Shown here: one piece after another, positions 1 to 64,000 of the stretch | Layout of the letters: the number at the start of each line of letters is the position of its first letter | Position numbering within the stretch: position 1 is the first letter of the stretch | Assembly: GCF_901827185.1 (NCBI RefSeq) | Contig: NZ_LR594671.1 | Location: 3,472,001-3,536,000 of the forward strand | Origin: Variovorax sp. PBL-E5 | GTDB taxonomy: Bacteria > Pseudomonadota > Gammaproteobacteria > Burkholderiales > Burkholderiaceae_C | DNA: 64,000 bases | Reading direction: 5' to 3' | Made by a program: the position numbers and the translations under genes | The notes under the pieces: generated by a model | What the model saw: the letters and a program-made list of their open reading frames with translations, nothing else | Database searches by the model: none | What the model was told of the DNA's origin: nothing

Positions 1-2
1 TC

Positions 3-38
3 AGCCGCCTGTATGCCCATCTGTTCCGCGCCATGTGA
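3..38 (+). CDS. C-terminal end of a gene that starts before the window
   Basis: An open frame runs in from the left edge and ends at TGA (36-38), encoding SRLYAHLFRAM. It lies ahead of a hairpin, as expected for the 3' end of a gene. The fragment is too short to recognise a family, and its reality as coding sequence rests only on frame and position. Confidence 0.4.
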   Translation, partial: SRLYAHLFRAM

Positions 39-47
39 GCACCCATG

Positions 48-76
48 AAAAAACCGGCCCCTTCGACAGGGGCCGG
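48..76 (-). terminator. Rho-independent terminator for the leftward exported-protein gene
   Basis: A perfect 9-bp GC stem (CCGGCCCCT at 54-62, AGGGGCCGG at 68-76) closes a 5-nt loop. Six A residues (48-53) become a T tract on the minus strand directly after the hairpin. It lies about 45 nt beyond the stop of the gene at 122-436. In the plus direction the hairpin is followed only by CTTCTC, so it would work weakly for the left-edge gene. Confidence 0.8.
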
Positions 77-121
77 CTTCTCATGTGACAGCAGGCAAGC
101 TGGTAGCGACTTGACGGCCGC

Positions 122-436
122 TCAGCGCCAATGACGGTGCGGGCCGTAGTGGCGGTAATAGCCGGGCGCCGGGCGGTAGTACACCGGCGGCGCGTAGTAG
201 ACGGGTGCCGGGCGGTAATACACCGGCGGCGCGTAATAGGCAGGCGCGGGGGCGTAATACGTCGGTGCCGGCGCGTAATAGACGGGTGGTGCAGCCACGC
301 CGACCGCAATGCCAGGGGCATTGATGCCGACCGACCAGGCCACGCCGGCGCTGGCCGACGTCGCCGCGAAGAGCGCGCCTGCGGCGACTGCACCGGCGGC
401 GGCCCATTTGAAGAAAGTTGCACGAGTGGGGTTCAT
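122..436 (-). CDS. Small exported Tyr/Pro-rich repeat protein
   Basis: The protein has 104 aa. The start at 436 is preferred over an upstream in-frame ATG because AGGAGT stands about 7 nt before it and a signal peptide begins there: MNPTRATFFKW, a hydrophobic Ala/Gly stretch, then a likely cut after SASA. The mature part is short. Its second half is almost entirely tandem YYAPAP, VYYAPP or VYYRPAP units, and it ends in a His/Arg-rich tail (HYGPHRHWR). Such low-complexity envelope proteins are common in Burkholderiales and have no known function. It could bind polysaccharide or metal through the Tyr and His residues, but that is conjecture. Confidence 0.75.
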   Translation of the reverse strand: MNPTRATFFKWAAAGAVAAGALFAATSASAGVAWSVGINAPGIAVGVAAPPVYYAPAPTYYAPAPAYYAPPVYYRPAPVYYAPPVYYRPAPGYYRHYGPHRHWR

Positions 437-571
437 GGTGGGACTCCTGTATTGGAGGGCGGAAACCGCCCATGCCCGTATTGAACGCTGCAAGTGTCAA
501 CAAGGTGCACCTCGCTCTGTGAAGAACGTTGCAAGAAGTAACCCATCAGGGGCTACACCTAAAATGAACCG

Positions 572-2371
572 ATGACATCCCCTGCAGACCCTGACACCGC
601 CAAGCCCAGCAATTTCCTGCGCCATGTGATCGAGAGCGACATCCAGGAGGGCGTCTACGCGGGCCGTCAGTGGGGCGGCACGCCCGGCGATGCCGCGCAC
701 CATGCCCAGGGCATGCACGACCCGGCCAAGGTGCGCATGCGCTTTCCGCCCGAACCCAATGGCTACCTCCACATCGGCCATGCCAAGAGCATCTGGCTCA
801 ACTTCGAGCTGGCCAAGGACTATGGCGGCGTCTGCCATCTGCGTTTCGACGACACCAACCCCGAAAAGGAAGAGCAGGAATACGTCGACGCCATCCGCGA
901 CGCGGTCAAGTGGATGGGCTATCACCCCGTGCTGGCCGACAATCCCGCGCGCCCGGGCGTGCCGAACCCGCACGTGTACTTCGCGAGCGACTATTTCGAC
1001 TTCATGTACCGCGCCGCCGAGTACCTGGTCGAAGCCGGCCTCGCCTACGTCGACGAGCAGAGCGCCGACGCGATCCGCGCCACCCGCGGCGACTTCAACA
1101 CCCCCGGCACCGACAGTCCCTTCCGCACCCGCACGCCGGCCGAGAACCTGGAGCGCCTGCGCGCCATGCGCAACGGCGAACTCGAGGACGGCGCCGCCGT
1201 CCTGCGCGCGAAGATCGACATGGCGAGCCCCAACATCAACATGCGCGATCCCGCGCTCTACCGCATCCGCCGGGCGACGCACCACAACACCGGCGACAAG
1301 TGGTGCATCTATCCGATGTACACCTTCGCGCACCCGATCGAGGATGCGCTGGAACAGATCACGCACAGCATCTGCACGCTCGAGTTCGAGGACCAGCGCC
1401 CCTTCTACGACTGGCTGCTCGACCGGCTGGCCGAAGGCGGTCTGATCGCCACGCCGCACCCGCGCCAGTACGAGTTCGCGCGCCTCAACGTCACGCACGT
1501 GATCACCAGCAAGCGCCGGCTGCGACAGCTGGTCGAGGAAGGCCACGTCGAGGGCTGGGACGATCCGCGCATGCCGACCCTGGCCGGCCTGCGCCGCCGC
1601 GGCTACACGCCCGCGGCGCTGAAGCTGTTCTGCGAACGCTCGGGCGTCACCAAGTCGGGCGGCTGGATCGACTACGCGAGCCTCGAAGCCGCGCTGCGCG
1701 ACACGCTGGACCCGGTCGTGCCGCGCGCGATGGCGGTGCTCGATCCGGTGCGGCTCGTCATCACCAACTGGGACGAACTGATGGGCGCGGGCTTCCTGGA
1801 CGACTGCTCGGCGCCCGTGCATCCGCACCAGCCCGACATGGGACGGCGCCACTTCAAGTGCGGCCGCGATCTGTGGATCGAGCGCACCGATTACGAGGAC
1901 GTACAGCCCAAGGGCTTCTTCCGCCTCTTCCCCGGCAACAAGGTGCGCCTGAAATACGGCCACGTCATCGAATGCACCGGCGGCACGAAGGACGCCGAAG
2001 GCCGCCTCGTCGAGGTGCAGGCGAAGCTGGTGCCGGACACCAAGAGCGGCACGCCGGGCGCGGATGCGATCAAGGTCAAGGGCAACATCACCTGGGTCGC
2101 TGCGGCGGATGCGCTGGAGGCCGAGGTGCGGCTCTACGAGCGCCTGTTCGCGGCGCCGCAGCCCGGCAGCGGCGACCTGATGGACGAACTCAACCGCGCG
2201 AGCCTCGTCAAGGCCAGCGCGTACGTCGAGCCCTCACTCGGAACCGCCGAGGCCGGCGAGGCCTTCCAGTTCGAGCGGCACGGCTACTTCGTGGTCGACA
2301 CCGGCGCGCAAGCAGCGGGCCGGCGCGTGTTCAACCGCGCGGCGGGCATGAAGGACAGCTGGGGCAAGTAG
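572..2371 (+). CDS. glnS: Glutaminyl-tRNA synthetase
   Basis: Class I aminoacyl-tRNA synthetase that charges tRNA-Gln with glutamine in the cytoplasm. The protein has 599 aa; the E. coli enzyme is about 550. The HIGH signature is in PPEPNGYLHIGHAKS (HIGH at residues 67-70). The KMSKS-like loop is VITSKRRL near residue 313. The C-terminal half matches the two-barrel anticodon-binding region (ECTGGTKDAEGRLVEVQAK). About 30 extra residues near the N-terminus (YAGRQWGG to HDPAKV) account for part of the length. The start lacks a good Shine-Dalgarno: the nearest purine run, AGGGG, is about 19 nt upstream. A three-codon ATG-AAC-CGA-TGA frame overlaps the start codon. Confidence 0.97.
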   Translation: MTSPADPDTAKPSNFLRHVIESDIQEGVYAGRQWGGTPGDAAHHAQGMHDPAKVRMRFPPEPNGYLHIGHAKSIWLNFELAKDYGGVCHLRFDDTNPEKEEQEYVDAIRDAVKWMGYHPVLADNPARPGVPNPHVYFASDYFDFMYRAAEYLVEAGLAYVDEQSADAIRATRGDFNTPGTDSPFRTRTPAENLERLRAMRNGELEDGAAVLRAKIDMASPNINMRDPALYRIRRATHHNTGDKWCIYPMYTFAHPIEDALEQITHSICTLEFEDQRPFYDWLLDRLAEGGLIATPHPRQYEFARLNVTHVITSKRRLRQLVEEGHVEGWDDPRMPTLAGLRRRGYTPAALKLFCERSGVTKSGGWIDYASLEAALRDTLDPVVPRAMAVLDPVRLVITNWDELMGAGFLDDCSAPVHPHQPDMGRRHFKCGRDLWIERTDYEDVQPKGFFRLFPGNKVRLKYGHVIECTGGTKDAEGRLVEVQAKLVPDTKSGTPGADAIKVKGNITWVAAADALEAEVRLYERLFAAPQPGSGDLMDELNRASLVKASAYVEPSLGTAEAGEAFQFERHGYFVVDTGAQAAGRRVFNRAAGMKDSWGK

Positions 2372-2458
2372 CCAGCGGCGCGCCGGAGGTGCGGCCGGCC
2401 TCATGGCCGTCCGCTTCCTGATCGCGCGCGGCGCTGCGCGTGCGCAGGGTTTCATCGA

Positions 2459-3403
2459 TCAATGCGGCAACGGCTTCGTCAGATAGACCGCTTCGCGCCC
2501 GACGATCGGCGCCCGTGTCGGCATGAAGACCGTGCAGTCGTCGCAGGGCGCGCGGATCTCGTCCGGCCCATCGGTTGCGATGAGCTCGCCCTTGGCGAAG
2601 GTCTCGAAGCCGATCACCGGCCGCGCGAAGACGAAATCCGCGGTCTTCACCATGCGTGTCTCCAGCAGCTCGAAACGCCGTTGCGGCCCGGGCGCGGGTG
2701 CCGCAGGATCGCGCTCGATCAGCCCGAAGCAGGCCAGGAAGTCCATCGTCACCGCGATCGCCAGATCGGCCGCGGACTTCGCGAAGTGCTGCCCGCATTC
2801 GACGACCAGCGCCACGCCGGCCGTGCCCTCGGCCTCGCCGTGCCGGCCATGCTGGATCAGCGGCGTGCCCGAGCCGAGGCCCTTCGGCATCACCAGGTGC
2901 ACGGAAGGCCGGCCGATCGCCAATGCCGCCACGGCGTTGCGCTCGAATGCGGGATAGACCCAGAAGGGCTCGACCGGCTGGCTGGTCGAATGGATGTCCA
3001 GGATGTGGTCGGCCGCCGCCACCACCGGGCGCAGTTCGCGGGCGCGACGCAGTTCGGGGCTGTCTTCGGTGCCGCCCAGCAGTTCGTCGGACCAGATGCG
3101 GTTCAGGTTGTGGACGATCTGGCGATTGTCGAAGGGCTTCTCGGAGTCGAAGGCCTCGTAGGCCTCCACGTGGGCGAAGCTCACCGTCAGCGTGCCGATC
3201 TTCGGCCGCACGCCGGCGTCGAGCAGGTGGGTCGCGGCCACCATGCCGCAGATCTCGTTGCCGTGCGTCAGCGCGTTGATCAGCACGTGCGGCCCGGGCC
3301 GGCCGGACGCGAAGCGATGGACGTAGTCGATGCCGGTGTTGCCCTGGCGATAGGCGGAGATATCGCGCGGGAGAACCTCGAAGGCGGGAGAACTCTGGGT
3401 CAT
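2459..3403 (-). CDS. Succinylglutamate desuccinylase/aspartoacylase family hydrolase
   Basis: The protein has 314 aa and belongs to the M14-like zinc amidohydrolases that remove acyl groups from N-acyl amino acids. The zinc-binding HxxE is in NALTHGNEICG (His47, Glu50), and the third ligand is the His of ILDIHSTSQP near residue 140. The C-terminal domain ends in RAPIVGREAVYLTKPLPH, a usual end for the family. It stands alone, convergent with glnS and divergent from hsdM. The substrate is not predictable: AstE and AspA act on succinylglutamate and N-acetylaspartate, but there are no arginine-succinyltransferase genes nearby. Confidence 0.85.
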   Translation of the reverse strand: MTQSSPAFEVLPRDISAYRQGNTGIDYVHRFASGRPGPHVLINALTHGNEICGMVAATHLLDAGVRPKIGTLTVSFAHVEAYEAFDSEKPFDNRQIVHNLNRIWSDELLGGTEDSPELRRARELRPVVAAADHILDIHSTSQPVEPFWVYPAFERNAVAALAIGRPSVHLVMPKGLGSGTPLIQHGRHGEAEGTAGVALVVECGQHFAKSAADLAIAVTMDFLACFGLIERDPAAPAPGPQRRFELLETRMVKTADFVFARPVIGFETFAKGELIATDGPDEIRAPCDDCTVFMPTRAPIVGREAVYLTKPLPH

Positions 3404-3535
3404 GGGGTGCTTCTTCTCGGGAGCTGTTTCGAAAGACGGGTTCCCCGAGTTTCCTACACTCGCCCGTTCGGCAAGCCCCCATTTGCCTCGTAGACTCCCG
3501 CGTCGCCCGCACAACCATTCCAACGCCACGTCCTC

Positions 3536-5206
3536 ATGCCCCTGACCGCTGACATGCGACGGTCGATCGACCAGATTCGCGACTACCTCTTCGGTGGCGG
3601 GTACCCCGACCCGATGAGCAACGCGGAACAGCTGTCGTTCCTGTTCTTCTTCTACCTTTTCGAGAGCATCGACGACGAGAACCAGCAGCGGGCCGCGATG
3701 CTGAACCAGCCTTGCACCAGCCTCTTCAGCGGCGACTGGACCTTGCGCAATCCGGCGACGAGCGTGATGGCCTCGTCGGTGCGCGAAGGCAGCCTGACCG
3801 CGACCGTGCTGCAGACCGGCACGCCGACCGTCCCGCGCAGCCTCTTTCGCTGGTCGGTCTGGGCGGCCGATCTGTCGGGCGACGCCCTGGTGCATTTCGT
3901 GCGCGACGAGGTGTTCCCCTTCTTCACCGAGATCGGCGAGGCGGGCGCGCACAACTTCATGCGCGGCGCGCGCCTGGGCATCAGCGAGCCGACGGTGCTG
4001 GCCCAGGTGATCAGCCTGGTGGATGGCCTGGGGCTGGACCAGGCCGACTCCGACACCAAGGGCGACCTGTTCGAGCATGTGCTGCGCCAGATCAAGCAGG
4101 CCGGCGAGCTCGGCCAGTTCCGCACACCGCGCCACATCATCCGCAGCATCGTCGAGATGATCGATCCGCAGGTCGGCGAGACCCTCTACGATCCGGCCGC
4201 CGGCACCGCAGGCTTCCTGGTCGCGGCCTACAACCACATCCGGCTCGCCCACTCCTCGCCCGAGGCGATCGTGGAAACCGAAGTCGAAGGCAAGCTCCAG
4301 CGGCGCGGGCTGGGCGACCGGCTGCAGCCCGATGCGCTGCGCGCCTTGCAGGGCACCACCTTCTTCGGCAACGACGTCGATCCGAAGATGGTGCGCCTGG
4401 CGACCATGAACCTCGCGCTGCGCGGCCTGCCGAACGTGCGCATCCTGCAGCGCAATGTGCTGACGACCGCGATCGACGAGGAGCGCCGGGCCGAACTGGG
4501 CTTGCCGGCCGAGGGCTTCCACGTCGTGCTGGCCAATCCGCCCTTCTCGGGCCGTGTCGACAAGGACCGCATCGTCGAGGAGGTCAGGATCGGCACCACC
4601 AGCAGCACCGAACTGCTGTTCCTCAAGTACATGCTCGACAGCCTGCGCCCCGATGGCCGGGCCGCGGTGATCGTGCCCGAGGGCGTGCTCTTCGGCTCGA
4701 CCGCGGCCCACAAGACGCTGCGCCGCCAGCTGGTCGAGGACAACCGGGTCGACGCGGTGCTGAGTCTTCCGGGCGGCGTGTTCCAGCCCTACTCGGGCGT
4801 GAAGACCTCGGTGCTGTTCTTCCGCAAGGGAAGCCGCACGCGGCACGTGCTGTTTCTGCACACCGACGATGACGGCTACGAACTCGACGCCAACCACGAC
4901 ACGCCGATCGCGGCCGACGACCTGCCGCATCTCTCGAACGTCTACGCCCGGCGCGAAGAGGCATGGACCCGCTGGGAGGCGCGCGAACCCGCCGCGGAAT
5001 GGGACGAGAAGTGGTGGTTCGCGGACGCGGCCGCGCTCGGCGACAACGACTACAACCTCTCTGCCGGCCGCTACCGTCCGATGAGCGAGGCGCAGGCCGA
5101 GCACCAGAGCCCGCGCGAACTGCTGGACGAACTCTCGGCGCTCGAGGACGAGATCGCCAAGGAACTGGAGACCCTGAGGATCGCGATGCAGGAGTTCGGG
5201 CCATGA
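3536..5206 (+). CDS. hsdM: Type I restriction-modification N6-adenine DNA methyltransferase subunit
   Basis: The protein has 556 aa. An N-terminal HsdM_N helical domain (MRRSIDQIRDYLFGGGYPDP) is followed by the SAM-binding motif DPAAGTAGFL near residue 220 and the catalytic N6-adenine motif NPPFSG near residue 332. The C-terminal tail is coiled coil-like (LDELSALEDEIAKELETL), as expected for contact with HsdS. It overlaps hsdS by ATGA, so the two are translationally coupled. No hsdR is found within the window on either side. Base composition matches the neighbours, so there is no sign of recent transfer. Confidence 0.93.
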   Translation: MPLTADMRRSIDQIRDYLFGGGYPDPMSNAEQLSFLFFFYLFESIDDENQQRAAMLNQPCTSLFSGDWTLRNPATSVMASSVREGSLTATVLQTGTPTVPRSLFRWSVWAADLSGDALVHFVRDEVFPFFTEIGEAGAHNFMRGARLGISEPTVLAQVISLVDGLGLDQADSDTKGDLFEHVLRQIKQAGELGQFRTPRHIIRSIVEMIDPQVGETLYDPAAGTAGFLVAAYNHIRLAHSSPEAIVETEVEGKLQRRGLGDRLQPDALRALQGTTFFGNDVDPKMVRLATMNLALRGLPNVRILQRNVLTTAIDEERRAELGLPAEGFHVVLANPPFSGRVDKDRIVEEVRIGTTSSTELLFLKYMLDSLRPDGRAAVIVPEGVLFGSTAAHKTLRRQLVEDNRVDAVLSLPGGVFQPYSGVKTSVLFFRKGSRTRHVLFLHTDDDGYELDANHDTPIAADDLPHLSNVYARREEAWTRWEAREPAAEWDEKWWFADAAALGDNDYNLSAGRYRPMSEAQAEHQSPRELLDELSALEDEIAKELETLRIAMQEFGP

Positions 5207-6477
5207 GCACGCCGGGCCGCCCCAAGAGCGAATACCGGAGCGCGCAGCGCGAAGGTACGCCAGTGAGCACGCCATGGGTCGCGCTGCGCGATGTCGTCGA
5301 GCCCAGGCCCGGAACCCTGAACCCGGCCGCATGGCCAGACGATCCGTTCATCTATGTCGACGTGGCCGGCGTCTGCAACAAGCAGAAGGCCATCACCGGT
5401 GCGCGCACGCTGAAGGGCGCCGAGGCACCGAGCCGCGCACGCAGGCAGATCCGCCACGGCGACGTGCTGGTGTCGACGGTCCGCCCGAATCTCAATGCCG
5501 TGGCGCTGGTGCCGGAATCGCTCGACGGCGAGGTGGCGAGCACCGCGTTCTGCGTGCTGCGCGCAACGCCGGCCGTGCTGCCGCAATACCTGTACTTCTT
5601 CGTGCGCTCGCGGCTGTTCGTCAGTCGCCTGTGCAAGCTGGTGGCGGGCGCGCTGTATCCGGCCGTGACGGATGCCCAGGTGCTCGCGCAGACGCTGCCC
5701 TTGCCCGACCTGCAGCAGCAGCGCCGCATCGTCGATCTGCTCTCGTGCGCCCAGAGCGTCCTGCGCTTGCGGCGCGACATCCAGAAGAACACGGCGCGGA
5801 TGATTCCGGCCCTCTTCAACGACATGTTCGGCAACTCGATGACCAACCCGAAGGGCTGGCCCGTGGTGCCGCTGGGAAGCCTGCTCCGGGAGAGTCCGCA
5901 GAACGGGCTCTACAAGCACAAGTCGGCCTACGGCTCGGGCACGCCGATCCTGCGCATCGATGCCTTCTACGACGGCGAGATCTGCGACCTGACGGCGCTC
6001 AAGCGGCTGCGGCTGGACGACGACGAGGCCCTGCGCTTCGCGCTCGCGCCGGGCGACATCGTGATCAACCGCGTCAACAGCCCGGAGTACCTGGGCAAGA
6101 GCACGCTCATCCCGGCGCTGGCCGAGACCACGGTGTTCGAGTCGAACATGATGCGGCTCAGGCTGGACACCGCGCAGATCGACCCGCGCTACATGATCTC
6201 GATGCTGCAGACGCAGCGCGCCAAGCAGCACATCCGCGCCAATGCCCGGCGTGCCATCAACCAGGCGAGCATCAACCAGCAGGACGTGAAGTCGATGCCC
6301 GTGCTGCTGCCGCCCCTGGCCAGGCAAGGCGCCTTCGCTCGCTGTGCGGATGCCACCACCGCCGTGATCGCCAAACAGGCGGAGGCGCTGATCGCCGCGG
6401 ACGCGACCTTCGAGGCCTTGCTGGCGCGGGTCTTCCAGCCGATGAAGGCGGCTGCCGGGACGGCCGCATCGGCTTGA
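5203..6477 (+). CDS. hsdS: Type I restriction-modification specificity subunit
   Basis: The protein has 424 aa and recognises the bipartite DNA target for HsdM. Two target-recognition domains are visible: TRD1 from about residue 24 (TPWVALRDVVEPRPGTL) and TRD2 from about 215 (GWPVVPLGSLLRESPQNG). Each is followed by a conserved helix (LPDLQQQRRIVDLLS and LPPLARQGAFARCAD). The start overlaps the hsdM stop. An internal GTG at 5263, with GAAGG upstream and the same STP sequence after it, is a possible alternative start that would remove 20 residues. The gene runs to within 10 nt of the convergent livF stop, leaving no room for hsdR. Confidence 0.92.
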   Translation: MSTPGRPKSEYRSAQREGTPVSTPWVALRDVVEPRPGTLNPAAWPDDPFIYVDVAGVCNKQKAITGARTLKGAEAPSRARRQIRHGDVLVSTVRPNLNAVALVPESLDGEVASTAFCVLRATPAVLPQYLYFFVRSRLFVSRLCKLVAGALYPAVTDAQVLAQTLPLPDLQQQRRIVDLLSCAQSVLRLRRDIQKNTARMIPALFNDMFGNSMTNPKGWPVVPLGSLLRESPQNGLYKHKSAYGSGTPILRIDAFYDGEICDLTALKRLRLDDDEALRFALAPGDIVINRVNSPEYLGKSTLIPALAETTVFESNMMRLRLDTAQIDPRYMISMLQTQRAKQHIRANARRAINQASINQQDVKSMPVLLPPLARQGAFARCADATTAVIAKQAEALIAADATFEALLARVFQPMKAAAGTAASA

Positions 6478-6487
6478 GCCGCGGCGG

Positions 6488-7210
<723 letters not shown>

Positions 7211-7221
7211 CTTGTCGGTCC

Positions 7222-9159
7222 TCACGCGGGCTGCGCGCTTGCTTCTTGTCCGCCCAAATAGGCCTCGATGACTTTCTCGTCGGCCTGCACCGCGGCGGGC
7301 TCTCCTTCGGCGATCTTCTGGCCGAAGTCGAGCACCGAGACGGTGTCGCACATGCTCATCACCACGTCCATGTGGTGCTCGATCAGGATCACGGTCACGC
7401 CGTGCTCGCGGATCTTGCGGATGATGGCGATCAGCTCCTTGATGTCGGGCGCGGTCAGCCCGGCCGCGGGTTCGTCCAGCAGCAGCAGTTGCGGGTCGAG
7501 CGCCAGCGCGCGCGCGATCTCCAGCAGACGCTGCTTGCCGTAGGGCAGGTTGCGCGCCTCCTCTTCGGCGAAGTCGCCGAGGCCGACGAAGTCCAGCAGA
7601 CCCTGCGCCCGCTTCGCCGCGCCGGCACTCTCGCGCCGGTAGCGCGGTGTGTGGACCGCGACGTCGACGAAGTTGCTCGCGAACGTGTGGTGCAGCCCGA
7701 CCTGCACGTTCTGCAGCGCCGTCATCTCGCCGAAGAGCTGCACATTCTGGAAGGTGCGCGCGATGCCCGACAGTGCGATGTCGGACGAGGTGCGGCCCAC
7801 CACCGAACGGCCGGCGAAGGAGATGGCACCGGCGGTCGGCACGTAGATGCCCGTCAGCACGTTCATCATCGTGCTCTTGCCGGAACCGTTGGGGCCGATC
7901 AGGCCATGGATGGTGCCGCGCCGCACCACGAGGTCGACGTTGTTCAGCGCCTTCAGGCCGCCGAACTGCATCAGCACGCCCGCCGCTTCGAGCACGCGGT
8001 CGCCGGCGCCGGCCGCCTTCGCCACCGCATCGGCCGCCGGAGCGCCCTCCATCATGACGTCGACCTGTGGCTTCGGCCGGCGCAGGTTGAGCGCGCTGCG
8101 CACGAAGCCGACGATGCCGTCCTGCAGGTAGTAGACGACGAACAGCATGATCACGCCGAAGATCGACAGGCGCCAGTCGGTCATGGTCTCGAGCCAGAAC
8201 GCGAGCCCTGCGAGTGCGATGCTGCCGGCGACCGGGATGGCCATCTGCACCGGCGTCGCGCGACCGCGCCGGATCGCCACCACGGCCGTCGCGATGACCA
8301 TCGCCGCCAAGGCCACCGACACGTAGCGGAACAGCACCACGTCGTCGAGCAGCTTGGGCAGCAGCACGATGATGGCCGCGCCGAGCAGCGAGCCGACGCG
8401 GCTCTTGCGCCCGCCCATGATCACCGCGAGCAGGAACAGCACCGTGAGCTCGAAGTTGTAGGTGTTGGGCGAGATGTACTGCTCCGAATACGCGTACAAG
8501 CTGCCTGCCAGCCCCGCGAAGCCGGCGCTGATGACGAAGGCATAGACCTTGTAGCGATAGACCGAGACGCCCATGCAATCGGACGCGACCGGGCTGCCGC
8601 GCAGCGCCTCGAATGCGCGCCCGAGGTGCGAGCGCAGCACGCGGTGCACGACGATCAGCGACAGCACCAGCAGCACGGCGACGAGCCAGAAGAACTCGCG
8701 TTCGTCCAGCTTGTGGCCGAACAGTGGCGGCTTCTCGAGCTTGATCCCCATCGGGCCTTCGGTGAGAAAACTCATCTCGTTGATGAGGATCTGGATGATG
8801 GTGCCGAAGGCGAGCGTGACCATCGCGAGATAAGGCCCCGTCACGCGCAGCGCGGGCAGCGCAAGCAAGGCGCCGAAGACCGCGGTGACGCCGATGGCCG
8901 CGATCAGCGCCACCATCAGCGGCGCGCCGAGCTTGAACACCAGCACGCCCGCGGTATAGGCGCCGATGCCGAACAGCCCCGCGTGCCCCAGCGAGACCTG
9001 CCCCGTGTAGCCGACCACGATGTCCAGCCCGAACAGCAGGATCGCGTAGATCATGATGGTCTCGAGCAGGTGGATGTAGTACGGGTTGGCGATGGCGATC
9101 GGAAACAGCAGCAGGGCCGCGACGGCGACGATCGCGAGAAGGAGGTGACTCTTTTTCAT
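7222..9159 (-). CDS. Fused LivM permease-LivG ATPase of a LIV-type ABC importer
   Basis: One 645-aa protein joins two subunits that are usually separate. Residues 1 to about 355 form a LivM-type inner-membrane permease with many hydrophobic helices and the motif GYTGQVSLGHAGLFGIGAY. After a linker rich in Ala and Pro (about 360-390) comes a LivG-type ATPase with Walker A GPNGSGKSTMM, signature region NLPYGKQRLLEIARAL and Walker B LLLLDEPAAGL. The frame is continuous through the junction, so this is a true fusion and not a missed stop. The start at 9159 has AGGAGGTGA upstream. Such fusions are known in Burkholderiales. Confidence 0.94.
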   Translation of the reverse strand: MKKSHLLLAIVAVAALLLFPIAIANPYYIHLLETIMIYAILLFGLDIVVGYTGQVSLGHAGLFGIGAYTAGVLVFKLGAPLMVALIAAIGVTAVFGALLALPALRVTGPYLAMVTLAFGTIIQILINEMSFLTEGPMGIKLEKPPLFGHKLDEREFFWLVAVLLVLSLIVVHRVLRSHLGRAFEALRGSPVASDCMGVSVYRYKVYAFVISAGFAGLAGSLYAYSEQYISPNTYNFELTVLFLLAVIMGGRKSRVGSLLGAAIIVLLPKLLDDVVLFRYVSVALAAMVIATAVVAIRRGRATPVQMAIPVAGSIALAGLAFWLETMTDWRLSIFGVIMLFVVYYLQDGIVGFVRSALNLRRPKPQVDVMMEGAPAADAVAKAAGAGDRVLEAAGVLMQFGGLKALNNVDLVVRRGTIHGLIGPNGSGKSTMMNVLTGIYVPTAGAISFAGRSVVGRTSSDIALSGIARTFQNVQLFGEMTALQNVQVGLHHTFASNFVDVAVHTPRYRRESAGAAKRAQGLLDFVGLGDFAEEEARNLPYGKQRLLEIARALALDPQLLLLDEPAAGLTAPDIKELIAIIRKIREHGVTVILIEHHMDVVMSMCDTVSVLDFGQKIAEGEPAAVQADEKVIEAYLGGQEASAQPA

Positions 9160-9184
9160 GTTCTTGTGCGTGCGGGCGCAGGCC

Positions 9185-10060
9185 TCACACTTTCTTGATC
9201 GCCGTCTTGCCGAACAGCCCCTGCGGCCGCACCGCGAGCACGATCAGCAGCAGCACCAGGCCCGGCACGTCCTTGTAGCCCGTGCTCAGGTAGAAGCCGG
9301 TGGTGGTCTCGGCGACGCCGAGGATGATGCCGCCCACCACGATGCCCATGCCGCTGGTCAGCCCGCCGATGATGGCGACCGCGAAGGCCTTCAGGCCGAG
9401 CACCGCGCCCATCGTGGCGCCGGTCAATGTGAGCGGTGCGATCAGCACGCCGGCGAAGGCCGCGGTCAGCGACGACAGCGCGTACGAGAAGGTGATCACC
9501 AGCCCGGTGTTGATGCCCATCAGCTTGGCCGCGTCGCGGTCGTTGAAGGTCGCGACCACCGCCTTGCCGTAGATCGAGCGGCGGTTGAAGAGCTCCACCG
9601 CCAGCATCATCAGGATGGCGCCGACCACCACCAGGATCTCCATCGGCAGCACGTTGGCGTTGAGGAACTTGATCGGCGACTCCGGCAGCGGCGACGGGAA
9701 CTTCAGGTCGTCGCGGCCCCAGACGTTCTCGGCCACGTTCTTGAAGATGATGCCGAGCGCGATGGTCGACATGATCCAGCCGAACTCCGACTTGATCTTG
9801 ATGGCCGGCCGCACCGCGATGCGCTCGACCACCGCGCCCTGCAGCGCGCCGAACAGGCACACCAGCGGAATCATCAGCCAGTAGTTCACGCCCAGACCGA
9901 CCAGCGTGAGACCCACCAGCGCGCCGAGCATCAGCGCGTCGCCCTGGCCGAAGTTGAGAGTGTCGGAGGTGGCGAAAGTGAGCTGGTAGCCGAACGCGAT
10001 GACGGCATAGATCATGCCCAGCGCGATGCCGCTGAAGATGAGTTGGGTCAGGATTTGCAT
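9185..10060 (-). CDS. livH: LIV-type ABC transporter permease LivH
   Basis: The protein has 291 aa and is an integral inner-membrane permease with about eight hydrophobic helices. The family motif FATSDTLNFGQGDALMLGALVG lies near residue 28. The start MQILTQLIFSG at 10060 is chosen over one nine codons upstream because a GAGG stands about 10 nt before it and LivH proteins normally start here. It is 25 nt ahead of the fused livM-livG gene and 76 nt behind the binding-protein gene. A strong hairpin fills that last gap. Confidence 0.93.
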   Translation of the reverse strand: MQILTQLIFSGIALGMIYAVIAFGYQLTFATSDTLNFGQGDALMLGALVGLTLVGLGVNYWLMIPLVCLFGALQGAVVERIAVRPAIKIKSEFGWIMSTIALGIIFKNVAENVWGRDDLKFPSPLPESPIKFLNANVLPMEILVVVGAILMMLAVELFNRRSIYGKAVVATFNDRDAAKLMGINTGLVITFSYALSSLTAAFAGVLIAPLTLTGATMGAVLGLKAFAVAIIGGLTSGMGIVVGGIILGVAETTTGFYLSTGYKDVPGLVLLLIVLAVRPQGLFGKTAIKKV

Positions 10061-10081
10061 GGCGGGCCTCGCGAAGCGTGA

Positions 10082-10121
10082 CAACAAAAGGCGCCGCTGC
10101 GGACGATGCCGCGGCGGCGCC
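10082..10121 (-). terminator. Hairpin with T-rich tail between the LIV binding-protein and permease genes
   Basis: A 13-bp stem with a single T-G pair (10090-10102 with 10109-10121) and a 6-nt loop is followed on the minus strand by TTTTGTTGT. It begins 15 nt after the stop of the binding-protein gene and ends about 20 nt before livH. It looks like an intrinsic terminator inside the operon. Partial termination here would give more binding protein than membrane subunits, a common arrangement in ABC importers. Confidence 0.7.
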
Positions 10122-10136
10122 AGGCCTTGAGCGGGC

Positions 10137-11372
10137 TTATTGCTTGGGCATCAGCGCCGCATTGGCGGCCGGGTCCTTCAGGCGCACCTTGGAGGCGTTC
10201 TTCTGGTCGTCCGCGCTGGCGAACACCACGCGCCCGCTCTTGACTTCGCCGAACACCGGGATGTTCGCGGTGATGGCGTCATGGTCGGTCTTGGTGAAGG
10301 GCTTGTTGTAGGTCGTCACCACGCCCTCGACCGGCGTCGACAGGTCTTCCAGCGCAGCCCTGATCTTCGGGCCGTCGGTGCTGTTGGCCTGCTTGATCGC
10401 GGCGGCCAGCAGGTAGATCGAGTCGTAGCCCTGCGCGGCCGACACCGGTGAATCCATGCGGTTGTTCTTGGGCTTGAACTTGGCGATGAAGCTGTCGATG
10501 AAGGCCTTGCGCTTGGGTGTCGTCGGCTCCTGGATGAAGGTCTGCGGCATGCGCGCGCCCTCGCCGCCGGGGCCGGCGTTGTCGATGTAGTTGGCCATCG
10601 CGAGCGTCCAGCTGCCGACCATCGGCACCTTCCAGCCGAGCTTGGTCATGCCGTTGGCGATCTGCGCCAGCTCGGGGCCGATGCCGTAGGTCAGCACGAC
10701 TTCGGCGCCGGCTTCCTTGGCCTTCAGCAGCTGGGCCGTCATGTCGACGTCCTTGATGTTGAACTTCTCGACCGCGACCGGCGTGATGCCCTTGGCCTTG
10801 AGTGCTTTCTCCAGGTCCTCGCGGCCGAGCTGGCCGTAGTTGGTGGAGTCGGCCAGGATCGCGACCTTCTTGTAGCCGCGGCGGGTGATCGCCTCTTCCA
10901 CGATCATCGGCGCCTGGATGCTGTCGTGCGCGGCGTTGCGGAACACGTAGTTGTCGGGATCCTTGTCGAACTGGTGCGTGACGATGGAGCCGGTCGCCAC
11001 GTTGTTCAGCACCGGGATCTTGGCGTCCTGGAAGAAGCGCTGCGAAGCCAGCGCCACGCCGGTGTTGATGTAGCCGACCGCGGCCACCACCTTTTCCTTG
11101 TTGATGAATTCCTGCGCGATCTGCACGCCGCGCTCGTTCTTGGCTTCGTCGTCGCGCTCGACGAGTTCGATCTGCCGGCCCATCACGCCGCCGGCCTTGT
11201 TGATTTCCTCGGTCGCGAGGCGCACGCCGTCGCGCATGCTCACGCCCATCGAGGACGAACCGCCGGTGAACGGACCGTCGACACCGATCTTGATCGGGTC
11301 GGCGGCCATGGCGAAGGTGGCGAGTGCGGCCAGCGCGACGGCCGTGGCGAATTTCTTCGGAAAGCGGGTCAA
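10137..11372 (-). CDS. LIV-type ABC transporter periplasmic substrate-binding protein
   Basis: The protein has 411 aa. The start is a TTG at 11372 (LTRFPKKF as written), placed 7 nt after AGGAGA and giving a proper signal peptide (FATAVALAALATFAMAA) with a cut before DPIKIGVDGPFTGGSS. An upstream ATG at 11510 would put the signal peptide inside the protein. The mature part is a two-lobed Peripla_BP_6 protein (GVQIAQEFINKEKVVAAVG; NNVATGSIVT). It is the first gene of the operon and is divergent from a Cache sensor kinase, which may respond to the same ligand. Confidence 0.9.
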   Translation of the reverse strand: MTRFPKKFATAVALAALATFAMAADPIKIGVDGPFTGGSSSMGVSMRDGVRLATEEINKAGGVMGRQIELVERDDEAKNERGVQIAQEFINKEKVVAAVGYINTGVALASQRFFQDAKIPVLNNVATGSIVTHQFDKDPDNYVFRNAAHDSIQAPMIVEEAITRRGYKKVAILADSTNYGQLGREDLEKALKAKGITPVAVEKFNIKDVDMTAQLLKAKEAGAEVVLTYGIGPELAQIANGMTKLGWKVPMVGSWTLAMANYIDNAGPGGEGARMPQTFIQEPTTPKRKAFIDSFIAKFKPKNNRMDSPVSAAQGYDSIYLLAAAIKQANSTDGPKIRAALEDLSTPVEGVVTTYNKPFTKTDHDAITANIPVFGEVKSGRVVFASADDQKNASKVRLKDPAANAALMPKQ

Positions 11373-11539
11373 GGTGTTGTCTCCTGCGGTGAATGGGATG
11401 CGTGCCGCGATTGTCTGTATCCGGACGTTGCCGCCTATTCGCATCATTGCGGGGATCGACTGCGTAATACTGCCTACGGGAAAACGCGAATGCGCCGAAG
11501 TGACGCTCATCCGGCGCCGCGGCGATCACAATCGCCGCC

Positions 11540-12895
11540 ATGAAACCGAAGGCCAAGCTTCTCCTGCTGGCGGTGGCGCCGCTGCTGCTGGCGATCGTGC
11601 TGATCGGCGGACTGCTGGGCGTGGAGACGCAGCACCTCGAGCGGCAGCAGTCGCAGGTGCTGGAAGACGCCCTGCTCACTGCCAAGCGCGAGGAGCTGCG
11701 CAACTACGTCGCCCTGGCACTGACCTCGATCGACAACCTGTACGGCGCCGGCCGCGACGACGAGGCGGCCAAGGAACAGGCCAAGGCCATCCTGTCGAGC
11801 ATGAACTTCGGCAACGACGGCTACTTCTACGTCTACGACCGCGAGGGCCTGTGCCTCGTGCATCCGCGCCAGCCGGACCTGATCGGCCAGAACCTCTGGG
11901 ACCGGCGCGATGCCGACGGCACCTACATGATCCGCGAGCTGATCGCCCGTGCGCACGAGGGCGGCGGCTTCACGCGCTACCTCTGGCCGAAGCCTTCGAA
12001 CGGCCGCGTCGAACGCAAGCTCGGCTACTCGGTCGAGCTGCCGCGCTGGGGCTGGATGCTGGGCACCGGCATCTACATCGACGACGTCGATGCAGCGGCG
12101 GCACGCCTGCGCGGCAACCTTCTCGCGAGCGTGCGCCAGACGCTGCTCGGCCTGGCGGCCGTGGCCGTGCTCGCGGCGCTCGCGGTGTTCGCCGGCGGCC
12201 TGGTGCTGAACATCAGCGAGCAGCGCCAGGCCGACCGCAAGCTCAAGGCACTGGCGCACCGCGTCGTCAGCTCGCAGGAGGAGGAACGGGCCCGCGTCTC
12301 GCGCGAACTGCACGACCACATCTGCCAGTTGCTGGTGTCGATCAAGTACCGCTTCGAGCTGATCGGCCACCGGCTGGCCCATCCGGGCGACGAGCCGGTG
12401 ACGGCGATCGACACCGAACTCGGCGCCTTGTCGCAGGCGATCGGCGAAGTGCGCCGCATCTCCCACGACCTGCGGCCGGCGCTGCTCGACGACCTCGGCC
12501 TGCCGGCCGCGCTGGAACACATCGGCAATGAACTCGCACAACGCAGCGGCCTGAAGGTGCAGGTGTCGCCGCACCTGAACGAGGAACGGCTGTCCGAACT
12601 CCAGGCGGTGAGCCTGTTCCGCGTCGCGCAGGAGGCGCTGCGGAATGCGGAACGGCACGCACAGGCCAGCCGCATCGACATCCGCCTCGACGATGCCGGC
12701 GACCGGCTCGCGCTGCGCATCACCGACGACGGCCGCGGCTTCGACGTGCAGCACGTCGAGCTCAGCAAGGACCGCGGCATCGGCCTGACCAACATGCGCG
12801 AACGCGTGGAGCGCAACGGCGGCACCTTCCACATGGAGTCCCGTCCCGGCCATACCTCGCTGACCGCGAGCTTTCCATTGACGGGTGCGGCATGA
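11540..12895 (+). CDS. Membrane sensor histidine kinase with periplasmic Cache domain (NarL-type)
   Basis: The protein has 451 aa. A first membrane helix (residues 5-27) is followed by a periplasmic single Cache domain (about 30-185, with DGYFYVYDREGLCLVHP and YSVELPRWGWMLGTGIYI). A second helix (about 195-220) leads to a HisKA_3 dimerisation domain with the phospho-acceptor His in RVSRELHDHICQ. An HATPase follows with an N box (NAERHA), DDGRGFD and GIGLTNMRERVE. It overlaps the response regulator by ATGA and is divergent from the LIV operon, so amino-acid or organic-acid sensing that drives that transporter is plausible but inferred. Confidence 0.92.
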   Translation: MKPKAKLLLLAVAPLLLAIVLIGGLLGVETQHLERQQSQVLEDALLTAKREELRNYVALALTSIDNLYGAGRDDEAAKEQAKAILSSMNFGNDGYFYVYDREGLCLVHPRQPDLIGQNLWDRRDADGTYMIRELIARAHEGGGFTRYLWPKPSNGRVERKLGYSVELPRWGWMLGTGIYIDDVDAAAARLRGNLLASVRQTLLGLAAVAVLAALAVFAGGLVLNISEQRQADRKLKALAHRVVSSQEEERARVSRELHDHICQLLVSIKYRFELIGHRLAHPGDEPVTAIDTELGALSQAIGEVRRISHDLRPALLDDLGLPAALEHIGNELAQRSGLKVQVSPHLNEERLSELQAVSLFRVAQEALRNAERHAQASRIDIRLDDAGDRLALRITDDGRGFDVQHVELSKDRGIGLTNMRERVERNGGTFHMESRPGHTSLTASFPLTGAA

Positions 12896-13533
12896 ACGCA
12901 GAGACCGCCCTGCCCCGGATCCGGCTGGTGCTTGTCGACGACCACGCGCTGGTGCGCGACGGGCTGTGCGCGCGCCTGGCGGTGGTGCCGCATCTGCAGG
13001 TGGTCGGCGAGGCTGCCAGCGGCGCCGAGGCGCTGCAGCTGGCCGAGTCGCTGGCGCCGGACCTGATGCTGATCGACGTCGGCATGCGCGGCATGAACGG
13101 GATCGAGCTGGCCACCGCGCTGCGCGCACGGCACCCGTCGATCCGCGTGCTGATGCTCAGCATGTACGACAACCGCGAGTACGTGCAGAGCGCGATCCGC
13201 GCAGGCGCGCTCGGCTATGTGCTGAAGGAATCGCCGACCGAGGAGATCCTGGCCGCCATCGGCGCGGTCTGCGTGGGCGGCCGCTATTTCAGCGCCCAGG
13301 TCTCGGGGCTGGCGGCGCAGTCGGGCTCGGACGTGCCGCAACTCACCGCGCGCGAGCACGAGGTGCTGGTGCTGCTGGCCCATGGGCGCAGCAACAAGGT
13401 GGTCGCGAAGGAGCTCGACATCAGCGTGCGCACGGTCGAGACGCACCGCTTCAGCCTGCGCCGCAAGCTCGGCGTGGACTCCGCAGCGGAGCTGCTGAAG
13501 ATCGCCGTCACGCACGGCTGGACGACGTTGTAG
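12892..13533 (+). CDS. LuxR/NarL-family response regulator
   Basis: The protein has 213 aa. The receiver domain shows the acidic pair VDDHALVRDG, phospho-acceptor Asp62 (LMLIDVGMRGMNG) and Lys in YVLKESP. The C-terminal GerE helix-turn-helix begins at LTAREHEVLVLLAHGRSNK and includes ISVRTVETHRFSLRRKLG. It is the partner of the Cache kinase encoded just upstream, with overlapping start and stop. Its targets probably include the divergent LIV promoter, but no operator was identified in the 167-bp intergenic space. Confidence 0.93.
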   Translation: MNAETALPRIRLVLVDDHALVRDGLCARLAVVPHLQVVGEAASGAEALQLAESLAPDLMLIDVGMRGMNGIELATALRARHPSIRVLMLSMYDNREYVQSAIRAGALGYVLKESPTEEILAAIGAVCVGGRYFSAQVSGLAAQSGSDVPQLTAREHEVLVLLAHGRSNKVVAKELDISVRTVETHRFSLRRKLGVDSAAELLKIAVTHGWTTL

Positions 13534-13549
13534 GCCGATCGAACGCCGC

Positions 13550-14512
13550 TCAGTCCGCGCCGGCCGGCGCCGCCGGCGGCGCATCGCGGTCGGGCCGCGG
13601 ATGCTTCTTCTGCGCCCGCGCTTCCTTCTTCGCGCGGCGCTCGGCTTCCAGCAATTCCCCGGCGGCCACCCAGGCGGCGAACTCCTGCGGCGTCTCGAGC
13701 GTGATGCGTCCGAGCTTGCCGCTGCGGAATTCGTTCATCACGATCTCGGCCGCCTTCTGGAGGTTGACGCGCCCTTGCCCGAGCAGCGCGCCGCGCTTGC
13801 GGCCGATGGCTTCCAGCAGCTGTTCGTCGGTCAAGCCATCGACCGCATCGAGCCCGAAGCGCGCCTGCACCAGAGCGGCATAGTGCTGCCTCAGGGCGTC
13901 GAGCAGCTCCAGCGCCACCTCTTCCTCGTCGAAGGCATTGCGGCCAATGGCGCCACTGGCGGCCAGGTTGTAGCCGCTCTTGGCGACGATGATGCGCGGC
14001 CACAGCATGCCTGGCGTATCCCACAGGTAGAAGTCGTCAGCCAGCGTGATGCGCTGCTCGAGCTTGGTGATGCCGGCCTCGTCGCCGGTCTTGGCCTTGC
14101 GCCCGCCGATGAGTGTGTTGATGAGCGTGGATTTGCCGACGTTGGGAATGCCGCAGATCAGCACCCGCATCGGCTTGGCCATGCCGCCGCGCGAGGGCGC
14201 GAGTTCATGGCAGGCGTCGATCAGCCGGCGCGCGGGCGTGGTCTGGCTGGCGTCCAGCCCGATGGCCCGCGTGGCCGGCCGGTCGTTGTAGTGCGCGAGC
14301 CAGAGCGCGGTGCGTTCCGGGTCGGCCAGGTCCTGCTTGTTGAGCACCTTGAGGCCCGGCTTGTGGCCGGTGAGATCGGCCAGCATCGGGTTTGCGCTGG
14401 AGCCCGGCAGCCGTGCATCGAGAAGCTCGATGACGACGTCGATGTCCTTGACCCGCTCGGCGATGGCCTTCTGGGTCAGGTGCATGTGACCGGGGAACCA
14501 CTGGATGGCCAT
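13550..14512 (-). CDS. ylqF: Ribosome biogenesis GTPase YlqF/RbgA
   Basis: The protein has 320 aa and is a circularly permuted GTPase acting in late assembly of the large ribosomal subunit. The G motifs appear in permuted order: G4 (LNKQDLAD, near residue 58) precedes G1 (GIPNVGKSTL, near 118) and G3 (DTPG). The N-terminal IQWFPGHMHLTQKAI is diagnostic for the YlqF subgroup. The last 35 residues are a charged Lys/Arg then Pro/Ala tail (KKEARAQKKHPRPDRDAPP). It is a monocistronic gene, convergent with the response regulator. Confidence 0.93.
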   Translation of the reverse strand: MAIQWFPGHMHLTQKAIAERVKDIDVVIELLDARLPGSSANPMLADLTGHKPGLKVLNKQDLADPERTALWLAHYNDRPATRAIGLDASQTTPARRLIDACHELAPSRGGMAKPMRVLICGIPNVGKSTLINTLIGGRKAKTGDEAGITKLEQRITLADDFYLWDTPGMLWPRIIVAKSGYNLAASGAIGRNAFDEEEVALELLDALRQHYAALVQARFGLDAVDGLTDEQLLEAIGRKRGALLGQGRVNLQKAAEIVMNEFRSGKLGRITLETPQEFAAWVAAGELLEAERRAKKEARAQKKHPRPDRDAPPAAPAGAD

Positions 14513-14589
14513 CGGGGCGTTCTTTCTTTCGGATTGGCTACGGATTGTCGCCGCAGCCAGGACGGGCGCCCCCGCCCGCTACCCGGCGC

Positions 14590-14799
14590 TCAGCGCCAGA
14601 CGTAGTGGCCCGGCACACGATGGCCGTGCTGCCAATGCGGCGGAACCCAGCGCCGATGACGCCGGTGCTCCCAGCGAACCGGCACCACGTCCGCGCGATC
14701 GACGACGACGGTGCTGCGCTGCGAAGACGGCGCCGGCTGGGCCAGCGCGGTGCCCGACACCAGGGCGCATGCGGCGAGTGCGAACAGGATCTTCTTCAT
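14590..14799 (-). CDS. Small exported basic protein
   Basis: The protein has 69 aa. The start at 14799 is chosen because GAGGAAA stands about 8 nt upstream and a signal peptide starts there (MKKILFALAACALVSGTALA, cut before QPAPSS). The mature part of about 48 residues is rich in Arg, His and Trp (WEHRRHRRWVPPHWQHGH) and ends in GHYVWR. It resembles the YXWVPGHW-repeat class of small periplasmic proteins seen in Burkholderiales. No function is known. Confidence 0.7.
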   Translation of the reverse strand: MKKILFALAACALVSGTALAQPAPSSQRSTVVVDRADVVPVRWEHRRHRRWVPPHWQHGHRVPGHYVWR

Positions 14800-15019
14800 T
14801 TGGCTTTCCTCGTTGATTCTGGCGTGCCGGAATGGGCACACGCCGAAACTACCGCTGCCCTGGCACTTCAGCGTGTAGGCCAAGGGGCTATCGCCGCGTC
14901 ACCGGACCGGGCGGGCCGTCGGCCTTCGTGCACCGGCACGCTGGCCCAAATGCTTACGCACAGCCGGCCGTTATGGGCGCAAAGTCGCGTTGTGCTCAAC
15001 GACGCGAAAAGGACAACGC

Positions 15020-15379
15020 ATGCAGATTCAAGTCAACACCGGCAACGGCATCGAGAACAAGGACGCCCTGGAGCGCTGGGCTGACGGCGAAATCCGCCAG
15101 ACACTGGGCCGTTTCGCAGCCGACGTGACGCGCGTCGAGATTCACCTGAGCGACGAGAACCACGACGCCAGCGGCGGCGGCGCCAGGCGTTGCGTGATGG
15201 AGGCCCGCCTCGTCCATCACCAGCCGGTGGCGGTGACGCAGCATGCGCCGAATCTCGACGAGGCCTTTCGCGGCGCATCCGACAAGCTCAAGCGGGCGCT
15301 CGACAGTGCACTCGGCCGTCTCAACAACCACCGCGACCGCGATTCGATCCGCAAGGATGGCGGCGCGGTCGCCGAATGA
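15020..15379 (+). CDS. HPF/RaiA-like ribosome-associated protein (S30AE fold)
   Basis: The protein has 119 aa, the length of short hibernation factors. The sequence MQIQVNTGNGIENKDALERWADGEIRQ to RVEIHLSDEN and HAPNLDEAFRGASDKLKRAL follows the beta-alpha-beta-beta-beta-alpha S30AE pattern. Members bind the 30S decoding region and silence ribosomes in stationary phase or stress. It ends 16 nt from the convergent SDR stop and stands alone. It is not the rpoN-linked hpf copy, so it may be a second, specialised paralogue. Confidence 0.8.
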   Translation: MQIQVNTGNGIENKDALERWADGEIRQTLGRFAADVTRVEIHLSDENHDASGGGARRCVMEARLVHHQPVAVTQHAPNLDEAFRGASDKLKRALDSALGRLNNHRDRDSIRKDGGAVAE

Positions 15380-15394
15380 CCCGCGGGATGGCGC

Positions 15395-16309
15395 TCAGCC
15401 GCGGCGCCGCGCCATCGCCTTGCCGACCTCGTTGCTGCCCTGGGCCGCGCCGCTCTGCGGCACGATCTCGCCGCTGCGGCCGGTCACCTCGGCCAGGCGC
15501 TCTGCGAGCTGCTCGGGCGCATCGGCGCCGAGGCCGATCCAGGCGCCGTTCGTCAGCGTGATGTGCGCGGCCTCGAAGGTGCCGGCGCCGGCGCAGAGGA
15601 TGGTGCGGCTGGGCGCGTCCTGCGCGGCCAGCACCAGCATCGCGGGCACCACGGCTTCGGGCTGGAGCGCGGCGAGCACGTCCTCGGGCATCAGGTCCTC
15701 GGTCATGCGCGTCGCGGCGGTGGGCGCGAGGCAGTTGACGCGGATGTCGTTCTTCGCGCCTTCGATGCTGAGCGTCTGCATGAGTCCGACGAGCGCCATC
15801 TTGGCCGCGCCGTAGTTGCTCTGGCCGAAGTTGCCGTAGAGGCCCGACGACGAGGTGGTCATCACGATGCGGCCGTACTTCTGCGCATTCATGACCGGCC
15901 ACACGGCCTTGGTGCAATGGACGGCGCCCATCAGGTGCACGTCGAGCACCAGCCGGAAATCGGCGAGCTCCATCTTGGCGAAGCTCTTGTCGCGCAGGAT
16001 GCCGGCATTGTTGACGAGGATGTCGACCCGGCCCCATGCATCGACCGCCTGCTGCACCATCGCCTGCACGGCCTCGAAGTCGGTGACCGAGGCGCCGTTG
16101 GCGATGGCCTCGCCGCCGGCCGCCCGGATCTCGTCGACCACGGCCTGTGCCGCGCTCGCCGAGCCGCCGGAGCCGTCGCGCGCGCCGCCGAGGTCGTTGA
16201 CCAGAACCCGGGCGCCGCGCGCGGCCAATGCCAGCGCATGCTGGCGACCCAGGCCGCCCCCGGCGCCGGTCACGATGGCCACGCGGCCGCTGAAGTCGAT
16301 GCTGCTCAT
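15395..16309 (-). CDS. Short-chain dehydrogenase/reductase (17beta-HSD4-like)
   Basis: The protein has 304 aa. The NAD(P) Rossmann motif is TGAGGGLGRQHALALAARGA (about residues 14-33). The catalytic triad region is Ser in MTTSSSGLYGNFGQSNYGAAK with YxxxK, and NNAG is present. The stretch LVNDLGGARDGSGGS after beta-2 is typical of the hydroxyacyl-CoA dehydrogenase branch (MFE-2 or 17beta-HSD4-like), suggesting a fatty-acyl or related CoA substrate. A C-terminal extension after the fold (AWIGLGADAPEQLAERLAEV) also fits that branch. Confidence 0.9.
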   Translation of the reverse strand: MSSIDFSGRVAIVTGAGGGLGRQHALALAARGARVLVNDLGGARDGSGGSASAAQAVVDEIRAAGGEAIANGASVTDFEAVQAMVQQAVDAWGRVDILVNNAGILRDKSFAKMELADFRLVLDVHLMGAVHCTKAVWPVMNAQKYGRIVMTTSSSGLYGNFGQSNYGAAKMALVGLMQTLSIEGAKNDIRVNCLAPTAATRMTEDLMPEDVLAALQPEAVVPAMLVLAAQDAPSRTILCAGAGTFEAAHITLTNGAWIGLGADAPEQLAERLAEVTGRSGEIVPQSGAAQGSNEVGKAMARRRG

Positions 16310-16389
16310 GGAATGATTGCTTTCCGAAGTCGATGACGCGTGGCGTTTTACCTCAGAAAGCAGGCGCCCGGCCCGCAAGGCGTGCGGCT

Positions 16390-16770
16390 TCAGTCGTGCC
16401 GGCGACTCATCTTCTCGCAGTAGTCGAGCAGCAGATCGATCTCCGCCGACTTGTCGAAGAAGGCGTCGGCGCCCAGCGCCTTGGAGCGGGCACGCATGTC
16501 GGGCGTGGCGTAGTTGCTCAGCACGACGACCTTCTGATGGGCCGCCCGCCTGCGGCAAGCATCGACCACCCCGAGCCCGTTGCCCTCCTGCAGGAACAGG
16601 TCGACGATGGCCATGTCCCAGCTGTCGCGGTGCGATCCCAGCCATGCCACCGCTTCGCTTTCCCCGCTGGCATGCGCGATCACCGTGGCGTCGGCGATGT
16701 CCTCGAGGAAGCCGACCAGGTTTTCACGGATCACTGCGTTGTCTTCGACCAGATAGGTCTTGAAAGTCAT
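16390..16770 (-). CDS. Stand-alone receiver-domain response regulator
   Basis: The protein has 126 aa and is a CheY-like receiver with no output domain: acidic pair VEDNAVIREN, phospho-acceptor Asp57 (MAIVDLFLQEGNG), Ser85 and Lys107 (FFDKSAE). The start MTFKTYLVED at 16770 fits receiver architecture. An ATG at 16821 would add 17 residues without a fold and has a better purine run (GAGCGGG) in front, so the start is uncertain. There is no kinase gene adjacent. It lies downstream of gshA on the same strand but with a 131-nt gap. Confidence 0.85.
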   Translation of the reverse strand: MTFKTYLVEDNAVIRENLVGFLEDIADATVIAHASGESEAVAWLGSHRDSWDMAIVDLFLQEGNGLGVVDACRRRAAHQKVVVLSNYATPDMRARSKALGADAFFDKSAEIDLLLDYCEKMSRRHD

Positions 16771-16901
16771 GGAGCGGTCGATCAAGGGACTGCGAGCTGT
16801 CGGGATGGATGACGCCATCATGCAACCCGCTCGCTTCGCCGCGGTGGGCCATGTCGGCCAATGAAGGTAGGCGCGGGCCTACCCGAATCGCCGCCGCGCG
16901 C

Positions 16902-18476
16902 TCAGACAGTGCCCTGGGCCACCGCCGCAGGCACCTCGGACCAGTGGTTCTTGAAGCCGAGCCGCGCGGGCGAGACGTACTGCTCGCGATAGACCTCGAA
17001 GGGCATCGTGTCGGTCTCCTCGATGCGCTTCTGGGCCGCGATCGACACCAGCGTGGCGCGCTCGAACTCGACCTCCGCCTCGGCCGACAAGGGCAGCGCC
17101 AGCAGCGTCTCGCGAGTCTGCGCGGACTGCGCGCGCACGAAGTCGATGAAGGAATTGCCGTGCGTCTTCGCCATCGTCTCCAGCACCCGTGCCGAAGGCA
17201 GGATCGCCGGCGCGTTCAGGGCCGCTTCGGCGGCGCGCACCGCCTCGGCATGCGCACTGCCGCCATGCACGGCATCGAGCGCGGCCGCGATGGGCCCGAA
17301 CTGCTCCAGCAATTCGGCACCCCACGCCACCAGCTTGAGGTCGCGCCCGCCGCGCTGCAGATGCAGGCCCGGCTCGCGCCCGCGCGCGGCGGTGAGATGC
17401 TGGTTGTGCGCGAGTTCGGCGATCTCCTCGCGCGTGTCGGGCGGACTGTCGGCCAGCAGGCAATGCAGGAGGAACACGTCGATGAAGCGCATGGTCTCGG
17501 CCGTGATGCCGACGGGCTCGAAGGGATCGAGGTCCATCAGGCGCACCTCGACGTATTCCACGCCGCGCTCGCGCAGCGCATGCAGCGGCCGCTCGCCGGG
17601 ATAGATCACGCGCTTGGGCCGGATGGTGCCGTAGAACTCGTTCTCGATCTGCAGCAGGCTGGTGGCGAGCTGGTTGTAGTCGCCGCCGAGGTTGCGGATG
17701 CCGATCGCCTCGTAGGCCGGCCAGGGCCGCGTGAGCGCATCCTGCAGCGAGGCGCCGTAGCCGTCCAGGTTGTTGTAGCTCACGGCCAGCGAGGCCTGCG
17801 CCTCGCTCTGGTAGCCCAGCCGGCCCATGCGCAGCGAGGTGCCGTGCGGCATGTGCATGCTGCCCTCGCCCAGCGGCAGCAGTTCGTGCGGCCGGCCGTC
17901 GACGAAGGTCGAACACAGCGCCGGCGAGGCGCCGAACAGGTAGAGCAGCAGGAAGGCGTGGCGGCGGAAATTGCGGATCAGCGCGAAGTACTGTTCGCTC
18001 GACACATCGGGCATCGACCAGTTGTAGTGGATGCCCGAGATGGTCTGCATGCGCCGGCCGTAGCGATGGCTCAGGCCCATGCGGTAGACGCTCTTGGCGC
18101 GCCCGACATTGGACGAGCCGTAGCGGCCGATCGGAATGGTCTCGTCGGGTGGCAGGCCGCAGGGCATGCTCGAGACCCACAGCCTTTCGTCGCCGGCCTG
18201 CGCCAGCACGCGGTAGGTGAACTGGTGCACGCGCGTGAGTTCTTCCAGGGCGGCCTCGACCGTCGTGTGGGCGCCGGTGATGAGTTCGAGCTGCGATTCG
18301 CTGAAGTCGGTCGTGATGTGCGGATGCGTGAGCGCCGAGCCGAGCGCCGCCGGATGCGGCGTCATCACCAGCTTGCCGCCAGGCTGGGCGCGCAGGCTTT
18401 CCTTCTCGATCCCTCGCCGGACTCCCTTCAGCCTCGCGGGCGAGAGCGCGTCGAGGCGCTCCTTCAGTTTGCTCAT
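16902..18476 (-). CDS. gshA: Glutamate-cysteine ligase
   Basis: The protein has 524 aa, the size of the gamma/beta-proteobacterial family (E. coli 518). It makes gamma-glutamylcysteine from Glu, Cys and ATP, the first step of glutathione synthesis. Family sequences seen are GVRRGIEKESLRA near the N-terminus, ITTDFSESQLELIT, and the region ISGIHYNWSMPD. ATG at 18476 gives the usual MSKLKERLDAL start. An ATG five codons upstream (18491) is equally possible, and neither has a strong ribosome-binding site. gshB is not in the window. Confidence 0.95.
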   Translation of the reverse strand: MSKLKERLDALSPARLKGVRRGIEKESLRAQPGGKLVMTPHPAALGSALTHPHITTDFSESQLELITGAHTTVEAALEELTRVHQFTYRVLAQAGDERLWVSSMPCGLPPDETIPIGRYGSSNVGRAKSVYRMGLSHRYGRRMQTISGIHYNWSMPDVSSEQYFALIRNFRRHAFLLLYLFGASPALCSTFVDGRPHELLPLGEGSMHMPHGTSLRMGRLGYQSEAQASLAVSYNNLDGYGASLQDALTRPWPAYEAIGIRNLGGDYNQLATSLLQIENEFYGTIRPKRVIYPGERPLHALRERGVEYVEVRLMDLDPFEPVGITAETMRFIDVFLLHCLLADSPPDTREEIAELAHNQHLTAARGREPGLHLQRGGRDLKLVAWGAELLEQFGPIAAALDAVHGGSAHAEAVRAAEAALNAPAILPSARVLETMAKTHGNSFIDFVRAQSAQTRETLLALPLSAEAEVEFERATLVSIAAQKRIEETDTMPFEVYREQYVSPARLGFKNHWSEVPAAVAQGTV

Positions 18477-18561
18477 GTTCGTATGACCCATCGTTCTTTG
18501 TGGGGCTGGAAGGTAGCACGGGCGCAAAAGACTCGCAGGCGGGCTGGAATGGCCGCAAATC

Positions 18562-19224
18562 TCAGCCCAGCACGCGCAGCAGGAAGCGGTTCAGATCGGC
18601 GATTTCCTCCATGCAGACCGAATGCTCCATCGGATATTCGTGCCACTCGACGGCGTAGCCGAGCGCCGTCAGCGCATCGCGCGTGGCGGTGGCGCGCGGG
18701 ATCACCACCACGCCGTCGCGCTGGCCGTGGGCCAGGAAAATGGGCGTGTCCCGGTTGGACGCATGGCGCTCGGCGGCGGTGGTCGCGGCCAGCGGCAGAT
18801 AGCCCGAGAGGCCGACGATGCCGGCCAGGCGCTCGGCATGGCGCAGGCCGGTCATCAGCGCCATCGCGCAGCCTTGGGAGAAGCCGGCGATGACGATCCG
18901 GCGGGCGGGAATGCCGCGCGCCTTCTCGTTCGCGATCAGGGCTTCGATGGCCGCCTGGGAGCGGCGCAGCCCGGCTTCGTCCTCCCGCTTGACGAGATCG
19001 GTTCCCACAATGTCGTACCAGGCCGGCATCGCATGGCCGCCGTTGATGGTGACGGGAATCACCGGCGCATTGGGAAACACGAAGCGCACCGGACCGACAC
19101 GGCCCAAGTCGAGTTCATTGGCGATCGGCACGAAGTCATTGCCGTCGGCGCCCAGGCCGTGCATGACGAGGACGGTGGCCGTCGGGTTCGGGCCGGTTTC
19201 GATTTCGATGGGAGGAAGTGACAT
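18562..19224 (-). CDS. Carboxylesterase/phospholipase family alpha/beta hydrolase
   Basis: The protein has 220 aa. It has an alpha/beta-hydrolase fold with oxyanion region VLVMHGLGADGNDF, nucleophile Ser in VIAGFSQGCAMAL (near residue 115), the acid in HGQRDGVVV and catalytic His in EYPMEHSVCMEE. This is the broad YpfH/EstB/acyl-protein thioesterase-like family acting on short carboxyl or thio esters. AGGAAG-like purines stand before the start. It is a single gene and is divergent from the ferredoxin gene. Confidence 0.9.
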   Translation of the reverse strand: MSLPPIEIETGPNPTATVLVMHGLGADGNDFVPIANELDLGRVGPVRFVFPNAPVIPVTINGGHAMPAWYDIVGTDLVKREDEAGLRRSQAAIEALIANEKARGIPARRIVIAGFSQGCAMALMTGLRHAERLAGIVGLSGYLPLAATTAAERHASNRDTPIFLAHGQRDGVVVIPRATATRDALTALGYAVEWHEYPMEHSVCMEEIADLNRFLLRVLG

Positions 19225-19336
19225 GGTTCCGAAGTTACCGCAGAACGGCCCGTCACTGCATCGGGACGGCGGGTTGGCTGACTCGGGCGCCATGTCCGGA
19301 TGCCTAGGATCGATGCTCGCTCGAAGGGAATCCACG

Positions 19337-19666
19337 TTGAGCCATCATTCAGACAGGCACGCTGCCGACGCTCTTTTCGTCAAGCCCAAGTTCGCAGGCG
19401 TCGTCATGGTCTGCGGCGATTGCGAGCGGCGGGACAACGGCCCCTCGAAGCTCAGGGCCAAGGAGGTCCGCAAGCAGCTCAAGCGCGGCATGGGGAACCT
19501 GCCTGTGCGGCTTCGCGTCGTCCAGTGCACTTGCCTGGGGCTCTGTCCGAAGAAGGCGCTTGCCATCGCCGCGGCGGCGAACAGCGGCGGCGTGCGTGCT
19601 GCGGAAGTCTGCTCGGAGGCCGAGGCGGACGCCGTGGCCGTGCGCTGGGCGCAGGACTTCCGTTAG
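19337..19666 (+). CDS. Thioredoxin-like [2Fe-2S] ferredoxin domain protein
   Basis: The protein has 109 aa. It starts at TTG (19337), with AAGGGAA 7 nt upstream. No better start exists, because the next ATG is inside the first cysteine motif. Cysteines occur as VVMVCGDCERR and VQCTCLGLCPKKA, the pattern of thioredoxin-fold [2Fe-2S] ferredoxins such as the NuoE C-terminal half and related (2Fe-2S) proteins. An N-terminal SHHSDRHAADALFVKPKFAG precedes the domain. Its role as a small electron carrier is inferred, and the partner is unknown. Confidence 0.78.
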   Translation: MSHHSDRHAADALFVKPKFAGVVMVCGDCERRDNGPSKLRAKEVRKQLKRGMGNLPVRLRVVQCTCLGLCPKKALAIAAAANSGGVRAAEVCSEAEADAVAVRWAQDFR

Positions 19667-19815
19667 CGCCTGAGCACAATGCCGTCTCCAGCGGCCCGAG
19701 GAGACAAGGATGCTGACGTTGATCGGCGCGACGACCTCAAGTGCATGGGCGAGCGGCCGCACGTGAAAACGGTCAACGCCGAGCGCAAGGCCAACACCGA
19801 GTTCATGCTCAAGCG

Positions 19816-20730
19816 CTATGGAAGCGCGTGCCGTGCGTCCGGCGCCATCGACGCACGCTGGATGCATTCGACGAACTGCCGCGCTGCCGGCGTCAGGCGA
19901 TCGCCCTTGCGCTGGATCACGCAGACGCGCAGCGCCGGCAGCTTTTCCTTGATCTCCAAGCGCTTGATGCCGTGGTTCCTGAACGCGAGGCCGACGAGCG
20001 GCTCGACGAACAAGCCGACCAGGTCCATGTGGCCGACCAGGCCGAGCGCCACCGTCACTGACTGGCCCTGGATCACGCGCGCAGGCGGCGCCATCCCGAG
20101 CGGCGAGAACAGCGGCGCCACCGATTCGCGGTCGAGATCGCCATCGCCGGGCAGCACCCATTCGGCCGCATGCAGCAGGCGCAGCGAACCGCAGTGGCGC
20201 AGCGGATGGCGGGCGCGCGCACCGACCACGAGTTGCACGGGATAGAGCTCGGTGCTCTCGAAGTCCTCGCTCAGCGTGCCGGGCACCACGTGGGCGACGG
20301 CGAAGTCGAGATTGCCGTCGCGCAGGCGCGAGAGCATCCAGGGCAGCACCGCCTCGCTGAAATGCACAGCGACGGCCGGCAGGCGCGCATGGAATTCCTT
20401 GAACGCCGCCGGCAGCACCGTGAGCGCGAAGGAGGTGCTGACCGCAACGGCCACCTTGCCGGTGGCGCCGTCGCGGATCTGCGCGATCTCGTCGCGCGCA
20501 CGGCGCATGTCCGCCAGCAGCAGGCGCGCGCGCGGCGCGAAGGCCTCGCCGTATTCGGTGAGCCGCACGCCCTTCACGCTGCGTTCGACCAGCGGCGCGC
20601 CGACCTCGCGCTCCAGCTCGCGCACGATCTTGGTCACCGCGGGCTGCGAGATGCCGAGAGCGCGCGCCGCGCCGCGGATGCTCATCTGTTCGACCACCGC
20701 GACGAAGGCCAGCAGTTGATTGGGCTTCAT
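19816..20730 (-). CDS. LysR-family transcriptional regulator
   Basis: The protein has 304 aa. N-terminal winged helix-turn-helix LLAFVAVVEQMSIRGAARALGISQPAVTKIV, then a periplasmic-binding-like effector domain beginning near residue 90 (GKVAVAVSTSFALTVLP). It is divergent from the MFS transporter gene with a 99-bp shared promoter space, so it most probably controls that transporter and the DUF2817 hydrolase behind it. The ATG at 20730 is preferred over one three codons upstream because MKPNQLLAF is the usual LysR beginning. Confidence 0.92.
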   Translation of the reverse strand: MKPNQLLAFVAVVEQMSIRGAARALGISQPAVTKIVRELEREVGAPLVERSVKGVRLTEYGEAFAPRARLLLADMRRARDEIAQIRDGATGKVAVAVSTSFALTVLPAAFKEFHARLPAVAVHFSEAVLPWMLSRLRDGNLDFAVAHVVPGTLSEDFESTELYPVQLVVGARARHPLRHCGSLRLLHAAEWVLPGDGDLDRESVAPLFSPLGMAPPARVIQGQSVTVALGLVGHMDLVGLFVEPLVGLAFRNHGIKRLEIKEKLPALRVCVIQRKGDRLTPAARQFVECIQRASMAPDARHALP

Positions 20731-20829
20731 GAAAACCAAAAGTTATCGTAACCACTCAATTATTGTCTTTTCATGTGCAAGCCGACTCTCTAGCATCCCG
20801 GCGCGACAACCCCACGACACAGGACCTCG

Positions 20830-22140
20830 ATGACCCTCACCCGCACGCGCCTCAGCCGGCGCCAGACCATCGCTGCGACCACCATCGGCAATGCGCTGGA
20901 ATTCTTCGACTTCACGGTCTACGGCTTTCTCGCGCTGGTGATCGGCAAGCTCTTCTTCCCGACCTTCAATGCCTACGGCCAGCTGCTGCTGACGGTGGCG
21001 AGCTTCGGGGTCGGCTTCATCATGCGGCCGCTGGGCGGCATCATGATCGGCGCCTACGCCGACCGCGTGGGCCGCAAGAAGGCGATGACGCTGACGATCT
21101 TCATGATGGCGCTGGGCTGCGCCATGATCGCCTTCGCGCCGACCTATGCGCAGATCGGCGTCGCGGCGCCGCTGCTGATCGTGGCGGCGCGGCTCATCCA
21201 GGGCTTCTCGGCGGGCGGCGAAGTCGGCGCCTCCACCACGCTGCTGGTCGAGCACGCGACACCGGCCAACCGCGGCTACATGGCAAGCTGGCAATTCGCC
21301 AGCCAGGGCCTGGGCATCCTGATCGGCGCCGTGGTGGTGGGCATCCTGTCGACCGTGCTCGGACCGCAGGGCATGGAAAGCTGGGGCTGGCGCGTGCCCT
21401 TCTTCCTCGGCATGCTGATCGCACCCGTCGGCATGTACATCCGCCGCCACCTCGAGGAATCGCTCGAGATCGAGGACGAGCCGGCCGGCGCGGCACCGCG
21501 CCGCAGCAGCCTCGCCGAGGTCTGCAGCGACCACGGCAAGACCGTGCTCGCCGGCATCCTCACCACCATCGGCGGCACCGTCGCGGCCTATGTCGTGACC
21601 TTCTACATGCCCACCTACGCAATCCGCGAACTCGGCCTGCCGCCGCCGGTGGCGCTGTTCGGTGCCGCGCTGGTCGGGCTGCTGTCCTTCGGGCTGGCGC
21701 CCTTCATCGGCCGCTGGTCCGATCGCGCCGGGCGCAAGTCGCTGATCGTCTGGGCCCGCGTGGCGCTGCTGGTGCTGATCTATCCGGGCTTCTTCTGGCT
21801 CAATGCATCGCCCACGCCGGCCGTGCTGTTCATCGTGGTCGGCGTGTTGAGCTCGCTGCTGGTCATGCAGACGGTGCCGGGCATCACGATGCTGCCCGAG
21901 ATGTTCCCGAAGCATGTGCGCGCCAGCGGCATGTCGCTGGTCTACAGCGTGGGCGTCGCGCTGTTCGGCGGCTTCTCGCCCTTCATCAGCGCCTGGCTGC
22001 TCAACGCCACCGGCAACAAGCTGGCACCGGCCTGGTACCTGCTCGCGATGACGCTGGTGTCGCTGCTGGGCCTGCTGTGGCTCGAGGACTTCACCGGCAA
22101 GGACATCGATGCTGCCGGCGCCCACCAACCCGCTCACTGA
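20830..22140 (+). CDS. MFS transporter, metabolite:H+ symporter type
   Basis: The protein has 436 aa with 12 predicted membrane helices. The N-terminus GNALEFFDFTVYGFLALVIG and the loop GAYADRVGRKKAM are hallmarks of the metabolite:proton symporter subfamily (citrate, ShiA/ProP/KgtP relatives), which imports organic acids. It is divergent from a LysR gene and 19 nt upstream of the DUF2817 hydrolase, so uptake and hydrolysis of one compound is likely. The substrate is unknown. Confidence 0.9.
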   Translation: MTLTRTRLSRRQTIAATTIGNALEFFDFTVYGFLALVIGKLFFPTFNAYGQLLLTVASFGVGFIMRPLGGIMIGAYADRVGRKKAMTLTIFMMALGCAMIAFAPTYAQIGVAAPLLIVAARLIQGFSAGGEVGASTTLLVEHATPANRGYMASWQFASQGLGILIGAVVVGILSTVLGPQGMESWGWRVPFFLGMLIAPVGMYIRRHLEESLEIEDEPAGAAPRRSSLAEVCSDHGKTVLAGILTTIGGTVAAYVVTFYMPTYAIRELGLPPPVALFGAALVGLLSFGLAPFIGRWSDRAGRKSLIVWARVALLVLIYPGFFWLNASPTPAVLFIVVGVLSSLLVMQTVPGITMLPEMFPKHVRASGMSLVYSVGVALFGGFSPFISAWLLNATGNKLAPAWYLLAMTLVSLLGLLWLEDFTGKDIDAAGAHQPAH

Positions 22141-22159
22141 ACCGTTTCGAGGATCGACC

Positions 22160-23275
22160 ATGTACAGCACGTCTGCCACCCGCCATTTCTCGGGCACCTA
22201 TGCCGAAGCACGGCGCAAGTTCCTCGATGCTGCCGCCGGGCGCGGCGCGCGTGTCGAATCCTTCGTTCTCGAAGGCCATCAAGGCGCCGCCGGCGAAACG
22301 CTGGCCACCGATGTCGCCTGCCTCGGCACACCGGACGCGGACAAGCTGCTGATCGTCACTTCCGGCACGCACGGCCCCGAGGGCTTCTGCGGCTCGGGCT
22401 GCCAGATCGCGACGCTGAACGATGCCGACCTGCTGTCGCGCATCGCGCAGGCGAACATCGCGCTGCTGCTGATCCATGCGGTCAATCCGCATGGCTTCTC
22501 GCACCTGCACCGCACCAACGAGGACAACATCGACCTGAACCGCAACCACATCGCCTTCGATGCGCCGCCGCCGGCCAACACCGCCTATGACGGCGTCGAA
22601 GCCCTCGTGCTGCCGGCCAGCTGGCCGCCCACGGCCGAGGACGACGCGGCGCTGGCCGCCTACGTCGCGCAGCACGGCATGCGCGCCTTCCGCGCTGCGG
22701 TGACGGCCGGTCAGTACCACTCGCCCGACGGTCTGTTCTATGGCGGCCAGGCGCCGGCATGGAGCAACCGCACGGTGCGCGGCATCCTGCGCAAGTACGG
22801 CGCCCGGGCCCGCCACATCGGCTGGATCGACATCCACACCGGCCTCGGTCCCTACGGCCACGGCGAGAAGATCTATCCGGGCCGCAATGCGCCGGCCGAC
22901 ATCGCGCTCGCGCACGCCTGGTGGGGCACCGACGTCTTCGCGCCCTTCGACGGCCAGTCGGCTTCGGCCGATGTGTCGGGGCCGGTGGTCTCGGCGGTCT
23001 ACGACGAATGCCCGCAAGCCAGCGCGACGATGATGGGCCTGGAGTTCGGCACCCTCCCCGACCAGGAAGTGCTGACCCGCCTGCGCGCCGACACCTGGCT
23101 GCGCCGCCATCCCGAAGCCCCGCCCGAACAGCAGCGCGCCATCCGCCAGGGCGTGCGCGATGCCTTCTATTGCGACAACGACGAATGGAAGGGCATGGTG
23201 CTGGGGCAGACGCGCGTGGTGCTGCTGCAGACGGTGCAGGGCCTCAAGAGCGCCAAGCCGCTGGCGGGTGGCTGA
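22160..23275 (+). CDS. DUF2817, M14-like zinc carboxypeptidase/aminoacylase family
   Basis: The protein has 371 aa. The likely zinc ligands are visible: HxxE in VTSGTHGPEGFCGSG (near residue 75), His in IGWIDIHTGLGPYGHGEK, and a catalytic Glu in MMGLEFGTLPDQEVL. There is no signal peptide, so it acts in the cytoplasm. The start at 22160 has GAGGA in front. It is co-transcribed with the MFS carrier and probably hydrolyses an amide or peptide-like substrate brought in by it. Confidence 0.85.
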   Translation: MYSTSATRHFSGTYAEARRKFLDAAAGRGARVESFVLEGHQGAAGETLATDVACLGTPDADKLLIVTSGTHGPEGFCGSGCQIATLNDADLLSRIAQANIALLLIHAVNPHGFSHLHRTNEDNIDLNRNHIAFDAPPPANTAYDGVEALVLPASWPPTAEDDAALAAYVAQHGMRAFRAAVTAGQYHSPDGLFYGGQAPAWSNRTVRGILRKYGARARHIGWIDIHTGLGPYGHGEKIYPGRNAPADIALAHAWWGTDVFAPFDGQSASADVSGPVVSAVYDECPQASATMMGLEFGTLPDQEVLTRLRADTWLRRHPEAPPEQQRAIRQGVRDAFYCDNDEWKGMVLGQTRVVLLQTVQGLKSAKPLAGG

Positions 23276-23278
23276 CTC

Positions 23279-23695
23279 TCACAAGAGCGCGGTGGCCTCC
23301 ATTTCCACCTTGAGGCCGAAATGAAGCGGTCCTGTCGGGATGACCGCCCGTGCGGGACGCGAGCTTCCCACCCACTGCCGGTACAGCCCGTCGAAGGCCG
23401 GCCAGTTGGCGATGTCGTCCACATAGACGCGCACCTGCACCAGGCGGTCGACGCCTGAACCGGCCGCCAGCAGGGCCTCCCGCACATTCGCCAGGACCTG
23501 CGCGGCCTGGTCCTCGAAAGAGGCATCGACCCTGCGCGTGCCATCGGGCGCGATGGGAAGCTGGCCAGAGACGAAAACCCATCCGCCACCCGTGCAGGCA
23601 TGGCTGTAGTGGCCGCCCGGCTTGGCAAGCGAAGGAACCTCGACAGGGACCGGGCCGGGCGAACTGCCAGGCGCCACGGCGTCGTCACCAGCCAT
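23279..23695 (-). CDS. RidA family protein (enamine/imine deaminase-like)
   Basis: The protein has 138 aa and a YjgF/YER057c/UK114 fold: GGHYSHACTGGGWVFVSGQLP, VLANVREALLAAG, and VRVYVDDIANWPAF. The conserved Arg that holds the substrate carboxylate is in SSRPARAVIP, and Glu in VEMEATALL closes the fold. RidA hydrolyses reactive 2-aminoacrylate released by PLP enzymes. It overlaps the end of the D-threonine-aldolase-like gene by 11 nt, which supports such a clean-up role here. Confidence 0.88.
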   Translation of the reverse strand: MAGDDAVAPGSSPGPVPVEVPSLAKPGGHYSHACTGGGWVFVSGQLPIAPDGTRRVDASFEDQAAQVLANVREALLAAGSGVDRLVQVRVYVDDIANWPAFDGLYRQWVGSSRPARAVIPTGPLHFGLKVEMEATALL

Positions 23696-24821
23696 GAAAG
23701 CGCTTCCAGGTCTGCACGGAGCCGTCCTCGGCCAGTGCGTGGTATTCGGGAAACTGCGCACCGGTGGCACATGCGTGGTTGGGCCATATCCTCAGCCGTG
23801 TCCCCATGGGGAAACGGCTGACGATGTCCGTGTCCACCGGCCCCTCGTGCGAGACGATGCCGTGCTCCTGGTTGGCGGCCGACAGCAAATAGCCCTCGAG
23901 GGGTTGTCCATCCAGGGTGCAGACCTGGCCGTAGCCGTAGTCGCGTTGCTGCCTGGCCGTGCCCGTGTCGCGGCTCATCGCCATCCAGCCCGCATCGACG
24001 ATGGCCCAGCCCTTGTCGGCCTGGTGACCGATGACGGTGGTGAGCACGCTCAGCGCGATGTCCTCTTCGCTGCACACGCCGACATTGCGCATCACCAGAT
24101 CGAAGAACACGTAGACGCCGGCGCGCAGTTCGGTCACGCCTTCCAGCGATCTGGCCTCCAGCGCCGTCGGCGTGGACCCCACCGAGACGACGGGGCACGG
24201 CAGCCCCGCGTCGCGCAGCCGCTCTGCGGCCCGCACGCAGCCGGCGCGCTCCTGCTCGGCCAGGTTCGCGATCGCCTGCGGCGTGTTCAGCTCATAGCTG
24301 GACCCCGCATGCGTCAGCACGCCAGCCAGACGCATGCCGCCCTCGTGCAGCACGCGGCCCACTTCCAGCAGACGCTTGTCTTCCGGCTCGATGCCGGAGC
24401 GATGGCCATCCGTGTCGATTTCGACGAGCACTTCGAAGGCATGCTCGTGTTCGCGGCCGAAGTCGACGATGGCCTGCGCGCCTTCGACGCTGTCGGTCAG
24501 GATCTGAAGCGCGCAGCCTCGCTGGCGCAAGGCCAGCGCATGGGCCAGCCGGTGCGGCGCCATGCCGACGGCATAGAGGATGTCGGCGACGCCTTGCGAG
24601 AAAAACTGTTCGGCCTCCTTCAAGGTCGAGACGGTGATGCCGCTCGCACCGGCATCGCGCTGCGCTGCGACCACGTGGGCGCATTTGGTGGTCTTGACGT
24701 GCGGGCGAAGGCGCACGCCCAGCGCATCGGCGCGTGCCTGCATGCGTGCGATGTTGTGCTGCATCCGCCGCAGCGAAATGAGGGCCGCGGGCGTGTCCAG
24801 AGTGGCGAGAGTGTCTTGCAT
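23685..24821 (-). CDS. D-threonine aldolase/D-serine dehydratase-like PLP enzyme
   Basis: The protein has 378 aa: an N-terminal alanine-racemase-like TIM barrel and a C-terminal D-Ser dehydratase-like beta domain. The PLP lysine is expected in LRPHVKTTKCAHV (near residue 44). The C-terminal metal-site residues are in NQEHGIV and IWPNHACATG (His and Cys), as in Dsd1 and D-threonine aldolase. The expected reaction is cleavage or dehydration of a beta-hydroxy-D-amino acid. It lies between a Bug binding protein and RidA in a leftward operon controlled by the divergent LysR. Confidence 0.9.
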   Translation of the reverse strand: MQDTLATLDTPAALISLRRMQHNIARMQARADALGVRLRPHVKTTKCAHVVAAQRDAGASGITVSTLKEAEQFFSQGVADILYAVGMAPHRLAHALALRQRGCALQILTDSVEGAQAIVDFGREHEHAFEVLVEIDTDGHRSGIEPEDKRLLEVGRVLHEGGMRLAGVLTHAGSSYELNTPQAIANLAEQERAGCVRAAERLRDAGLPCPVVSVGSTPTALEARSLEGVTELRAGVYVFFDLVMRNVGVCSEEDIALSVLTTVIGHQADKGWAIVDAGWMAMSRDTGTARQQRDYGYGQVCTLDGQPLEGYLLSAANQEHGIVSHEGPVDTDIVSRFPMGTRLRIWPNHACATGAQFPEYHALAEDGSVQTWKRFHGW

Positions 24822-24831
24822 GGTGTTCGCT

Positions 24832-25821
24832 TCAGTCGAGGTAGTCGCCCTTGGCCTTGAGCGCCGGTACGTCCTCTCGGATGCCACGCGCGATGAGGCC
24901 GCTGACGGCGGCGGGCGTGGTATCGGCGGGCTTCGGCAGCTCGACGCCCAATCCTTCCATCTGTTGGCGCAGCGCGGTGTCGGCAACCGCATATTGCAAG
25001 GCGATGGTCAACCGGGCCAGCACGGACTGCGGCGTGCCGCGCGGGGCGAAGAATGCGTTCCAGGAGCGCACATCCAGCGGATAGCCGGCTTCGGTTGCCG
25101 TGCCGGTCCGGGGCAACTGCGCCAGGCGGGTCTTCGACAGAACGGCGATGGCCTTGATGCGCCCGCCGGCAATCTGCGGCAGCGCGGTCGTGGTCTGGTC
25201 GCACATGAAATCGGTCTGGCCGCCCATGAGGTCGTTGGCTGCGGGAGCCACGCCCTTGTAGGGGATGTGGGTGACGTTCTGACCGATGGACGACAGCAGC
25301 AGCACGCAGCCGTAGTGCGAGATGGAGCCGACACCCGCGCTCCCGTACGAGGCCTTGTCCTTGTTCTTCGCCACCCAGGCAACGAACTCGCGCAGGTTGC
25401 CAGCCGGAAGGTCGGCACGGGCCAGGAGCAGCATGGGCGCCGCGCCCGCAGGACCGATCGGCGCGAAATCCGCAACAGGGTCATAGGCGAGCTTCTTGTA
25501 GAGGGCGACGTTGGCCACATGCGTGCCGATGCCTCCGAAGGCGATGGTGTAGCCATCTGCGTTGGCCTTGATGGCCTTGGTCAGCCCGATGACACCGTTG
25601 GCGCCTCCCAGGTTCTCGATGACGATCGGCTGGCCCAGGTTCTCCCCCATCTTCTGTGCCACGGCACGTGCCAGCGCATCGCTGGGGCCGCCGGCCGGGA
25701 ACGGAACGATCAGAGTCACCGCATGGGTGGGGAACGCTGTAGCGGCCATGGCGGCCGGTGCGGTCAACAAAGTGGCACACAAGGCCGCAAGGCCGGCGAT
25801 CAGGCGTATCGAGAGTTTCAT
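24832..25821 (-). CDS. Bug/TctC-family periplasmic solute-binding protein
   Basis: The protein has 329 aa. The signal peptide is MKLSIRLIAGLAALCATLLT, with a cut near AAMAA. Family motifs are VTLIVPFPAGGPSDALAR and GYTIAFGG, and the C-terminal lobe has VPALKAKGDYLD. Such proteins are massively expanded in Burkholderiales and usually lack dedicated permeases, as here. Being embedded in a D-amino-acid-like degradation operon suggests it binds a related amino or hydroxy acid. Confidence 0.92.
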   Translation of the reverse strand: MKLSIRLIAGLAALCATLLTAPAAMAATAFPTHAVTLIVPFPAGGPSDALARAVAQKMGENLGQPIVIENLGGANGVIGLTKAIKANADGYTIAFGGIGTHVANVALYKKLAYDPVADFAPIGPAGAAPMLLLARADLPAGNLREFVAWVAKNKDKASYGSAGVGSISHYGCVLLLSSIGQNVTHIPYKGVAPAANDLMGGQTDFMCDQTTTALPQIAGGRIKAIAVLSKTRLAQLPRTGTATEAGYPLDVRSWNAFFAPRGTPQSVLARLTIALQYAVADTALRQQMEGLGVELPKPADTTPAAVSGLIARGIREDVPALKAKGDYLD

Positions 25822-25849
25822 GGCAATGTCGTGAATGGAAAAGAGGCGA

Positions 25850-26524
25850 TCAGGAAGCGGCAAGGTGGAAGGTCCGCAGCCATGCCAGCGCGCCCTCCAG
25901 CGTGGGCGATTCAGTCTCTGCGAGCGGTGCGCCCTGGGGACGCGGCAACCCCACGCGGTTGTGCCAGTAAGTCCGCAATCCGACGCTGGCGGTGCCGAAC
26001 ATGTCGTAGCCCGACCCGGCAACGAATGCGGCGTCTCGTGGCGCCAGGCCCAGCCGATCCAGCGCCAGCCGGTAGGGCCGAGGGTCCGGCTTGTAGAAGC
26101 CCGCTTCCTCGGAGCTGACAACCACGTCCCAGTCGATGCCCAACCGGGCTGCGGCACGCGCGCCCAACGCGCGCGAGCAGTTGGTCACCACGCCCAGCTT
26201 GCAGTACGGCTCGAGCGCCCGCAGGAGTTCGGTCGCCCCGCTCCAGACAGGCAGTTCATCCCAATGGTCTTCCAGCAACTCGGGTGCACGTGCGGGCAGC
26301 CCCACGGTGGCGGCGGCTTGGCGCACGAGGTCTTCGTAGGGCACGTAAGCGCCGCAGCCATACGTCAGCCGCAGGTATTCCGCGCGCCAACGACGGCCCA
26401 GGGGTTCGGAGCCCGCAGCAGCGTTCCAGACGCTCCAGGAGTCGAGCAGCGCGGTGAGCAGATCGAACAGCACGGCGCGGGGGTAATGGTCGCCCGTGGC
26501 GACGGCGGTGGAGGCATCTTGCAT
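25850..26524 (-). CDS. HAD-like hydrolase (haloacid dehalogenase subgroup)
   Basis: The protein has 224 aa. The HAD core is recognisable: nucleophile Asp in AVLFDLLTALLDSW (residues 17-30), motif II Thr/Ser in GVVTNCSRALG, motif III Lys in EAGFYKPDPRPY and motif IV in AFVAGSGYDMFG. Motif I differs from the usual DxDxT or DxYGT, with Leu where the second acidic or Tyr residue would stand, so phosphatase activity is doubtful. It is the first gene of the leftward operon with the Bug protein, the D-amino-acid enzyme and RidA. Confidence 0.83.
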   Translation of the reverse strand: MQDASTAVATGDHYPRAVLFDLLTALLDSWSVWNAAAGSEPLGRRWRAEYLRLTYGCGAYVPYEDLVRQAAATVGLPARAPELLEDHWDELPVWSGATELLRALEPYCKLGVVTNCSRALGARAAARLGIDWDVVVSSEEAGFYKPDPRPYRLALDRLGLAPRDAAFVAGSGYDMFGTASVGLRTYWHNRVGLPRPQGAPLAETESPTLEGALAWLRTFHLAAS

Positions 26525-26598
26525 GCGGCCACTGTAGGTCCGGCAACCGCTTTGCGTTCTTCACTCTTGCGTCATCAATAGTTAAGATGAAGTGAACA
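26525..26598. promoter_or_regulatory. Divergent promoter space between HAD operon and LysR gene
   Basis: This 74-bp space is AT-richer than its surroundings. An inverted repeat TTCACT (26560-26565) and AGTGAA (26591-26596), with 25 nt between the arms, frames an AT-rich centre (TCATCAATAGTTAAG). It is a reasonable recognition site for the adjacent LysR regulator, which would act on its own gene and on the operon. No clear -35/-10 pair can be assigned with certainty. Confidence 0.4.
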
Positions 26599-27498
26599 AT
26601 GCAGATCGAAGACCTCCGACTGGCCGCCGCGCTGCTGCGCGAACGCTCGCTCAGTGCCGCAGCGCGTTCGCTGGGCGTGACGCCCCCGGCCTTGTCGATG
26701 CGGCTGCGCAAGCTGGAAGCGACACTCGGCCTGGCCTTGGCCCATCGCACCGCGCGCAAGTTGCAGTTGACCTCCGAAGGCGAACGGTTCGGCCGCGAGG
26801 CGTACGAGCTTCTGCAGAAGTTCGACAGCCTGCGCGAATCCCTGCAGTCCGAGGACAAGCGGCTGACGGGCACGCTGAGAATCGCCGCGCCTTTCGGGTA
26901 TGGACGCACGCATGTCGCGCCGGTGCTCTCCCGCTTCTCGCGCTTGCACCCCGGCTTGCGCCTGCAACTCGACCTGCGCGAGACCCCCTGGCCGGACCGG
27001 CACGATTCCGATGCCGTGGTGCACGTCGGGACGGTCAGGGACTCATCCTGGGTGGCGCATCCCCTGGCAGCCAACGAGCGATGGCTGTGCGCGAGTCCTG
27101 CCTATCTCCGCGAGCACGGCACGCCGCACAGCCCTTCGGACCTGGCCTACCACTCGTGCATCTGCATCCGCGAGAACGACGAGGACATGGCGCTGTGGCA
27201 CGTGCGCTCCGTCGGCGGCACCCGCAAAGGCGAGACCCTTCGCATCACCCCCGCGTTCATCACCAACGATGGCAGCGTGGCGCGGCAGTGGGCAGAGGAC
27301 GGCATGGGCCTCGTGCTGCGTTCGCAGTGGGATGCGGCTGGGGCGGTCGCGGCCGGGCGCCTGGAGCGCGTGATGGCTGACTGGACCTTCGGTGCCGCTC
27401 CGGTGGTGGTGCTCGTGCCGACGCGCAAGGGCCGCAGCGCTCGGACGCAGGCCTTCGTCAGTTTCTTGGTGGAAGCGGCATCGGCGACCGAGACTTGA
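26599..27498 (+). CDS. LysR-family transcriptional regulator
   Basis: The protein has 299 aa. Helix-turn-helix AAALLRERSLSAAARSLGVTPPALSMRLRKLE, effector domain from about residue 88 (GTLRIAAPFGYGRTHVAPVL). The GRTHVAPVL and DAVVHVGTVRDSSWVAHPL region places it in the CrgA/DsdC-like branch. It is divergent from the HAD-Bug-D-threonine-aldolase-RidA operon with 74 bp between starts, so it is the likely regulator of that operon. Confidence 0.92.
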   Translation: MQIEDLRLAAALLRERSLSAAARSLGVTPPALSMRLRKLEATLGLALAHRTARKLQLTSEGERFGREAYELLQKFDSLRESLQSEDKRLTGTLRIAAPFGYGRTHVAPVLSRFSRLHPGLRLQLDLRETPWPDRHDSDAVVHVGTVRDSSWVAHPLAANERWLCASPAYLREHGTPHSPSDLAYHSCICIRENDEDMALWHVRSVGGTRKGETLRITPAFITNDGSVARQWAEDGMGLVLRSQWDAAGAVAAGRLERVMADWTFGAAPVVVLVPTRKGRSARTQAFVSFLVEAASATET

Positions 27499-27528
27499 AG
27501 TCGCAATGCCATGGGCGGCAGGATGGCG

Positions 27529-28044
27529 TCACCGCTTCGAGTAGATGGAAAGCTCATGGGTCTCGCGCACGGCATCGAGGTCACGAACGGCCGTGACGCG
27601 CTCGATGGCCGCGATATACGCGGACGGAAGTCCGCATTGCCTGGCGCCGTGCAACACGTGATGCATATACCAAGTGAAAGGTCTCAACGCGGCGTCCTTC
27701 CTGGTTGCCAGGTAGGTCAGCGCCGAGGCGACGCCTGAGTCGGTATCCACGCCGATTTCGAAGGCATCGTAGCCGTTGCCAAGGCCCTCGGCGCGATCCA
27801 GTGCCGGGCGGTCGCCGAGGGCAATGCGGAACAAAGCGCCATGGACAACATCCGTCGGCGCACCGGTGCGTTCACAGTCGGCCTTGCCGGACCCATCCCT
27901 GCCCACCTTGTCAAAGACCAGACGGTACCCGGCGACGCGGGCGGCCCCCATCCATTGGGCGGAGGGCGTCCGGTCCGCCGCGAGCAGGCGTGGTGCGCTC
28001 ATGTTGGAGCCGTACGCGAAGTACAGGAAGGTCTCTGATGTCAT
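27529..28044 (-). CDS. Gamma-glutamylcyclotransferase family protein
   Basis: The protein has 171 aa. The nucleotide-free substrate loop YFAYGSNMSAPRL is diagnostic, and the catalytic Glu is in LDRAEGLGNGYDAFEI. It releases 5-oxoproline from gamma-glutamyl amino acids or glutathione. The start MTSETFLYFAYGSN at 28044 fits family length. The frame is open for 94 codons further upstream but shows no domain there. The gene begins inside what should be the 5' end of the rightward DJ-1-like gene. Confidence 0.85.
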   Translation of the reverse strand: MTSETFLYFAYGSNMSAPRLLAADRTPSAQWMGAARVAGYRLVFDKVGRDGSGKADCERTGAPTDVVHGALFRIALGDRPALDRAEGLGNGYDAFEIGVDTDSGVASALTYLATRKDAALRPFTWYMHHVLHGARQCGLPSAYIAAIERVTAVRDLDAVRETHELSIYSKR

Positions 28045-28122
28045 CAGTCTGGCGTCAGTGGATGTGCCCTCGATTACATCGCCATCCTGACCTTCGAGGG
28101 CTACAACGAGCTCGACTCTTTC

Positions 28123-28692
28123 GTGGCCCTCGGCATCCTGAATCGCATCAAGAAGCCCGGCTGGCGCGTTTCCATCGCCAGCCCTTCTGCCAAGGTGCGC
28201 TCCATGAACGGTGTAGTGGTGGAAGCTCACGCCACGCTGCAGGACGCGGCCAGTGCAGATGCGGTCATCATCGGAAGCGGGCTCCTCACACGGGATGTCG
28301 TAGCCGACCCAGCGCTGATGTTGCAACTGAAACTGGACCCGGCGCGGCAGTTGCTTGCCGCGCAGTGTTCTGGCACCCTTGTCCTTGCCAGGCTCGGACT
28401 ACTCCAAGGCGTTTCCGCCTGCACCGACCTGACCACCAAACCCTGGGTGCAGGAGGCCGGTGTGGACGTGCTCAATCAGCCATTCTTTGCACGCGACAAC
28501 GTCGCCACGGCAGGCGGTTGCCTGGCATCGCCTTACCTGGCGGCATGGATCATTGCGCGATTCGAAGGTGTCGCGGCCGCCGAGAGTGCACTCCACTACG
28601 TTGCACCTGTGGGCGAGAAGGAGCAGTTCGTTTCACGGGCGATGAGCAACATCCTCCCATTCCTGCCTGCCGCGGTACTCAAGGTTGCTTGA
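28123..28692 (+). CDS. DJ-1/PfpI family protein, apparently missing its start
   Basis: The first legal start in this frame is GTG at 28123 (189 aa), but recognisable family sequence begins earlier. From 28069 the frame reads LDYIAILTFEGYNELDSF, containing beta strand 1 and the conserved Glu of the family, with CTC where ATG is expected. A stop lies at 28036-28038. The nucleophile elbow is LLAAQCSGTLVLA. The GTG product would lose strand 1 and the Glu. So the gene is either 5'-damaged or uses a start I cannot see. The divergent gamma-glutamylcyclotransferase start lies only 25 nt away, which suggests a junction. Confidence 0.6.
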   Translation: MALGILNRIKKPGWRVSIASPSAKVRSMNGVVVEAHATLQDAASADAVIIGSGLLTRDVVADPALMLQLKLDPARQLLAAQCSGTLVLARLGLLQGVSACTDLTTKPWVQEAGVDVLNQPFFARDNVATAGGCLASPYLAAWIIARFEGVAAAESALHYVAPVGEKEQFVSRAMSNILPFLPAAVLKVA

Positions 28693-29009
28693 GACTCGCT
28701 GGGCTTTGAAGGGCAGCAACGGGGTCAAGTCCAACTTCAGATCCCGGTGAAGTAGGTCATTCAAGCTCTCCTTCGTAGTGGGCTTACGAGTCCAGGACGA
28801 GAACTCCGCAGGTCAATCAACGCGCCCGATCACCGATGCTTGTGGCCGACTGGAGCCTGCCGCAGCCGAGTGAGGCTTGCCCGCCATGAGACATTCGATT
28901 TGCCCCAAAGCTGTCGCTCGGCAACGAGGCAGATGCTCCAGCAGAAAGTTCGAGAAAAAGAACCACCCGATGATGACATCAGCCGCATGCCATCGGCATA
29001 CGCCATCGA
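28693..29009. other. Long non-coding stretch between DJ-1-like and SnoaL-like genes
   Basis: About 317 bp hold no clearly recognisable gene. Base composition is lower in GC than the window average. The only candidate is a 58-codon leftward frame at 28830-29006, listed separately. I see no hairpin with a T tract, no tRNA-like fold and no transposase remnant. Together with the damaged start of the neighbouring DJ-1 gene, it looks like rearranged DNA. Confidence 0.5.
28830..29006 (-). CDS. Possible small ORF behind the SnoaL-like gene
   Basis: A 58-codon frame begins at ATG 29006, three bases after the stop of the SnoaL-like gene. GGGAGG lies about 8 nt before the ATG. The product (MAYADGMRLMSSSGG to LRQAPVGHKHR) is not recognised, has a basic C-terminal half and poor GC3 codon choice compared with neighbours. 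A second overlapping frame is also open here, so this may not be a gene. Confidence 0.2.
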   Translation of the reverse strand: MAYADGMRLMSSSGGSFSRTFCWSICLVAERQLWGKSNVSWRASLTRLRQAPVGHKHR

Positions 29010-29393
29010 TCACCCTCCCCGCTCGACCCACTGAGCGCGCCAGGCCGGGGCGTCGAAGGGATCGGCAAAGTATTGCGTCTCGCGCGACACCTTTCCATCC
29101 CGGAACTCCATGATGCTCACGGTGCAAACGCTCTGGCCCTCGTAGTCGATCACATACTCGGTGACCCAGAGATGGCCTTCTCCCGTGATGCGCCGGACCA
29201 CGAACCCCGATGGTTTGCCGGGATGATGGCTGCGAAGCGCCTGCAGGTTGTGGCGGCCGCGGATGAGCTCGCCCGATTGCGGGTACGCGCACACGGCATC
29301 GTCGTGATAGATCTCATGCTCGACGACCTGATCGCCTGCAGCGGATGCAGCCCAATGCCGATCAATGGCCATTCGAAGGGTCTGCTGTTCCAT
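29010..29393 (-). CDS. SnoaL-like/NTF2-fold protein
   Basis: The protein has 127 aa from the second of two adjacent ATG codons (29393), which stands 7 nt after GGAG. Using 29396 adds one Met. The pattern fits the SnoaL-like cone fold: helix LRMAIDRHWAASAAGDQVV, then EIYHDDAVCAYPQSGELIRGR, then strands ending VSIMEFRDGKVSRETQYFADPFD. Such proteins are small ester cyclases, isomerases or ligand binders, and the substrate cannot be read from sequence. It stands in a patchwork region with no functional partner. Confidence 0.75.
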   Translation of the reverse strand: MEQQTLRMAIDRHWAASAAGDQVVEHEIYHDDAVCAYPQSGELIRGRHNLQALRSHHPGKPSGFVVRRITGEGHLWVTEYVIDYEGQSVCTVSIMEFRDGKVSRETQYFADPFDAPAWRAQWVERGG

Positions 29394-29432
29394 CATCGAT
29401 CTCCATTCGGGCTGGGTGAAGCGTGCGCAGCC

Positions 29433-29855
29433 TCACTGCTGGCGCGCGGCCAGTTCGCGGCATTTCTGCAGGTTGGCGTTGAAGCGCGCCGCCAGCCCGG
29501 GCTCGCAGGTGTCGCTGGTCGTCATGATGCGGCACATCCCCACCACCAGAAAATCGGACACGGCTTCGGTGCACATCGGATAGCGCGCCAGCGCCGGGTT
29601 GTCCTGCGACTTGAAGCCCCAGCTGTTCGAGAAGTCCAGCATGCGGCCCATCGCATTCTCGAAGTAGTCCCGATCGCGCTCCGTGATGGCCGTTTCCATC
29701 GCGGGAAGTTCCTGCTCCAGAAAGCTCATCGCAGCGGCCGGAAAACGGTCTGTGTCCTGCTGCGCGCCCGCGCCGGATGCGGCGACCGCGAGCAGCAGGG
29801 GCGCGACGGCGCGCAGCGAACGGGCGAGGATGGGATGGCGTGCAGCAGATTCCAT
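29433..29855 (-). CDS. Exported hypothetical protein
   Basis: The protein has 140 aa. The N-terminal segment ARSLRAVAPLLLAVAASGAGAQQ is a signal peptide with a cut after GAQ or AGA. The mature part is mostly helical, with three cysteines (YPMCTEAVSD, GMCRIM, DTCEPG) plus one near the end (QKCRELAARQQ), so two disulphides are possible in the periplasm. I do not recognise the family. It lies 37 nt upstream of the SnoaL-like gene on the same strand and may share a transcript with it. Confidence 0.65.
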   Translation of the reverse strand: MESAARHPILARSLRAVAPLLLAVAASGAGAQQDTDRFPAAAMSFLEQELPAMETAITERDRDYFENAMGRMLDFSNSWGFKSQDNPALARYPMCTEAVSDFLVVGMCRIMTTSDTCEPGLAARFNANLQKCRELAARQQ

Positions 29856-29961
29856 GGCGTGCGGTCTGGCGAGGGTTTCGATGGCCGCCCGATGCAGGGA
29901 TGGACGGCCGCTGGAACTCTATTTGAACCGAAAGCCACGGGCCGGCCCGTAAACTCGGGCC

Positions 29962-30180
29962 ATGGCTTCCAGACCCTCCAGAACGCCGCGCATGCGCGAG
30001 CGCGGCATCCTGTGCATCCTCATCGGCGCGGCGGTATTGCTCGCGCCGCGCTTCCTGTCATCGCCCTCCTGGCGGGAGATGGTCGGTGGCGCCTACCTGG
30101 TCGGCTGGTTTGCGCTGGTGCTGGGCATTGCGCTGGTCGTGGTCGACCTGCTGCAGCGCACCGGGTCCGGGAGATCCTGA
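29962..30180 (+). CDS. Small two-helix membrane protein
   Basis: The protein has 72 aa. A basic N-terminus (MASRPSRTPRMRERG) precedes two hydrophobic helices (ILCILIGAAVLLAPRFL and YLVGWFALVLGIALVVVDLL). A short polar tail follows. The topology is probably both ends in the cytoplasm. There is no recognisable family, and it is single and convergent with the DUF808 gene. Confidence 0.6.
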   Translation: MASRPSRTPRMRERGILCILIGAAVLLAPRFLSSPSWREMVGGAYLVGWFALVLGIALVVVDLLQRTGSGRS

Positions 30181-30193
30181 CGCGGGCGAACGC

Positions 30194-31114
30194 CTAGGGG
30201 GCCGCGCCGCGCTGCTTCGCGCGCCGCTTCTTCACCCACTCGACCGCCGCCAGCACCACGGCGCCGGCCACGATGCCCACGCCCGCATGGGCCCCCATCG
30301 AGCCCAGGCCGCCCCACAGGCCGCCTGCCTTCGCGGTCCACGCGTCGATCGCATGGCCGAGCGCCGGCACGCCATGCACCAGGATGCCGCCGCCGACCAG
30401 GAACATGGCGACCGTGCCGGCGATGGAGAGCGCCTTCATGAGCCAGGGCGCCATCCCCAGCAGGCCGCGGCCGAGCACGCGCGCGGCCGCGCCGTCGCGC
30501 CGGCTCAGGTAGAGCCCGGCGTCGTCGAGCTTCACGATCCCGGCGACCAGTCCATAGACGCCCACGGTCATGACGACCGCGATGCCGACCAGCACGATGA
30601 GCTGGGTCAGGAAGGGCTGCCCCTGCACCGTGCCCAGCGTGATCGCGATGATCTCCGCGGAAAGGATGAAGTCGGTGCGCACGGCGCCCTTGACCTTTTC
30701 CTTCTCGGCCGCGACGACGTCGATGGCTTCGTCGGCCAGGGCTCGCTCGTGGCGCGAATGGTCCGCCGCGTGCTCGTCGCCGTGCAGAAACTTGTGCGCG
30801 AGCTTCTCGCAACCCTCGAAGCACAGGAAGGCCCCGCCGATCATCAGCAGCGGCGTCACCAGCCAGGGCAGCCAGGTGCCGATCAAGAGCGCCGCGGGCA
30901 CCAGGATCGCCTTGTTGACGAAGGAGCCCTTGCACACGGCCCATACGACCGGCAGCTCGCGGTCTGCCTTGACGCCCGCCACCTGCTGCGCATTCAGCGC
31001 CAGATCGTCGCCCAGCACGCCGGCCGTCTTCTTCGCCGCGACCTTGGTGAGCAGCGAGACATCGTCGAGCACCGACGCGATGTCGTCGAGCAGGAGCAGC
31101 AGGCTGGCGGCCAT
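30194..31114 (-). CDS. DUF808 (YedI-like) inner-membrane protein
   Basis: The protein has 306 aa. Starts MAASLLLLLDDIASVLDDVSLL, and the segment KKTAGVLGDDLALNAQQV is diagnostic of DUF808. There are several hydrophobic segments (GAFLCFEGCEKLAHKF, LIVLVGIAVVMTVGVYGL, GIVAGAVVLAAVEWV) and a basic C-terminus. The family is widespread and of unknown function. It lies downstream of the GNAT gene on the same strand, with a 90-bp interspersed repeat in the gap. Confidence 0.88.
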   Translation of the reverse strand: MAASLLLLLDDIASVLDDVSLLTKVAAKKTAGVLGDDLALNAQQVAGVKADRELPVVWAVCKGSFVNKAILVPAALLIGTWLPWLVTPLLMIGGAFLCFEGCEKLAHKFLHGDEHAADHSRHERALADEAIDVVAAEKEKVKGAVRTDFILSAEIIAITLGTVQGQPFLTQLIVLVGIAVVMTVGVYGLVAGIVKLDDAGLYLSRRDGAAARVLGRGLLGMAPWLMKALSIAGTVAMFLVGGGILVHGVPALGHAIDAWTAKAGGLWGGLGSMGAHAGVGIVAGAVVLAAVEWVKKRRAKQRGAAP

Positions 31115-31150
31115 GATTCATCGTCCCAAAATCGTTGCAAGCAGGACCAG

Positions 31151-31240
31151 AAACACCGCGGATCCGGCTTGGCCGGGCCGCCGGTGTTGCCCCCTGCAAG
31201 GGGGAAGGCGAAGCGACACGAAGTGCGCGAAGCCTGGGGG
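31151..31240. repeat. Interspersed intergenic repeat, copy 1
   Basis: A 90-bp element nearly identical to 57821-57910. Both start AAACACCGCGGA, share the run GGCGAAGCGACACGAAGTGC, and end GCCTGGGGG. It contains nested dyads: CCCCCTGCAAGGGGG, and CACCG...CGGTG around GGCCCGGCC/GCCGG on the minus strand. It ends 5 bp before the stop codon of the leftward GNAT gene, so it forms the start of that gene's 3' untranslated region. Its look is that of a REP-like structured repeat of Comamonadaceae. Confidence 0.85.
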
Positions 31241-31245
31241 TGTGC

Positions 31246-31761
31246 CTAGACTTCGCGTTTGAGGCGGATCTCCTCGATCTTCACGCCGCCGATCGCCGTC
31301 GTCTTGGCGGTCTTCATCTCGCGCTTGAAGCCGGCGAGTTCGTGAAAGCGCATCGCGCGGTCGTTGCGCAGCGGCACCCAGACCGTGACCAGCGTGCAGC
31401 CCTCCTCCTCGAGGCCGTCGCGCGCGGCATCCCACAGCGCCACGCCCACGCCCTTGCCCCAATGTTCGGGCTTGACGTAGATGGCCCAGATCTCGCCGGT
31501 GGTCGAGGGCGTCTTCGCATCGCGCGAGCGGTCGTAGCCGACGAAGCCGACGACCTCGTCGCCGAGCACGGCCACGTGCACCTGCGGTTCGCTGAATTCG
31601 ATCGCCTCGCGCCATTTGGCCTCGCGCGTGGCCGGCGCCAGCGCGCGCAGCTGGTCGTCGGGCAGGATCCCGGCATACGCGGCCCTGGCGGCTGCGGCGT
31701 GGACTTCGGCGATGGCTTTGGCATCGTGCATCGTGGCGGGGCGGACTTCGTAATCGGACAT
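31246..31761 (-). CDS. GNAT-family N-acetyltransferase
   Basis: The protein has 171 aa. The acetyl-CoA-binding motif A is IYVKPEHWGKGVGVALWDAA (near residue 95; consensus Q/RxxGxG/A), and motif B is MRFHELAGFKREM. The N-terminal part MSDYEVRPATMHDAKAIAEVH is typical of the fold. The acceptor is unknown. It stands upstream of DUF808 on the same strand but is separated by a repeat that may terminate or stabilise its message. Confidence 0.9.
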   Translation of the reverse strand: MSDYEVRPATMHDAKAIAEVHAAAARAAYAGILPDDQLRALAPATREAKWREAIEFSEPQVHVAVLGDEVVGFVGYDRSRDAKTPSTTGEIWAIYVKPEHWGKGVGVALWDAARDGLEEEGCTLVTVWVPLRNDRAMRFHELAGFKREMKTAKTTAIGGVKIEEIRLKREV

Positions 31762-31848
31762 GACTGCAGGGGAACGAGCGGTAAAGGGCCGTATTGTCGC
31801 CGCGCCGGTAAACTGGCCGCTGTATTCGCATCTATCCGGAGAATCATC

Positions 31849-31995
31849 ATGGCCAAGAGTCAGCAGCGCAGCAACAAGGAAGCCAAGAAGCCGAAGAAGG
31901 ACACCTCGCCGCCGAAGCCGCCGGGCGCCGGCATCGAACCGGTGCGCACGATCACGACGGCAGTCATTCCACGCGGCAAACTCAAGAACAAGTGA
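31849..31995 (+). CDS. Very small Lys/Pro-rich conserved protein
   Basis: The protein has 48 aa, [18 protein letters not shown] and then [15 protein letters not shown]. It is highly basic, with no hydrophobic core. The start follows CCGGAGAATCATC. Its stop overlaps the start of the VF530 gene by one base (TGATG), so it is the first gene of a three-gene operon. Similar short basic ORFs are conserved in beta-proteobacteria. A role in nucleic-acid binding is a guess from charge only. Confidence 0.75.
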
Positions 31996-32276
31996 TGAGC
32001 GCGTCTGCGCAGCCCACGGCAACGCCTTCGCCACAGCCCCGCAATCCCTTGCACGGGCTCACGCTGGAGGCGATCGTGACGGCACTGGCCGCGCACTACG
32101 GCTGGCAGGACCTGGGCGAACGCATTCCGCTGCGCTGCTTCACCAGCGATCCGAGCGTCGCGTCCAGCCTCAAGTTTCTGCGCAAGACGCCCTGGGCGCG
32201 CGAGAAGGTCGAGAGCCTCTACCTCTTCATGCTGCGCGAGCAGCGCAGGCAATCGTCGGCCCGGGCGTCCCGATGA
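31995..32276 (+). CDS. VF530/DUF2132 family small protein
   Basis: The protein has 93 aa. After a Pro/Gln/Ala-rich lead ([17 protein letters not shown]), the domain reads [19 protein letters not shown], with [17 protein letters not shown], the signature of the VF530 (DUF2132) helical fold described from Vibrio fischeri as DNA-binding-like. The start overlaps the preceding stop and the end overlaps the ferredoxin start (ATGA), indicating translational coupling. Confidence 0.82.
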
Positions 32277-32554
32277 AGGCGCGCATCGAGCCCGGCGGTT
32301 TCAGCTTCGACACCGAGACCGATCGCACGCTGCTGCAATCGGCCGATGCCGCGGGCATCGAGCTGCCCAGCTCGTGCCGCAACGGAACCTGCCGCACTTG
32401 CCTGTGCAAGCTGCTGGAGGGCGAGGTCCGCTACCGGATCGAGTGGCCCGGCATCAGCGTCGACGAGAAGGCCGACGGCTGGATCCTGCCCTGCGTGGCC
32501 GAGCCGCTCGGCGACGTCAGGCTCGACGTGCCGTACGCGTACGCGGTGTTCTAG
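32273..32554 (+). CDS. Plant-type [2Fe-2S] ferredoxin
   Basis: The protein has 93 aa. The cluster ligands are in [21 protein letters not shown] (Cys-x4-Cys-x2-Cys) with the fourth Cys in [10 protein letters not shown], the classical adrenodoxin/plant-type pattern. It is a cytoplasmic one-electron carrier and the partner reductase is not nearby. It is the last gene of the 31.8-32.6 kb operon and overlaps the convergent MFS gene by 4 nt. Confidence 0.9.
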
Positions 32555-33792
32555 GATCTGTCGATCCAGTCGCGCCGTGCCAGCGCCGGAAACAGCCGGA
32601 ACCAGGCGAGCGCCACCAGCATCGTGCCCACGCCGCCCAGCACCACGGAGCCGACGGGCCCGAGCAGCGCGGCCGTCGAACCCGATTCGAACTCGCCAAG
32701 CTGGTTGCTGGCACCGATGAAGATCGAGTTGACCGCGCTCACGCGACCGCGCATGGCATCCGGCGTTTCGAGCTGCACCAGCGTCTGGCGGATCACCACG
32801 TTGACCATGTCCGCGCCGCCCGAGACCGCCAGCGCGACCAGCGACACCGCGAAGTTGCGCGAAACGCCGAACACCACCATGCACAGGCCGAACAGCGCCA
32901 CCGCCATCAGCAGCGCGCGGCCGACGCGGCGCTCGATCGGCCGGCGCGTCAGCGTGATCGACATCGCGAGCGCACCGACCGCCGGCGCGCCGCGCAGCAG
33001 GCCCAGGCCCCAGGGCCCGGTGTGCAGGATGTCCCGGGCGTAGATCGGCAGCAATGCCACCGCGCCGCCGAGCAGCACCGCGAAGAGATCGAGCGACACG
33101 GCGCCGAGCACCGGCTTGTGCTTGCGGATGAAGTCGACGCCGGCGAGCACGGTCGACATCGTCACCGATTCGCGCGGCAAGGGCGTGTAGACGTAGTGCA
33201 GCCGCGCCGCGAGCACCGCCGCGATGACGAACAGCAGCACGCTCGCGCCGTAGACCACGCCCATGCCCGCCACGAACAGGAGGCCGCCGAGCGCCGGCCC
33301 GCCGATGATGGCGCCCTGCATGCCCGCCGAACTGAAGGCCATCGCGCGCGGCAGCATGAGCGGCGGCACGAGCAGCGGCGTCAGCGCCTGCTGCGCCGGC
33401 ATCTGGAACGCACGCACCGCGCCCAGCACCAGCGACAGCCCGAGCAGCAGGTTGCGCGAATCGTGCGCGGCCTGCACGGAAATCAGCAGCGCCAGCGCCA
33501 CCGCGCCCTGCACGGCGAAGCAGCCCGCGAGGATGCGGCCCCGGTGATGGCGGTCGACCACATGGCCCGCCAGCAGCGCCAGCAGCAAGGCCGGCACGAA
33601 CTGGTAGAGCCCGACCAGGCCGAGATCCCATGCGCTGCCGGTGAGCCCGTACATGTGCCAGCCGATCACGACCAGCAGCATCTGGCTGGCCGCGGTGCCG
33701 AACAGCCGTGCGACCCACAGCCGCATGAAGGGCCGCTCGCGCGTCAGGTCGGAAAAATTCGGGGAACCGGGCGAAACGGCGGCAACGGGCAT
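32551..33792 (-). CDS. MFS transporter (MFS_3/EntS-like exporter family)
   Basis: The protein has 413 aa with about 12 membrane helices. The N-terminal region FMRLWVARLFGTAASQML and loop DRHHRGRILAGCFAVQG are typical of MFS_3 proteins such as the enterobactin exporter EntS. The loop RPIERRVGRALLMAVALFG and the cytoplasmic sequence LVQLETPDAMRGRVSAVNSI support this. There are no siderophore genes nearby, so the substrate is unknown. ATG at 33792 is preferred over 33843, which would add 17 polar residues. Confidence 0.88.
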   Translation of the reverse strand: MPVAAVSPGSPNFSDLTRERPFMRLWVARLFGTAASQMLLVVIGWHMYGLTGSAWDLGLVGLYQFVPALLLALLAGHVVDRHHRGRILAGCFAVQGAVALALLISVQAAHDSRNLLLGLSLVLGAVRAFQMPAQQALTPLLVPPLMLPRAMAFSSAGMQGAIIGGPALGGLLFVAGMGVVYGASVLLFVIAAVLAARLHYVYTPLPRESVTMSTVLAGVDFIRKHKPVLGAVSLDLFAVLLGGAVALLPIYARDILHTGPWGLGLLRGAPAVGALAMSITLTRRPIERRVGRALLMAVALFGLCMVVFGVSRNFAVSLVALAVSGGADMVNVVIRQTLVQLETPDAMRGRVSAVNSIFIGASNQLGEFESGSTAALLGPVGSVVLGGVGTMLVALAWFRLFPALARRDWIDRS

Positions 33793-33836
33793 CGAATCGA
33801 GGATAGCCGAGCCGGGCCTTCTAGACTTAGCGCCGG

Positions 33837-34475
33837 ATGACAACCCTGCACGCGATCCACGAAGACCCCCATCTGCTGGTGCTCGACAAGCCCGCCGGCC
33901 TGCTGTGCGTGCCCGGCCGCGGCGAGGACAAGCAGGATTGCCTCAGCGCGCGCGCCCTGGCGCAATGGACCGACGCACGGATCGTGCACCGGCTCGACAT
34001 GGCGACCAGCGGCCTGGTGCTGATGGCGCGCGGCGCGGCGATGCAGCGCGCGCTGGGCGAGGCCTTTGCCCAGCGGCATGTGCGCAAGGGCTACGAAGCC
34101 ATCGTCGATGGGCTGTTGCCGGCGGCCGACGAGTGGGCGCTGATCGACGCACCGCTGGCCGCCGACTGGCCGCGCCGGCCGCTGCAAAAGGTCGATGCGG
34201 GCGGCAAGCCGAGCCAGACGCGATGGCGCGTGAAGCACCGGCTGGCCGAGCGCCATGCCAGCCACCTGTGGCTCGAGCCGCTGACCGGGCGCAGTCATCA
34301 GCTGCGGGTGCATCTGCTGTCGATCGGCCATCCGATCCTCGGCGACACGCTCTATGGCGACGAAGAGGTGCAGCGCCGCGCGCCGCGCCTGATGCTGCAC
34401 GCGACATGGCTCGAGTTCGCGCATCCGGCCGACGGGCGGATGCTGCGTTTCGAGAGCCCGGCGCCCTTTGCCTGA
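33837..34475 (+). CDS. RluA-family RNA pseudouridine synthase
   Basis: The protein has 212 aa. The catalytic Asp54 is in VHRLDMATSGLVL, followed by KGYEAIVDG and the RSHQLRVHLLSIGHPILGD block. It lacks an S4 domain. With this short form the closest relatives are RluA itself (23S/tRNA) and related single-domain synthases, so the RNA target should be tested and not assumed. It ends 10 nt from the convergent UspA gene. Confidence 0.9.
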   Translation: MTTLHAIHEDPHLLVLDKPAGLLCVPGRGEDKQDCLSARALAQWTDARIVHRLDMATSGLVLMARGAAMQRALGEAFAQRHVRKGYEAIVDGLLPAADEWALIDAPLAADWPRRPLQKVDAGGKPSQTRWRVKHRLAERHASHLWLEPLTGRSHQLRVHLLSIGHPILGDTLYGDEEVQRRAPRLMLHATWLEFAHPADGRMLRFESPAPFA

Positions 34476-34484
34476 AACGAACTG

Positions 34485-34922
34485 CTAGCCCTTGACCACC
34501 AGCACCGGCACGCGCGAATCCTGCAGCACGCGCTGGGTCACGCTGCCGAGCAGCAGCTTCTCGATGCCGGTGCGCCCGTGCGAACCCATCACGATCAGAT
34601 CGGCTGCGATCGCGTTGGCGGTGTCGACGATGCCCTCGTGCACCACGTGGCCGTCGATCACGCGCTGGTCGCTGTGCAGCCCTTCGGCGGCCAGCGCCGC
34701 GACACCCCGTGCCAGTGCGGCATTGGCGCTGCTGGTCGCGGCCGCGAGATATTCGTTCTGTCCCAGCGCGTAGTCCGCGCCGACGCCGATGAAGGGATAG
34801 TTGTCCACCACGTGGATCAGCGTGATGCGGCTGCCGAAGGCGAGTGCCAGTCCGCTGGCCTTGCTGACCGCGAGCATGGACGTTTCGGACCCGTCGATCG
34901 GAACCAGGATGTGATTGAACAT
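34485..34922 (-). CDS. Universal stress protein, UspA family
   Basis: The protein has 145 aa in one Usp domain. It starts MFNHILVPIDGSETS and carries the ATP-binding pattern GSHGRTGIEKLLLGSVTQRV (G-x2-G-x9-G-S). It is cytoplasmic, and members of this ATP-binding class act in stress and energy limitation. An in-frame ATG three codons upstream is possible. Downstream on the same strand is RluA's convergent end, upstream is the dioxygenase gene with a 104-nt gap. Confidence 0.92.
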   Translation of the reverse strand: MFNHILVPIDGSETSMLAVSKASGLALAFGSRITLIHVVDNYPFIGVGADYALGQNEYLAAATSSANAALARGVAALAAEGLHSDQRVIDGHVVHEGIVDTANAIAADLIVMGSHGRTGIEKLLLGSVTQRVLQDSRVPVLVVKG

Positions 34923-35026
34923 GGCAGACCTCATTTGTTCGCAAGGCTCGCAGCCGAACCGGGGCTCGAATTTACATCCAAGGCGGCCGCACGGCTGTAG
35001 GACGGCTACGGCCCGCCCCGGGGCCG

Positions 35027-35767
35027 TCAGCCGCCCTGAAAACCACCTGCGCGGCAGGTCAGGACCAGCGTGTCGCGCCAGCCCGGCTCGGCATCGGCGA
35101 GCGGTTGGATCGGCGTCGATTCGTGGATCACGCGTGCATCGTCGAGCAGCAGCAGCGTCCACGGCTCGGTCATGGTGAAGCGCTCGCCGCGCCGGCCCGC
35201 CGCTTCGAACACGCGCGTCTCGCCGCCCTTGACGTTGTGCCGGCCGACCAGCGCGACCGCCACCAGGTCGACGCCATCGCGGTGCGCGCCTTCCGGCGTG
35301 GGCCGGCCGATGCCGTCGGCGGTGTCGATGCGGAACTGGTGCGCCTCGATGTGCCAGCGCTGCGCGCCGCGCAGGCCGGTCGCGGCATCGCACAGCGCCA
35401 GCATCAGGTGGCGCCAGACGGGCTGCGCGACGGTGTTCGCCTCCATCGGCGCGAACCAGCGCTGCATGCCGCCATGCAAGGCGTTGTATTCGACCGGCTG
35501 CCAGTGCGCACGATGCGGCACCTGCTGCACCGCGGCATCGTCGACCGTGAAGCAGGCATGGCGCCGGGTGCGGTAGCGGCCGCCGTCCTTGAGGTATTCG
35601 TCGAGCGGCAGATGGTCCCAGTCGGCATGCAGCGCATCGAGCTCGGCCAGCGGCGAGCCCAGCCACTCGGCCACGCCTTGCGGGCTCAGGACGGCATAGC
35701 CGTCCTGCTGCAGGGTCGGAACCAGTCGATCGGGCGGCGTGAACGGAGGGCTGAAGGCCCCGCTCAT
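35027..35767 (-). CDS. 2-oxoglutarate/Fe(II) dioxygenase family protein
   Basis: The protein has 246 aa. The iron-binding facial triad is visible as His and Asp in TPEGAHRDGVDL (HxD) and His in DDARVIHESTPIQP. The sequence DGYAVLSPQGVAEWLG and the HRDGVDLVAVALVGRHNVKGGE region match the 2OG-Fe dioxygenase (PF10014-type) group related to amino-acid hydroxylases. The start is uncertain: TTG at 35785 lies 1 nt after GGAGG, and ATG at 35767 has no close SD. It is downstream of DUF427 on the same strand. Confidence 0.85.
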   Translation of the reverse strand: MSGAFSPPFTPPDRLVPTLQQDGYAVLSPQGVAEWLGSPLAELDALHADWDHLPLDEYLKDGGRYRTRRHACFTVDDAAVQQVPHRAHWQPVEYNALHGGMQRWFAPMEANTVAQPVWRHLMLALCDAATGLRGAQRWHIEAHQFRIDTADGIGRPTPEGAHRDGVDLVAVALVGRHNVKGGETRVFEAAGRRGERFTMTEPWTLLLLDDARVIHESTPIQPLADAEPGWRDTLVLTCRAGGFQGG

Positions 35768-35837
35768 GAAGCGCTCATCAGACAACCTCCGCCCTGCGGG
35801 CTGCGGTGCGAGCGTCTTCGGAGCGGCCGGGCGCCGC

Positions 35838-36119
35838 TCATTGCGTCACCTTCACGCCCTTCCAGAAGGCCACGCGGTCCTTGACCATCTCGGCTTCGGG
35901 CTTGGGATCGGCGTAGTACCAGGCGGCGTCGGTGTTGAGCTCGCCGTCGACCAGCAGCGAGTAGTAGCTGGCCGTGCCCTTCCACGGGCAGGTGGTCTTG
36001 TGGTTGCTGAAGGTCACGTAGTCGCGATTGAGCGCGCTCTCGGGAAAGTAGTGATTGCCTTCGACGAGCACGGTGTCGTCGCTCTCGGCGATGGTGGCGC
36101 CGTTCCAGGTTGCTTTCAT
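35838..36119 (-). CDS. DUF427 domain protein
   Basis: The protein has 93 aa. The whole protein is one DUF427 fold: MKATWNGATIAESDDTVLVEGNHYFP, TTCPWKGTASYYSL, DAAWYYADPKPEAE, KDRVAFWKGVKV. The function is unknown. Homologues are often next to oxidoreductases. It lies 37 nt downstream of egtD and 70 nt upstream of the dioxygenase on the same strand, so it may be co-transcribed with the ergothioneine genes. Confidence 0.92.
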   Translation of the reverse strand: MKATWNGATIAESDDTVLVEGNHYFPESALNRDYVTFSNHKTTCPWKGTASYYSLLVDGELNTDAAWYYADPKPEAEMVKDRVAFWKGVKVTQ

Positions 36120-36156
36120 CCGGTTTCTCCATGCCCGCCGATCGCGGGCAGTCCCC

Positions 36157-37143
36157 TCATTGTGCCGCGGGCGCCTGCAGCCAGTGCACGCTGAACAAGC
36201 GCTCGGGATCGGTCCACACCGCGGCCGGCCGAAAGCCCGCCCTGACGGCGAGCGCGCGCAGGCCTTCGACGGTGAACTTGTGCGAGTTCTCGGTGTGGAT
36301 CGTCTCGCCCTCGTCGAAGGCGAAGCGCTGGCCGTCGAGCGTGACGGTCTGCGCGCGGCGGCTCACGAGGTGCATCTCGACGCGCCGCAGCGGCGAGTTG
36401 TAGAACGCCGCATGCGTGAAGCCGGCCAGATCGAAGTCGGTGTCGAGCTCGGCATTGGCACGGCGCAGCAGGTTGAGATTGAAGGCCGCCGTCACGCCTT
36501 CTGCATCGTTGTAGGCGGCATGCAGCAGCGCCGGGTCCTTGACCAGATCGACGCCCAGCAGCAGCCCGCCGCCGCGCAACAGGCGGTGCGCGAGTTGCAG
36601 GAAGGCCAGCGCTTCGTCGGGGCTGAAATTGCCGAGCGTCGAGCCTGGAAAGAAGCCGACCCGCTGCCCCAGGACCTCGCCGCGCGCCGGCAGCACCAGC
36701 GGCATCGTGTAGTCGGCCACCACGGGCTGCACCGCGAGCCGCGGGTAGTCGGCGCGCAGGCGCTCGGCGGCCGCTTCGAGATGTTCGCCGGAGATGTCGA
36801 TCGGCACGTAGCGCCTCGGCGTTTCGAGCGCGTCGAGCAGCAACCGGACCTTGGTGAGCGAGCCGGCGCCGAATTCGATGATCTCGGCATCGGGCCCGAT
36901 CTGCGCCGCGATCTCGGGCGCGCACTCGGTGAGGATGCGCAGCTCGGTGCGCGTCGGGTAGTACTCGGGCAGGTCGCAGATGCGATCGAACAGCGCCGAG
37001 CCCGCGACATCGTAGAAGAACTTGGGCGAGATGCTGCGTGCGCCGAGGCTCAGGCCCGCGTACAGCTCGCGGCCGAAGTCCGACAGCGGTGCGGCGCGCT
37101 GCGCGGTGCGAAAGGCATGGAGGTTGAATGCAGTGTTGCCCAT
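36157..37143 (-). CDS. egtD: L-histidine N-alpha-methyltransferase EgtD
   Basis: The protein has 328 aa. It trimethylates histidine to hercynine with SAM, the first committed step to ergothioneine. SAM-site sequences are IIEFGAGSLTKVRLLLD and PIDISGEHL, and GFFPGSTLGNFSPDEA is diagnostic of the EgtD (DUF2260) family. The start overlaps the egtB stop by one base (TGATG), so the two are coupled. The preceding N-terminus NLHAFRTAQRA is variable. Confidence 0.94.
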   Translation of the reverse strand: MGNTAFNLHAFRTAQRAAPLSDFGRELYAGLSLGARSISPKFFYDVAGSALFDRICDLPEYYPTRTELRILTECAPEIAAQIGPDAEIIEFGAGSLTKVRLLLDALETPRRYVPIDISGEHLEAAAERLRADYPRLAVQPVVADYTMPLVLPARGEVLGQRVGFFPGSTLGNFSPDEALAFLQLAHRLLRGGGLLLGVDLVKDPALLHAAYNDAEGVTAAFNLNLLRRANAELDTDFDLAGFTHAAFYNSPLRRVEMHLVSRRAQTVTLDGQRFAFDEGETIHTENSHKFTVEGLRALAVRAGFRPAAVWTDPERLFSVHWLQAPAAQ

Positions 37144-38390
37144 CAGAGATCCTTGGCGAGCCGCAGCCCCGAGAACTGCCAGCGCGCTGCCGGCGGGAAG
37201 AAATTGCGATAGCTCGGCCGCGTGTGGCCCGCGGGCGTGGCAACGCTGCCGCCGCGCAGCACGAGCTGGCCGACCATGAACTTGCCGTTGTATTCCGCCG
37301 CGACGCCGGCGAGCGGACGAAAGCCCGGGTAAGGGTCGTACGACGAACGCGTCCATTGCCACACATGGCCGCTCATCTGCGTGATGCCGGGTGCATCGTG
37401 CGCGGCCTCCCATTCGAATTCGGTCGGCAGCCGCGCACCGGCCCACTCGGCAAAGGCTGCGGCCTCGTAGAAGCTCAGCTGCGCCACCGGCGCCTCGGGC
37501 GCCATCGGCCGCACGCCGTGCAGGCCGAAGACCTGCCAGCCCGCCCCCGGGCCCTGGTGCGAGAGACGGGGGTCGTCCGGCGCCAGCCAGTAGGCCGGCG
37601 AGCGCCAGCCCTGTGCCTGCACGGCCGCCCAGCCGTCGGAGAGCCAGAGCTCGGGCCGCTGGTAGCCGCCATCGGCGATGAACTGCGCGAACTCGCCGCC
37701 ATTGACGAGCCGGTCGGCGATCGCATGCGGCTGCACCAGCGCCGCATGGCGCGGCGTCTCGTTGTCGAACGCGAAGCCCGGACCCCGATGGCCGATCTCG
37801 ACCATGCCGCCGGGCCGCGCCAGCCACTGCATCGCGGCCGGTGCCGTCGCCAGCCGCAGCGCCGGGCCAGGCGCGGCACGGTACGCAGGCAGCAAGGGAT
37901 TGCACGACAGCGCATGCAGGATGTCGGTGACGATCAGTTCCTGGTGCTGCTGCTCGTGATGCAGCCCGAGCGTGACGATCGCCTCGATCGCCGGCCGATC
38001 GCATTCGGCATCCGTCTCGAGCAGCGCCAGCACGGCTTCATCGACATGGTGGCGATAGGCATGCACCTCGTCCAGCGAGGGGCGCGTCAGCAGGCCCCGC
38101 TGTGGCCGCGGATGGCGCGGGCCCAGCGCCTCGTAGTAGGAGTTGAAGAGAAAGTGAAAACGCGGATCGAACACGCGATAGCCCGCCGCATGCGGCTGCA
38201 GCAGCACCGTCTCGAAAAACCAGGTCGTGTGCGCCAGATGCCACTTGCTCGGACTGGCGTCCGGCATGGACTGGATGCACTGGTCCTCCGCCGACAGTGA
38301 CGCGGTCAGCGCCAGGCTTTCGGCGCGCACCGCGCGAAATCGCTCGCGCAGGTCGTCCGCGGCGGACGAAGCCGGCCGGGTGATATTCAT
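37143..38390 (-). CDS. egtB: Ergothioneine synthase EgtB (non-heme iron sulfoxide synthase)
   Basis: The protein has 415 aa: an N-terminal DinB-like bundle with iron-binding His in SKWHLAHTTWFFE and LGLHHEQQHQELI (HxxxH), then an FGE-sulfatase-type domain (PRHAALVQPHAIADRLVNGGE; HVWQWTRSSYDPYPGF). It couples hercynine to a cysteine thiol source with oxygen. Whether it uses gamma-glutamylcysteine or cysteine cannot be read from this alone. No egtA, egtC or egtE is adjacent, although gshA in the same window could supply gamma-glutamylcysteine. Confidence 0.93.
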   Translation of the reverse strand: MNITRPASSAADDLRERFRAVRAESLALTASLSAEDQCIQSMPDASPSKWHLAHTTWFFETVLLQPHAAGYRVFDPRFHFLFNSYYEALGPRHPRPQRGLLTRPSLDEVHAYRHHVDEAVLALLETDAECDRPAIEAIVTLGLHHEQQHQELIVTDILHALSCNPLLPAYRAAPGPALRLATAPAAMQWLARPGGMVEIGHRGPGFAFDNETPRHAALVQPHAIADRLVNGGEFAQFIADGGYQRPELWLSDGWAAVQAQGWRSPAYWLAPDDPRLSHQGPGAGWQVFGLHGVRPMAPEAPVAQLSFYEAAAFAEWAGARLPTEFEWEAAHDAPGITQMSGHVWQWTRSSYDPYPGFRPLAGVAAEYNGKFMVGQLVLRGGSVATPAGHTRPSYRNFFPPAARWQFSGLRLAKDL

Positions 38391-38560
38391 GGGATTCCCG
38401 CTTTTCTTGTGTTGGATGGTTTTTTAGCCGATTCACACCGGCGAACGCCGTAGGACAAACGCGCGCCGCAAACCTGGATTCGAAGCAGCCGGGCAGCCGA
38501 AACCGACCACTGTGACACAAGCTTTCGCCGCCTGCCAGAGGCCTGCGTATCATCCCGCGC

Positions 38561-39913
38561 ATGAGCATGACCACCACCTCCGGCCGCCCCCGCGTCGTCA
38601 TCGTCGGCTGCGGCTTCGGCGGGCTGGAAGCGGCGCGCAAGCTGCAGGGCGCGGCCGTCGACATCACCATCGTCGACAAGACCAACCACCACCTGTTCCA
38701 GCCCCTGCTCTACCAGGTGGCGACCGCCGGCCTGGCCGCGCCGTCGATCGCCGCGCCGGTGCGCCTGCTGTTCCGCCGCCAGCCCAACGTCACCACGCTG
38801 CTCGGCGAGGTGACGCGCATCGATCCGCTCGCGCACGAGGTGCATCTGGCCGACGGCACGCGGCTGGGCTGGGACCACCTGATCGTGGCCGCGGGCGCCA
38901 CACACAGTTACTTCGGCAACGATGGCTGGGCCCGCCTGGCACCGGGGCTCAAGACGCTGGCCGACGCCTTCGAGATCCGCCGCCGCGTGCTGATGAGCTT
39001 CGAGGCGGCCGAGATCGAGACCGACCCGGCGCGCCAGCGCGCGCTGCTGACCTTCGCCGTGATCGGCGCCGGCCCCACCGGCGTCGAGATGGCCGGCACC
39101 TTGGCCGAGATCGCGCGCCACACACTGAAGGGCGAATTCCGCCGCATCGATCCGGGCAGCGCCGAAGTGCTGTTGATCGAAGGCGGTCCGCGCGTGCTGC
39201 AGGCCATGCCGCCATCGTTGAGCCAGCGCGCGATGGAACAGCTGCAGCGTCTCGGCGTGCAGGTGCGCCTCAATGCGAAGGTGACGGACATCGATGCCAC
39301 GGGCCTGCAGGTCGAATCGCCCTTCAGCGATGGCGGCGCCGGCAAGGGCAGCCACCGGATCGATTGCCACTGCGTGATCTGGGCGGCCGGCGTCGCCGCC
39401 TCGCCGCTCGGCCGCCTGCTGGGCGAGGCGACGGGCGCCGAGGTCGACCGGGCCGGGCGCGTCAAGGTGCTGCCCGATCTGAGCCTGCCCGGCCATCCCG
39501 ACATCAGCGTGGTCGGCGATCTGGCGGCGGCATTCAGCCACCGCCGCGGCAAGGAACCGACGCCCGTGCCGGGCGTGTCGCCCGGCGCCAAGCAGATGGG
39601 CCGTGCCGCGGCGGCCAACATCCTGCGCCGGCTTGCGGGAAAGGCGACCGAGCCTTTTCGCTACCGCGACTACGGCAATCTCGCGACCATCGGCCGCAAC
39701 TCGGCCGTGGTGGACCTCGGCACGCCGCTCGGGCCGCTGCGTTTTTCAGGACGGATCGCGTGGTTGTTCTGGCTGTTCGCGCACGCCTATTTCCTGATCG
39801 GATTCCGCAATCGCATCGTCGTGCTGATGGACTGGGCCAGCGCCTACTGGAGCTTTCAGCGCTACGCGCGGGTCGTGGCGGACGTGCGTGCGAAGGCGGG
39901 TCCCGAGGCATAG
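38561..39913 (+). CDS. ndh: Type II NADH dehydrogenase (NDH-2)
   Basis: The protein has 450 aa. The FAD Rossmann motif is VVIVGCGFGGLEAARKL (near residue 12), the NADH motif is FAVIGAGPTGVEMAGTLAEI (near 168), and a third motif DISVVGDLAA lies near 312. A C-terminal amphipathic/hydrophobic stretch (IAWLFWLFAHAYFLIGF) anchors it to the membrane. It transfers electrons from NADH to quinone without proton pumping. An alternative start two codons downstream is possible. Confidence 0.92.
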   Translation: MSMTTTSGRPRVVIVGCGFGGLEAARKLQGAAVDITIVDKTNHHLFQPLLYQVATAGLAAPSIAAPVRLLFRRQPNVTTLLGEVTRIDPLAHEVHLADGTRLGWDHLIVAAGATHSYFGNDGWARLAPGLKTLADAFEIRRRVLMSFEAAEIETDPARQRALLTFAVIGAGPTGVEMAGTLAEIARHTLKGEFRRIDPGSAEVLLIEGGPRVLQAMPPSLSQRAMEQLQRLGVQVRLNAKVTDIDATGLQVESPFSDGGAGKGSHRIDCHCVIWAAGVAASPLGRLLGEATGAEVDRAGRVKVLPDLSLPGHPDISVVGDLAAAFSHRRGKEPTPVPGVSPGAKQMGRAAAANILRRLAGKATEPFRYRDYGNLATIGRNSAVVDLGTPLGPLRFSGRIAWLFWLFAHAYFLIGFRNRIVVLMDWASAYWSFQRYARVVADVRAKAGPEA

Positions 39914-39961
39914 ACTTCGACCCGCGGCGCCACGCCGCTTTTCAAACCGAAAGGGGACCCG

Positions 39962-40333
39962 ATGACAACGATGGAGATTGCACGGAAACTGGTCGAGTTG
40001 TGCAGGCAGGGAAAGAACGCCGAAGCGCGCGACACGCTGTTCTCGCCCGACGTGGTCAGCGTCGAGGCCGGCGCCCCGCCGGGGCAGCAACGCGAGGCAA
40101 AGGGCATCGCGGCCGTGAAGGCCAAGGGCGACTGGTGGTTTGCCAATCACGAGGTGCATTCCGCCTCTGTCACGGGACCATGGCCGCACGACGACCGCTT
40201 CGTGGTCGGCTTCCAGTTCGATGTCACGAACAAGCCGTCGGGGCAGCGGATGAAGATGGACGAGGTCGCGCTCTATACGGTCAGCAACGGAAAGATCGTG
40301 CGCGAGGAATTCTTCTACGACATGGGGATGTAG
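39962..40333 (+). CDS. SnoaL-like nuclear transport factor 2 family protein
   Basis: The protein has 123 aa. The NTF2-like fold is shown by MEIARKLVELCRQGKNAEARDTLFSPDVVSVEA, then GIAAVKAKGDWWFANHEVHS and MKMDEVALYTVSNGKIVREEFFY. AAGGGGA stands before the start. It follows ndh by 48 nt on the same strand and could share its transcript. No catalytic role can be assigned. Confidence 0.85.
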   Translation: MTTMEIARKLVELCRQGKNAEARDTLFSPDVVSVEAGAPPGQQREAKGIAAVKAKGDWWFANHEVHSASVTGPWPHDDRFVVGFQFDVTNKPSGQRMKMDEVALYTVSNGKIVREEFFYDMGM

Positions 40334-40424
40334 CAGGCCGCGATCGCACCAGACCGCATCATGCTGCGCCACGCCGTCGCACCGCATTGTCGGAGGACGC
40401 TCACGCTCGATGAGCACGGCAAGC

Positions 40425-42119
40425 TCAGCCGGCCGCGTTCTCCGCCTCCTGCAACAAGCGCCACATCACCTTGCCGCTGCCGCTCTTTGGCAGCGCATCG
40501 ACGAACTGCACCACACGCGGGATCTTGTAGACCGCCATGTTCTCGCGGCACCAGTCGATGATCTCTTGCGCGGTGGTGTCCTTGTGCGTCGCGCGCAGCA
40601 CCACCACGGCCTTGACCGATTCGCCGCGGTACGCGTCCTTCATCGAGATCACGCAGGCTTCCTGGATGGCCGGATGGCGGAACATCAGCAGTTCGACCTC
40701 GGCCGGCCAGACCTTGAAGCCGCTCGCGTTGATCATGCGTTTGAGGCGATCGGTCATGAAGAAGTAACCGTCCTCGTCCATGCGGCCCATGTCGCCGGAT
40801 CGGAAGAAGCGCTTGCCCTCGAACTCGATGAAAGCTGCGGCCGTCGCATCGGGCCGCTTCCAGTAACCCTGGAACACCTCGGGCCCGTGGATGATGATCT
40901 CGCCCGATTCGCCGATCGGCATCTCGGCGAGCGTCTCGGGGTCGACCACGCGCGCATCGGTGCTCATGTAGGGAATGCCCAGGCATTGCTGCTTGGGATG
41001 CTCGAACGGATTGGAATGCGAGGGCGCCGCGGTCTCGGTGAGGCCGTAGCCCTCCTGGTACTTCAGGCCGTACTGCTCCAGCAGGCGCTGCGCCACGGCC
41101 TGCGGCATCGCGGCGCCGCCGCCGCCGATGTAGCTCAGGCTGCTCAGGTCGAAGCTGGCGAAGTTGGGGCTGCCCATGAGGTCGATGACCATGGTCGGGA
41201 TGTTGGTCCAGCTCGTGACCTTGCGGCGCGAGATCAGGCGCCCCGCCACCTCGCGGTCCCAGCGCGGCATGATGATCAGCGTGCCGGCGACCAGGATCGC
41301 GGTGTGCATCATGCTCACCACGCCCGTGATGTGGAACATCGGCACCACGGCCAGCACCACCGCTTCGGACGAACCCAGGCCCCAGAGCTGGCCGGCGCAG
41401 GCGTTGTGCATCAGGCTCGAATGGTTGTGGACGCATCCCTTGGGCAGGCCGGTGGTGCCGCTGGTGTAGGGCAGGAGCGCCATGTCGTCGGCGCCGACGA
41501 CATGCTCGGGCGGCGCATGCCCGGCATCGAGCGCGTCGGTCCATGCCATCGCCTCGCCGCCGTCCAGCGCGGGCAGCGGATGGCGCGTCAGCAACCAGTC
41601 GCGCCAGGCTGGCGCAGGCGCCTCGTCACCGGTGACTTCGGGATTGAAGGCGTCGGTGAACTGCGTCACGATCAGGTGCGCGAGCCGATCCTTCGGCGCC
41701 AGCGCGTTGCTGGCCCGGGCCAGCTCCGGCGCGAGGTCGCCGGTGGTGATGGCCACCTTCGCGTCCGGGTCGGTGATGTAATGCTTGAGCTCTTCGGCCC
41801 GGTTCATCGGATTGACCGGCACCACCACCGCATTGGCGCGCAGGATCGCGAAATGCGCGATCACCAGCTGCGGGCAGTTCTGCATGTCGAGCAGCACGCG
41901 GTCGCCGCGCTTCACGCCGAGCGCATGCAGCGTGCCGGCCAGGCGCTCGGCCTGCGCTGCGAACTCGCGGTAGCTGATCTCGCGGCCGAAGAAGACCAGC
42001 GCCGCCTTGTCCGGATAGCGCGCGGCCGCAGTGGCCAGGTTGTGCCACAGCGAGGTCGCGGGCACGGTGATCGAGCGCGGAAGGCGCTGGGGCCAGAACT
42101 TGTAATGCGGGCGGTCCAT
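40425..42119 (-). CDS. Long-chain fatty-acid-CoA ligase (AMP-binding)
   Basis: The protein has 564 aa. ANL superfamily motifs are present: P-loop YTSGTTGLPKGCVHNH (near residue 207), GYGLTETAAPSHSN (A5), GDMGRMDEDGYFFMTDRLKR (A8) and the catalytic Lys in PKSGSGKVMWRLL (A10). It activates a carboxylic acid to acyl-AMP and acyl-CoA. The AMP-ligase subclass is the long-chain FadD-like family, but chain length is not determined by sequence. It is single, divergent from osmC. Confidence 0.92.
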   Translation of the reverse strand: MDRPHYKFWPQRLPRSITVPATSLWHNLATAAARYPDKAALVFFGREISYREFAAQAERLAGTLHALGVKRGDRVLLDMQNCPQLVIAHFAILRANAVVVPVNPMNRAEELKHYITDPDAKVAITTGDLAPELARASNALAPKDRLAHLIVTQFTDAFNPEVTGDEAPAPAWRDWLLTRHPLPALDGGEAMAWTDALDAGHAPPEHVVGADDMALLPYTSGTTGLPKGCVHNHSSLMHNACAGQLWGLGSSEAVVLAVVPMFHITGVVSMMHTAILVAGTLIIMPRWDREVAGRLISRRKVTSWTNIPTMVIDLMGSPNFASFDLSSLSYIGGGGAAMPQAVAQRLLEQYGLKYQEGYGLTETAAPSHSNPFEHPKQQCLGIPYMSTDARVVDPETLAEMPIGESGEIIIHGPEVFQGYWKRPDATAAAFIEFEGKRFFRSGDMGRMDEDGYFFMTDRLKRMINASGFKVWPAEVELLMFRHPAIQEACVISMKDAYRGESVKAVVVLRATHKDTTAQEIIDWCRENMAVYKIPRVVQFVDALPKSGSGKVMWRLLQEAENAAG

Positions 42120-42298
42120 GGAATCTCCAAACGGTGTGGGAGCCTACGACGGCGCGCTGCGGCTTCGCATCGGGGAAGCCCCAAGCGCGTCGCGTCGGCG
42201 ACTCCGCCGCACGGTCGAGCTCGCGCCGCCGGCCGACAGACGCCGCGGCCGATCTGCCGTACAAGAGCAGATTCTTCACCCACCCCCAAGGAGATCCC

Positions 42299-42739
42299 AT
42301 GGCAGCAGACAAGCACGCAAGCGTTCACTGGGAAGGCGCCGGCAAGACCGGCAAGGGCCGCATCAGCACCGAGACCGGCGCATTGAAAGACGCGCCCTAT
42401 GGCTTCGCCAGCCGTTTCGAGGACGACCAGCGCGGCACCAACCCCGAGGAAATCCTCGGCGCGGCCCATGCCGGATGCCTGACCATGGCCTTTGCCTTCG
42501 CGCTCGAAGGCGCCGGGCTCACGGCGACGTCGATCGACACCAAGGCCGCGGTGCGCCTGGCCAAGGACGGCGCGGGCTTCAAGATCGATCGCATCCAGCT
42601 CGAACTCGAGGCCGCGGTGCCGGGGCTCGACGAGGCGAAATTCCAGCAGCTCGCGGCCGGCGCCAAGGCCGGATGTCCGCTGTCGAAGGCGCTCGCGAGC
42701 GTGCCGGAGATCACCCTGAAGGCCACGCTGAAAAGCTGA
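42299..42739 (+). CDS. osmC: OsmC/Ohr-family peroxidase
   Basis: The protein has 146 aa. The two redox cysteines are Cys60 in GAAHAGCLTM and Cys126 in GAKAGCPLSKAL, matching OsmC. It reduces organic hydroperoxides with a thiol reductant. AAGGAG lies about 6 nt before the start. In E. coli osmC is under stress control. Here it is divergent from the acyl-CoA ligase, and no OhrR is adjacent. Confidence 0.92.
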   Translation: MAADKHASVHWEGAGKTGKGRISTETGALKDAPYGFASRFEDDQRGTNPEEILGAAHAGCLTMAFAFALEGAGLTATSIDTKAAVRLAKDGAGFKIDRIQLELEAAVPGLDEAKFQQLAAGAKAGCPLSKALASVPEITLKATLKS

Positions 42740-42793
42740 CGCGTGGATCGGCAGGCAAGGGGAACCCGCTGGCCATGGCAAGCTCCGACCGGT

Positions 42794-43378
42794 ATGCGCA
42801 ACCGCTCTCCCCTTCCCCTTCCGTCCCGGCGCCTTGTGCTGCGCGCGCTGCTGGGCGCTGCCGCGCTGCCGGCGCCGTTCGCGGCGCTGGCCGGCTTCAA
42901 TTTCTTCACCAGCGAGTACACCGCCACCCGGCAGGAGCTGCAAGCCCAGATCGCCAGGCACTTTCCGGTGCAGCGGCGCTATGCCGAGATCTTCACCGTC
43001 GGCCTGCGCGATCCGCAACTCGGGCTCGACGCGCGCAGCAATCGCGCGGCGATCACCGCGGCGCTGTCCATCGAGAGCCCCTTGCTGCGGCCGTCGCCGG
43101 TGGAAGGCATCGTCACGGTCAGCAGCGCACTGCGCTACGACCCGGCCACCCGCGCGCTGCGACTCGACCATCCGGAGGCCGAGCGCTTCGAACTGCAGGG
43201 CGTGACAGGGCGCGACGCCGAGCGGCTGCAGCAGATCGGCACGGTCGTCGCCCAGGAGCTGTTGCGCGACCAGCCCCTGCGCACCTTCACCGCGCAGGAA
43301 CTCACCGTGGGCCGCAAGACCTACGAGATCGGCGACATCACGGTGCAGGACGACGGCATCACGGTCCAGCTCAAATGA
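42794..43378 (+). CDS. DUF1439 family exported protein
   Basis: The protein has 194 aa. The N-terminus RRLVLRALLGAAALPAPFAALA has a twin-arginine-like start and a cut near ALA. The mature part reads FNFFTSEYTATRQELQAQIARHFPVQRRY and ends KTYEIGDITVQDDGITVQLK, typical of DUF1439, a barrel fold related to lipid-binding (YceB-like) domains. It is 14 nt upstream of the phosphodiesterase lipoprotein. An upstream in-frame start at 42743 would add a non-signal stretch and is less likely. Confidence 0.82.
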   Translation: MRNRSPLPLPSRRLVLRALLGAAALPAPFAALAGFNFFTSEYTATRQELQAQIARHFPVQRRYAEIFTVGLRDPQLGLDARSNRAAITAALSIESPLLRPSPVEGIVTVSSALRYDPATRALRLDHPEAERFELQGVTGRDAERLQQIGTVVAQELLRDQPLRTFTAQELTVGRKTYEIGDITVQDDGITVQLK

Positions 43379-43391
43379 CCCCGGAGACCCG

Positions 43392-44414
43392 ATGAAGGAT
43401 TTTCTTTCCCGCGCAGCACTGCGCCGCAGCGCGGCATGCTGCGCGCCCTGGCTGATGGCTGCATCGCTGCTCGCAGGCTGTGCGGCCTCGGGGCGCGACG
43501 CGCCCTATCGGCTCGACCTGGAAGCGCACCGCGGCGGCCGCGCGCTCGCACCCGAGAACACGCTGACCGCGTTCTCCAACGCGGTCGGCATCGGCGTCAC
43601 CACGCTCGAACTCGACATCGGCCTCACGGCCGACGGCGTGGTCGTGATCTCGCACGACATGGCGCTCAACCCCGACCACACGCGCGATGCGACCGGCGCC
43701 TTCCTCAAGGGCAAAGGGCCGCCGATCCATGCGCTCACGCTGGCACAGCTGCAGACCTACGACGTCGGCCGCATCGATCCCGCGAGCAGCTACGGCAAGC
43801 CCTTCCCCAATCAGGTGCCGCACGATGGCGAACGCATCCCGACGCTGGCGTCGCTGTTCGAGCGCATGCGCGCACTCGGCGCGAACCAGGTCCGCTTCAA
43901 TATCGAGACCAAGGTCGATCCCACACAGCCCGATTTGACCGCAGCGCCGGAGCCGATGGTGCGCGCCCTGCTGGCCGAGATCGACAAGGCGGGCGTGGCA
44001 TCGCGTGTGACGATCCAGAGCTTCGACTGGCGCACACTCGATCTCGTCGGCCAATGGGCGCCGCAATTGCCGCGCGCCTACCTCACGAGCGCGCGAACCG
44101 TGCAGGACAGCCGCTGGACCGCGGGCCTGCGGCTCGAGGACGCGGGCTCGACGCCGAAGCTGGTCCGAAAGGCCGCCGGCGACGGCAAGGGCATGGTGGT
44201 CTGGTCGCCGTCGTTCAACGACCTCAGCGCACCGCTCGTGCAGGAAGCCCATGTGCTCGGCTTGCAGGTGCTGCCCTGGACGGTCGACCGCCGCGCCGAC
44301 ATGGAACGGCTGATGGACTGGGACGTGGACGGCATCATCACCGACGATCCCGTGCTGCTGCGCGAGGTGATGAACGATCGCCGCATCGCGCTGCCGGCCG
44401 CACTCGGCCGCTGA
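43392..44414 (+). CDS. Glycerophosphodiester phosphodiesterase lipoprotein (GDPD)
   Basis: The protein has 340 aa. A signal peptide ends in the lipobox LLAGC (Cys31), so it is membrane-attached. The GDPD motifs are EAHRGGRALAPENTLTAFS (HRG), ELDIGLTADGVVVISHDMAL and FNIETKV. It cleaves glycerophosphodiesters to glycerol-3-phosphate and an alcohol. This resembles periplasmic GlpQ, but the exact substrate is uncertain. It follows DUF1439 by 14 nt. Confidence 0.9.
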   Translation: MKDFLSRAALRRSAACCAPWLMAASLLAGCAASGRDAPYRLDLEAHRGGRALAPENTLTAFSNAVGIGVTTLELDIGLTADGVVVISHDMALNPDHTRDATGAFLKGKGPPIHALTLAQLQTYDVGRIDPASSYGKPFPNQVPHDGERIPTLASLFERMRALGANQVRFNIETKVDPTQPDLTAAPEPMVRALLAEIDKAGVASRVTIQSFDWRTLDLVGQWAPQLPRAYLTSARTVQDSRWTAGLRLEDAGSTPKLVRKAAGDGKGMVVWSPSFNDLSAPLVQEAHVLGLQVLPWTVDRRADMERLMDWDVDGIITDDPVLLREVMNDRRIALPAALGR

Positions 44415-44430
44415 GCGACGCGGGCCGGGC

Positions 44431-44904
44431 TCACACGTGGCGCGCGGCTCGCGTGCGCGGCGCGCCTGCGAGCGGCTGCCGGTCGGCGCGCGCGTGCAGC
44501 GTCTCGATGATGTGGCAATGCGCGTCGGTGCCGTCGCAGCAGTCGCGCAGCGCGATGAGGTCCTTCTCGAGCGAGCGCAGCTCGCGCAGCCGCTCGCGCA
44601 CATGGCCCAGATGGGCGTCGAGCGCCACGCAGGCCGTATCGCAGTCGGCCTTGCGGCGCAGATCGAGCCCGAGCAGCGTGCGCACTTCGTCGAGCGACAT
44701 GTCCATCGCGCGGCAGAGGCGAATGAAGCGCAGCCGGTGCACGTCGGCATCGGTGTAGAGCCGGTAGCTGTTGTCGCCGCGGGCCTGCGGCGCGATCAGC
44801 GCTTCCCTCTCGTAATAGCGGATGTTGGCCGCGGTCACGCCGCTGCGGGCGGCGGCCTCGCCGATGCGGTAACCCTGCGCGCCGGGCGGCTTTGCGACTG
44901 GCAT
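44431..44904 (-). CDS. cadR: MerR-family Cd(II)/Pb(II)-responsive regulator (CadR-like)
   Basis: The protein has 157 aa. MerR helix-turn-helix GYRIGEAAARSGVTAANIRYYERE, and metal Cys positions in KADCDTACVAL and DCCDGTDAHCHI (the CadR/PbrR arrangement). ATG at 44904 begins MPVAKPPGAQGYRIGE. It is divergent from a cation transporter gene and most likely activates it when Cd, Pb or Zn is bound. An upstream start at 44961 would overlap the transporter gene's start and is less likely. Confidence 0.9.
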   Translation of the reverse strand: MPVAKPPGAQGYRIGEAAARSGVTAANIRYYEREALIAPQARGDNSYRLYTDADVHRLRFIRLCRAMDMSLDEVRTLLGLDLRRKADCDTACVALDAHLGHVRERLRELRSLEKDLIALRDCCDGTDAHCHIIETLHARADRQPLAGAPRTRAARHV

Positions 44905-44907
44905 GGC

Positions 44908-44938
44908 TTGACCTTCGAGTGGCTTCAACGTTTCCAAT
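44908..44938 (+). promoter_or_regulatory. Putative MerR/CadR-controlled promoter of the cation transporter
   Basis: A -35-like TTGACC (44908-44913) is followed by an imperfect dyad (ACCTTCGAG and CTTCAACGT, 6 of 9 matching around TGG) and then TCCAAT (44933-44938) as a weak -10, about 19 bp from the -35. Long 19-20 bp spacers with a central dyad are typical of MerR-family promoters. It lies between the divergent cadR and transporter starts. Confidence 0.55.
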
Positions 44939-44959
44939 GGTGGCAGCTCCGGAGAAACC

Positions 44960-45616
44960 ATGTCTGCAAACTGCCATCACGACGGTTGTCATGACCACGA
45001 ACACCTGTCGGCCGCCGACACGCCACGCTACCGCCGCGTGCTGTGGATCGCGCTGGCGCTCAACGCCGCCATGTTCGCGATCGAGATCGGCGGCGGTTTC
45101 CGCTCCGGCTCGGTCTCGCTGCTGGCCGACGCGATCGACTTCTTCGGCGATGCCGCGAACTACGGCGTGACGCTCGCGGTGTTATCGGCCGGCCTCGCGT
45201 GGCGCGCCCGCGCGGCCGTGCTCAAGGGCGGCACCATGCTGCTCTTCGGCCTCTTCGTGGCGGGTCGGACGATCTGGTCGGTGATGCATGGCGTGTCGCC
45301 CGAACCGCTGACCATGGGCGTGATCGGCACCGTGGCGCTGGCGGTGAATCTGGGCGTCGCCGTGCTGCTCTACGCCTTTCGCGAAGGCGACGCCAACATG
45401 CGCAGCGTCTGGCTGTGCTCGCGCAACGACGCGATCGGCAATGTCGCGGTGATGATCGCCGCGCTGGGCGTCTTCGGCACCGGCACCGCATGGCCCGATC
45501 TCGCGGTGGCCGCGGTGATGGGCGCGCTGGCGGTCAGCGGCGGCGCGTCGGTGCTGCGGCAGGCGCGCGGCGAGCTCGGCCTTGCGCAGGGCGGCGACAG
45601 CCGAAGCCGCGTGTAA
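44960..45616 (+). CDS. Cation diffusion facilitator-type metal efflux protein
   Basis: The protein has 218 aa and is an inner-membrane transporter with about six helices. The N-terminal MSANCHHDGCHDHEH is rich in His/Cys and likely metal-binding. The TM2 metal site is LLADAIDFFGDAANY (D..D) and TM5 is NDAIGNVAVM, with Asn where His or Asp usually stands. It is shorter than most CDF proteins and lacks the cytoplasmic domain. It is divergent from cadR, so Zn/Cd/Pb export is likely. Confidence 0.88.
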   Translation: MSANCHHDGCHDHEHLSAADTPRYRRVLWIALALNAAMFAIEIGGGFRSGSVSLLADAIDFFGDAANYGVTLAVLSAGLAWRARAAVLKGGTMLLFGLFVAGRTIWSVMHGVSPEPLTMGVIGTVALAVNLGVAVLLYAFREGDANMRSVWLCSRNDAIGNVAVMIAALGVFGTGTAWPDLAVAAVMGALAVSGGASVLRQARGELGLAQGGDSRSRV

Positions 45617-45652
45617 CGCCGACCTTCGCGCGGCGTCCGATAATCGCCGGCG

Positions 45653-46702
45653 ATGTCCGAACAATCCAGCTCCCCGACCTCGCGCGCGAGCGCCGGCAAC
45701 GACGCACGCCGCGATGCCGGCGCTATCACCGATGTCGCCGGCATCGAGGTCGGCCATTTCAGCGACACGCGCCGGCCGACCGGTTGCACCGTGATCATCG
45801 CGCGCGACGGCGCCGTGGGCGGCGTCGACGTGCGCGGCGCGGCGCCCGGCACGCGTGAGACCGACCTGCTCGCACCGGGCAACCTCGTGCAGCAGGTGCA
45901 TGCCGTGATGCTGTCCGGCGGCAGCGCCTGGGGACTGGCCGCGGCCGACGGCGCGATGCGCTGGCTGGAAGAGCGCGGCGTCGGCCTCGACGTGCGCTTC
46001 GGCACGCTGCCGATCGTTCCTGCGGCCGTGCTCTTCGATCTGCCGGTCGGCGATGCGCGCATCCGGCCCGATGCGGCGGCCGGCTACGCGGCCTGCAAGG
46101 CGGCATCCCGCACGGCGCCGGCCGAGGGCAATGTCGGTGCCGGCAGCGGCGCGCTGGTGGGCAAGCTCTTCGGCCTGCATCGCGCGATGAAGGGCGGCAT
46201 CGGCAGTGCATCGGTCACGGTGAACGGTGTCACGGTCGGGGCGCTGATCGCTTGCAATGCGCTCGGCGACGTCATCGATCCGGACACGGCCCAGGTCGTG
46301 GCCGGCGCGCGCACCGAGGATGGCCATGCCCTGCTCGACACGCGCCGTGCTCTCTTGCGCGGCGACCTGCCCAAGCCTCTCCTGGCCGGCACCAACACCA
46401 CGATCGGCGTGATCGCGACCGATGCGGCGCTCACCAAGGTGCAGGCCAATCGCCTCGCGACCGTCGCGCACGACGGGCTGGCACGGGCCATCAACCCGGT
46501 CCACACCATGAGCGACGGCGACACGCTGTTCGCGCTCGCCACCGGCCGAGTGCGGCTCGAAGGCGATGCGCCGGGCATGACGGTGCTGAGCACGATGGCG
46601 GCCGAGGTGGTGGCGATCGCGACAGTGCGCGCGGTGCGGGCGGCGCGATCGGTGCGGATTGGGGAGAGCTACTTTCCCTGCGCATCCGATTGCCCGCCAT
46701 AG
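45653..46702 (+). CDS. P1-family (DmpA-like) aminopeptidase
   Basis: The protein has 349 aa. The self-processed Ntn-hydrolase family S58/P1 has its nucleophile in AGTNTTIGVIATDAALTK (cleavage before a Thr). ITDVAGIEVGHFSDTRRPTG and the motif GNLVQQVHAVMLSGGSAWGL are typical. It releases N-terminal or beta-amino residues, depending on the member. It has no signal peptide and starts 37 nt after the transporter gene, perhaps on the same transcript. Confidence 0.88.
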   Translation: MSEQSSSPTSRASAGNDARRDAGAITDVAGIEVGHFSDTRRPTGCTVIIARDGAVGGVDVRGAAPGTRETDLLAPGNLVQQVHAVMLSGGSAWGLAAADGAMRWLEERGVGLDVRFGTLPIVPAAVLFDLPVGDARIRPDAAAGYAACKAASRTAPAEGNVGAGSGALVGKLFGLHRAMKGGIGSASVTVNGVTVGALIACNALGDVIDPDTAQVVAGARTEDGHALLDTRRALLRGDLPKPLLAGTNTTIGVIATDAALTKVQANRLATVAHDGLARAINPVHTMSDGDTLFALATGRVRLEGDAPGMTVLSTMAAEVVAIATVRAVRAARSVRIGESYFPCASDCPP

Positions 46703-46711
46703 AAGCCGCTT

Positions 46712-46936
46712 TCAAGGCTCTTCTTTGTCAAACTTCTCGCGCACAGCGCTCAAGAACTCCTGAACCACAAACCACGATGTCAAACCGCAGGTCCCACATA
46801 TGCGGAGACGATAACGTGGATTTTTTAGCCACTCGGAAATCCCCAGAGGCAGAGAACTCGGAAAGACGCCCCCTCCAGCACTGATTTCCGTCACATAGTG
46901 GTCGTTGCTCGAGCAATTGCTGCAAACTGTTTTCAC
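46712..46936 (-). CDS. Zinc-ribbon-like mini-protein
   Basis: The protein has 74 aa from a GTG start at 46936, which stands just after GAGGAGGGGAA. An ATG 11 codons upstream lacks a ribosome-binding site. Two CxxC pairs, VCSNCSSNDHY and ICGTCGLTSW, could hold one zinc. A short acidic C-terminus follows (SAVREKFDKEEP). Base composition is visibly AT-richer than the flanks (about half GC over 46801-46860). No family recognised. It lies downstream of the LuxR gene on the same strand. Confidence 0.55.
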   Translation of the reverse strand: MKTVCSNCSSNDHYVTEISAGGGVFPSSLPLGISEWLKNPRYRLRICGTCGLTSWFVVQEFLSAVREKFDKEEP

Positions 46937-47071
46937 TTCCCCTCCTCGTTTGGCGCAGTCATTCAGCAATCATCGCGTCACGGTCCGCCGATTGGATTGC
47001 CCATTGTGTCAAGGGCAGGCATAGACACACCCCCAGCCACTCTCGGGTTTGGCATGGCACTCCAAGAGAAC

Positions 47072-47088
47072 TCAATGACCCGATCGGG
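47072..47088. promoter_or_regulatory. Copy A of a 17-nt motif shared with the GG-peptide promoter
   Basis: TCAATGACCCGATCGGG here is the exact reverse complement of 51016-51032. It covers the last codons and stop of the leftward LuxR gene and is about 140 nt upstream of the zinc-ribbon gene. Copy B contains a perfect 16-bp palindrome, while here the palindrome has one changed end. It may be a regulator-binding site or a remnant of a shared insertion boundary. Confidence 0.4.
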
Positions 47089-47854
47089 GAAATTGACGCA
47101 CGGTAGATATTTTGTTAACTCCGGCATCAACCAATGACAGAAGATGCGCGAGCTCCGTTCGATTGCGCACGCCCACCCTTCGCATCAGAAGCGCCAACTG
47201 GCGCTTGACTGTCTCGGCACTCTTGCAGAGCAGCCGGCCGATCTCTTTGTTGGTCTTGCCTTGCAGCACCCAGCCAGTGATCGCGTGCTCCGCAGGTGTC
47301 AGTGCCTTCAGAACAGCAGCCCAATCGGCCGCCTCCGCCGCGCCTCGACGAAGGCCGCTCAACGCAGCGTGGACATGCGGCATCACCTTGCGCTGAAGGA
47401 AGTGGCGATGCGATTCCGGGACCGGCTTCACGTCGTAAAACGCCGCGGTCGTCAAAAGCAGTTCCTGACCTTCGCCTTCGAAGTGCGCAAGCCCCAGCAA
47501 GTTTCGCCAGCCCGTGCTTCGGAAGCTGGCGAGCCAGGCACCGTCGATCTCGGGCACGACGTGGTCGACGGCGAAATATTCAGGTTCCCCACTTCGCATC
47601 AGGCGCGTCTGGATCGGACTTCGCAGATTGCCGCCCGCACACTCGATCGCTGCCAGATACGTCGAAGGCACGCCGAAGCTCCATAGCTGGATCGCAGCAT
47701 ACCCTCCGGAATGGGCGACCGACTGACCGCACAGCATCGCCCGATGAGGCAGCACGGCCTGGAGCGGCCCATCCACCCATGTCTTCAGCGACTCGGCATC
47801 GACAACGTGACGGACGCTGCCAGCCAGAACGTCCTCAGTCGTTTCGGTTTTCAT
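47072..47854 (-). CDS. LuxR-family transcriptional regulator, EpsA-like
   Basis: The protein has 260 aa. The C-terminal GerE helix-turn-helix is LTPAEHAITGWVLQGKTNKE then SAETVKRQLALLMRRVG. The N-terminal 180 residues have no receiver Asp. Their pattern SLKTWVDGPLQAVLPHRAMLCGQ resembles the EpsA regulators that accompany XrtB/PEP-CTERM exopolysaccharide systems. The start at 47854 has GGGAG about 7 nt upstream. No exosortase gene is in the window. The last codons contain motif A. Confidence 0.83.
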   Translation of the reverse strand: MKTETTEDVLAGSVRHVVDAESLKTWVDGPLQAVLPHRAMLCGQSVAHSGGYAAIQLWSFGVPSTYLAAIECAGGNLRSPIQTRLMRSGEPEYFAVDHVVPEIDGAWLASFRSTGWRNLLGLAHFEGEGQELLLTTAAFYDVKPVPESHRHFLQRKVMPHVHAALSGLRRGAAEAADWAAVLKALTPAEHAITGWVLQGKTNKEIGRLLCKSAETVKRQLALLMRRVGVRNRTELAHLLSLVDAGVNKISTVRQFPRSGH

Positions 47855-47969
47855 TTTTTGACTCCCTTGCGTTTCGCACGCGCTTTGTAACCGAACCGGC
47901 CCGGAAAGCAACTGAAAATGCCGCTGCCGCGCCCGCGGTGACAGCACCCGAGTTTTTTCACCTCACGCC

Positions 47970-49373
47970 ATGCCCCGATCCATCCGCCTCTTCCTCCTCA
48001 CGATCCGCGACCTGGTCGCCTCCGCCGGGCCGATCGTGTTCATCGCCATCGGGCTGCTGGTCGCAGCCTACTGGTGGCTGGACCCGCAGCCGCCCAAGCG
48101 CGTGACGCTCGCGACCGGGCCAGCGGGTAGCGCCTATGCGGAGTTCGGCAAGCGCTATGCGAACGCGCTCAAGGCGAACGGGATCGAGGTGGATCTGAAA
48201 CCCACGGACGGCTCGCAGGACAACCTGCAGCTGCTGCGCGACGGCAAGGCCGACGTCGCCTTCGTGCGCGGCGGCAGCGCCGATCCGGTGAAGGACGAGG
48301 AGGCCGGCCTGACATCGCTCGGCAGCCTGTTCTACGAGCCGCTCTGGTTCTTCTATCGCACCGATGCGGCACGCAAGATCGATCGCAAGACCGCAACGCT
48401 GAACTCGCTCACGCAGCTCAAGGATCTGCGCGTCAACGTCGACAAGCCCGGCAGCGGCGTGCCGGACATCATGGATCGGATGTTCCGTGCCAACCACATG
48501 GACCCGCAGGCGCTGCAGCTGTCCAACCTCGAACAGACGCCGGCCACCGAAGCGCTGCAGGCCGGCCTGCTCGACGTGGTGGTGCTCGCCTCGGCGCCGC
48601 AGTCGCCGCTGGTGCAACGCCTGCTGCGTGCGCCCGACATCCAGCTGATGGATTTCGGCCAGAGCGATGCCTATTCACGCCGCTTCGCCTTCCTGCAGCC
48701 GGTGACGCTGCCGCGCGGCGTGGTCGATCTGGCGGCCGACCTGCCGCCGCACGACGTGTCGCTGCTGGCCGCGACGACCTCCCTGCTCGCGCGCGAACAG
48801 ACCCATCCCGCGCTGCGCCAGCTGTTCGCGCAGGCCGCGCAGACGCTGCACGGCGATGCCGGCTGGTTCAATCGCGCACGCGACTTTCCCAACACCCGCA
48901 CCAGCGAGCTGCCGGTCAGCCCCGAGGGCGATCGGGCCATCAACGGCACGCCGCCCTTCTGGCAGCGCTACCTGCCCTTCTGGGCCAGCAACCTGATCGA
49001 ACGCATGTGGCTGGTGCTCGGCGGCTTGCTGGTCCTGATGCTGCCGCTGAGCCGCGTGGTGCCGCCGCTCTACCAGTTCCGCGTGCGCCGGCGCGTGTTC
49101 CGCTGGTATGCGCGGCTGCGCGACGTGGAGCACAAGCTCGATGCGCACGAGGGCGACCGCACATCGCTGCTCAAGGAACTCGACCACCTGGACCACGTGG
49201 TCAACAGGGTCGTCGTGCCGCTCTCGTATGCCGAGGAGCTTTACGCTTTGCGCAACAACATCCACACGGTCCGCAAGCGCGTCGCGGCAGCCTTCTCGCA
49301 AACGAATCCGGATCCTGACGAGCTCTCTTCCAAAACGGGCCCCCGCATCGCGGCGCTCAAGGACACGAATTGA
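47970..49373 (+). CDS. Membrane-anchored TAXI-family solute-binding protein
   Basis: The protein has 467 aa. An N-terminal helix (IVFIAIGLLVAAYWWL) anchors a periplasmic TAXI domain (VTLATGPAGSAYAEFGKRYA to about residue 325). A second helix (MWLVLGGLLVLMLPLSRVVP, about 350-370) follows, and then a cytoplasmic helical tail of about 95 residues. Free TAXI binding proteins lack the second helix and tail. There is no TRAP permease next to it. GC content is normal for the window, unlike the flanking patches. The end overlaps the convergent lipoprotein gene by 17 nt. Confidence 0.85.
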   Translation: MPRSIRLFLLTIRDLVASAGPIVFIAIGLLVAAYWWLDPQPPKRVTLATGPAGSAYAEFGKRYANALKANGIEVDLKPTDGSQDNLQLLRDGKADVAFVRGGSADPVKDEEAGLTSLGSLFYEPLWFFYRTDAARKIDRKTATLNSLTQLKDLRVNVDKPGSGVPDIMDRMFRANHMDPQALQLSNLEQTPATEALQAGLLDVVVLASAPQSPLVQRLLRAPDIQLMDFGQSDAYSRRFAFLQPVTLPRGVVDLAADLPPHDVSLLAATTSLLAREQTHPALRQLFAQAAQTLHGDAGWFNRARDFPNTRTSELPVSPEGDRAINGTPPFWQRYLPFWASNLIERMWLVLGGLLVLMLPLSRVVPPLYQFRVRRRVFRWYARLRDVEHKLDAHEGDRTSLLKELDHLDHVVNRVVVPLSYAEELYALRNNIHTVRKRVAAAFSQTNPDPDELSSKTGPRIAALKDTN

Positions 49374-50169
49374 TCCTCTGCCCAGACTCTCTCGTCTGCG
49401 CCTCCAGCATGGAGCGGACGGAATCGTCGATCGGCAAAGCGACGACCGTGACACCGAAGTCGTCCTTGGCCCGGCGCAGATAGGCCTCGCTGCCGTATCC
49501 CGCCGGCAGCTCTACATGGCAGACGCCAAAGAGTTCCAGCCCCTGGCGGTCGTATGTCCACAGATGCCCGAGATAAGTCGGCTCCTGGCCAGCGCGCGTG
49601 AGGTATTCGCTGACACCGGTCGACAAGTAGAAGCTCTTCTGCATCGGGCGCAGGGCCTTGCTATATCGGTAGTCGGCCAGCTTGGCAGCATCCTCGCTCA
49701 GCGCCCTCTCCTGATTCGACAAAGGGCTCCCGAGCCTCAACTTCTCCTCGATCATCGCGTACTGCAGATCTCTTTCCCTGAAGTTCTTTTGCTCCGCGCC
49801 GCCGTGCCAGGCAACCACACCCGGCGAGAGGACGATCTTTTTTCGGGCGCCAATGAAGACATAGTTCGCACAGCTCGACAAGCATCGCTTCTCGATCTGA
49901 ATCGTGATTCCCTTGGCGTTCAGCCACGTTCCCAGTCTGATCGCCGCAATAGGCTCACCGCCCACGGAGTCGATGACCAACTTGGTGATATCCCTCGAGC
50001 CGACCTGTTCGAAAAAACGCTGAACCGATTGCTCCGTGATCAGTCCATCGAAGCTCGCAACACCATCGCCTGCCGTGCGAGAGTGGACGTCGAGCTGACC
50101 GCAGCCACTCGCAGCCCCGAGGATAAGGACCGCGATCACGAACCTGCGGCACAGTCTATGGGATGACAT
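49357..50169 (-). CDS. COG3904-like ClpP-fold lipoprotein
   Basis: The protein has 270 aa. A signal peptide ends with LGAASGC (Cys22), so it is lipid-modified. The ClpP/crotonase-like part shows IDSVGGEPIAAIRLGTWLNAK, then Ser in RCLSSCANYVFIGA and His in VVAWHGGAEQKN, as in the SDH-type Clp-fold proteins of COG3904. A helical region and ELPAGYGSEAYLRRAKDD follow. Predicted role: periplasmic or outer-membrane-side protease-like factor. It overlaps the small membrane protein gene by 14 nt in the same direction. Confidence 0.7.
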   Translation of the reverse strand: MSSHRLCRRFVIAVLILGAASGCGQLDVHSRTAGDGVASFDGLITEQSVQRFFEQVGSRDITKLVIDSVGGEPIAAIRLGTWLNAKGITIQIEKRCLSSCANYVFIGARKKIVLSPGVVAWHGGAEQKNFRERDLQYAMIEEKLRLGSPLSNQERALSEDAAKLADYRYSKALRPMQKSFYLSTGVSEYLTRAGQEPTYLGHLWTYDRQGLELFGVCHVELPAGYGSEAYLRRAKDDFGVTVVALPIDDSVRSMLEAQTRESGQRINSCP

Positions 50170-50461
50170 GCACCGAAGTCTGTGTCTTTTTATCGCGGAA
50201 GACGATATCGAATTTTCGATAGCGCCTCGACAACGTGTACCGCAATGCGAGCAGGTGTCCGGCCAGCCCGGCGATCCATCCAATGACAGCGCCGGAAAGC
50301 CTTATCCGATCGGTCGAAACGCCGCCTATGAATTCACCAAAACCCAGGAGAGCCCCAAGTGCCGAGGCCAATGCGATGAAGACCGCTCCTGCGAACAACG
50401 AGGACAGCAGGAGTACGAGCCATACAGTCATCAGCCGCGGCCAAGTCAATTTTGATTCCAT
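50156..50461 (-). CDS. Small two-helix membrane protein, candidate accessory/immunity protein
   Basis: The protein has 101 aa. Two hydrophobic stretches: MTVWLVLLLSSLFAGAVFIA extended to about residue 35, and LSGAVIGWIAGLAGHLLALR near residue 60. The C-terminal part is polar and basic (YTLSRRYRKFDIVFRDKKTQ). The region is clearly AT-rich (about 43% GC at 50161-50220). It is encoded between the GG-peptide and the Clp-fold lipoprotein, all leftward, so a shared transcript is likely. No family recognised. Confidence 0.6.
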   Translation of the reverse strand: MESKLTWPRLMTVWLVLLLSSLFAGAVFIALASALGALLGFGEFIGGVSTDRIRLSGAVIGWIAGLAGHLLALRYTLSRRYRKFDIVFRDKKTQTSVHVIP

Positions 50462-50557
50462 GCGCAAATCCTCGCGAGTGTCTCTGCGCGTCAAGCCAAG
50501 ATGCACGCCCGGCCGGGATGCAGCCTTCCCGGAGGTCTGTTGCCGCGCGAAGGATTG

Positions 50558-50932
50558 TCAGGGGCCGTCGCCGCCTGGATTTGGATCGCCCATCTGATTG
50601 CTTCCCGGCAAGGAAGGCGGGTCGCCGAGTACGCCACAGATTCCGTTGACGACCGCATTGCACGCGATGGTCGCCATCTGTCCAGCGATGTTTCCGAGCG
50701 TAGCGCATGAAGCCGGGGTCGTTCCTTCTGTCGCCGCGTTGCAGGCAGCGGCAGCGGCTGCGGCCGCTGCCGCACCCGTCGCGGCACATGCCGCGGAGGC
50801 GCTGCATGAACTATCGCCGTCTCCGCCCCCGTCATCGCCTCCAGATACCAGCAGCAACTCTTCGTCGGACAGCAGCCGGAACATTCCGTAGCGTTCGGAG
50901 AGCATTTCCTCGGTGTGCCTGCTCATTTGCAT
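50558..50932 (-). CDS. Double-glycine leader peptide precursor, Ala-rich with six cysteines
   Basis: The protein has 124 aa. The N-terminal 32 residues end in LLSDEELLLVSGG, a double-glycine leader recognised by C39-peptidase ABC exporters (bacteriocin/microcin class II type). The core of about 92 residues begins DDGGGDGD, contains a ten-alanine run and six Cys (about 43, 49, 64, 76, 91, 99), and ends in a Gly/Pro/Asp tail. GAGGAG lies 5 nt before the first ATG (50932). It is followed by the small membrane protein and the lipoprotein. No exporter gene is in the window. The core matches no bacteriocin I know. Confidence 0.72.
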   Translation of the reverse strand: MQMSRHTEEMLSERYGMFRLLSDEELLLVSGGDDGGGDGDSSCSASAACAATGAAAAAAAAAACNAATEGTTPASCATLGNIAGQMATIACNAVVNGICGVLGDPPSLPGSNQMGDPNPGGDGP

Positions 50933-51012
50933 CCCTACTCCTCATTGGATCGCCCGACTTGGGGTCGGAGCCTTGATCAGGAAATGCAGGTGCATGCAAA
51001 TGAGCTAGCAAT

Positions 51013-51028
51013 TGACCCGATCGGGTCA
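51013..51028. promoter_or_regulatory. Perfect 16-bp palindrome upstream of the GG-peptide gene (copy B)
   Basis: TGACCCGATCGGGTCA is a perfect inverted repeat about 80 bp upstream of the peptide start. On the minus strand TTGTCA abuts it and could be a -35. The adjoining 17 nt (51016-51032) recur inverted at 47072-47088. A palindrome of this size fits a dimeric regulator such as the nearby EpsA-like LuxR protein. Which regulator binds is inferred. Confidence 0.55.
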
Positions 51029-51127
51029 TTGACAAAGCACTTTCGCCATGCGGTGCGCAAAGAACAGGCCACACGTGCCGCGGCGAAGCCGGTGTACGGA
51101 CAACGGGAAACGCTCCCGCCGTCCTTG

Positions 51128-52789
<1,662 letters not shown>

Positions 52790-53072
52790 CAGATTGCTTG
52801 CATTCAGAAGAAGGTGGAGGGGTTGCGCGAGCGCCCCGAACAGGCGCGGCAAACCACCGATTATCGACTCATGCGACAATAGCGCCTGTTGCCGGGTCCA
52901 GTTGCCCGCAACGCCGGCTCTCCGCCGGGGACAAAGAAGGCCGATCCTCCCAAAAGAAGACAGGCTCTCGGGCTCCCACTCCTGACCTTCATCTGCCCTT
53001 ACTGGCCCGACGTCCACATGACGCCTGGGCGGGCCGATACCACCGCGCCGTGTAAGGCGCTTATTGAACTCA

Positions 53073-54908
<1,836 letters not shown>

Positions 54909-54930
54909 GCACGCGACCTTCCTGCAACAC

Positions 54931-54957
54931 AAGGGCGCTTCGGCGCCCTTTTGCTTT
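54931..54957 (+). terminator. Rho-independent terminator of rhlE
   Basis: A perfect 8-bp stem AAGGGCGC/GCGCCCTT closed by a UUCG tetraloop and followed by TTGCTTT lies about 20 nt after the rhlE stop. The stem begins with A and ends with T residues, so it works in both directions, and it also ends about 25 nt from the leftward ABC ATPase stop. Confidence 0.85.
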
Positions 54958-54981
54958 CCGGCCGCAACGTGCAGGCTGCGT

Positions 54982-56052
54982 TCAGGCCATGCGCTTGCCG
55001 CTCTGCCGGTCGAACAGATGCACGCATTCGCTGTCGATCACCAGGCCCACCGTCTGGTCGGGCTTGGCATCGACCCGCCCATGCACGGCCAGCGTGAGCT
55101 TGGCCTGCCCGACCTCGACAAGCAGTTCGGTCTCCGCACCGGTCGGCTCGACCACGATGACCCTGGCCGGCACGCCATGGACCGCATCCGCCAACGTGAT
55201 GTCGCCGGGACGCACGCCGTAGTGCACCGGCTGGCCGTCCGTCGCCGTGGTGCCGGCCGGCGCCGGCCATAGCGCGCCCTGTGCCTCGACACGCCAGCGC
55301 CCTTCGACACGCCGCGCGACGCCTTCCAGCACGTTCATCGCCGGCGAACCGATGAACTGGGCGACGAACAGGTTGTCGGGCCGGTCATAGAGCTCGAGCG
55401 GCGTGCCGATCTGCTCGACCGCGCCGTCGTGCATCACCACGATGCGGTCGGCCATCGTCATCGCCTCGATCTGATCGTGCGTCACATACACGGTGGTGGT
55501 CTTGAGCCGCTGGTGCAGCGCCTTGATCTCGGCGCGCATCGCGACGCGCAGCTTGGCATCGAGATTGGACAAGGGCTCGTCGAACAGGAAGACCTTGGGA
55601 TCGCGCACGATCGCGCGCCCCATCGCCACGCGCTGGCGCTGTCCGCCCGAGAGCTCGCGCGGGTAGCGACCGAGCAGCTGGTCGAGGTTGAGGATCTTCG
55701 CCGCATCCGCCACGCGCTGCTCGGTGACTGATTTCTCGGCATTGCGCAACCGCAGGCTGAAGCCCATGTTCTCGCCGACCGTCATGTGCGGATAGAGCGC
55801 GTAGCTCTGGAACACCATCGCGATGTCGCGGTCCTTCGATTCGAGCTCGTTCACCACGCGGCCGTCGATCCGGATCTCGCCGCCGGTGATGTCCTCCAGC
55901 CCGGCCAGCATGCGCAGCAGCGTCGACTTGCCGCAGCCCGACGGACCGACCAGCACCACGAACTCGCCATCGGCGATCTCGAAGCCGAGCCGCTCGATGA
56001 TCTGCGTCTTGCCATAGGACTTCTGCACGTTCTGAAAAGTGACGGATGCCAT
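54982..56052 (-). CDS. ugpC: Carbohydrate ABC transporter ATPase (UgpC/MsmX-like)
   Basis: The protein has 356 aa. Walker A GPSGCGKSTLLRM, signature LSGGQRQRVAMGRAIV, Walker B VFLFDEPLSNLDA, and switch His in VYVTHDQIEAM. A C-terminal OB-like regulatory domain follows (NVLEGVARRVEG; VHYGVRPGDITLADAV). It powers the two permeases and binding protein encoded upstream. The system is of the sugar CUT1 class. Given the adjacent dgo genes, the substrate is probably a sugar or sugar derivative of the galactonate type, but the gene name ugpC denotes family and not proven glycerophosphate uptake. Confidence 0.92.
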   Translation of the reverse strand: MASVTFQNVQKSYGKTQIIERLGFEIADGEFVVLVGPSGCGKSTLLRMLAGLEDITGGEIRIDGRVVNELESKDRDIAMVFQSYALYPHMTVGENMGFSLRLRNAEKSVTEQRVADAAKILNLDQLLGRYPRELSGGQRQRVAMGRAIVRDPKVFLFDEPLSNLDAKLRVAMRAEIKALHQRLKTTTVYVTHDQIEAMTMADRIVVMHDGAVEQIGTPLELYDRPDNLFVAQFIGSPAMNVLEGVARRVEGRWRVEAQGALWPAPAGTTATDGQPVHYGVRPGDITLADAVHGVPARVIVVEPTGAETELLVEVGQAKLTLAVHGRVDAKPDQTVGLVIDSECVHLFDRQSGKRMA

Positions 56053-56074
56053 GTTCCCTGTTCCCTTCGAGTCT

Positions 56075-56926
56075 TCAGCTCTTGACCGCACCGGCAGTGA
56101 TGCCGCCGACCATGTAGCGCTTGAATGCGTAGTAAATCGCCGCGGGAGGCAACGCATAGATCAACCCCGTCGCCATCAGCAGTTCCCAAGGCGAATCGTC
56201 AGCCGCGAGGAAATTGCCGAGCGCCACCGCCAACGTCACGCTGGTGTCGTTCGACAGCAGCAGGAAGGCGTAGAGGTATTCGTTCCATGCCAGCAGCAGC
56301 GCATAGGTGCCGACCGCGACCAGCGACGGCACCATCAGCGGCAGGTAGACCAGCCGGAACAGCTGCAGCGGCGAGGCGCCGTCCATGCGCGCGGCCTCGT
56401 CGAGTTCGTAGGGCAGCTTGTCCGAGGCCTGCTTCAGCACCCAGATGCAGTACGGCGATGCGATCGTGACCATCGCGAGGATCAGCGACCACTGGCTGTT
56501 GAGCAGCCCGTAGTTGCCCATGGTCTTGTACATCGGCACGGCCAGGAACGCGGCCGGGATGAAGTAGGTGAACAGCGCCAGGTTCATCACCGTGCGGCCG
56601 CCGCGCACGCGCAGCCGGCTGATCGCGAAGGCCGCCGTGGTCGCCACGAACAGCGTGATCGCACCGACCGCGAGTGCGATCGCCACCGAGTTGCCGAGCT
56701 GCACCCAGAAGTGGTCGAGATAGAAATGCTTCTGATAGAAGACCGTGCGGAAGTTGTCCAGCGTCGGCGACTTCGGCCACAGATGACCCGTCGTCGCCGT
56801 GCCCCGCGGCGAGATCGCGAACATCAGCATGTGGTAGACCGGGATGATCGTCCAGATCAGCACCGGGATGCCGATCAACAGCAGCTTGGCTTCGGTGCCG
56901 GCGGATTTGAGGGTCCAGCGCTTCAT
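56075..56926 (-). CDS. Carbohydrate ABC transporter permease, MalG-like
   Basis: The protein has 283 aa with six membrane helices. The EAA loop that docks the ATPase is DEAARMDGASPLQLFRLVYL. The C-terminus KRYMVGGITAGAVKS is typical of the MalG/UgpE family (CUT1). It is 22 nt from the ATPase and overlaps the MalF-like permease gene by ATGA at 56923-56926. Confidence 0.93.
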   Translation of the reverse strand: MKRWTLKSAGTEAKLLLIGIPVLIWTIIPVYHMLMFAISPRGTATTGHLWPKSPTLDNFRTVFYQKHFYLDHFWVQLGNSVAIALAVGAITLFVATTAAFAISRLRVRGGRTVMNLALFTYFIPAAFLAVPMYKTMGNYGLLNSQWSLILAMVTIASPYCIWVLKQASDKLPYELDEAARMDGASPLQLFRLVYLPLMVPSLVAVGTYALLLAWNEYLYAFLLLSNDTSVTLAVALGNFLAADDSPWELLMATGLIYALPPAAIYYAFKRYMVGGITAGAVKS

Positions 56927-57789
56927 TTCGACAGCCTCTTCATCATGAAGTACACCAGCGGCAGGACAAGCGGCATCGCGACCACGATCGATGCCATCGA
57001 CAAGTCGACCTGGTCAAGTCGCAGATAGCGGATGCCCAGCGTGGCGAGCACATGCGTGAGGTCGGCGGGACCACCGCCAGTGAGCAGATAGACGCTGTTG
57101 AAATCGCCCAGCGTCCAGATCATCGAGAGGATCAGCGAAGTGACGTAGAGCGTGCGCAGCGCCGGCCAGCTGATGAAGCGGAACTTCTGCCACGAACTCG
57201 CGCCGTCGACCGATGCGGCCTCGTACTGCTCGGTCGGGATCGCCAGCCGCCCCGCGACCAGGATCAGCGTCCAGAAGGGCAGTGACTTCCAGATGTGCAT
57301 CAGCATCGCGAAGCCGAGCGCGAGCGTCGGATCGTTGAGCCAGTTCGGTCCGTCGAGCCCGGTCAGATCGAAGATCGCGGTGTTGATCACGCCCCACTCG
57401 GGATTGAGCATGAAGCGCACGGAAAGAATCGTCGGGATCGACGGCAGTGCCCACGGAAGGATGAAGATCCCCGAAAGAATCTTGATCCACCACCGCGACT
57501 CCACGAAGAAGCCCGACAGCACCAGCGCCACCAGCATCTTGAGATTGATCGCGACCACCAGGAACAGGATCGTGTTGATCACCGATCGAAAGAAGATCGG
57601 ATCCTGCACCAGATGCACATAGCTCTGCGGATGCCGCGCCAGCCAGAGCCCGTAGCACACCGGATAAAGCACGAACACCAGGAAGATGACGAGATAAGGC
57701 ACGACCATCAGCCGCCCCCAGCGCTGCCAGCGATCGCTGCGCGGAAGCGGCAGCGTGCTGGTGACTACGGTGCTTGCAATGCTGCTCAT
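56923..57789 (-). CDS. Carbohydrate ABC transporter permease, MalF-like
   Basis: The protein has 288 aa with six membrane helices. EAA loop in EQYEAASVDGASSWQKFRFI. The start MSSIASTVVTS at 57789 has AAGGAGACTGC in front. A frame open further upstream (57810) has no SD. It is the second gene of the operon. The repeat at 57821-57910 lies between it and the binding-protein gene. Confidence 0.92.
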   Translation of the reverse strand: MSSIASTVVTSTLPLPRSDRWQRWGRLMVVPYLVIFLVFVLYPVCYGLWLARHPQSYVHLVQDPIFFRSVINTILFLVVAINLKMLVALVLSGFFVESRWWIKILSGIFILPWALPSIPTILSVRFMLNPEWGVINTAIFDLTGLDGPNWLNDPTLALGFAMLMHIWKSLPFWTLILVAGRLAIPTEQYEAASVDGASSWQKFRFISWPALRTLYVTSLILSMIWTLGDFNSVYLLTGGGPADLTHVLATLGIRYLRLDQVDLSMASIVVAMPLVLPLVYFMMKRLSK

Positions 57790-57820
57790 GCAGTCTCCTT
57801 CCCTCAGCAATTCAATTCAA

Positions 57821-57910
57821 AAACACCGCGGAACCGGCTATGCCGGGCCGCAGGTGTTGCCCCCGGTAGGGGGTTGGCGAAGCGACACGAAGTGCGCGTA
57901 GCCTGGGGGG
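57821..57910. repeat. Interspersed intergenic repeat, copy 2
   Basis: It matches 31151-31240 in length and almost all bases (differences include ATCC for AACC and GGTA for TGCA positions). It ends 2 bp before the stop of the leftward sugar-binding protein gene and lies 32 bp upstream of the MalF-like permease start. Hairpins (CCCCC...GGGGG and a longer CACC...GGTG type) make it a good candidate for a processing or attenuation site. Confidence 0.85.
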
Positions 57911-57912
57911 AG

Positions 57913-59292
57913 CTAGGTCCCCGCTACGGTCTTGATGCGCGCGATCATCTCGTCGACCGCCTTGTCCACCGGCACCTTGTCGCTGACGATGCGGTTCATC
58001 GCCTTGGCCCACACGTTCTCGTTGTTGAGGATGGTGAACTTGTAGTTCCTGGTGAATTCGAAGGTCACCGTGCCGGCCGCGTACTGGTTGAACACCGACC
58101 TGCGGTGCGAATCGGCCTGCCAGAACGGCCGCGCCTGCCCGGCCTTCGTCACCGGGAACCAGCGGCCCAGCGAGCCTTCGACATACGGCGTCAGGTTCTC
58201 TTCCTGCAGCAGGAAGCTCACGAACTCCTTGGCGCGCGCCTTGTTCTTCGCGTCCTTGAACACCACGCCCGTCTTCACCGCCGTGCGGTAGACCATCTTG
58301 CTGCCGTCGGGCTTGTTCGGAAAGCCCGCGGTGCGGATGCGCTCGGTGTAGTTCTTCTTGGCTTCCTCACGCTGCTCGGCGGTGAGCGTGGTGTTGTTCA
58401 TGTCGTCGAGCCACTTGGCCGGCAGCGAGATGGTCGCGTTGTGCGTCATCACGGTCGTCTTGTTGTGGAAGGCGACATTGTTGTCCGGGTCCTTCCAGCT
58501 GGTGGACGACGGCGGCGTGCAGCCCGTCAGGTAGGGCTTGGTGTAGTCCGTCATCGCATTGATCAGACCGGTGCGCACCGACGGATCGTCGACCAGCAGC
58601 TTGCCGCTGTCGTTCACCAGCTTCACGTTGTACGCATCCATGAAGGTCAGGAACGAATAGAACGAGTCGCTCGAATCCACGCCCATCGGCATGCCGATGC
58701 CGAAGGTGCGCTTGCCGGTCTTCTGGCGGCTGGCCGGCTGCACCTTCTCGCACCAGAAGGACCAGTAGTCCTTCCAGTTGGTCGGGATGTCCGACTCCTT
58801 GAAGCCCGCATCGGCCAGCATGTCGATCCAGTATTCGATGTGCATCGTCTGCTGCTTGATCGGGAAGGCGTAATAGGCCTTCGACTTGGTCTTGTCGTTG
58901 TAGAGGAAGGTGGTCTCGACCGTGTTGGGCGCGAAGCGCGACTGCATCGGCGCGATCACGCTGCTCAAGTCTTCCAGCTTGCCGTCGAAGGCCCACTTGC
59001 CGGTGACCTGGAAGTCGTAGACGTCGGCGTACGCGACGTCGGGCGGGCTGCCCGAATCGAGCGCGGACACCGTCTTGGGAATCATGTCCTGCACCGGATA
59101 CTGCGACAGTTCGACCTTGACGCCCTTGTGCTTGTCCTCGAACTTCTTGATGGCGGCGAACAGCGCGTCGTCCTCCGCCTTGTAGAAGCCCTTGACCCAC
59201 CAGACGGTGAGCGTTTCCTGCGCCGCCGCGTGGCCCGCGACGGCGAGGCCGAGCGCCATCAGGACCGGGACCACGAATGCCTTGAGTTTCAT
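57913..59292 (-). CDS. Sugar ABC transporter substrate-binding protein
   Basis: The protein has 459 aa. Signal peptide MKLKAFVVPVLMALGLAVAG, cut after AAA. The mature part matches the MalE/UgpB-like class (ETLTVWWVKGFYKAEDDALF, with DVAYADVYDF and GRWFPVTKAG). It is the first gene of the operon and is separated from the permeases by the 90-bp repeat. With dgoK-dgoA next door, a galactonate- or related sugar-derived ligand is likely, but not shown. Confidence 0.92.
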   Translation of the reverse strand: MKLKAFVVPVLMALGLAVAGHAAAQETLTVWWVKGFYKAEDDALFAAIKKFEDKHKGVKVELSQYPVQDMIPKTVSALDSGSPPDVAYADVYDFQVTGKWAFDGKLEDLSSVIAPMQSRFAPNTVETTFLYNDKTKSKAYYAFPIKQQTMHIEYWIDMLADAGFKESDIPTNWKDYWSFWCEKVQPASRQKTGKRTFGIGMPMGVDSSDSFYSFLTFMDAYNVKLVNDSGKLLVDDPSVRTGLINAMTDYTKPYLTGCTPPSSTSWKDPDNNVAFHNKTTVMTHNATISLPAKWLDDMNNTTLTAEQREEAKKNYTERIRTAGFPNKPDGSKMVYRTAVKTGVVFKDAKNKARAKEFVSFLLQEENLTPYVEGSLGRWFPVTKAGQARPFWQADSHRRSVFNQYAAGTVTFEFTRNYKFTILNNENVWAKAMNRIVSDKVPVDKAVDEMIARIKTVAGT

Positions 59293-59376
59293 GCTGTTGT
59301 CTCCTCTTTTTCGATGAAATGCTCGTTGCGCGAGCGGGGTGGGAAAAGCAAAGCGTGCAGCCGGCCCGGCGTAGGT

Positions 59377-60120
59377 TCAGGCGGCCTTGAGGCGCGGCGG
59401 CGGACGGCCGAGGCGCGGCAGGCGCCGGCGCGAACCGAGCACTTCCTCGATGTCCGCGTTCGCGCCCTCGATGAGCTTGATGATGGCGCGCTCGGCACGC
59501 GCCGGGTTGTGCGCGATGACGGCGTCGAGCACGGCACGGTGCATCGGCAGCGACATCGCCGGGCCGTCCTTCTTGATGGTGGAGATCTCGAAGCTGGTGC
59601 GCAACAGCGCATGCAGCGCCTTGCTCATCTGCGCCAGCATGCGGTTGCCGGCGGCGCGCAGCAGGCCGTGGTGGAAGCGCAGGTCGAAGGTCACGTAGTC
59701 CCCGCCGAACTCGACCGCGTGCTTCATGCCGGCGAAGGCGGTCTCGATCTCCTCGATGTCGGCCGGCGATGCGCGCTCTGCCGCCAGCCGCACGGCCGCC
59801 GGCTCGACCACGCGGCGCAGATCCTGCAGGTCGCGCAGGAACTCGGGCGTGAGGCCGGCGCGGGCCTGCCAGGTGATGACGTCGGGATCGAACCAGTTCC
59901 ATTGGTCTTCGGGCAGCACGCGGGTGCCGACCTTGGGCCCGGTGAAGATCAGGCCCTTGGCCACCAGCGACTTCACGGCTTCGCGCACCACGGTGCGGCT
60001 GACACCGAACTCCTCGCACAGGAGCGGCTCGGCCGGCATCGGCGCGCCGATGGCGTAGCGCCGCGAGACGATCGCCTCACCGAGCAGGTCGAGTGTGCGG
60101 CCGTGGGTGTTCTTGGTCAT
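59377..60120 (-). CDS. FadR/GntR-family regulator with FCD domain
   Basis: The protein has 247 aa. The winged helix is LLGEAIVSRRYAIGAPMPAEPLL with CEEFGVSRTVVREAVKSL. The all-helical FCD ligand domain follows from about residue 80, with metal-site residues typical of Asp/His (FDLRFHHGLLRAAGN; MSLPMHRAVLDAV). It is divergent from dgoK and upstream of the sugar ABC operon, so it is likely a DgoR-like repressor controlling both. Confidence 0.92.
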   Translation of the reverse strand: MTKNTHGRTLDLLGEAIVSRRYAIGAPMPAEPLLCEEFGVSRTVVREAVKSLVAKGLIFTGPKVGTRVLPEDQWNWFDPDVITWQARAGLTPEFLRDLQDLRRVVEPAAVRLAAERASPADIEEIETAFAGMKHAVEFGGDYVTFDLRFHHGLLRAAGNRMLAQMSKALHALLRTSFEISTIKKDGPAMSLPMHRAVLDAVIAHNPARAERAIIKLIEGANADIEEVLGSRRRLPRLGRPPPRLKAA

Positions 60121-60131
60121 GGTCGCGGCTT

Positions 60132-60141
60132 ATCATATGAT
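60132..60141. promoter_or_regulatory. Putative GntR-family operator between regulator and dgoK
   Basis: A perfect palindrome ATCATATGAT lies 12 bp upstream of the regulator start in an otherwise GC-rich spacer. It is followed by an incomplete repeat (GATTGAAAT). FCD regulators such as DgoR bind short AT-rich palindromes. So this site probably serves autorepression and control of the divergent dgo genes. Confidence 0.6.
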
Positions 60142-60214
60142 GATTGAAATTCGGCCTCGGCAGGACAAACCCTGATTCGTCGCGGTGCGATTTCACAACC
60201 ATGGAGACATCGGA

Positions 60215-61114
60215 TTGACATCGCTGGTCGCCATCGATTGGGGCACGAGTTCATTGCGCGGCGCGCTGCTCGATGGCAAGGGCCGCGTGGTCGAGGAACG
60301 CCACCATGCGCGCGGCATCCTCAGCGTGCCGGCCGGCGAATTCCCCGCCGTGTTCGAGTCCTTGTTCGGCGACTGGATGCAGCCCGCCGGCCGCTTGTGC
60401 CTGATCTCCGGCATGGCCGGCAGCCAGCAGGGCTGGGTCGAGGCGCCCTACTGCCCCTGCCCGGCCGGCCGGGTCGAGGTCGGCAGCCGGATCGTCGACA
60501 TCGTGCCGGGCCGCATCGCGATCGTGCCGGGCCTCAGCGACATGCACGACGGCGTGCCCGACGTGATGCGCGGCGAAGAGGTGCAGATCCTCGGCGCCAT
60601 GGCGATCACAGGCCTTGCCGACGGCCTGTTCGTGCTGCCCGGCACGCACAACAAGTGGGCCACGGTGAAGAAGGGCCGCGTGACGGGTTTCCGCACCTTC
60701 ATGACCGGCGAGTTCTATGCGCTGCTGAGCCGGCATTCGATCCTCGCGCGCACGCTCGACGTGCAGGCACCGCTCGACGAAGCCGCATTCCTGCAGGGCG
60801 TGACGCAGGCCGACAACGGCCAGGGCCTGCTGCACAACGCATTCGGCGCGCGCACCCTCGCCTTGTTCGAGCGCATGTCGGCCGGCGAGCTGTCGAGCTA
60901 TCTCTCCGGCCTGCTGATCGGCGAGGAGTTGCGCACGCAATCCACGCATGCAGGCGGCGAGCTGGTGCTGGTCGGCGCGCCCGCGCTGACCGAGCGCTAC
61001 CTGCTGGCACTGCGTGCCTCCGGCGGCAGCGCACGCACGCTCGGCGCCGAGGCCACCTGGGCCGGGCTGCATGCGCTCTCGGCGTTCATCCCATCGAACA
61101 GAATCCGACCATGA
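60215..61114 (+). CDS. dgoK: 2-dehydro-3-deoxygalactonokinase
   Basis: The protein has 299 aa from a TTG start at 60215, which has GGAG 8 nt upstream. The frame is open from an earlier GTG (60185) without SD. ASKHA-type sugar kinase: VAIDWGTSSLRGALLD (phosphate-1 loop), GMAGSQQGW, FVLPGTHNKWATV and SGLLIGEEL. It phosphorylates 2-keto-3-deoxygalactonate at O6. It overlaps dgoA by ATGA. Confidence 0.92.
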   Translation: MTSLVAIDWGTSSLRGALLDGKGRVVEERHHARGILSVPAGEFPAVFESLFGDWMQPAGRLCLISGMAGSQQGWVEAPYCPCPAGRVEVGSRIVDIVPGRIAIVPGLSDMHDGVPDVMRGEEVQILGAMAITGLADGLFVLPGTHNKWATVKKGRVTGFRTFMTGEFYALLSRHSILARTLDVQAPLDEAAFLQGVTQADNGQGLLHNAFGARTLALFERMSAGELSSYLSGLLIGEELRTQSTHAGGELVLVGAPALTERYLLALRASGGSARTLGAEATWAGLHALSAFIPSNRIRP

Positions 61115-61752
61115 CCACCCCCTTCGACAAGTTCTCCGAGGCCATGCGGCAACTGCCGCTGGTCGCCATCCTGCGCGGCCTGACGCCGCCCGAAGCGCTG
61201 GCCGTCGGCGATGCGATCGTCGGCGCCGGCTTCCGGCTGCTCGAGGTGCCGCTCAATTCGCCGCAGCCGCTCGAGAGCATCGCGCGGCTGCACGAGCGCT
61301 TTCCGGCTGCGCTGGTCGGCGCCGGCACGGTGCTCGATGCACGGCAGGTGCGCGAGGTGCATGCGGCCGGCGGCGAGCTGATCGTGTCGCCCAACTTCGA
61401 TGTCGAGGTCATCGCCGAAGCGAAGCGGCTCGGCCTCGTCGTGCTGCCTGGCGTGATGACGCCGACAGAAGCTTTCGGCGCGCTCGCGGCCGGTGCCACC
61501 GGACTCAAGCTGTTCCCGGCCGAGCTGGCGACGCCGGCGGTGGTGAAGGCGCTGCTCGCAGTGCTGCCGCCGGGCACGCCGCTGATGCCGGTCGGCGGCA
61601 TCACGCCGCACAACATGGGCGACTGGCGCGCGGCAGGCGCGGCCGGCTTCGGCATCGGCTCGGCGCTCTACAAGCCGGGCAAGAGCGCAACGGCGGTGCG
61701 CGAAGCGGCGATGGAATTCGTCGCCGCGTTCCACGGCAGCGTGCGCAGCTGA
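61111..61752 (+). CDS. dgoA: 2-dehydro-3-deoxy-6-phosphogalactonate aldolase
   Basis: The protein has 213 aa, KDPG/KDPGal aldolase family. Motifs: VAILRGLTPPEALAVG (with Glu-like second residue absent), LVGAGTVLDARQVREV, and the Schiff-base Lys in AAGATGLKLFPAELA. Ends PHNMGDWRAAGAAGFGIGSAL. It splits KDPGal into pyruvate and glyceraldehyde-3-phosphate. It is the second gene of the dgo operon. Confidence 0.92.
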   Translation: MTTPFDKFSEAMRQLPLVAILRGLTPPEALAVGDAIVGAGFRLLEVPLNSPQPLESIARLHERFPAALVGAGTVLDARQVREVHAAGGELIVSPNFDVEVIAEAKRLGLVVLPGVMTPTEAFGALAAGATGLKLFPAELATPAVVKALLAVLPPGTPLMPVGGITPHNMGDWRAAGAAGFGIGSALYKPGKSATAVREAAMEFVAAFHGSVRS

Positions 61753-61769
61753 TGCGCGAGGTCGTCACC

Positions 61770-62504
61770 ATGTCCGCCGAATCCCAATACGCCAGCCCCC
61801 GCGTGCGCGCCCTGCGCGAAGACCTTGCGCTGGCGCTGCGCGCGGCCTCGCACCACGGCCTGTCCGAAGGCGTGTGCAACCATTTCAGCGTCGCGCTGCC
61901 CGGTGCGCAGGACCGCTACCTGATCAACCCGCGCGGCCTGCACTGGAGCGAGATCGGAGCGGACGACATCGTGCTGATCGACGTGCACGGCGAGGTGCTC
62001 GCCGGCCGGCACCGCGTCGAACCCACGGCGCTGTTCATCCATGGCGCGGTGCATCGCCTCACCGGCCATGCGGTGGTGCTGCACTGCCACATGCCCTATG
62101 CGACCGCGCTCACGCTCACGGCCGATCGCGCGCTCGACCCGACGCTGAGCCAGAACGCGATGCGCTTCATGAACCGCATCGCGATCGACGCCGCATACAA
62201 CGGACTCGCGCTCGACGATCGCGAAGGCGAGCGCATCGCCGGCGCGATGATCGGCAAGGACATCGCCTTCCTCGCCAATCACGGCGTGATCGTGGCCGGC
62301 GCGAACATCGCGCATGCCTACGACGATCTCTACTACCTCGAACGCGCCTGCCTGCACCAGGTGATCGCGCAATCCACCGGCCGGCCGCTGGCGCCGGTCG
62401 ATGCCGAACTCGCAGCGCGCGTGGGCGCGCAGATCCAGGGCGAGCGCGAGCAGTCGGACCTGTTCTTCGAGGCGCTGCGGCGCCTGGTGCCGGCGCCGCG
62501 CTGA
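61770..62504 (+). CDS. Class II aldolase/adducin family protein
   Basis: The protein has 244 aa. Zinc ligands: HxH in [11 protein letters not shown] and His in [11 protein letters not shown]. The catalytic Glu is in [14 protein letters not shown]. The start at 61770 has GAGG about 9 nt upstream. An earlier ATG (61752) overlaps the dgoA stop. Third gene of the dgo operon. Possible substrates are ulose phosphates of other sugar acids, but the family is too broad to say. Confidence 0.88.
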
Positions 62505-62523
62505 GCGGCGCCGCGCTGCGCCT

Positions 62524-63588
62524 TCAGACCCCGCCGACCACGGACCGCACCGCATCGGCCGCGGCAGCGATGCCTTGATCAGACAGATCGGGTGCGTCCA
62601 CGCGCAGACGCGCAGGCCATGCCTGGAAATGACGCGCCTGCGAGCGCTCGTAGTGCGGGTCGTAGTGCAGCGCCATCAACTCGGCGAACAGATGCGGCAG
62701 GTCGCCCGTGCGCGCCCATGCCTGCCAGCGCTGCACCGTCTCCTTGCCCTGCAATTCCTTGAGCATGCCCAGCTGGCTGGCGAGCGCTTCGCGATCGTCG
62801 CCCAGGTAGGCATAGTCGCGCAGCAGGTAGGCAAGCCGCGCCTCGGGCGTAGCCACCACTTCGACACAGGGTGCCGCGCGCATGCGCGCCACCAGCGGCA
62901 GCGGCACCGAGAGGCGCCCGATGCGCGCGCTCTCGCCTTCGACATAGAGCGTGCGCGAAACATCGAGCGATTCGAGCACGCTGGCGATGCGCGTCTCGAA
63001 GCGCTTCTGCGAAGGCTGCGCAATGCCCGGCAACGCGCCGAGCAGCGAGCCCTTGTGGCTCGCGCAGTCTTCCAGGTCCAGCACCTGTTCGCCACGCGCG
63101 GCCAGCTGCGCGAGGATGCGCGTCTTCGCGCTGCCCGTCGCACCGCAAAGCACCTGCAATTTCAGTTGCGGAGAGAGCGCTTCGATCTGCGCCAGCACAT
63201 GGTGGCGAAAGCTCTTGTAGCCGCCGGCCAGTTGCTGCGCATCCCAGCCGACCAGCCGCAGCCATGTGACCATCGAGCCGCTGCGCAGGCCGCCGCGCCA
63301 GCAATACACCAGCGGCTTCCAATTGGCGGGCCGGTCCGCGAAGCGCTCGCGCAGATGGCGGGCCAGGTTCGCCGCCACCATCGCCCCACCCACGCGCCGC
63401 GCCTCGAAGGCGCCCTGCTGCTTGTAGATCGTGCCGACGATCCGGCGCTCGTCGTCGTCGAGCACCGGGCAGTTGATCGCGCCCGGGATGTGGTCGAGCG
63501 CGAACTCGGCCGGCGAGCGCGCGTCGATCAACGTGTCGAAGGCATGCCGATCGGCCACGCGGACCGGCGGGCGATGCGTCACCGACAT
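62524..63588 (-). CDS. mnmH: tRNA 2-selenouridine synthase
   Basis: The protein has 354 aa. It has an N-terminal rhodanese domain with catalytic Cys96 in [15 protein letters not shown] (Cys97 in E. coli SelU/YbbB). A P-loop domain follows with Walker [14 protein letters not shown]. The enzyme replaces sulfur by selenium at U34 of tRNA-Lys, -Glu and -Gln through a geranyl intermediate. It is divergent from selD, which supplies selenophosphate. glnS in this window charges one of its target tRNAs, but that is coincidental. Confidence 0.94.
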
Positions 63589-63669
63589 GCCGATGCGCGC
63601 GGCTGCGCCGAACCGCCCTGGCAGGCACAATTCCGGTCAGCCCCGCACGACACCCGAAAGCTCATCTTC

Positions 63670-64000
63670 ATGGAATCCATCGCTCTCACACAGTTCTCGC
63701 ATGGCGGCGGTTGCGGCTGCAAGATCGCACCCGGCCTGCTGGCGGAGATTTTGGCACGCGCGCCGCAAGGCCTGGTGCCGCCCGAACTGCTGGTCGGCAC
63801 CGAGACCAGCGACGATGCCGCGGTCTACCGGCTCAACGACAGCCAGGCCCTGGTCGCGACCACCGACTTCTTCACGCCCATCGTCGACGACCCGCACGAC
63901 TTCGGCCGCATCGCCGCGGCCAATGCGCTGTCGGACATCTATGCGATGGGCGGCACGCCGATCATGGCGCTGGCGCTGGTCGGCATGCCGATCGCCAAGC
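63670..64000 (+). CDS. selD: Selenide, water dikinase (selenophosphate synthetase), partial
   Basis: The first 110 residues are seen and the gene runs off the right edge. The active-site segment [13 protein letters not shown] has Cys15 and Cys17, with Lys18. E. coli SelD has Cys17, Cys19 and Lys20 in the same motif. [32 protein letters not shown] is diagnostic. There is no in-frame TGA, so it is a Cys-form enzyme. It makes selenophosphate for the divergent mnmH and possibly for selenocysteine. Confidence 0.96.

Follow-up and report, generated by a model that had tools for sequence, protein, structure and literature searches.

A probable class II microcin-like peptide precursor without a detected C39 exporter in Variovorax

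Introduction

Class II microcins are encoded as a set that consists of a precursor with a double-glycine signal, an immunity protein, a C39 exporter, a fusion protein and TolC (PMC10233263; PMC9746304). Their cores have a size of about 5-10 kDa, are glycine-rich and usually neutral or anionic, and the 15 known microcins to which the abstract of that source refers all come from Enterobacteriaceae (PMC10233263). Microcin V, with the C39 exporter CvaB and the fusion protein CvaA, represents the class II (IIa) microcins and serves here as comparison system (PMC10233263; PMC9746304). Two other described loci carry double-glycine peptides. Moraxella McbC, encoded in the operon mcbABCI, has a double-glycine leader with extra residues in front and a core with little similarity to other proteins; a small unique immunity gene adjoins, and exporter genes are part of the operon (PMC2761928). 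The nap island of Neisseria gonorrhoeae was acquired horizontally and includes double-glycine peptides, a C39 peptidase gene, a regulator and an immunity-like gene; the naps are short and cationic, act in autolysis and use a different transporter (PMC11798529).

Among the open-licence literature we found no paper on double-glycine peptides of Variovorax. The accessible part of PMC10946135 describes no such peptide in this genus, and in a 2026 screen that dealt with plant-associated Pantoea, Erwinia and Xanthomonas the main text, as far as available, does not mention Variovorax (PMC13174018). Here we analyse a double-glycine precursor, P0001, in Variovorax sp. PBL-E5, its neighbouring genes and its relatives in the genus. 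The whole stretch of DNA analysed, 64,000 nucleotides long, is referred to as the window.

Results and Discussion

P0001 encodes a leader and an anionic, cysteine-containing core

The open reading frame given in the preliminary description was confirmed and assigned to the minus strand, which had been left unspecified (Table 1). Its 124 codons translate into a 32-aa leader, ending in SDEELLLVSGG (LSDEELLLVSGG, LLSDEELLLVSGG), and a 92-aa core that starts with DDGGG and has a run of ten Ala. Cys occurs six times in the core, at positions 11, 17, 32, 44, 59 and 67. The leader ending, the approximate core length, the Asp/Gly start, the Ala run and the number of Cys had been described correctly from the letters. 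The core has no Lys or Arg and eight Asp/Glu, with a computed mass of 8195 Da, a pI of 4.05 and a G+A+S fraction of 0.50. Absence of Lys and Arg is common to all five known cores and was found in none of the 3,035 stretches of 92 aa in 11 other window proteins.

Table 1. Features of the P0001 locus in the window.
Feature	Position	Strand	Basis or remark
P0001, double-glycine precursor, 124 aa	50558-50932	minus	leader 50837-50932, core 50561-50836; translation and relatives
Conserved C-terminal stretch of P0001, SNQMGDPNPGGDGP	50561-50602	minus	N-x-MGDP...GP common to three relatives
GAGGAG ribosome-binding site of P0001	50938-50943		5 nt upstream of first ATG
P0003, 101-aa hydrophobic membrane protein, candidate immunity protein	50156-50461	minus	hydropathy; position after peptide gene
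P0002, ClpP/SppA-like protein	~49357-50169	minus	predicted fold; by eye, a putative lipoprotein signal
TAXI-type gene	47970-49373		NMT1_3 by Pfam
LuxR-type regulator	~47072-47854	minus	GerE domain; start taken at MKTETTED
Zinc-ribbon-like protein, 85 aa	46712-46969	minus	named from CxxC pairs; no Pfam match
Junction	46703-46711	.	S58-peptidase and zinc-ribbon ORFs 9 nt apart; L077 has HlyD and C39 exporter genes there
S58 peptidase	45653-46702		
ettA	51128-52789		ABC protein with ABC_tran_Xtn by Pfam; gene name assigned in this analysis

P0001 is the sole ORF in the window that matches a strict leader pattern, and 60 dinucleotide shuffles of the window gave two such ORFs altogether, a count that is illustrative because the pattern was widened after its first version had missed P0001. 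The leader and C-terminus conserved in relatives (see below) are stronger evidence for the gene than this count. A large protein search with P0001 returned no homologue at E<=1 and not the query itself either, whereas P0003 and P0002 were returned by the same type of search; the gene predictions behind that database thus probably lack P0001. Scans of the peptides and their neighbours with NCBIfam, Pfam and PADLOC gave no informative match for the peptides, so that the search against double-glycine family models proposed earlier yielded nothing for P0001 in NCBIfam and Pfam.

The ends of the peptide are conserved in three Variovorax relatives

Relatives of P0001 were identified by a C39-domain scan of 101 genomes of the genus and reading of the regions found; two strong matches were located less than 4 kb from weak P0001 matches. 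Related peptide ORFs are present in three Variovorax genomes, G003 (locus L073), G008 (L076) and G122 (L077), near the same TAXI-type and ettA genes. When 61 genomes were searched directly with P0001, 52 had matches at E<=1, most of which reflect composition. The gene context shows the matches in G003 (E 0.0066) and G008 (0.07) to be real, and a match at 0.057 in the own genome pointed to the second ORF described below.

The alignment (A2) shows a common leader, E-L-x-L-V-x-G-G, and a common ending, N-x-M-G-D-P...G-P (NxMGDPxxxGP). For leader residues 17-32 of P0001 the score against G003, G008 and G122 was reached by 0, 0 and 0 of 2,000 shuffles, which establishes the conserved leader-GG junction on which the first interpretation depended. 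The corresponding numbers for the C-terminus are 1, 0 and 2, and for residues 33-108 they are 7, 354 and 43. According to these tests both ends are homologous, and the similarity of the middle ranges from weak to no better than composition; it is not wholly unrelated, since the G003 core aligns somewhat better than expected by chance (7 of 2,000). The number of Cys varies from two to six among the peptides of the relatives.

A profile of the five known ORFs (A6) found only its own five source ORFs in the 101 genomes. The A2 profile matched the own genome only when run against 349 genomes of the family, with limited sensitivity as at most 12 candidates were scored per genome. A DNA pattern for the C-terminus occurred in six of 101 genomes, three with the peptide family and three in unrelated frames; it misses G122, whose tail differs.

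Outside the window, the own genome has a second ORF with a double-glycine leader (L105, 1047-1385, plus strand). It encodes 112 aa with an acidic Cys/Gly start, begins with TTG, has no obvious ribosome-binding site and is followed by a hydrophobic reading frame. The leader is shared with P0001 (score reached by 2 of 2,000 shuffles), as is the acidic start; the C-terminus is not (1,277 of 2,000). By its sequence this ORF is only a candidate for a second double-glycine peptide of this genome.

The locus has a variable layout between conserved flanking genes

As described before, two genes follow P0001 in the same direction; these are P0003 and P0002, and the ATG of P0002 lies within P0003, which gives the two genes an overlap of 14 nt. 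The order in L076 is ettA, TAXI-type, LuxR-type, small membrane protein, peptide, ClpP-like, HlyD and C39 exporter; the L076 stretch examined showed no S58 peptidase. L077 shows the order S58 peptidase, exporter, HlyD, zinc ribbon, peptide, small membrane protein, LuxR-type, TAXI-type, dehydrogenase and ettA, and L073 the order S58 peptidase, partial LuxR-type match, exporter, HlyD, zinc ribbon, two ClpP-like genes, peptide, TAXI-type, dehydrogenase and ettA. The dehydrogenase gene of L073 and L077 we take, from reading, to be a predicted sugar dehydrogenase.

The identity of the window proteins to their counterparts in the relatives is 86% for the S58 peptidase, 86% for TAXI, 98% for ettA, 56% for LuxR (to L077) and 61% for the zinc ribbon (to L073). 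Taking two relatives' operons each, identity is 53-56% for the LuxR-type regulator and 56-66% for the zinc ribbon. Both genes take the side of the TAXI-type gene that they also take in L077, and the equivalent place contains no exporter, HlyD or L077-type peptide; P0001, P0003 and P0002 are located across the TAXI-type gene from them. The genes flanking the junction between the S58 peptidase and the zinc ribbon are conserved. The G+C content is 0.516 for the zinc ribbon, 0.549 for P0003 and 0.596 for P0002, compared with 0.673 for the window and 0.643 for P0001; the lower values of the accessory genes are as expected for an acquired cassette.

A zinc-ribbon profile matched three of the 101 genus genomes, which are the three it was built from and all have the double-glycine peptide family. 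Scanning genome contigs with the zinc ribbon gave two Variovorax records and one short match in a Clostridia record.

Exporter genes adjoin the peptide gene in the relatives, and no C39 exporter was found in this strain

C39 and HlyD exporter genes adjoin the peptide gene in all three relatives. The L076 exporter is unbroken, its C39 domain scores 113.9 bits and has the stretches QTEAAECG, HFVV and DPAHG, and the HlyD of this locus was confirmed by Pfam. Frame breaks are present in the exporter of L077 and in both exporter and HlyD of L073; sequencing error and decay cannot be told apart here.

A genome-wide C39-domain search of the own genome, as had been proposed, revealed no C39 exporter; the sole C39 domain found is part of an RHS-repeat protein. 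This protein (L035, 6005-11227, plus strand, outside the window) has 1,740 aa and carries the C39 peptidase domain in its N-terminal part. When the own genome was searched with the L076 exporter, all matches among those listed began at query residue 131 or later, past the greater part of the C39 domain. At eight of these matches the N-terminal 200 residues of the ORFs showed no C39 domain by eye, with some of the frames possibly wrong; the genome-wide domain search is the test to rely on. In the window HlyD had no match, and the exporter matched ATP-binding domains only. Since no C39 exporter was found genome-wide, P0001 has no evident processing exporter in this strain. Of the secreted-peptide system suggested in the preliminary description the double-glycine precursor therefore stands, and in the relatives it comes with exporter genes, but a system of this kind was not found here.

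P0003 is a candidate immunity protein

P0003 was reported as a two-helix membrane protein. The gene is present and its product hydrophobic; the helix number is approximate, as hydropathy shows one long and one short hydrophobic stretch. A small membrane protein is encoded near the peptide gene in the window, L076 and L077, and in L073 there is only a weak match a few kb away. The large protein search with P0003 found P0003 itself only, and the small membrane proteins of the relatives did not match that of the window. This dissimilarity fits co-variation and is not proof of immunity. Judging from position and hydropathy, P0003 is likely to be the immunity protein.

Another Variovorax genome, G005, has kept a LuxR-type gene and a small membrane protein (L116, 8410-9865, plus strand). 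In the surrounding 19.5 kb no peptide, HlyD or exporter of the P0001-locus kind was found, and by its gene content the locus looks like a retained lone immunity gene.

P0002 has a predicted ClpP/SppA-type fold

The structure model of P0002 has a pLDDT of 82.9. SppA is the best Foldseek match (E 1.8e-6) with a poor overall superposition (TM ~0.4, rmsd ~13), and ClpP chains follow at E ~1e-4 with a TM of up to 0.60 by target length among the matches listed. The sequence profile weakly favours ClpP (23 of 24 weak matches, best E 0.025). P0002 has five homologues with 35-43% identity in the large protein search. S97 and H121 are invariant, and GG and Ser...His motifs are conserved. Pfam and NCBIfam gave no match. 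P0002 thus resembles SppA/ClpP serine peptidases in its best Foldseek matches and conserved motifs and differs from them in superposition and family matches. The earlier label of a Clp-fold protein holds as a predicted SppA/ClpP-like fold with conserved Ser and His, for which a peptidase function is putative.

P0002 and the ClpP-like proteins of the relatives' operons align with an hhalign probability of 92.8 (E 3.9e-7, 91 columns). A ClpP/SppA-like gene is located beside the peptide gene (L073, L076) or one gene away (window) in three of the four loci near ettA; the G122 operon has no ClpP-like gene. A profile of the operon version had a match in 90 of 101 genus genomes, and only three copies are part of peptide operons (two in G003, one in G008; 349-406 bits), which are the rows the profile was built from. 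It did not match P0002 at E<=1e-5, and its match in the own genome is elsewhere. From these searches the ClpP-like family is mostly not tied to peptide loci, and a role in the peptide system is only suggestive. P0002 alone is no marker of such a system, since no double-glycine peptide was seen next to its relatives outside the genus (L036, L037, L038). One of these, from another family of the order (L036, 6904-7704, minus strand), is located between ORFs of 1,909 aa and 712 aa, which from reading we take to be alpha-2-macroglobulin-like and pbpC-like, respectively.

The family resembles class II microcins

The preliminary description stated that the core matches no known class. This has to be revised, because the leader, the size, the anionic Gly/Ala/Ser-rich core, the small membrane protein and the relatives' C39 and HlyD genes fit class II microcins as outlined in PMC10233263. 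P0001 has the double-glycine signal and, with 92 aa and 8195 Da, a core of the required size and composition; a C39 exporter with catalytic residues was not found in the own genome and is unbroken in one relative. The family shares with microcin V and its class the double-glycine leader (about 15 aa in two relatives), the Gly/Ala-rich anionic core of 8-10 kDa, possible disulfides, the nearby small membrane protein (window, L076, L077) and, in the relatives, C39 exporter and HlyD (PMC10233263; PMC9746304). It differs from that class, as far as described there, in the core end NxMGDPxxxGP, the beta-proteobacterial host, the LuxR-type genes, the zinc-ribbon and ClpP-like genes of some loci, the missing similarity to the family models searched and the lack of a C39 exporter in the window genome. 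With McbC the family shares the double-glycine leader preceded by extra residues, a core with little similarity to other proteins, exporter genes (in the relatives) and, with P0003 as candidate, a small unique immunity gene; with the nap island it shares double-glycine peptides, a C39 peptidase gene (in the relatives), a regulator, an immunity-like gene and a putatively acquired locus. Compared with McbC the P0001 core is rich in Cys and Ala, anionic and free of Lys and Arg, and the window has no exporter (PMC2761928), and the naps differ in their length, charge, function and transporter (PMC11798529).

The agreement of the parts with the class II microcin set leads us to regard the family as microcin-like bacteriocins, with an orphan in the window. 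It is reasonably probable that P0001 is a class II microcin-like bacteriocin precursor, orphaned here without a C39 exporter and accompanied by a candidate immunity gene. In the relatives, the gene content suggests that the C39 domain of the exporter would bind the leader and cut after Gly-Gly, and that the anionic Lys/Arg-free core would leave through the exporter, HlyD and a TolC-type channel. By analogy with microcins, the released peptides would be antibacterial, with P0003 as likely immunity protein in the window; the LuxR-type protein probably controls the locus, and the ClpP-like protein may be an accessory at some step. The core appears to change fast, while leader and C-terminus stay fixed, and the constant C-terminus may be needed for a step common to all members, for example receptor recognition. 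In this strain P0001 is probably not secreted in the canonical way; the missing exporter would reflect loss, and the orphan is probably a relic or a reserve cassette.

Whether the window copy is still made bears on an appreciable minority reading, in which it is a decaying, non-functional relic from which nothing is made. The own genome without C39 exporter, the exporter genes broken in two relatives, and the second double-glycine ORF with its TTG start and no obvious ribosome-binding site are in line with decay, but P0001 itself is open, with a good ribosome-binding site in front, and the overlapping genes P0003 and P0002 are likewise open, as are the zinc-ribbon and LuxR genes. The LuxR-type genes that occur within or next to the locus in the window and in G008 and G122 (near the G003 locus the match is to an HTH only) could also mean that P0001 is a secreted signal, a pheromone read via the neighbouring regulator, and no bacteriocin. 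We regard this as unlikely, as the peptide is, at about 100 aa, long for a pheromone, the central part of the core has diverged strongly among sister species, which would not be expected of a signal that fits a single conserved receptor, and in G005 the regulator and the membrane protein are retained although no peptide was seen. Post-translational modification at Cys, Ser or Thr followed by export, as in a lanthipeptide or similar RiPP, would agree with the double-glycine leader and the six Cys; it is very improbable given that no modification enzyme was found among the neighbouring window proteins scanned and that the Cys number varies across the relatives. The chance that P0001 is an accidental Ala-rich reading frame and no gene is practically negligible: its low-complexity core and the search that returned neither homologue nor query point that way, and the conservation of both ends in relatives with the same neighbouring genes, together with the strong ribosome-binding site, argues strongly against it.

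A more elaborate version of the microcin-like reading, which we consider distinctly doubtful, is a genus-restricted, fast-diversifying system in which a periplasmic ClpP/SppA-like protease acts on the peptide, either as degradative immunity at the producer surface or in a second maturation step that uses the NxMGDPxxxGP tail. It draws on the position of the ClpP/SppA-like genes near ettA and on the window strain, which has kept peptide, membrane protein and ClpP/SppA-like gene and not the exporter.

A family of this kind, beta-proteobacterial and built of conserved ends around an interchangeable middle, would broaden the rules for microcin searches and would help to explain why such peptides are missed by sequence searches. 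The complete locus, the broken-exporter loci, the orphan precursor and the lone immunity-like gene would form a natural series within one genus for the gain and loss of bacteriocin loci.

Other double-glycine reading frames occur next to C39 exporters of the genus

In the C39-domain scan, 62 of the 101 genus genomes had a match; nine matches exceeded 116 bits, eight of them in frames of at least 700 aa. Three of these nine strong exporters come with P0001-type peptides and two (G132, G123) with other double-glycine ORFs; for the other four a pattern search gave no convincing double-glycine ORF nearby. ORFs of other types with a double-glycine leader adjoin C39 exporters in L071 (7866-8282, plus strand) and L078 (8065-8508, plus strand). 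One has a Gly/Ala/Cys-rich core, and the other has a longer, mixed core and a leader that scores 14.9 bits against TIGR01847, with a cut-off of 15.7.
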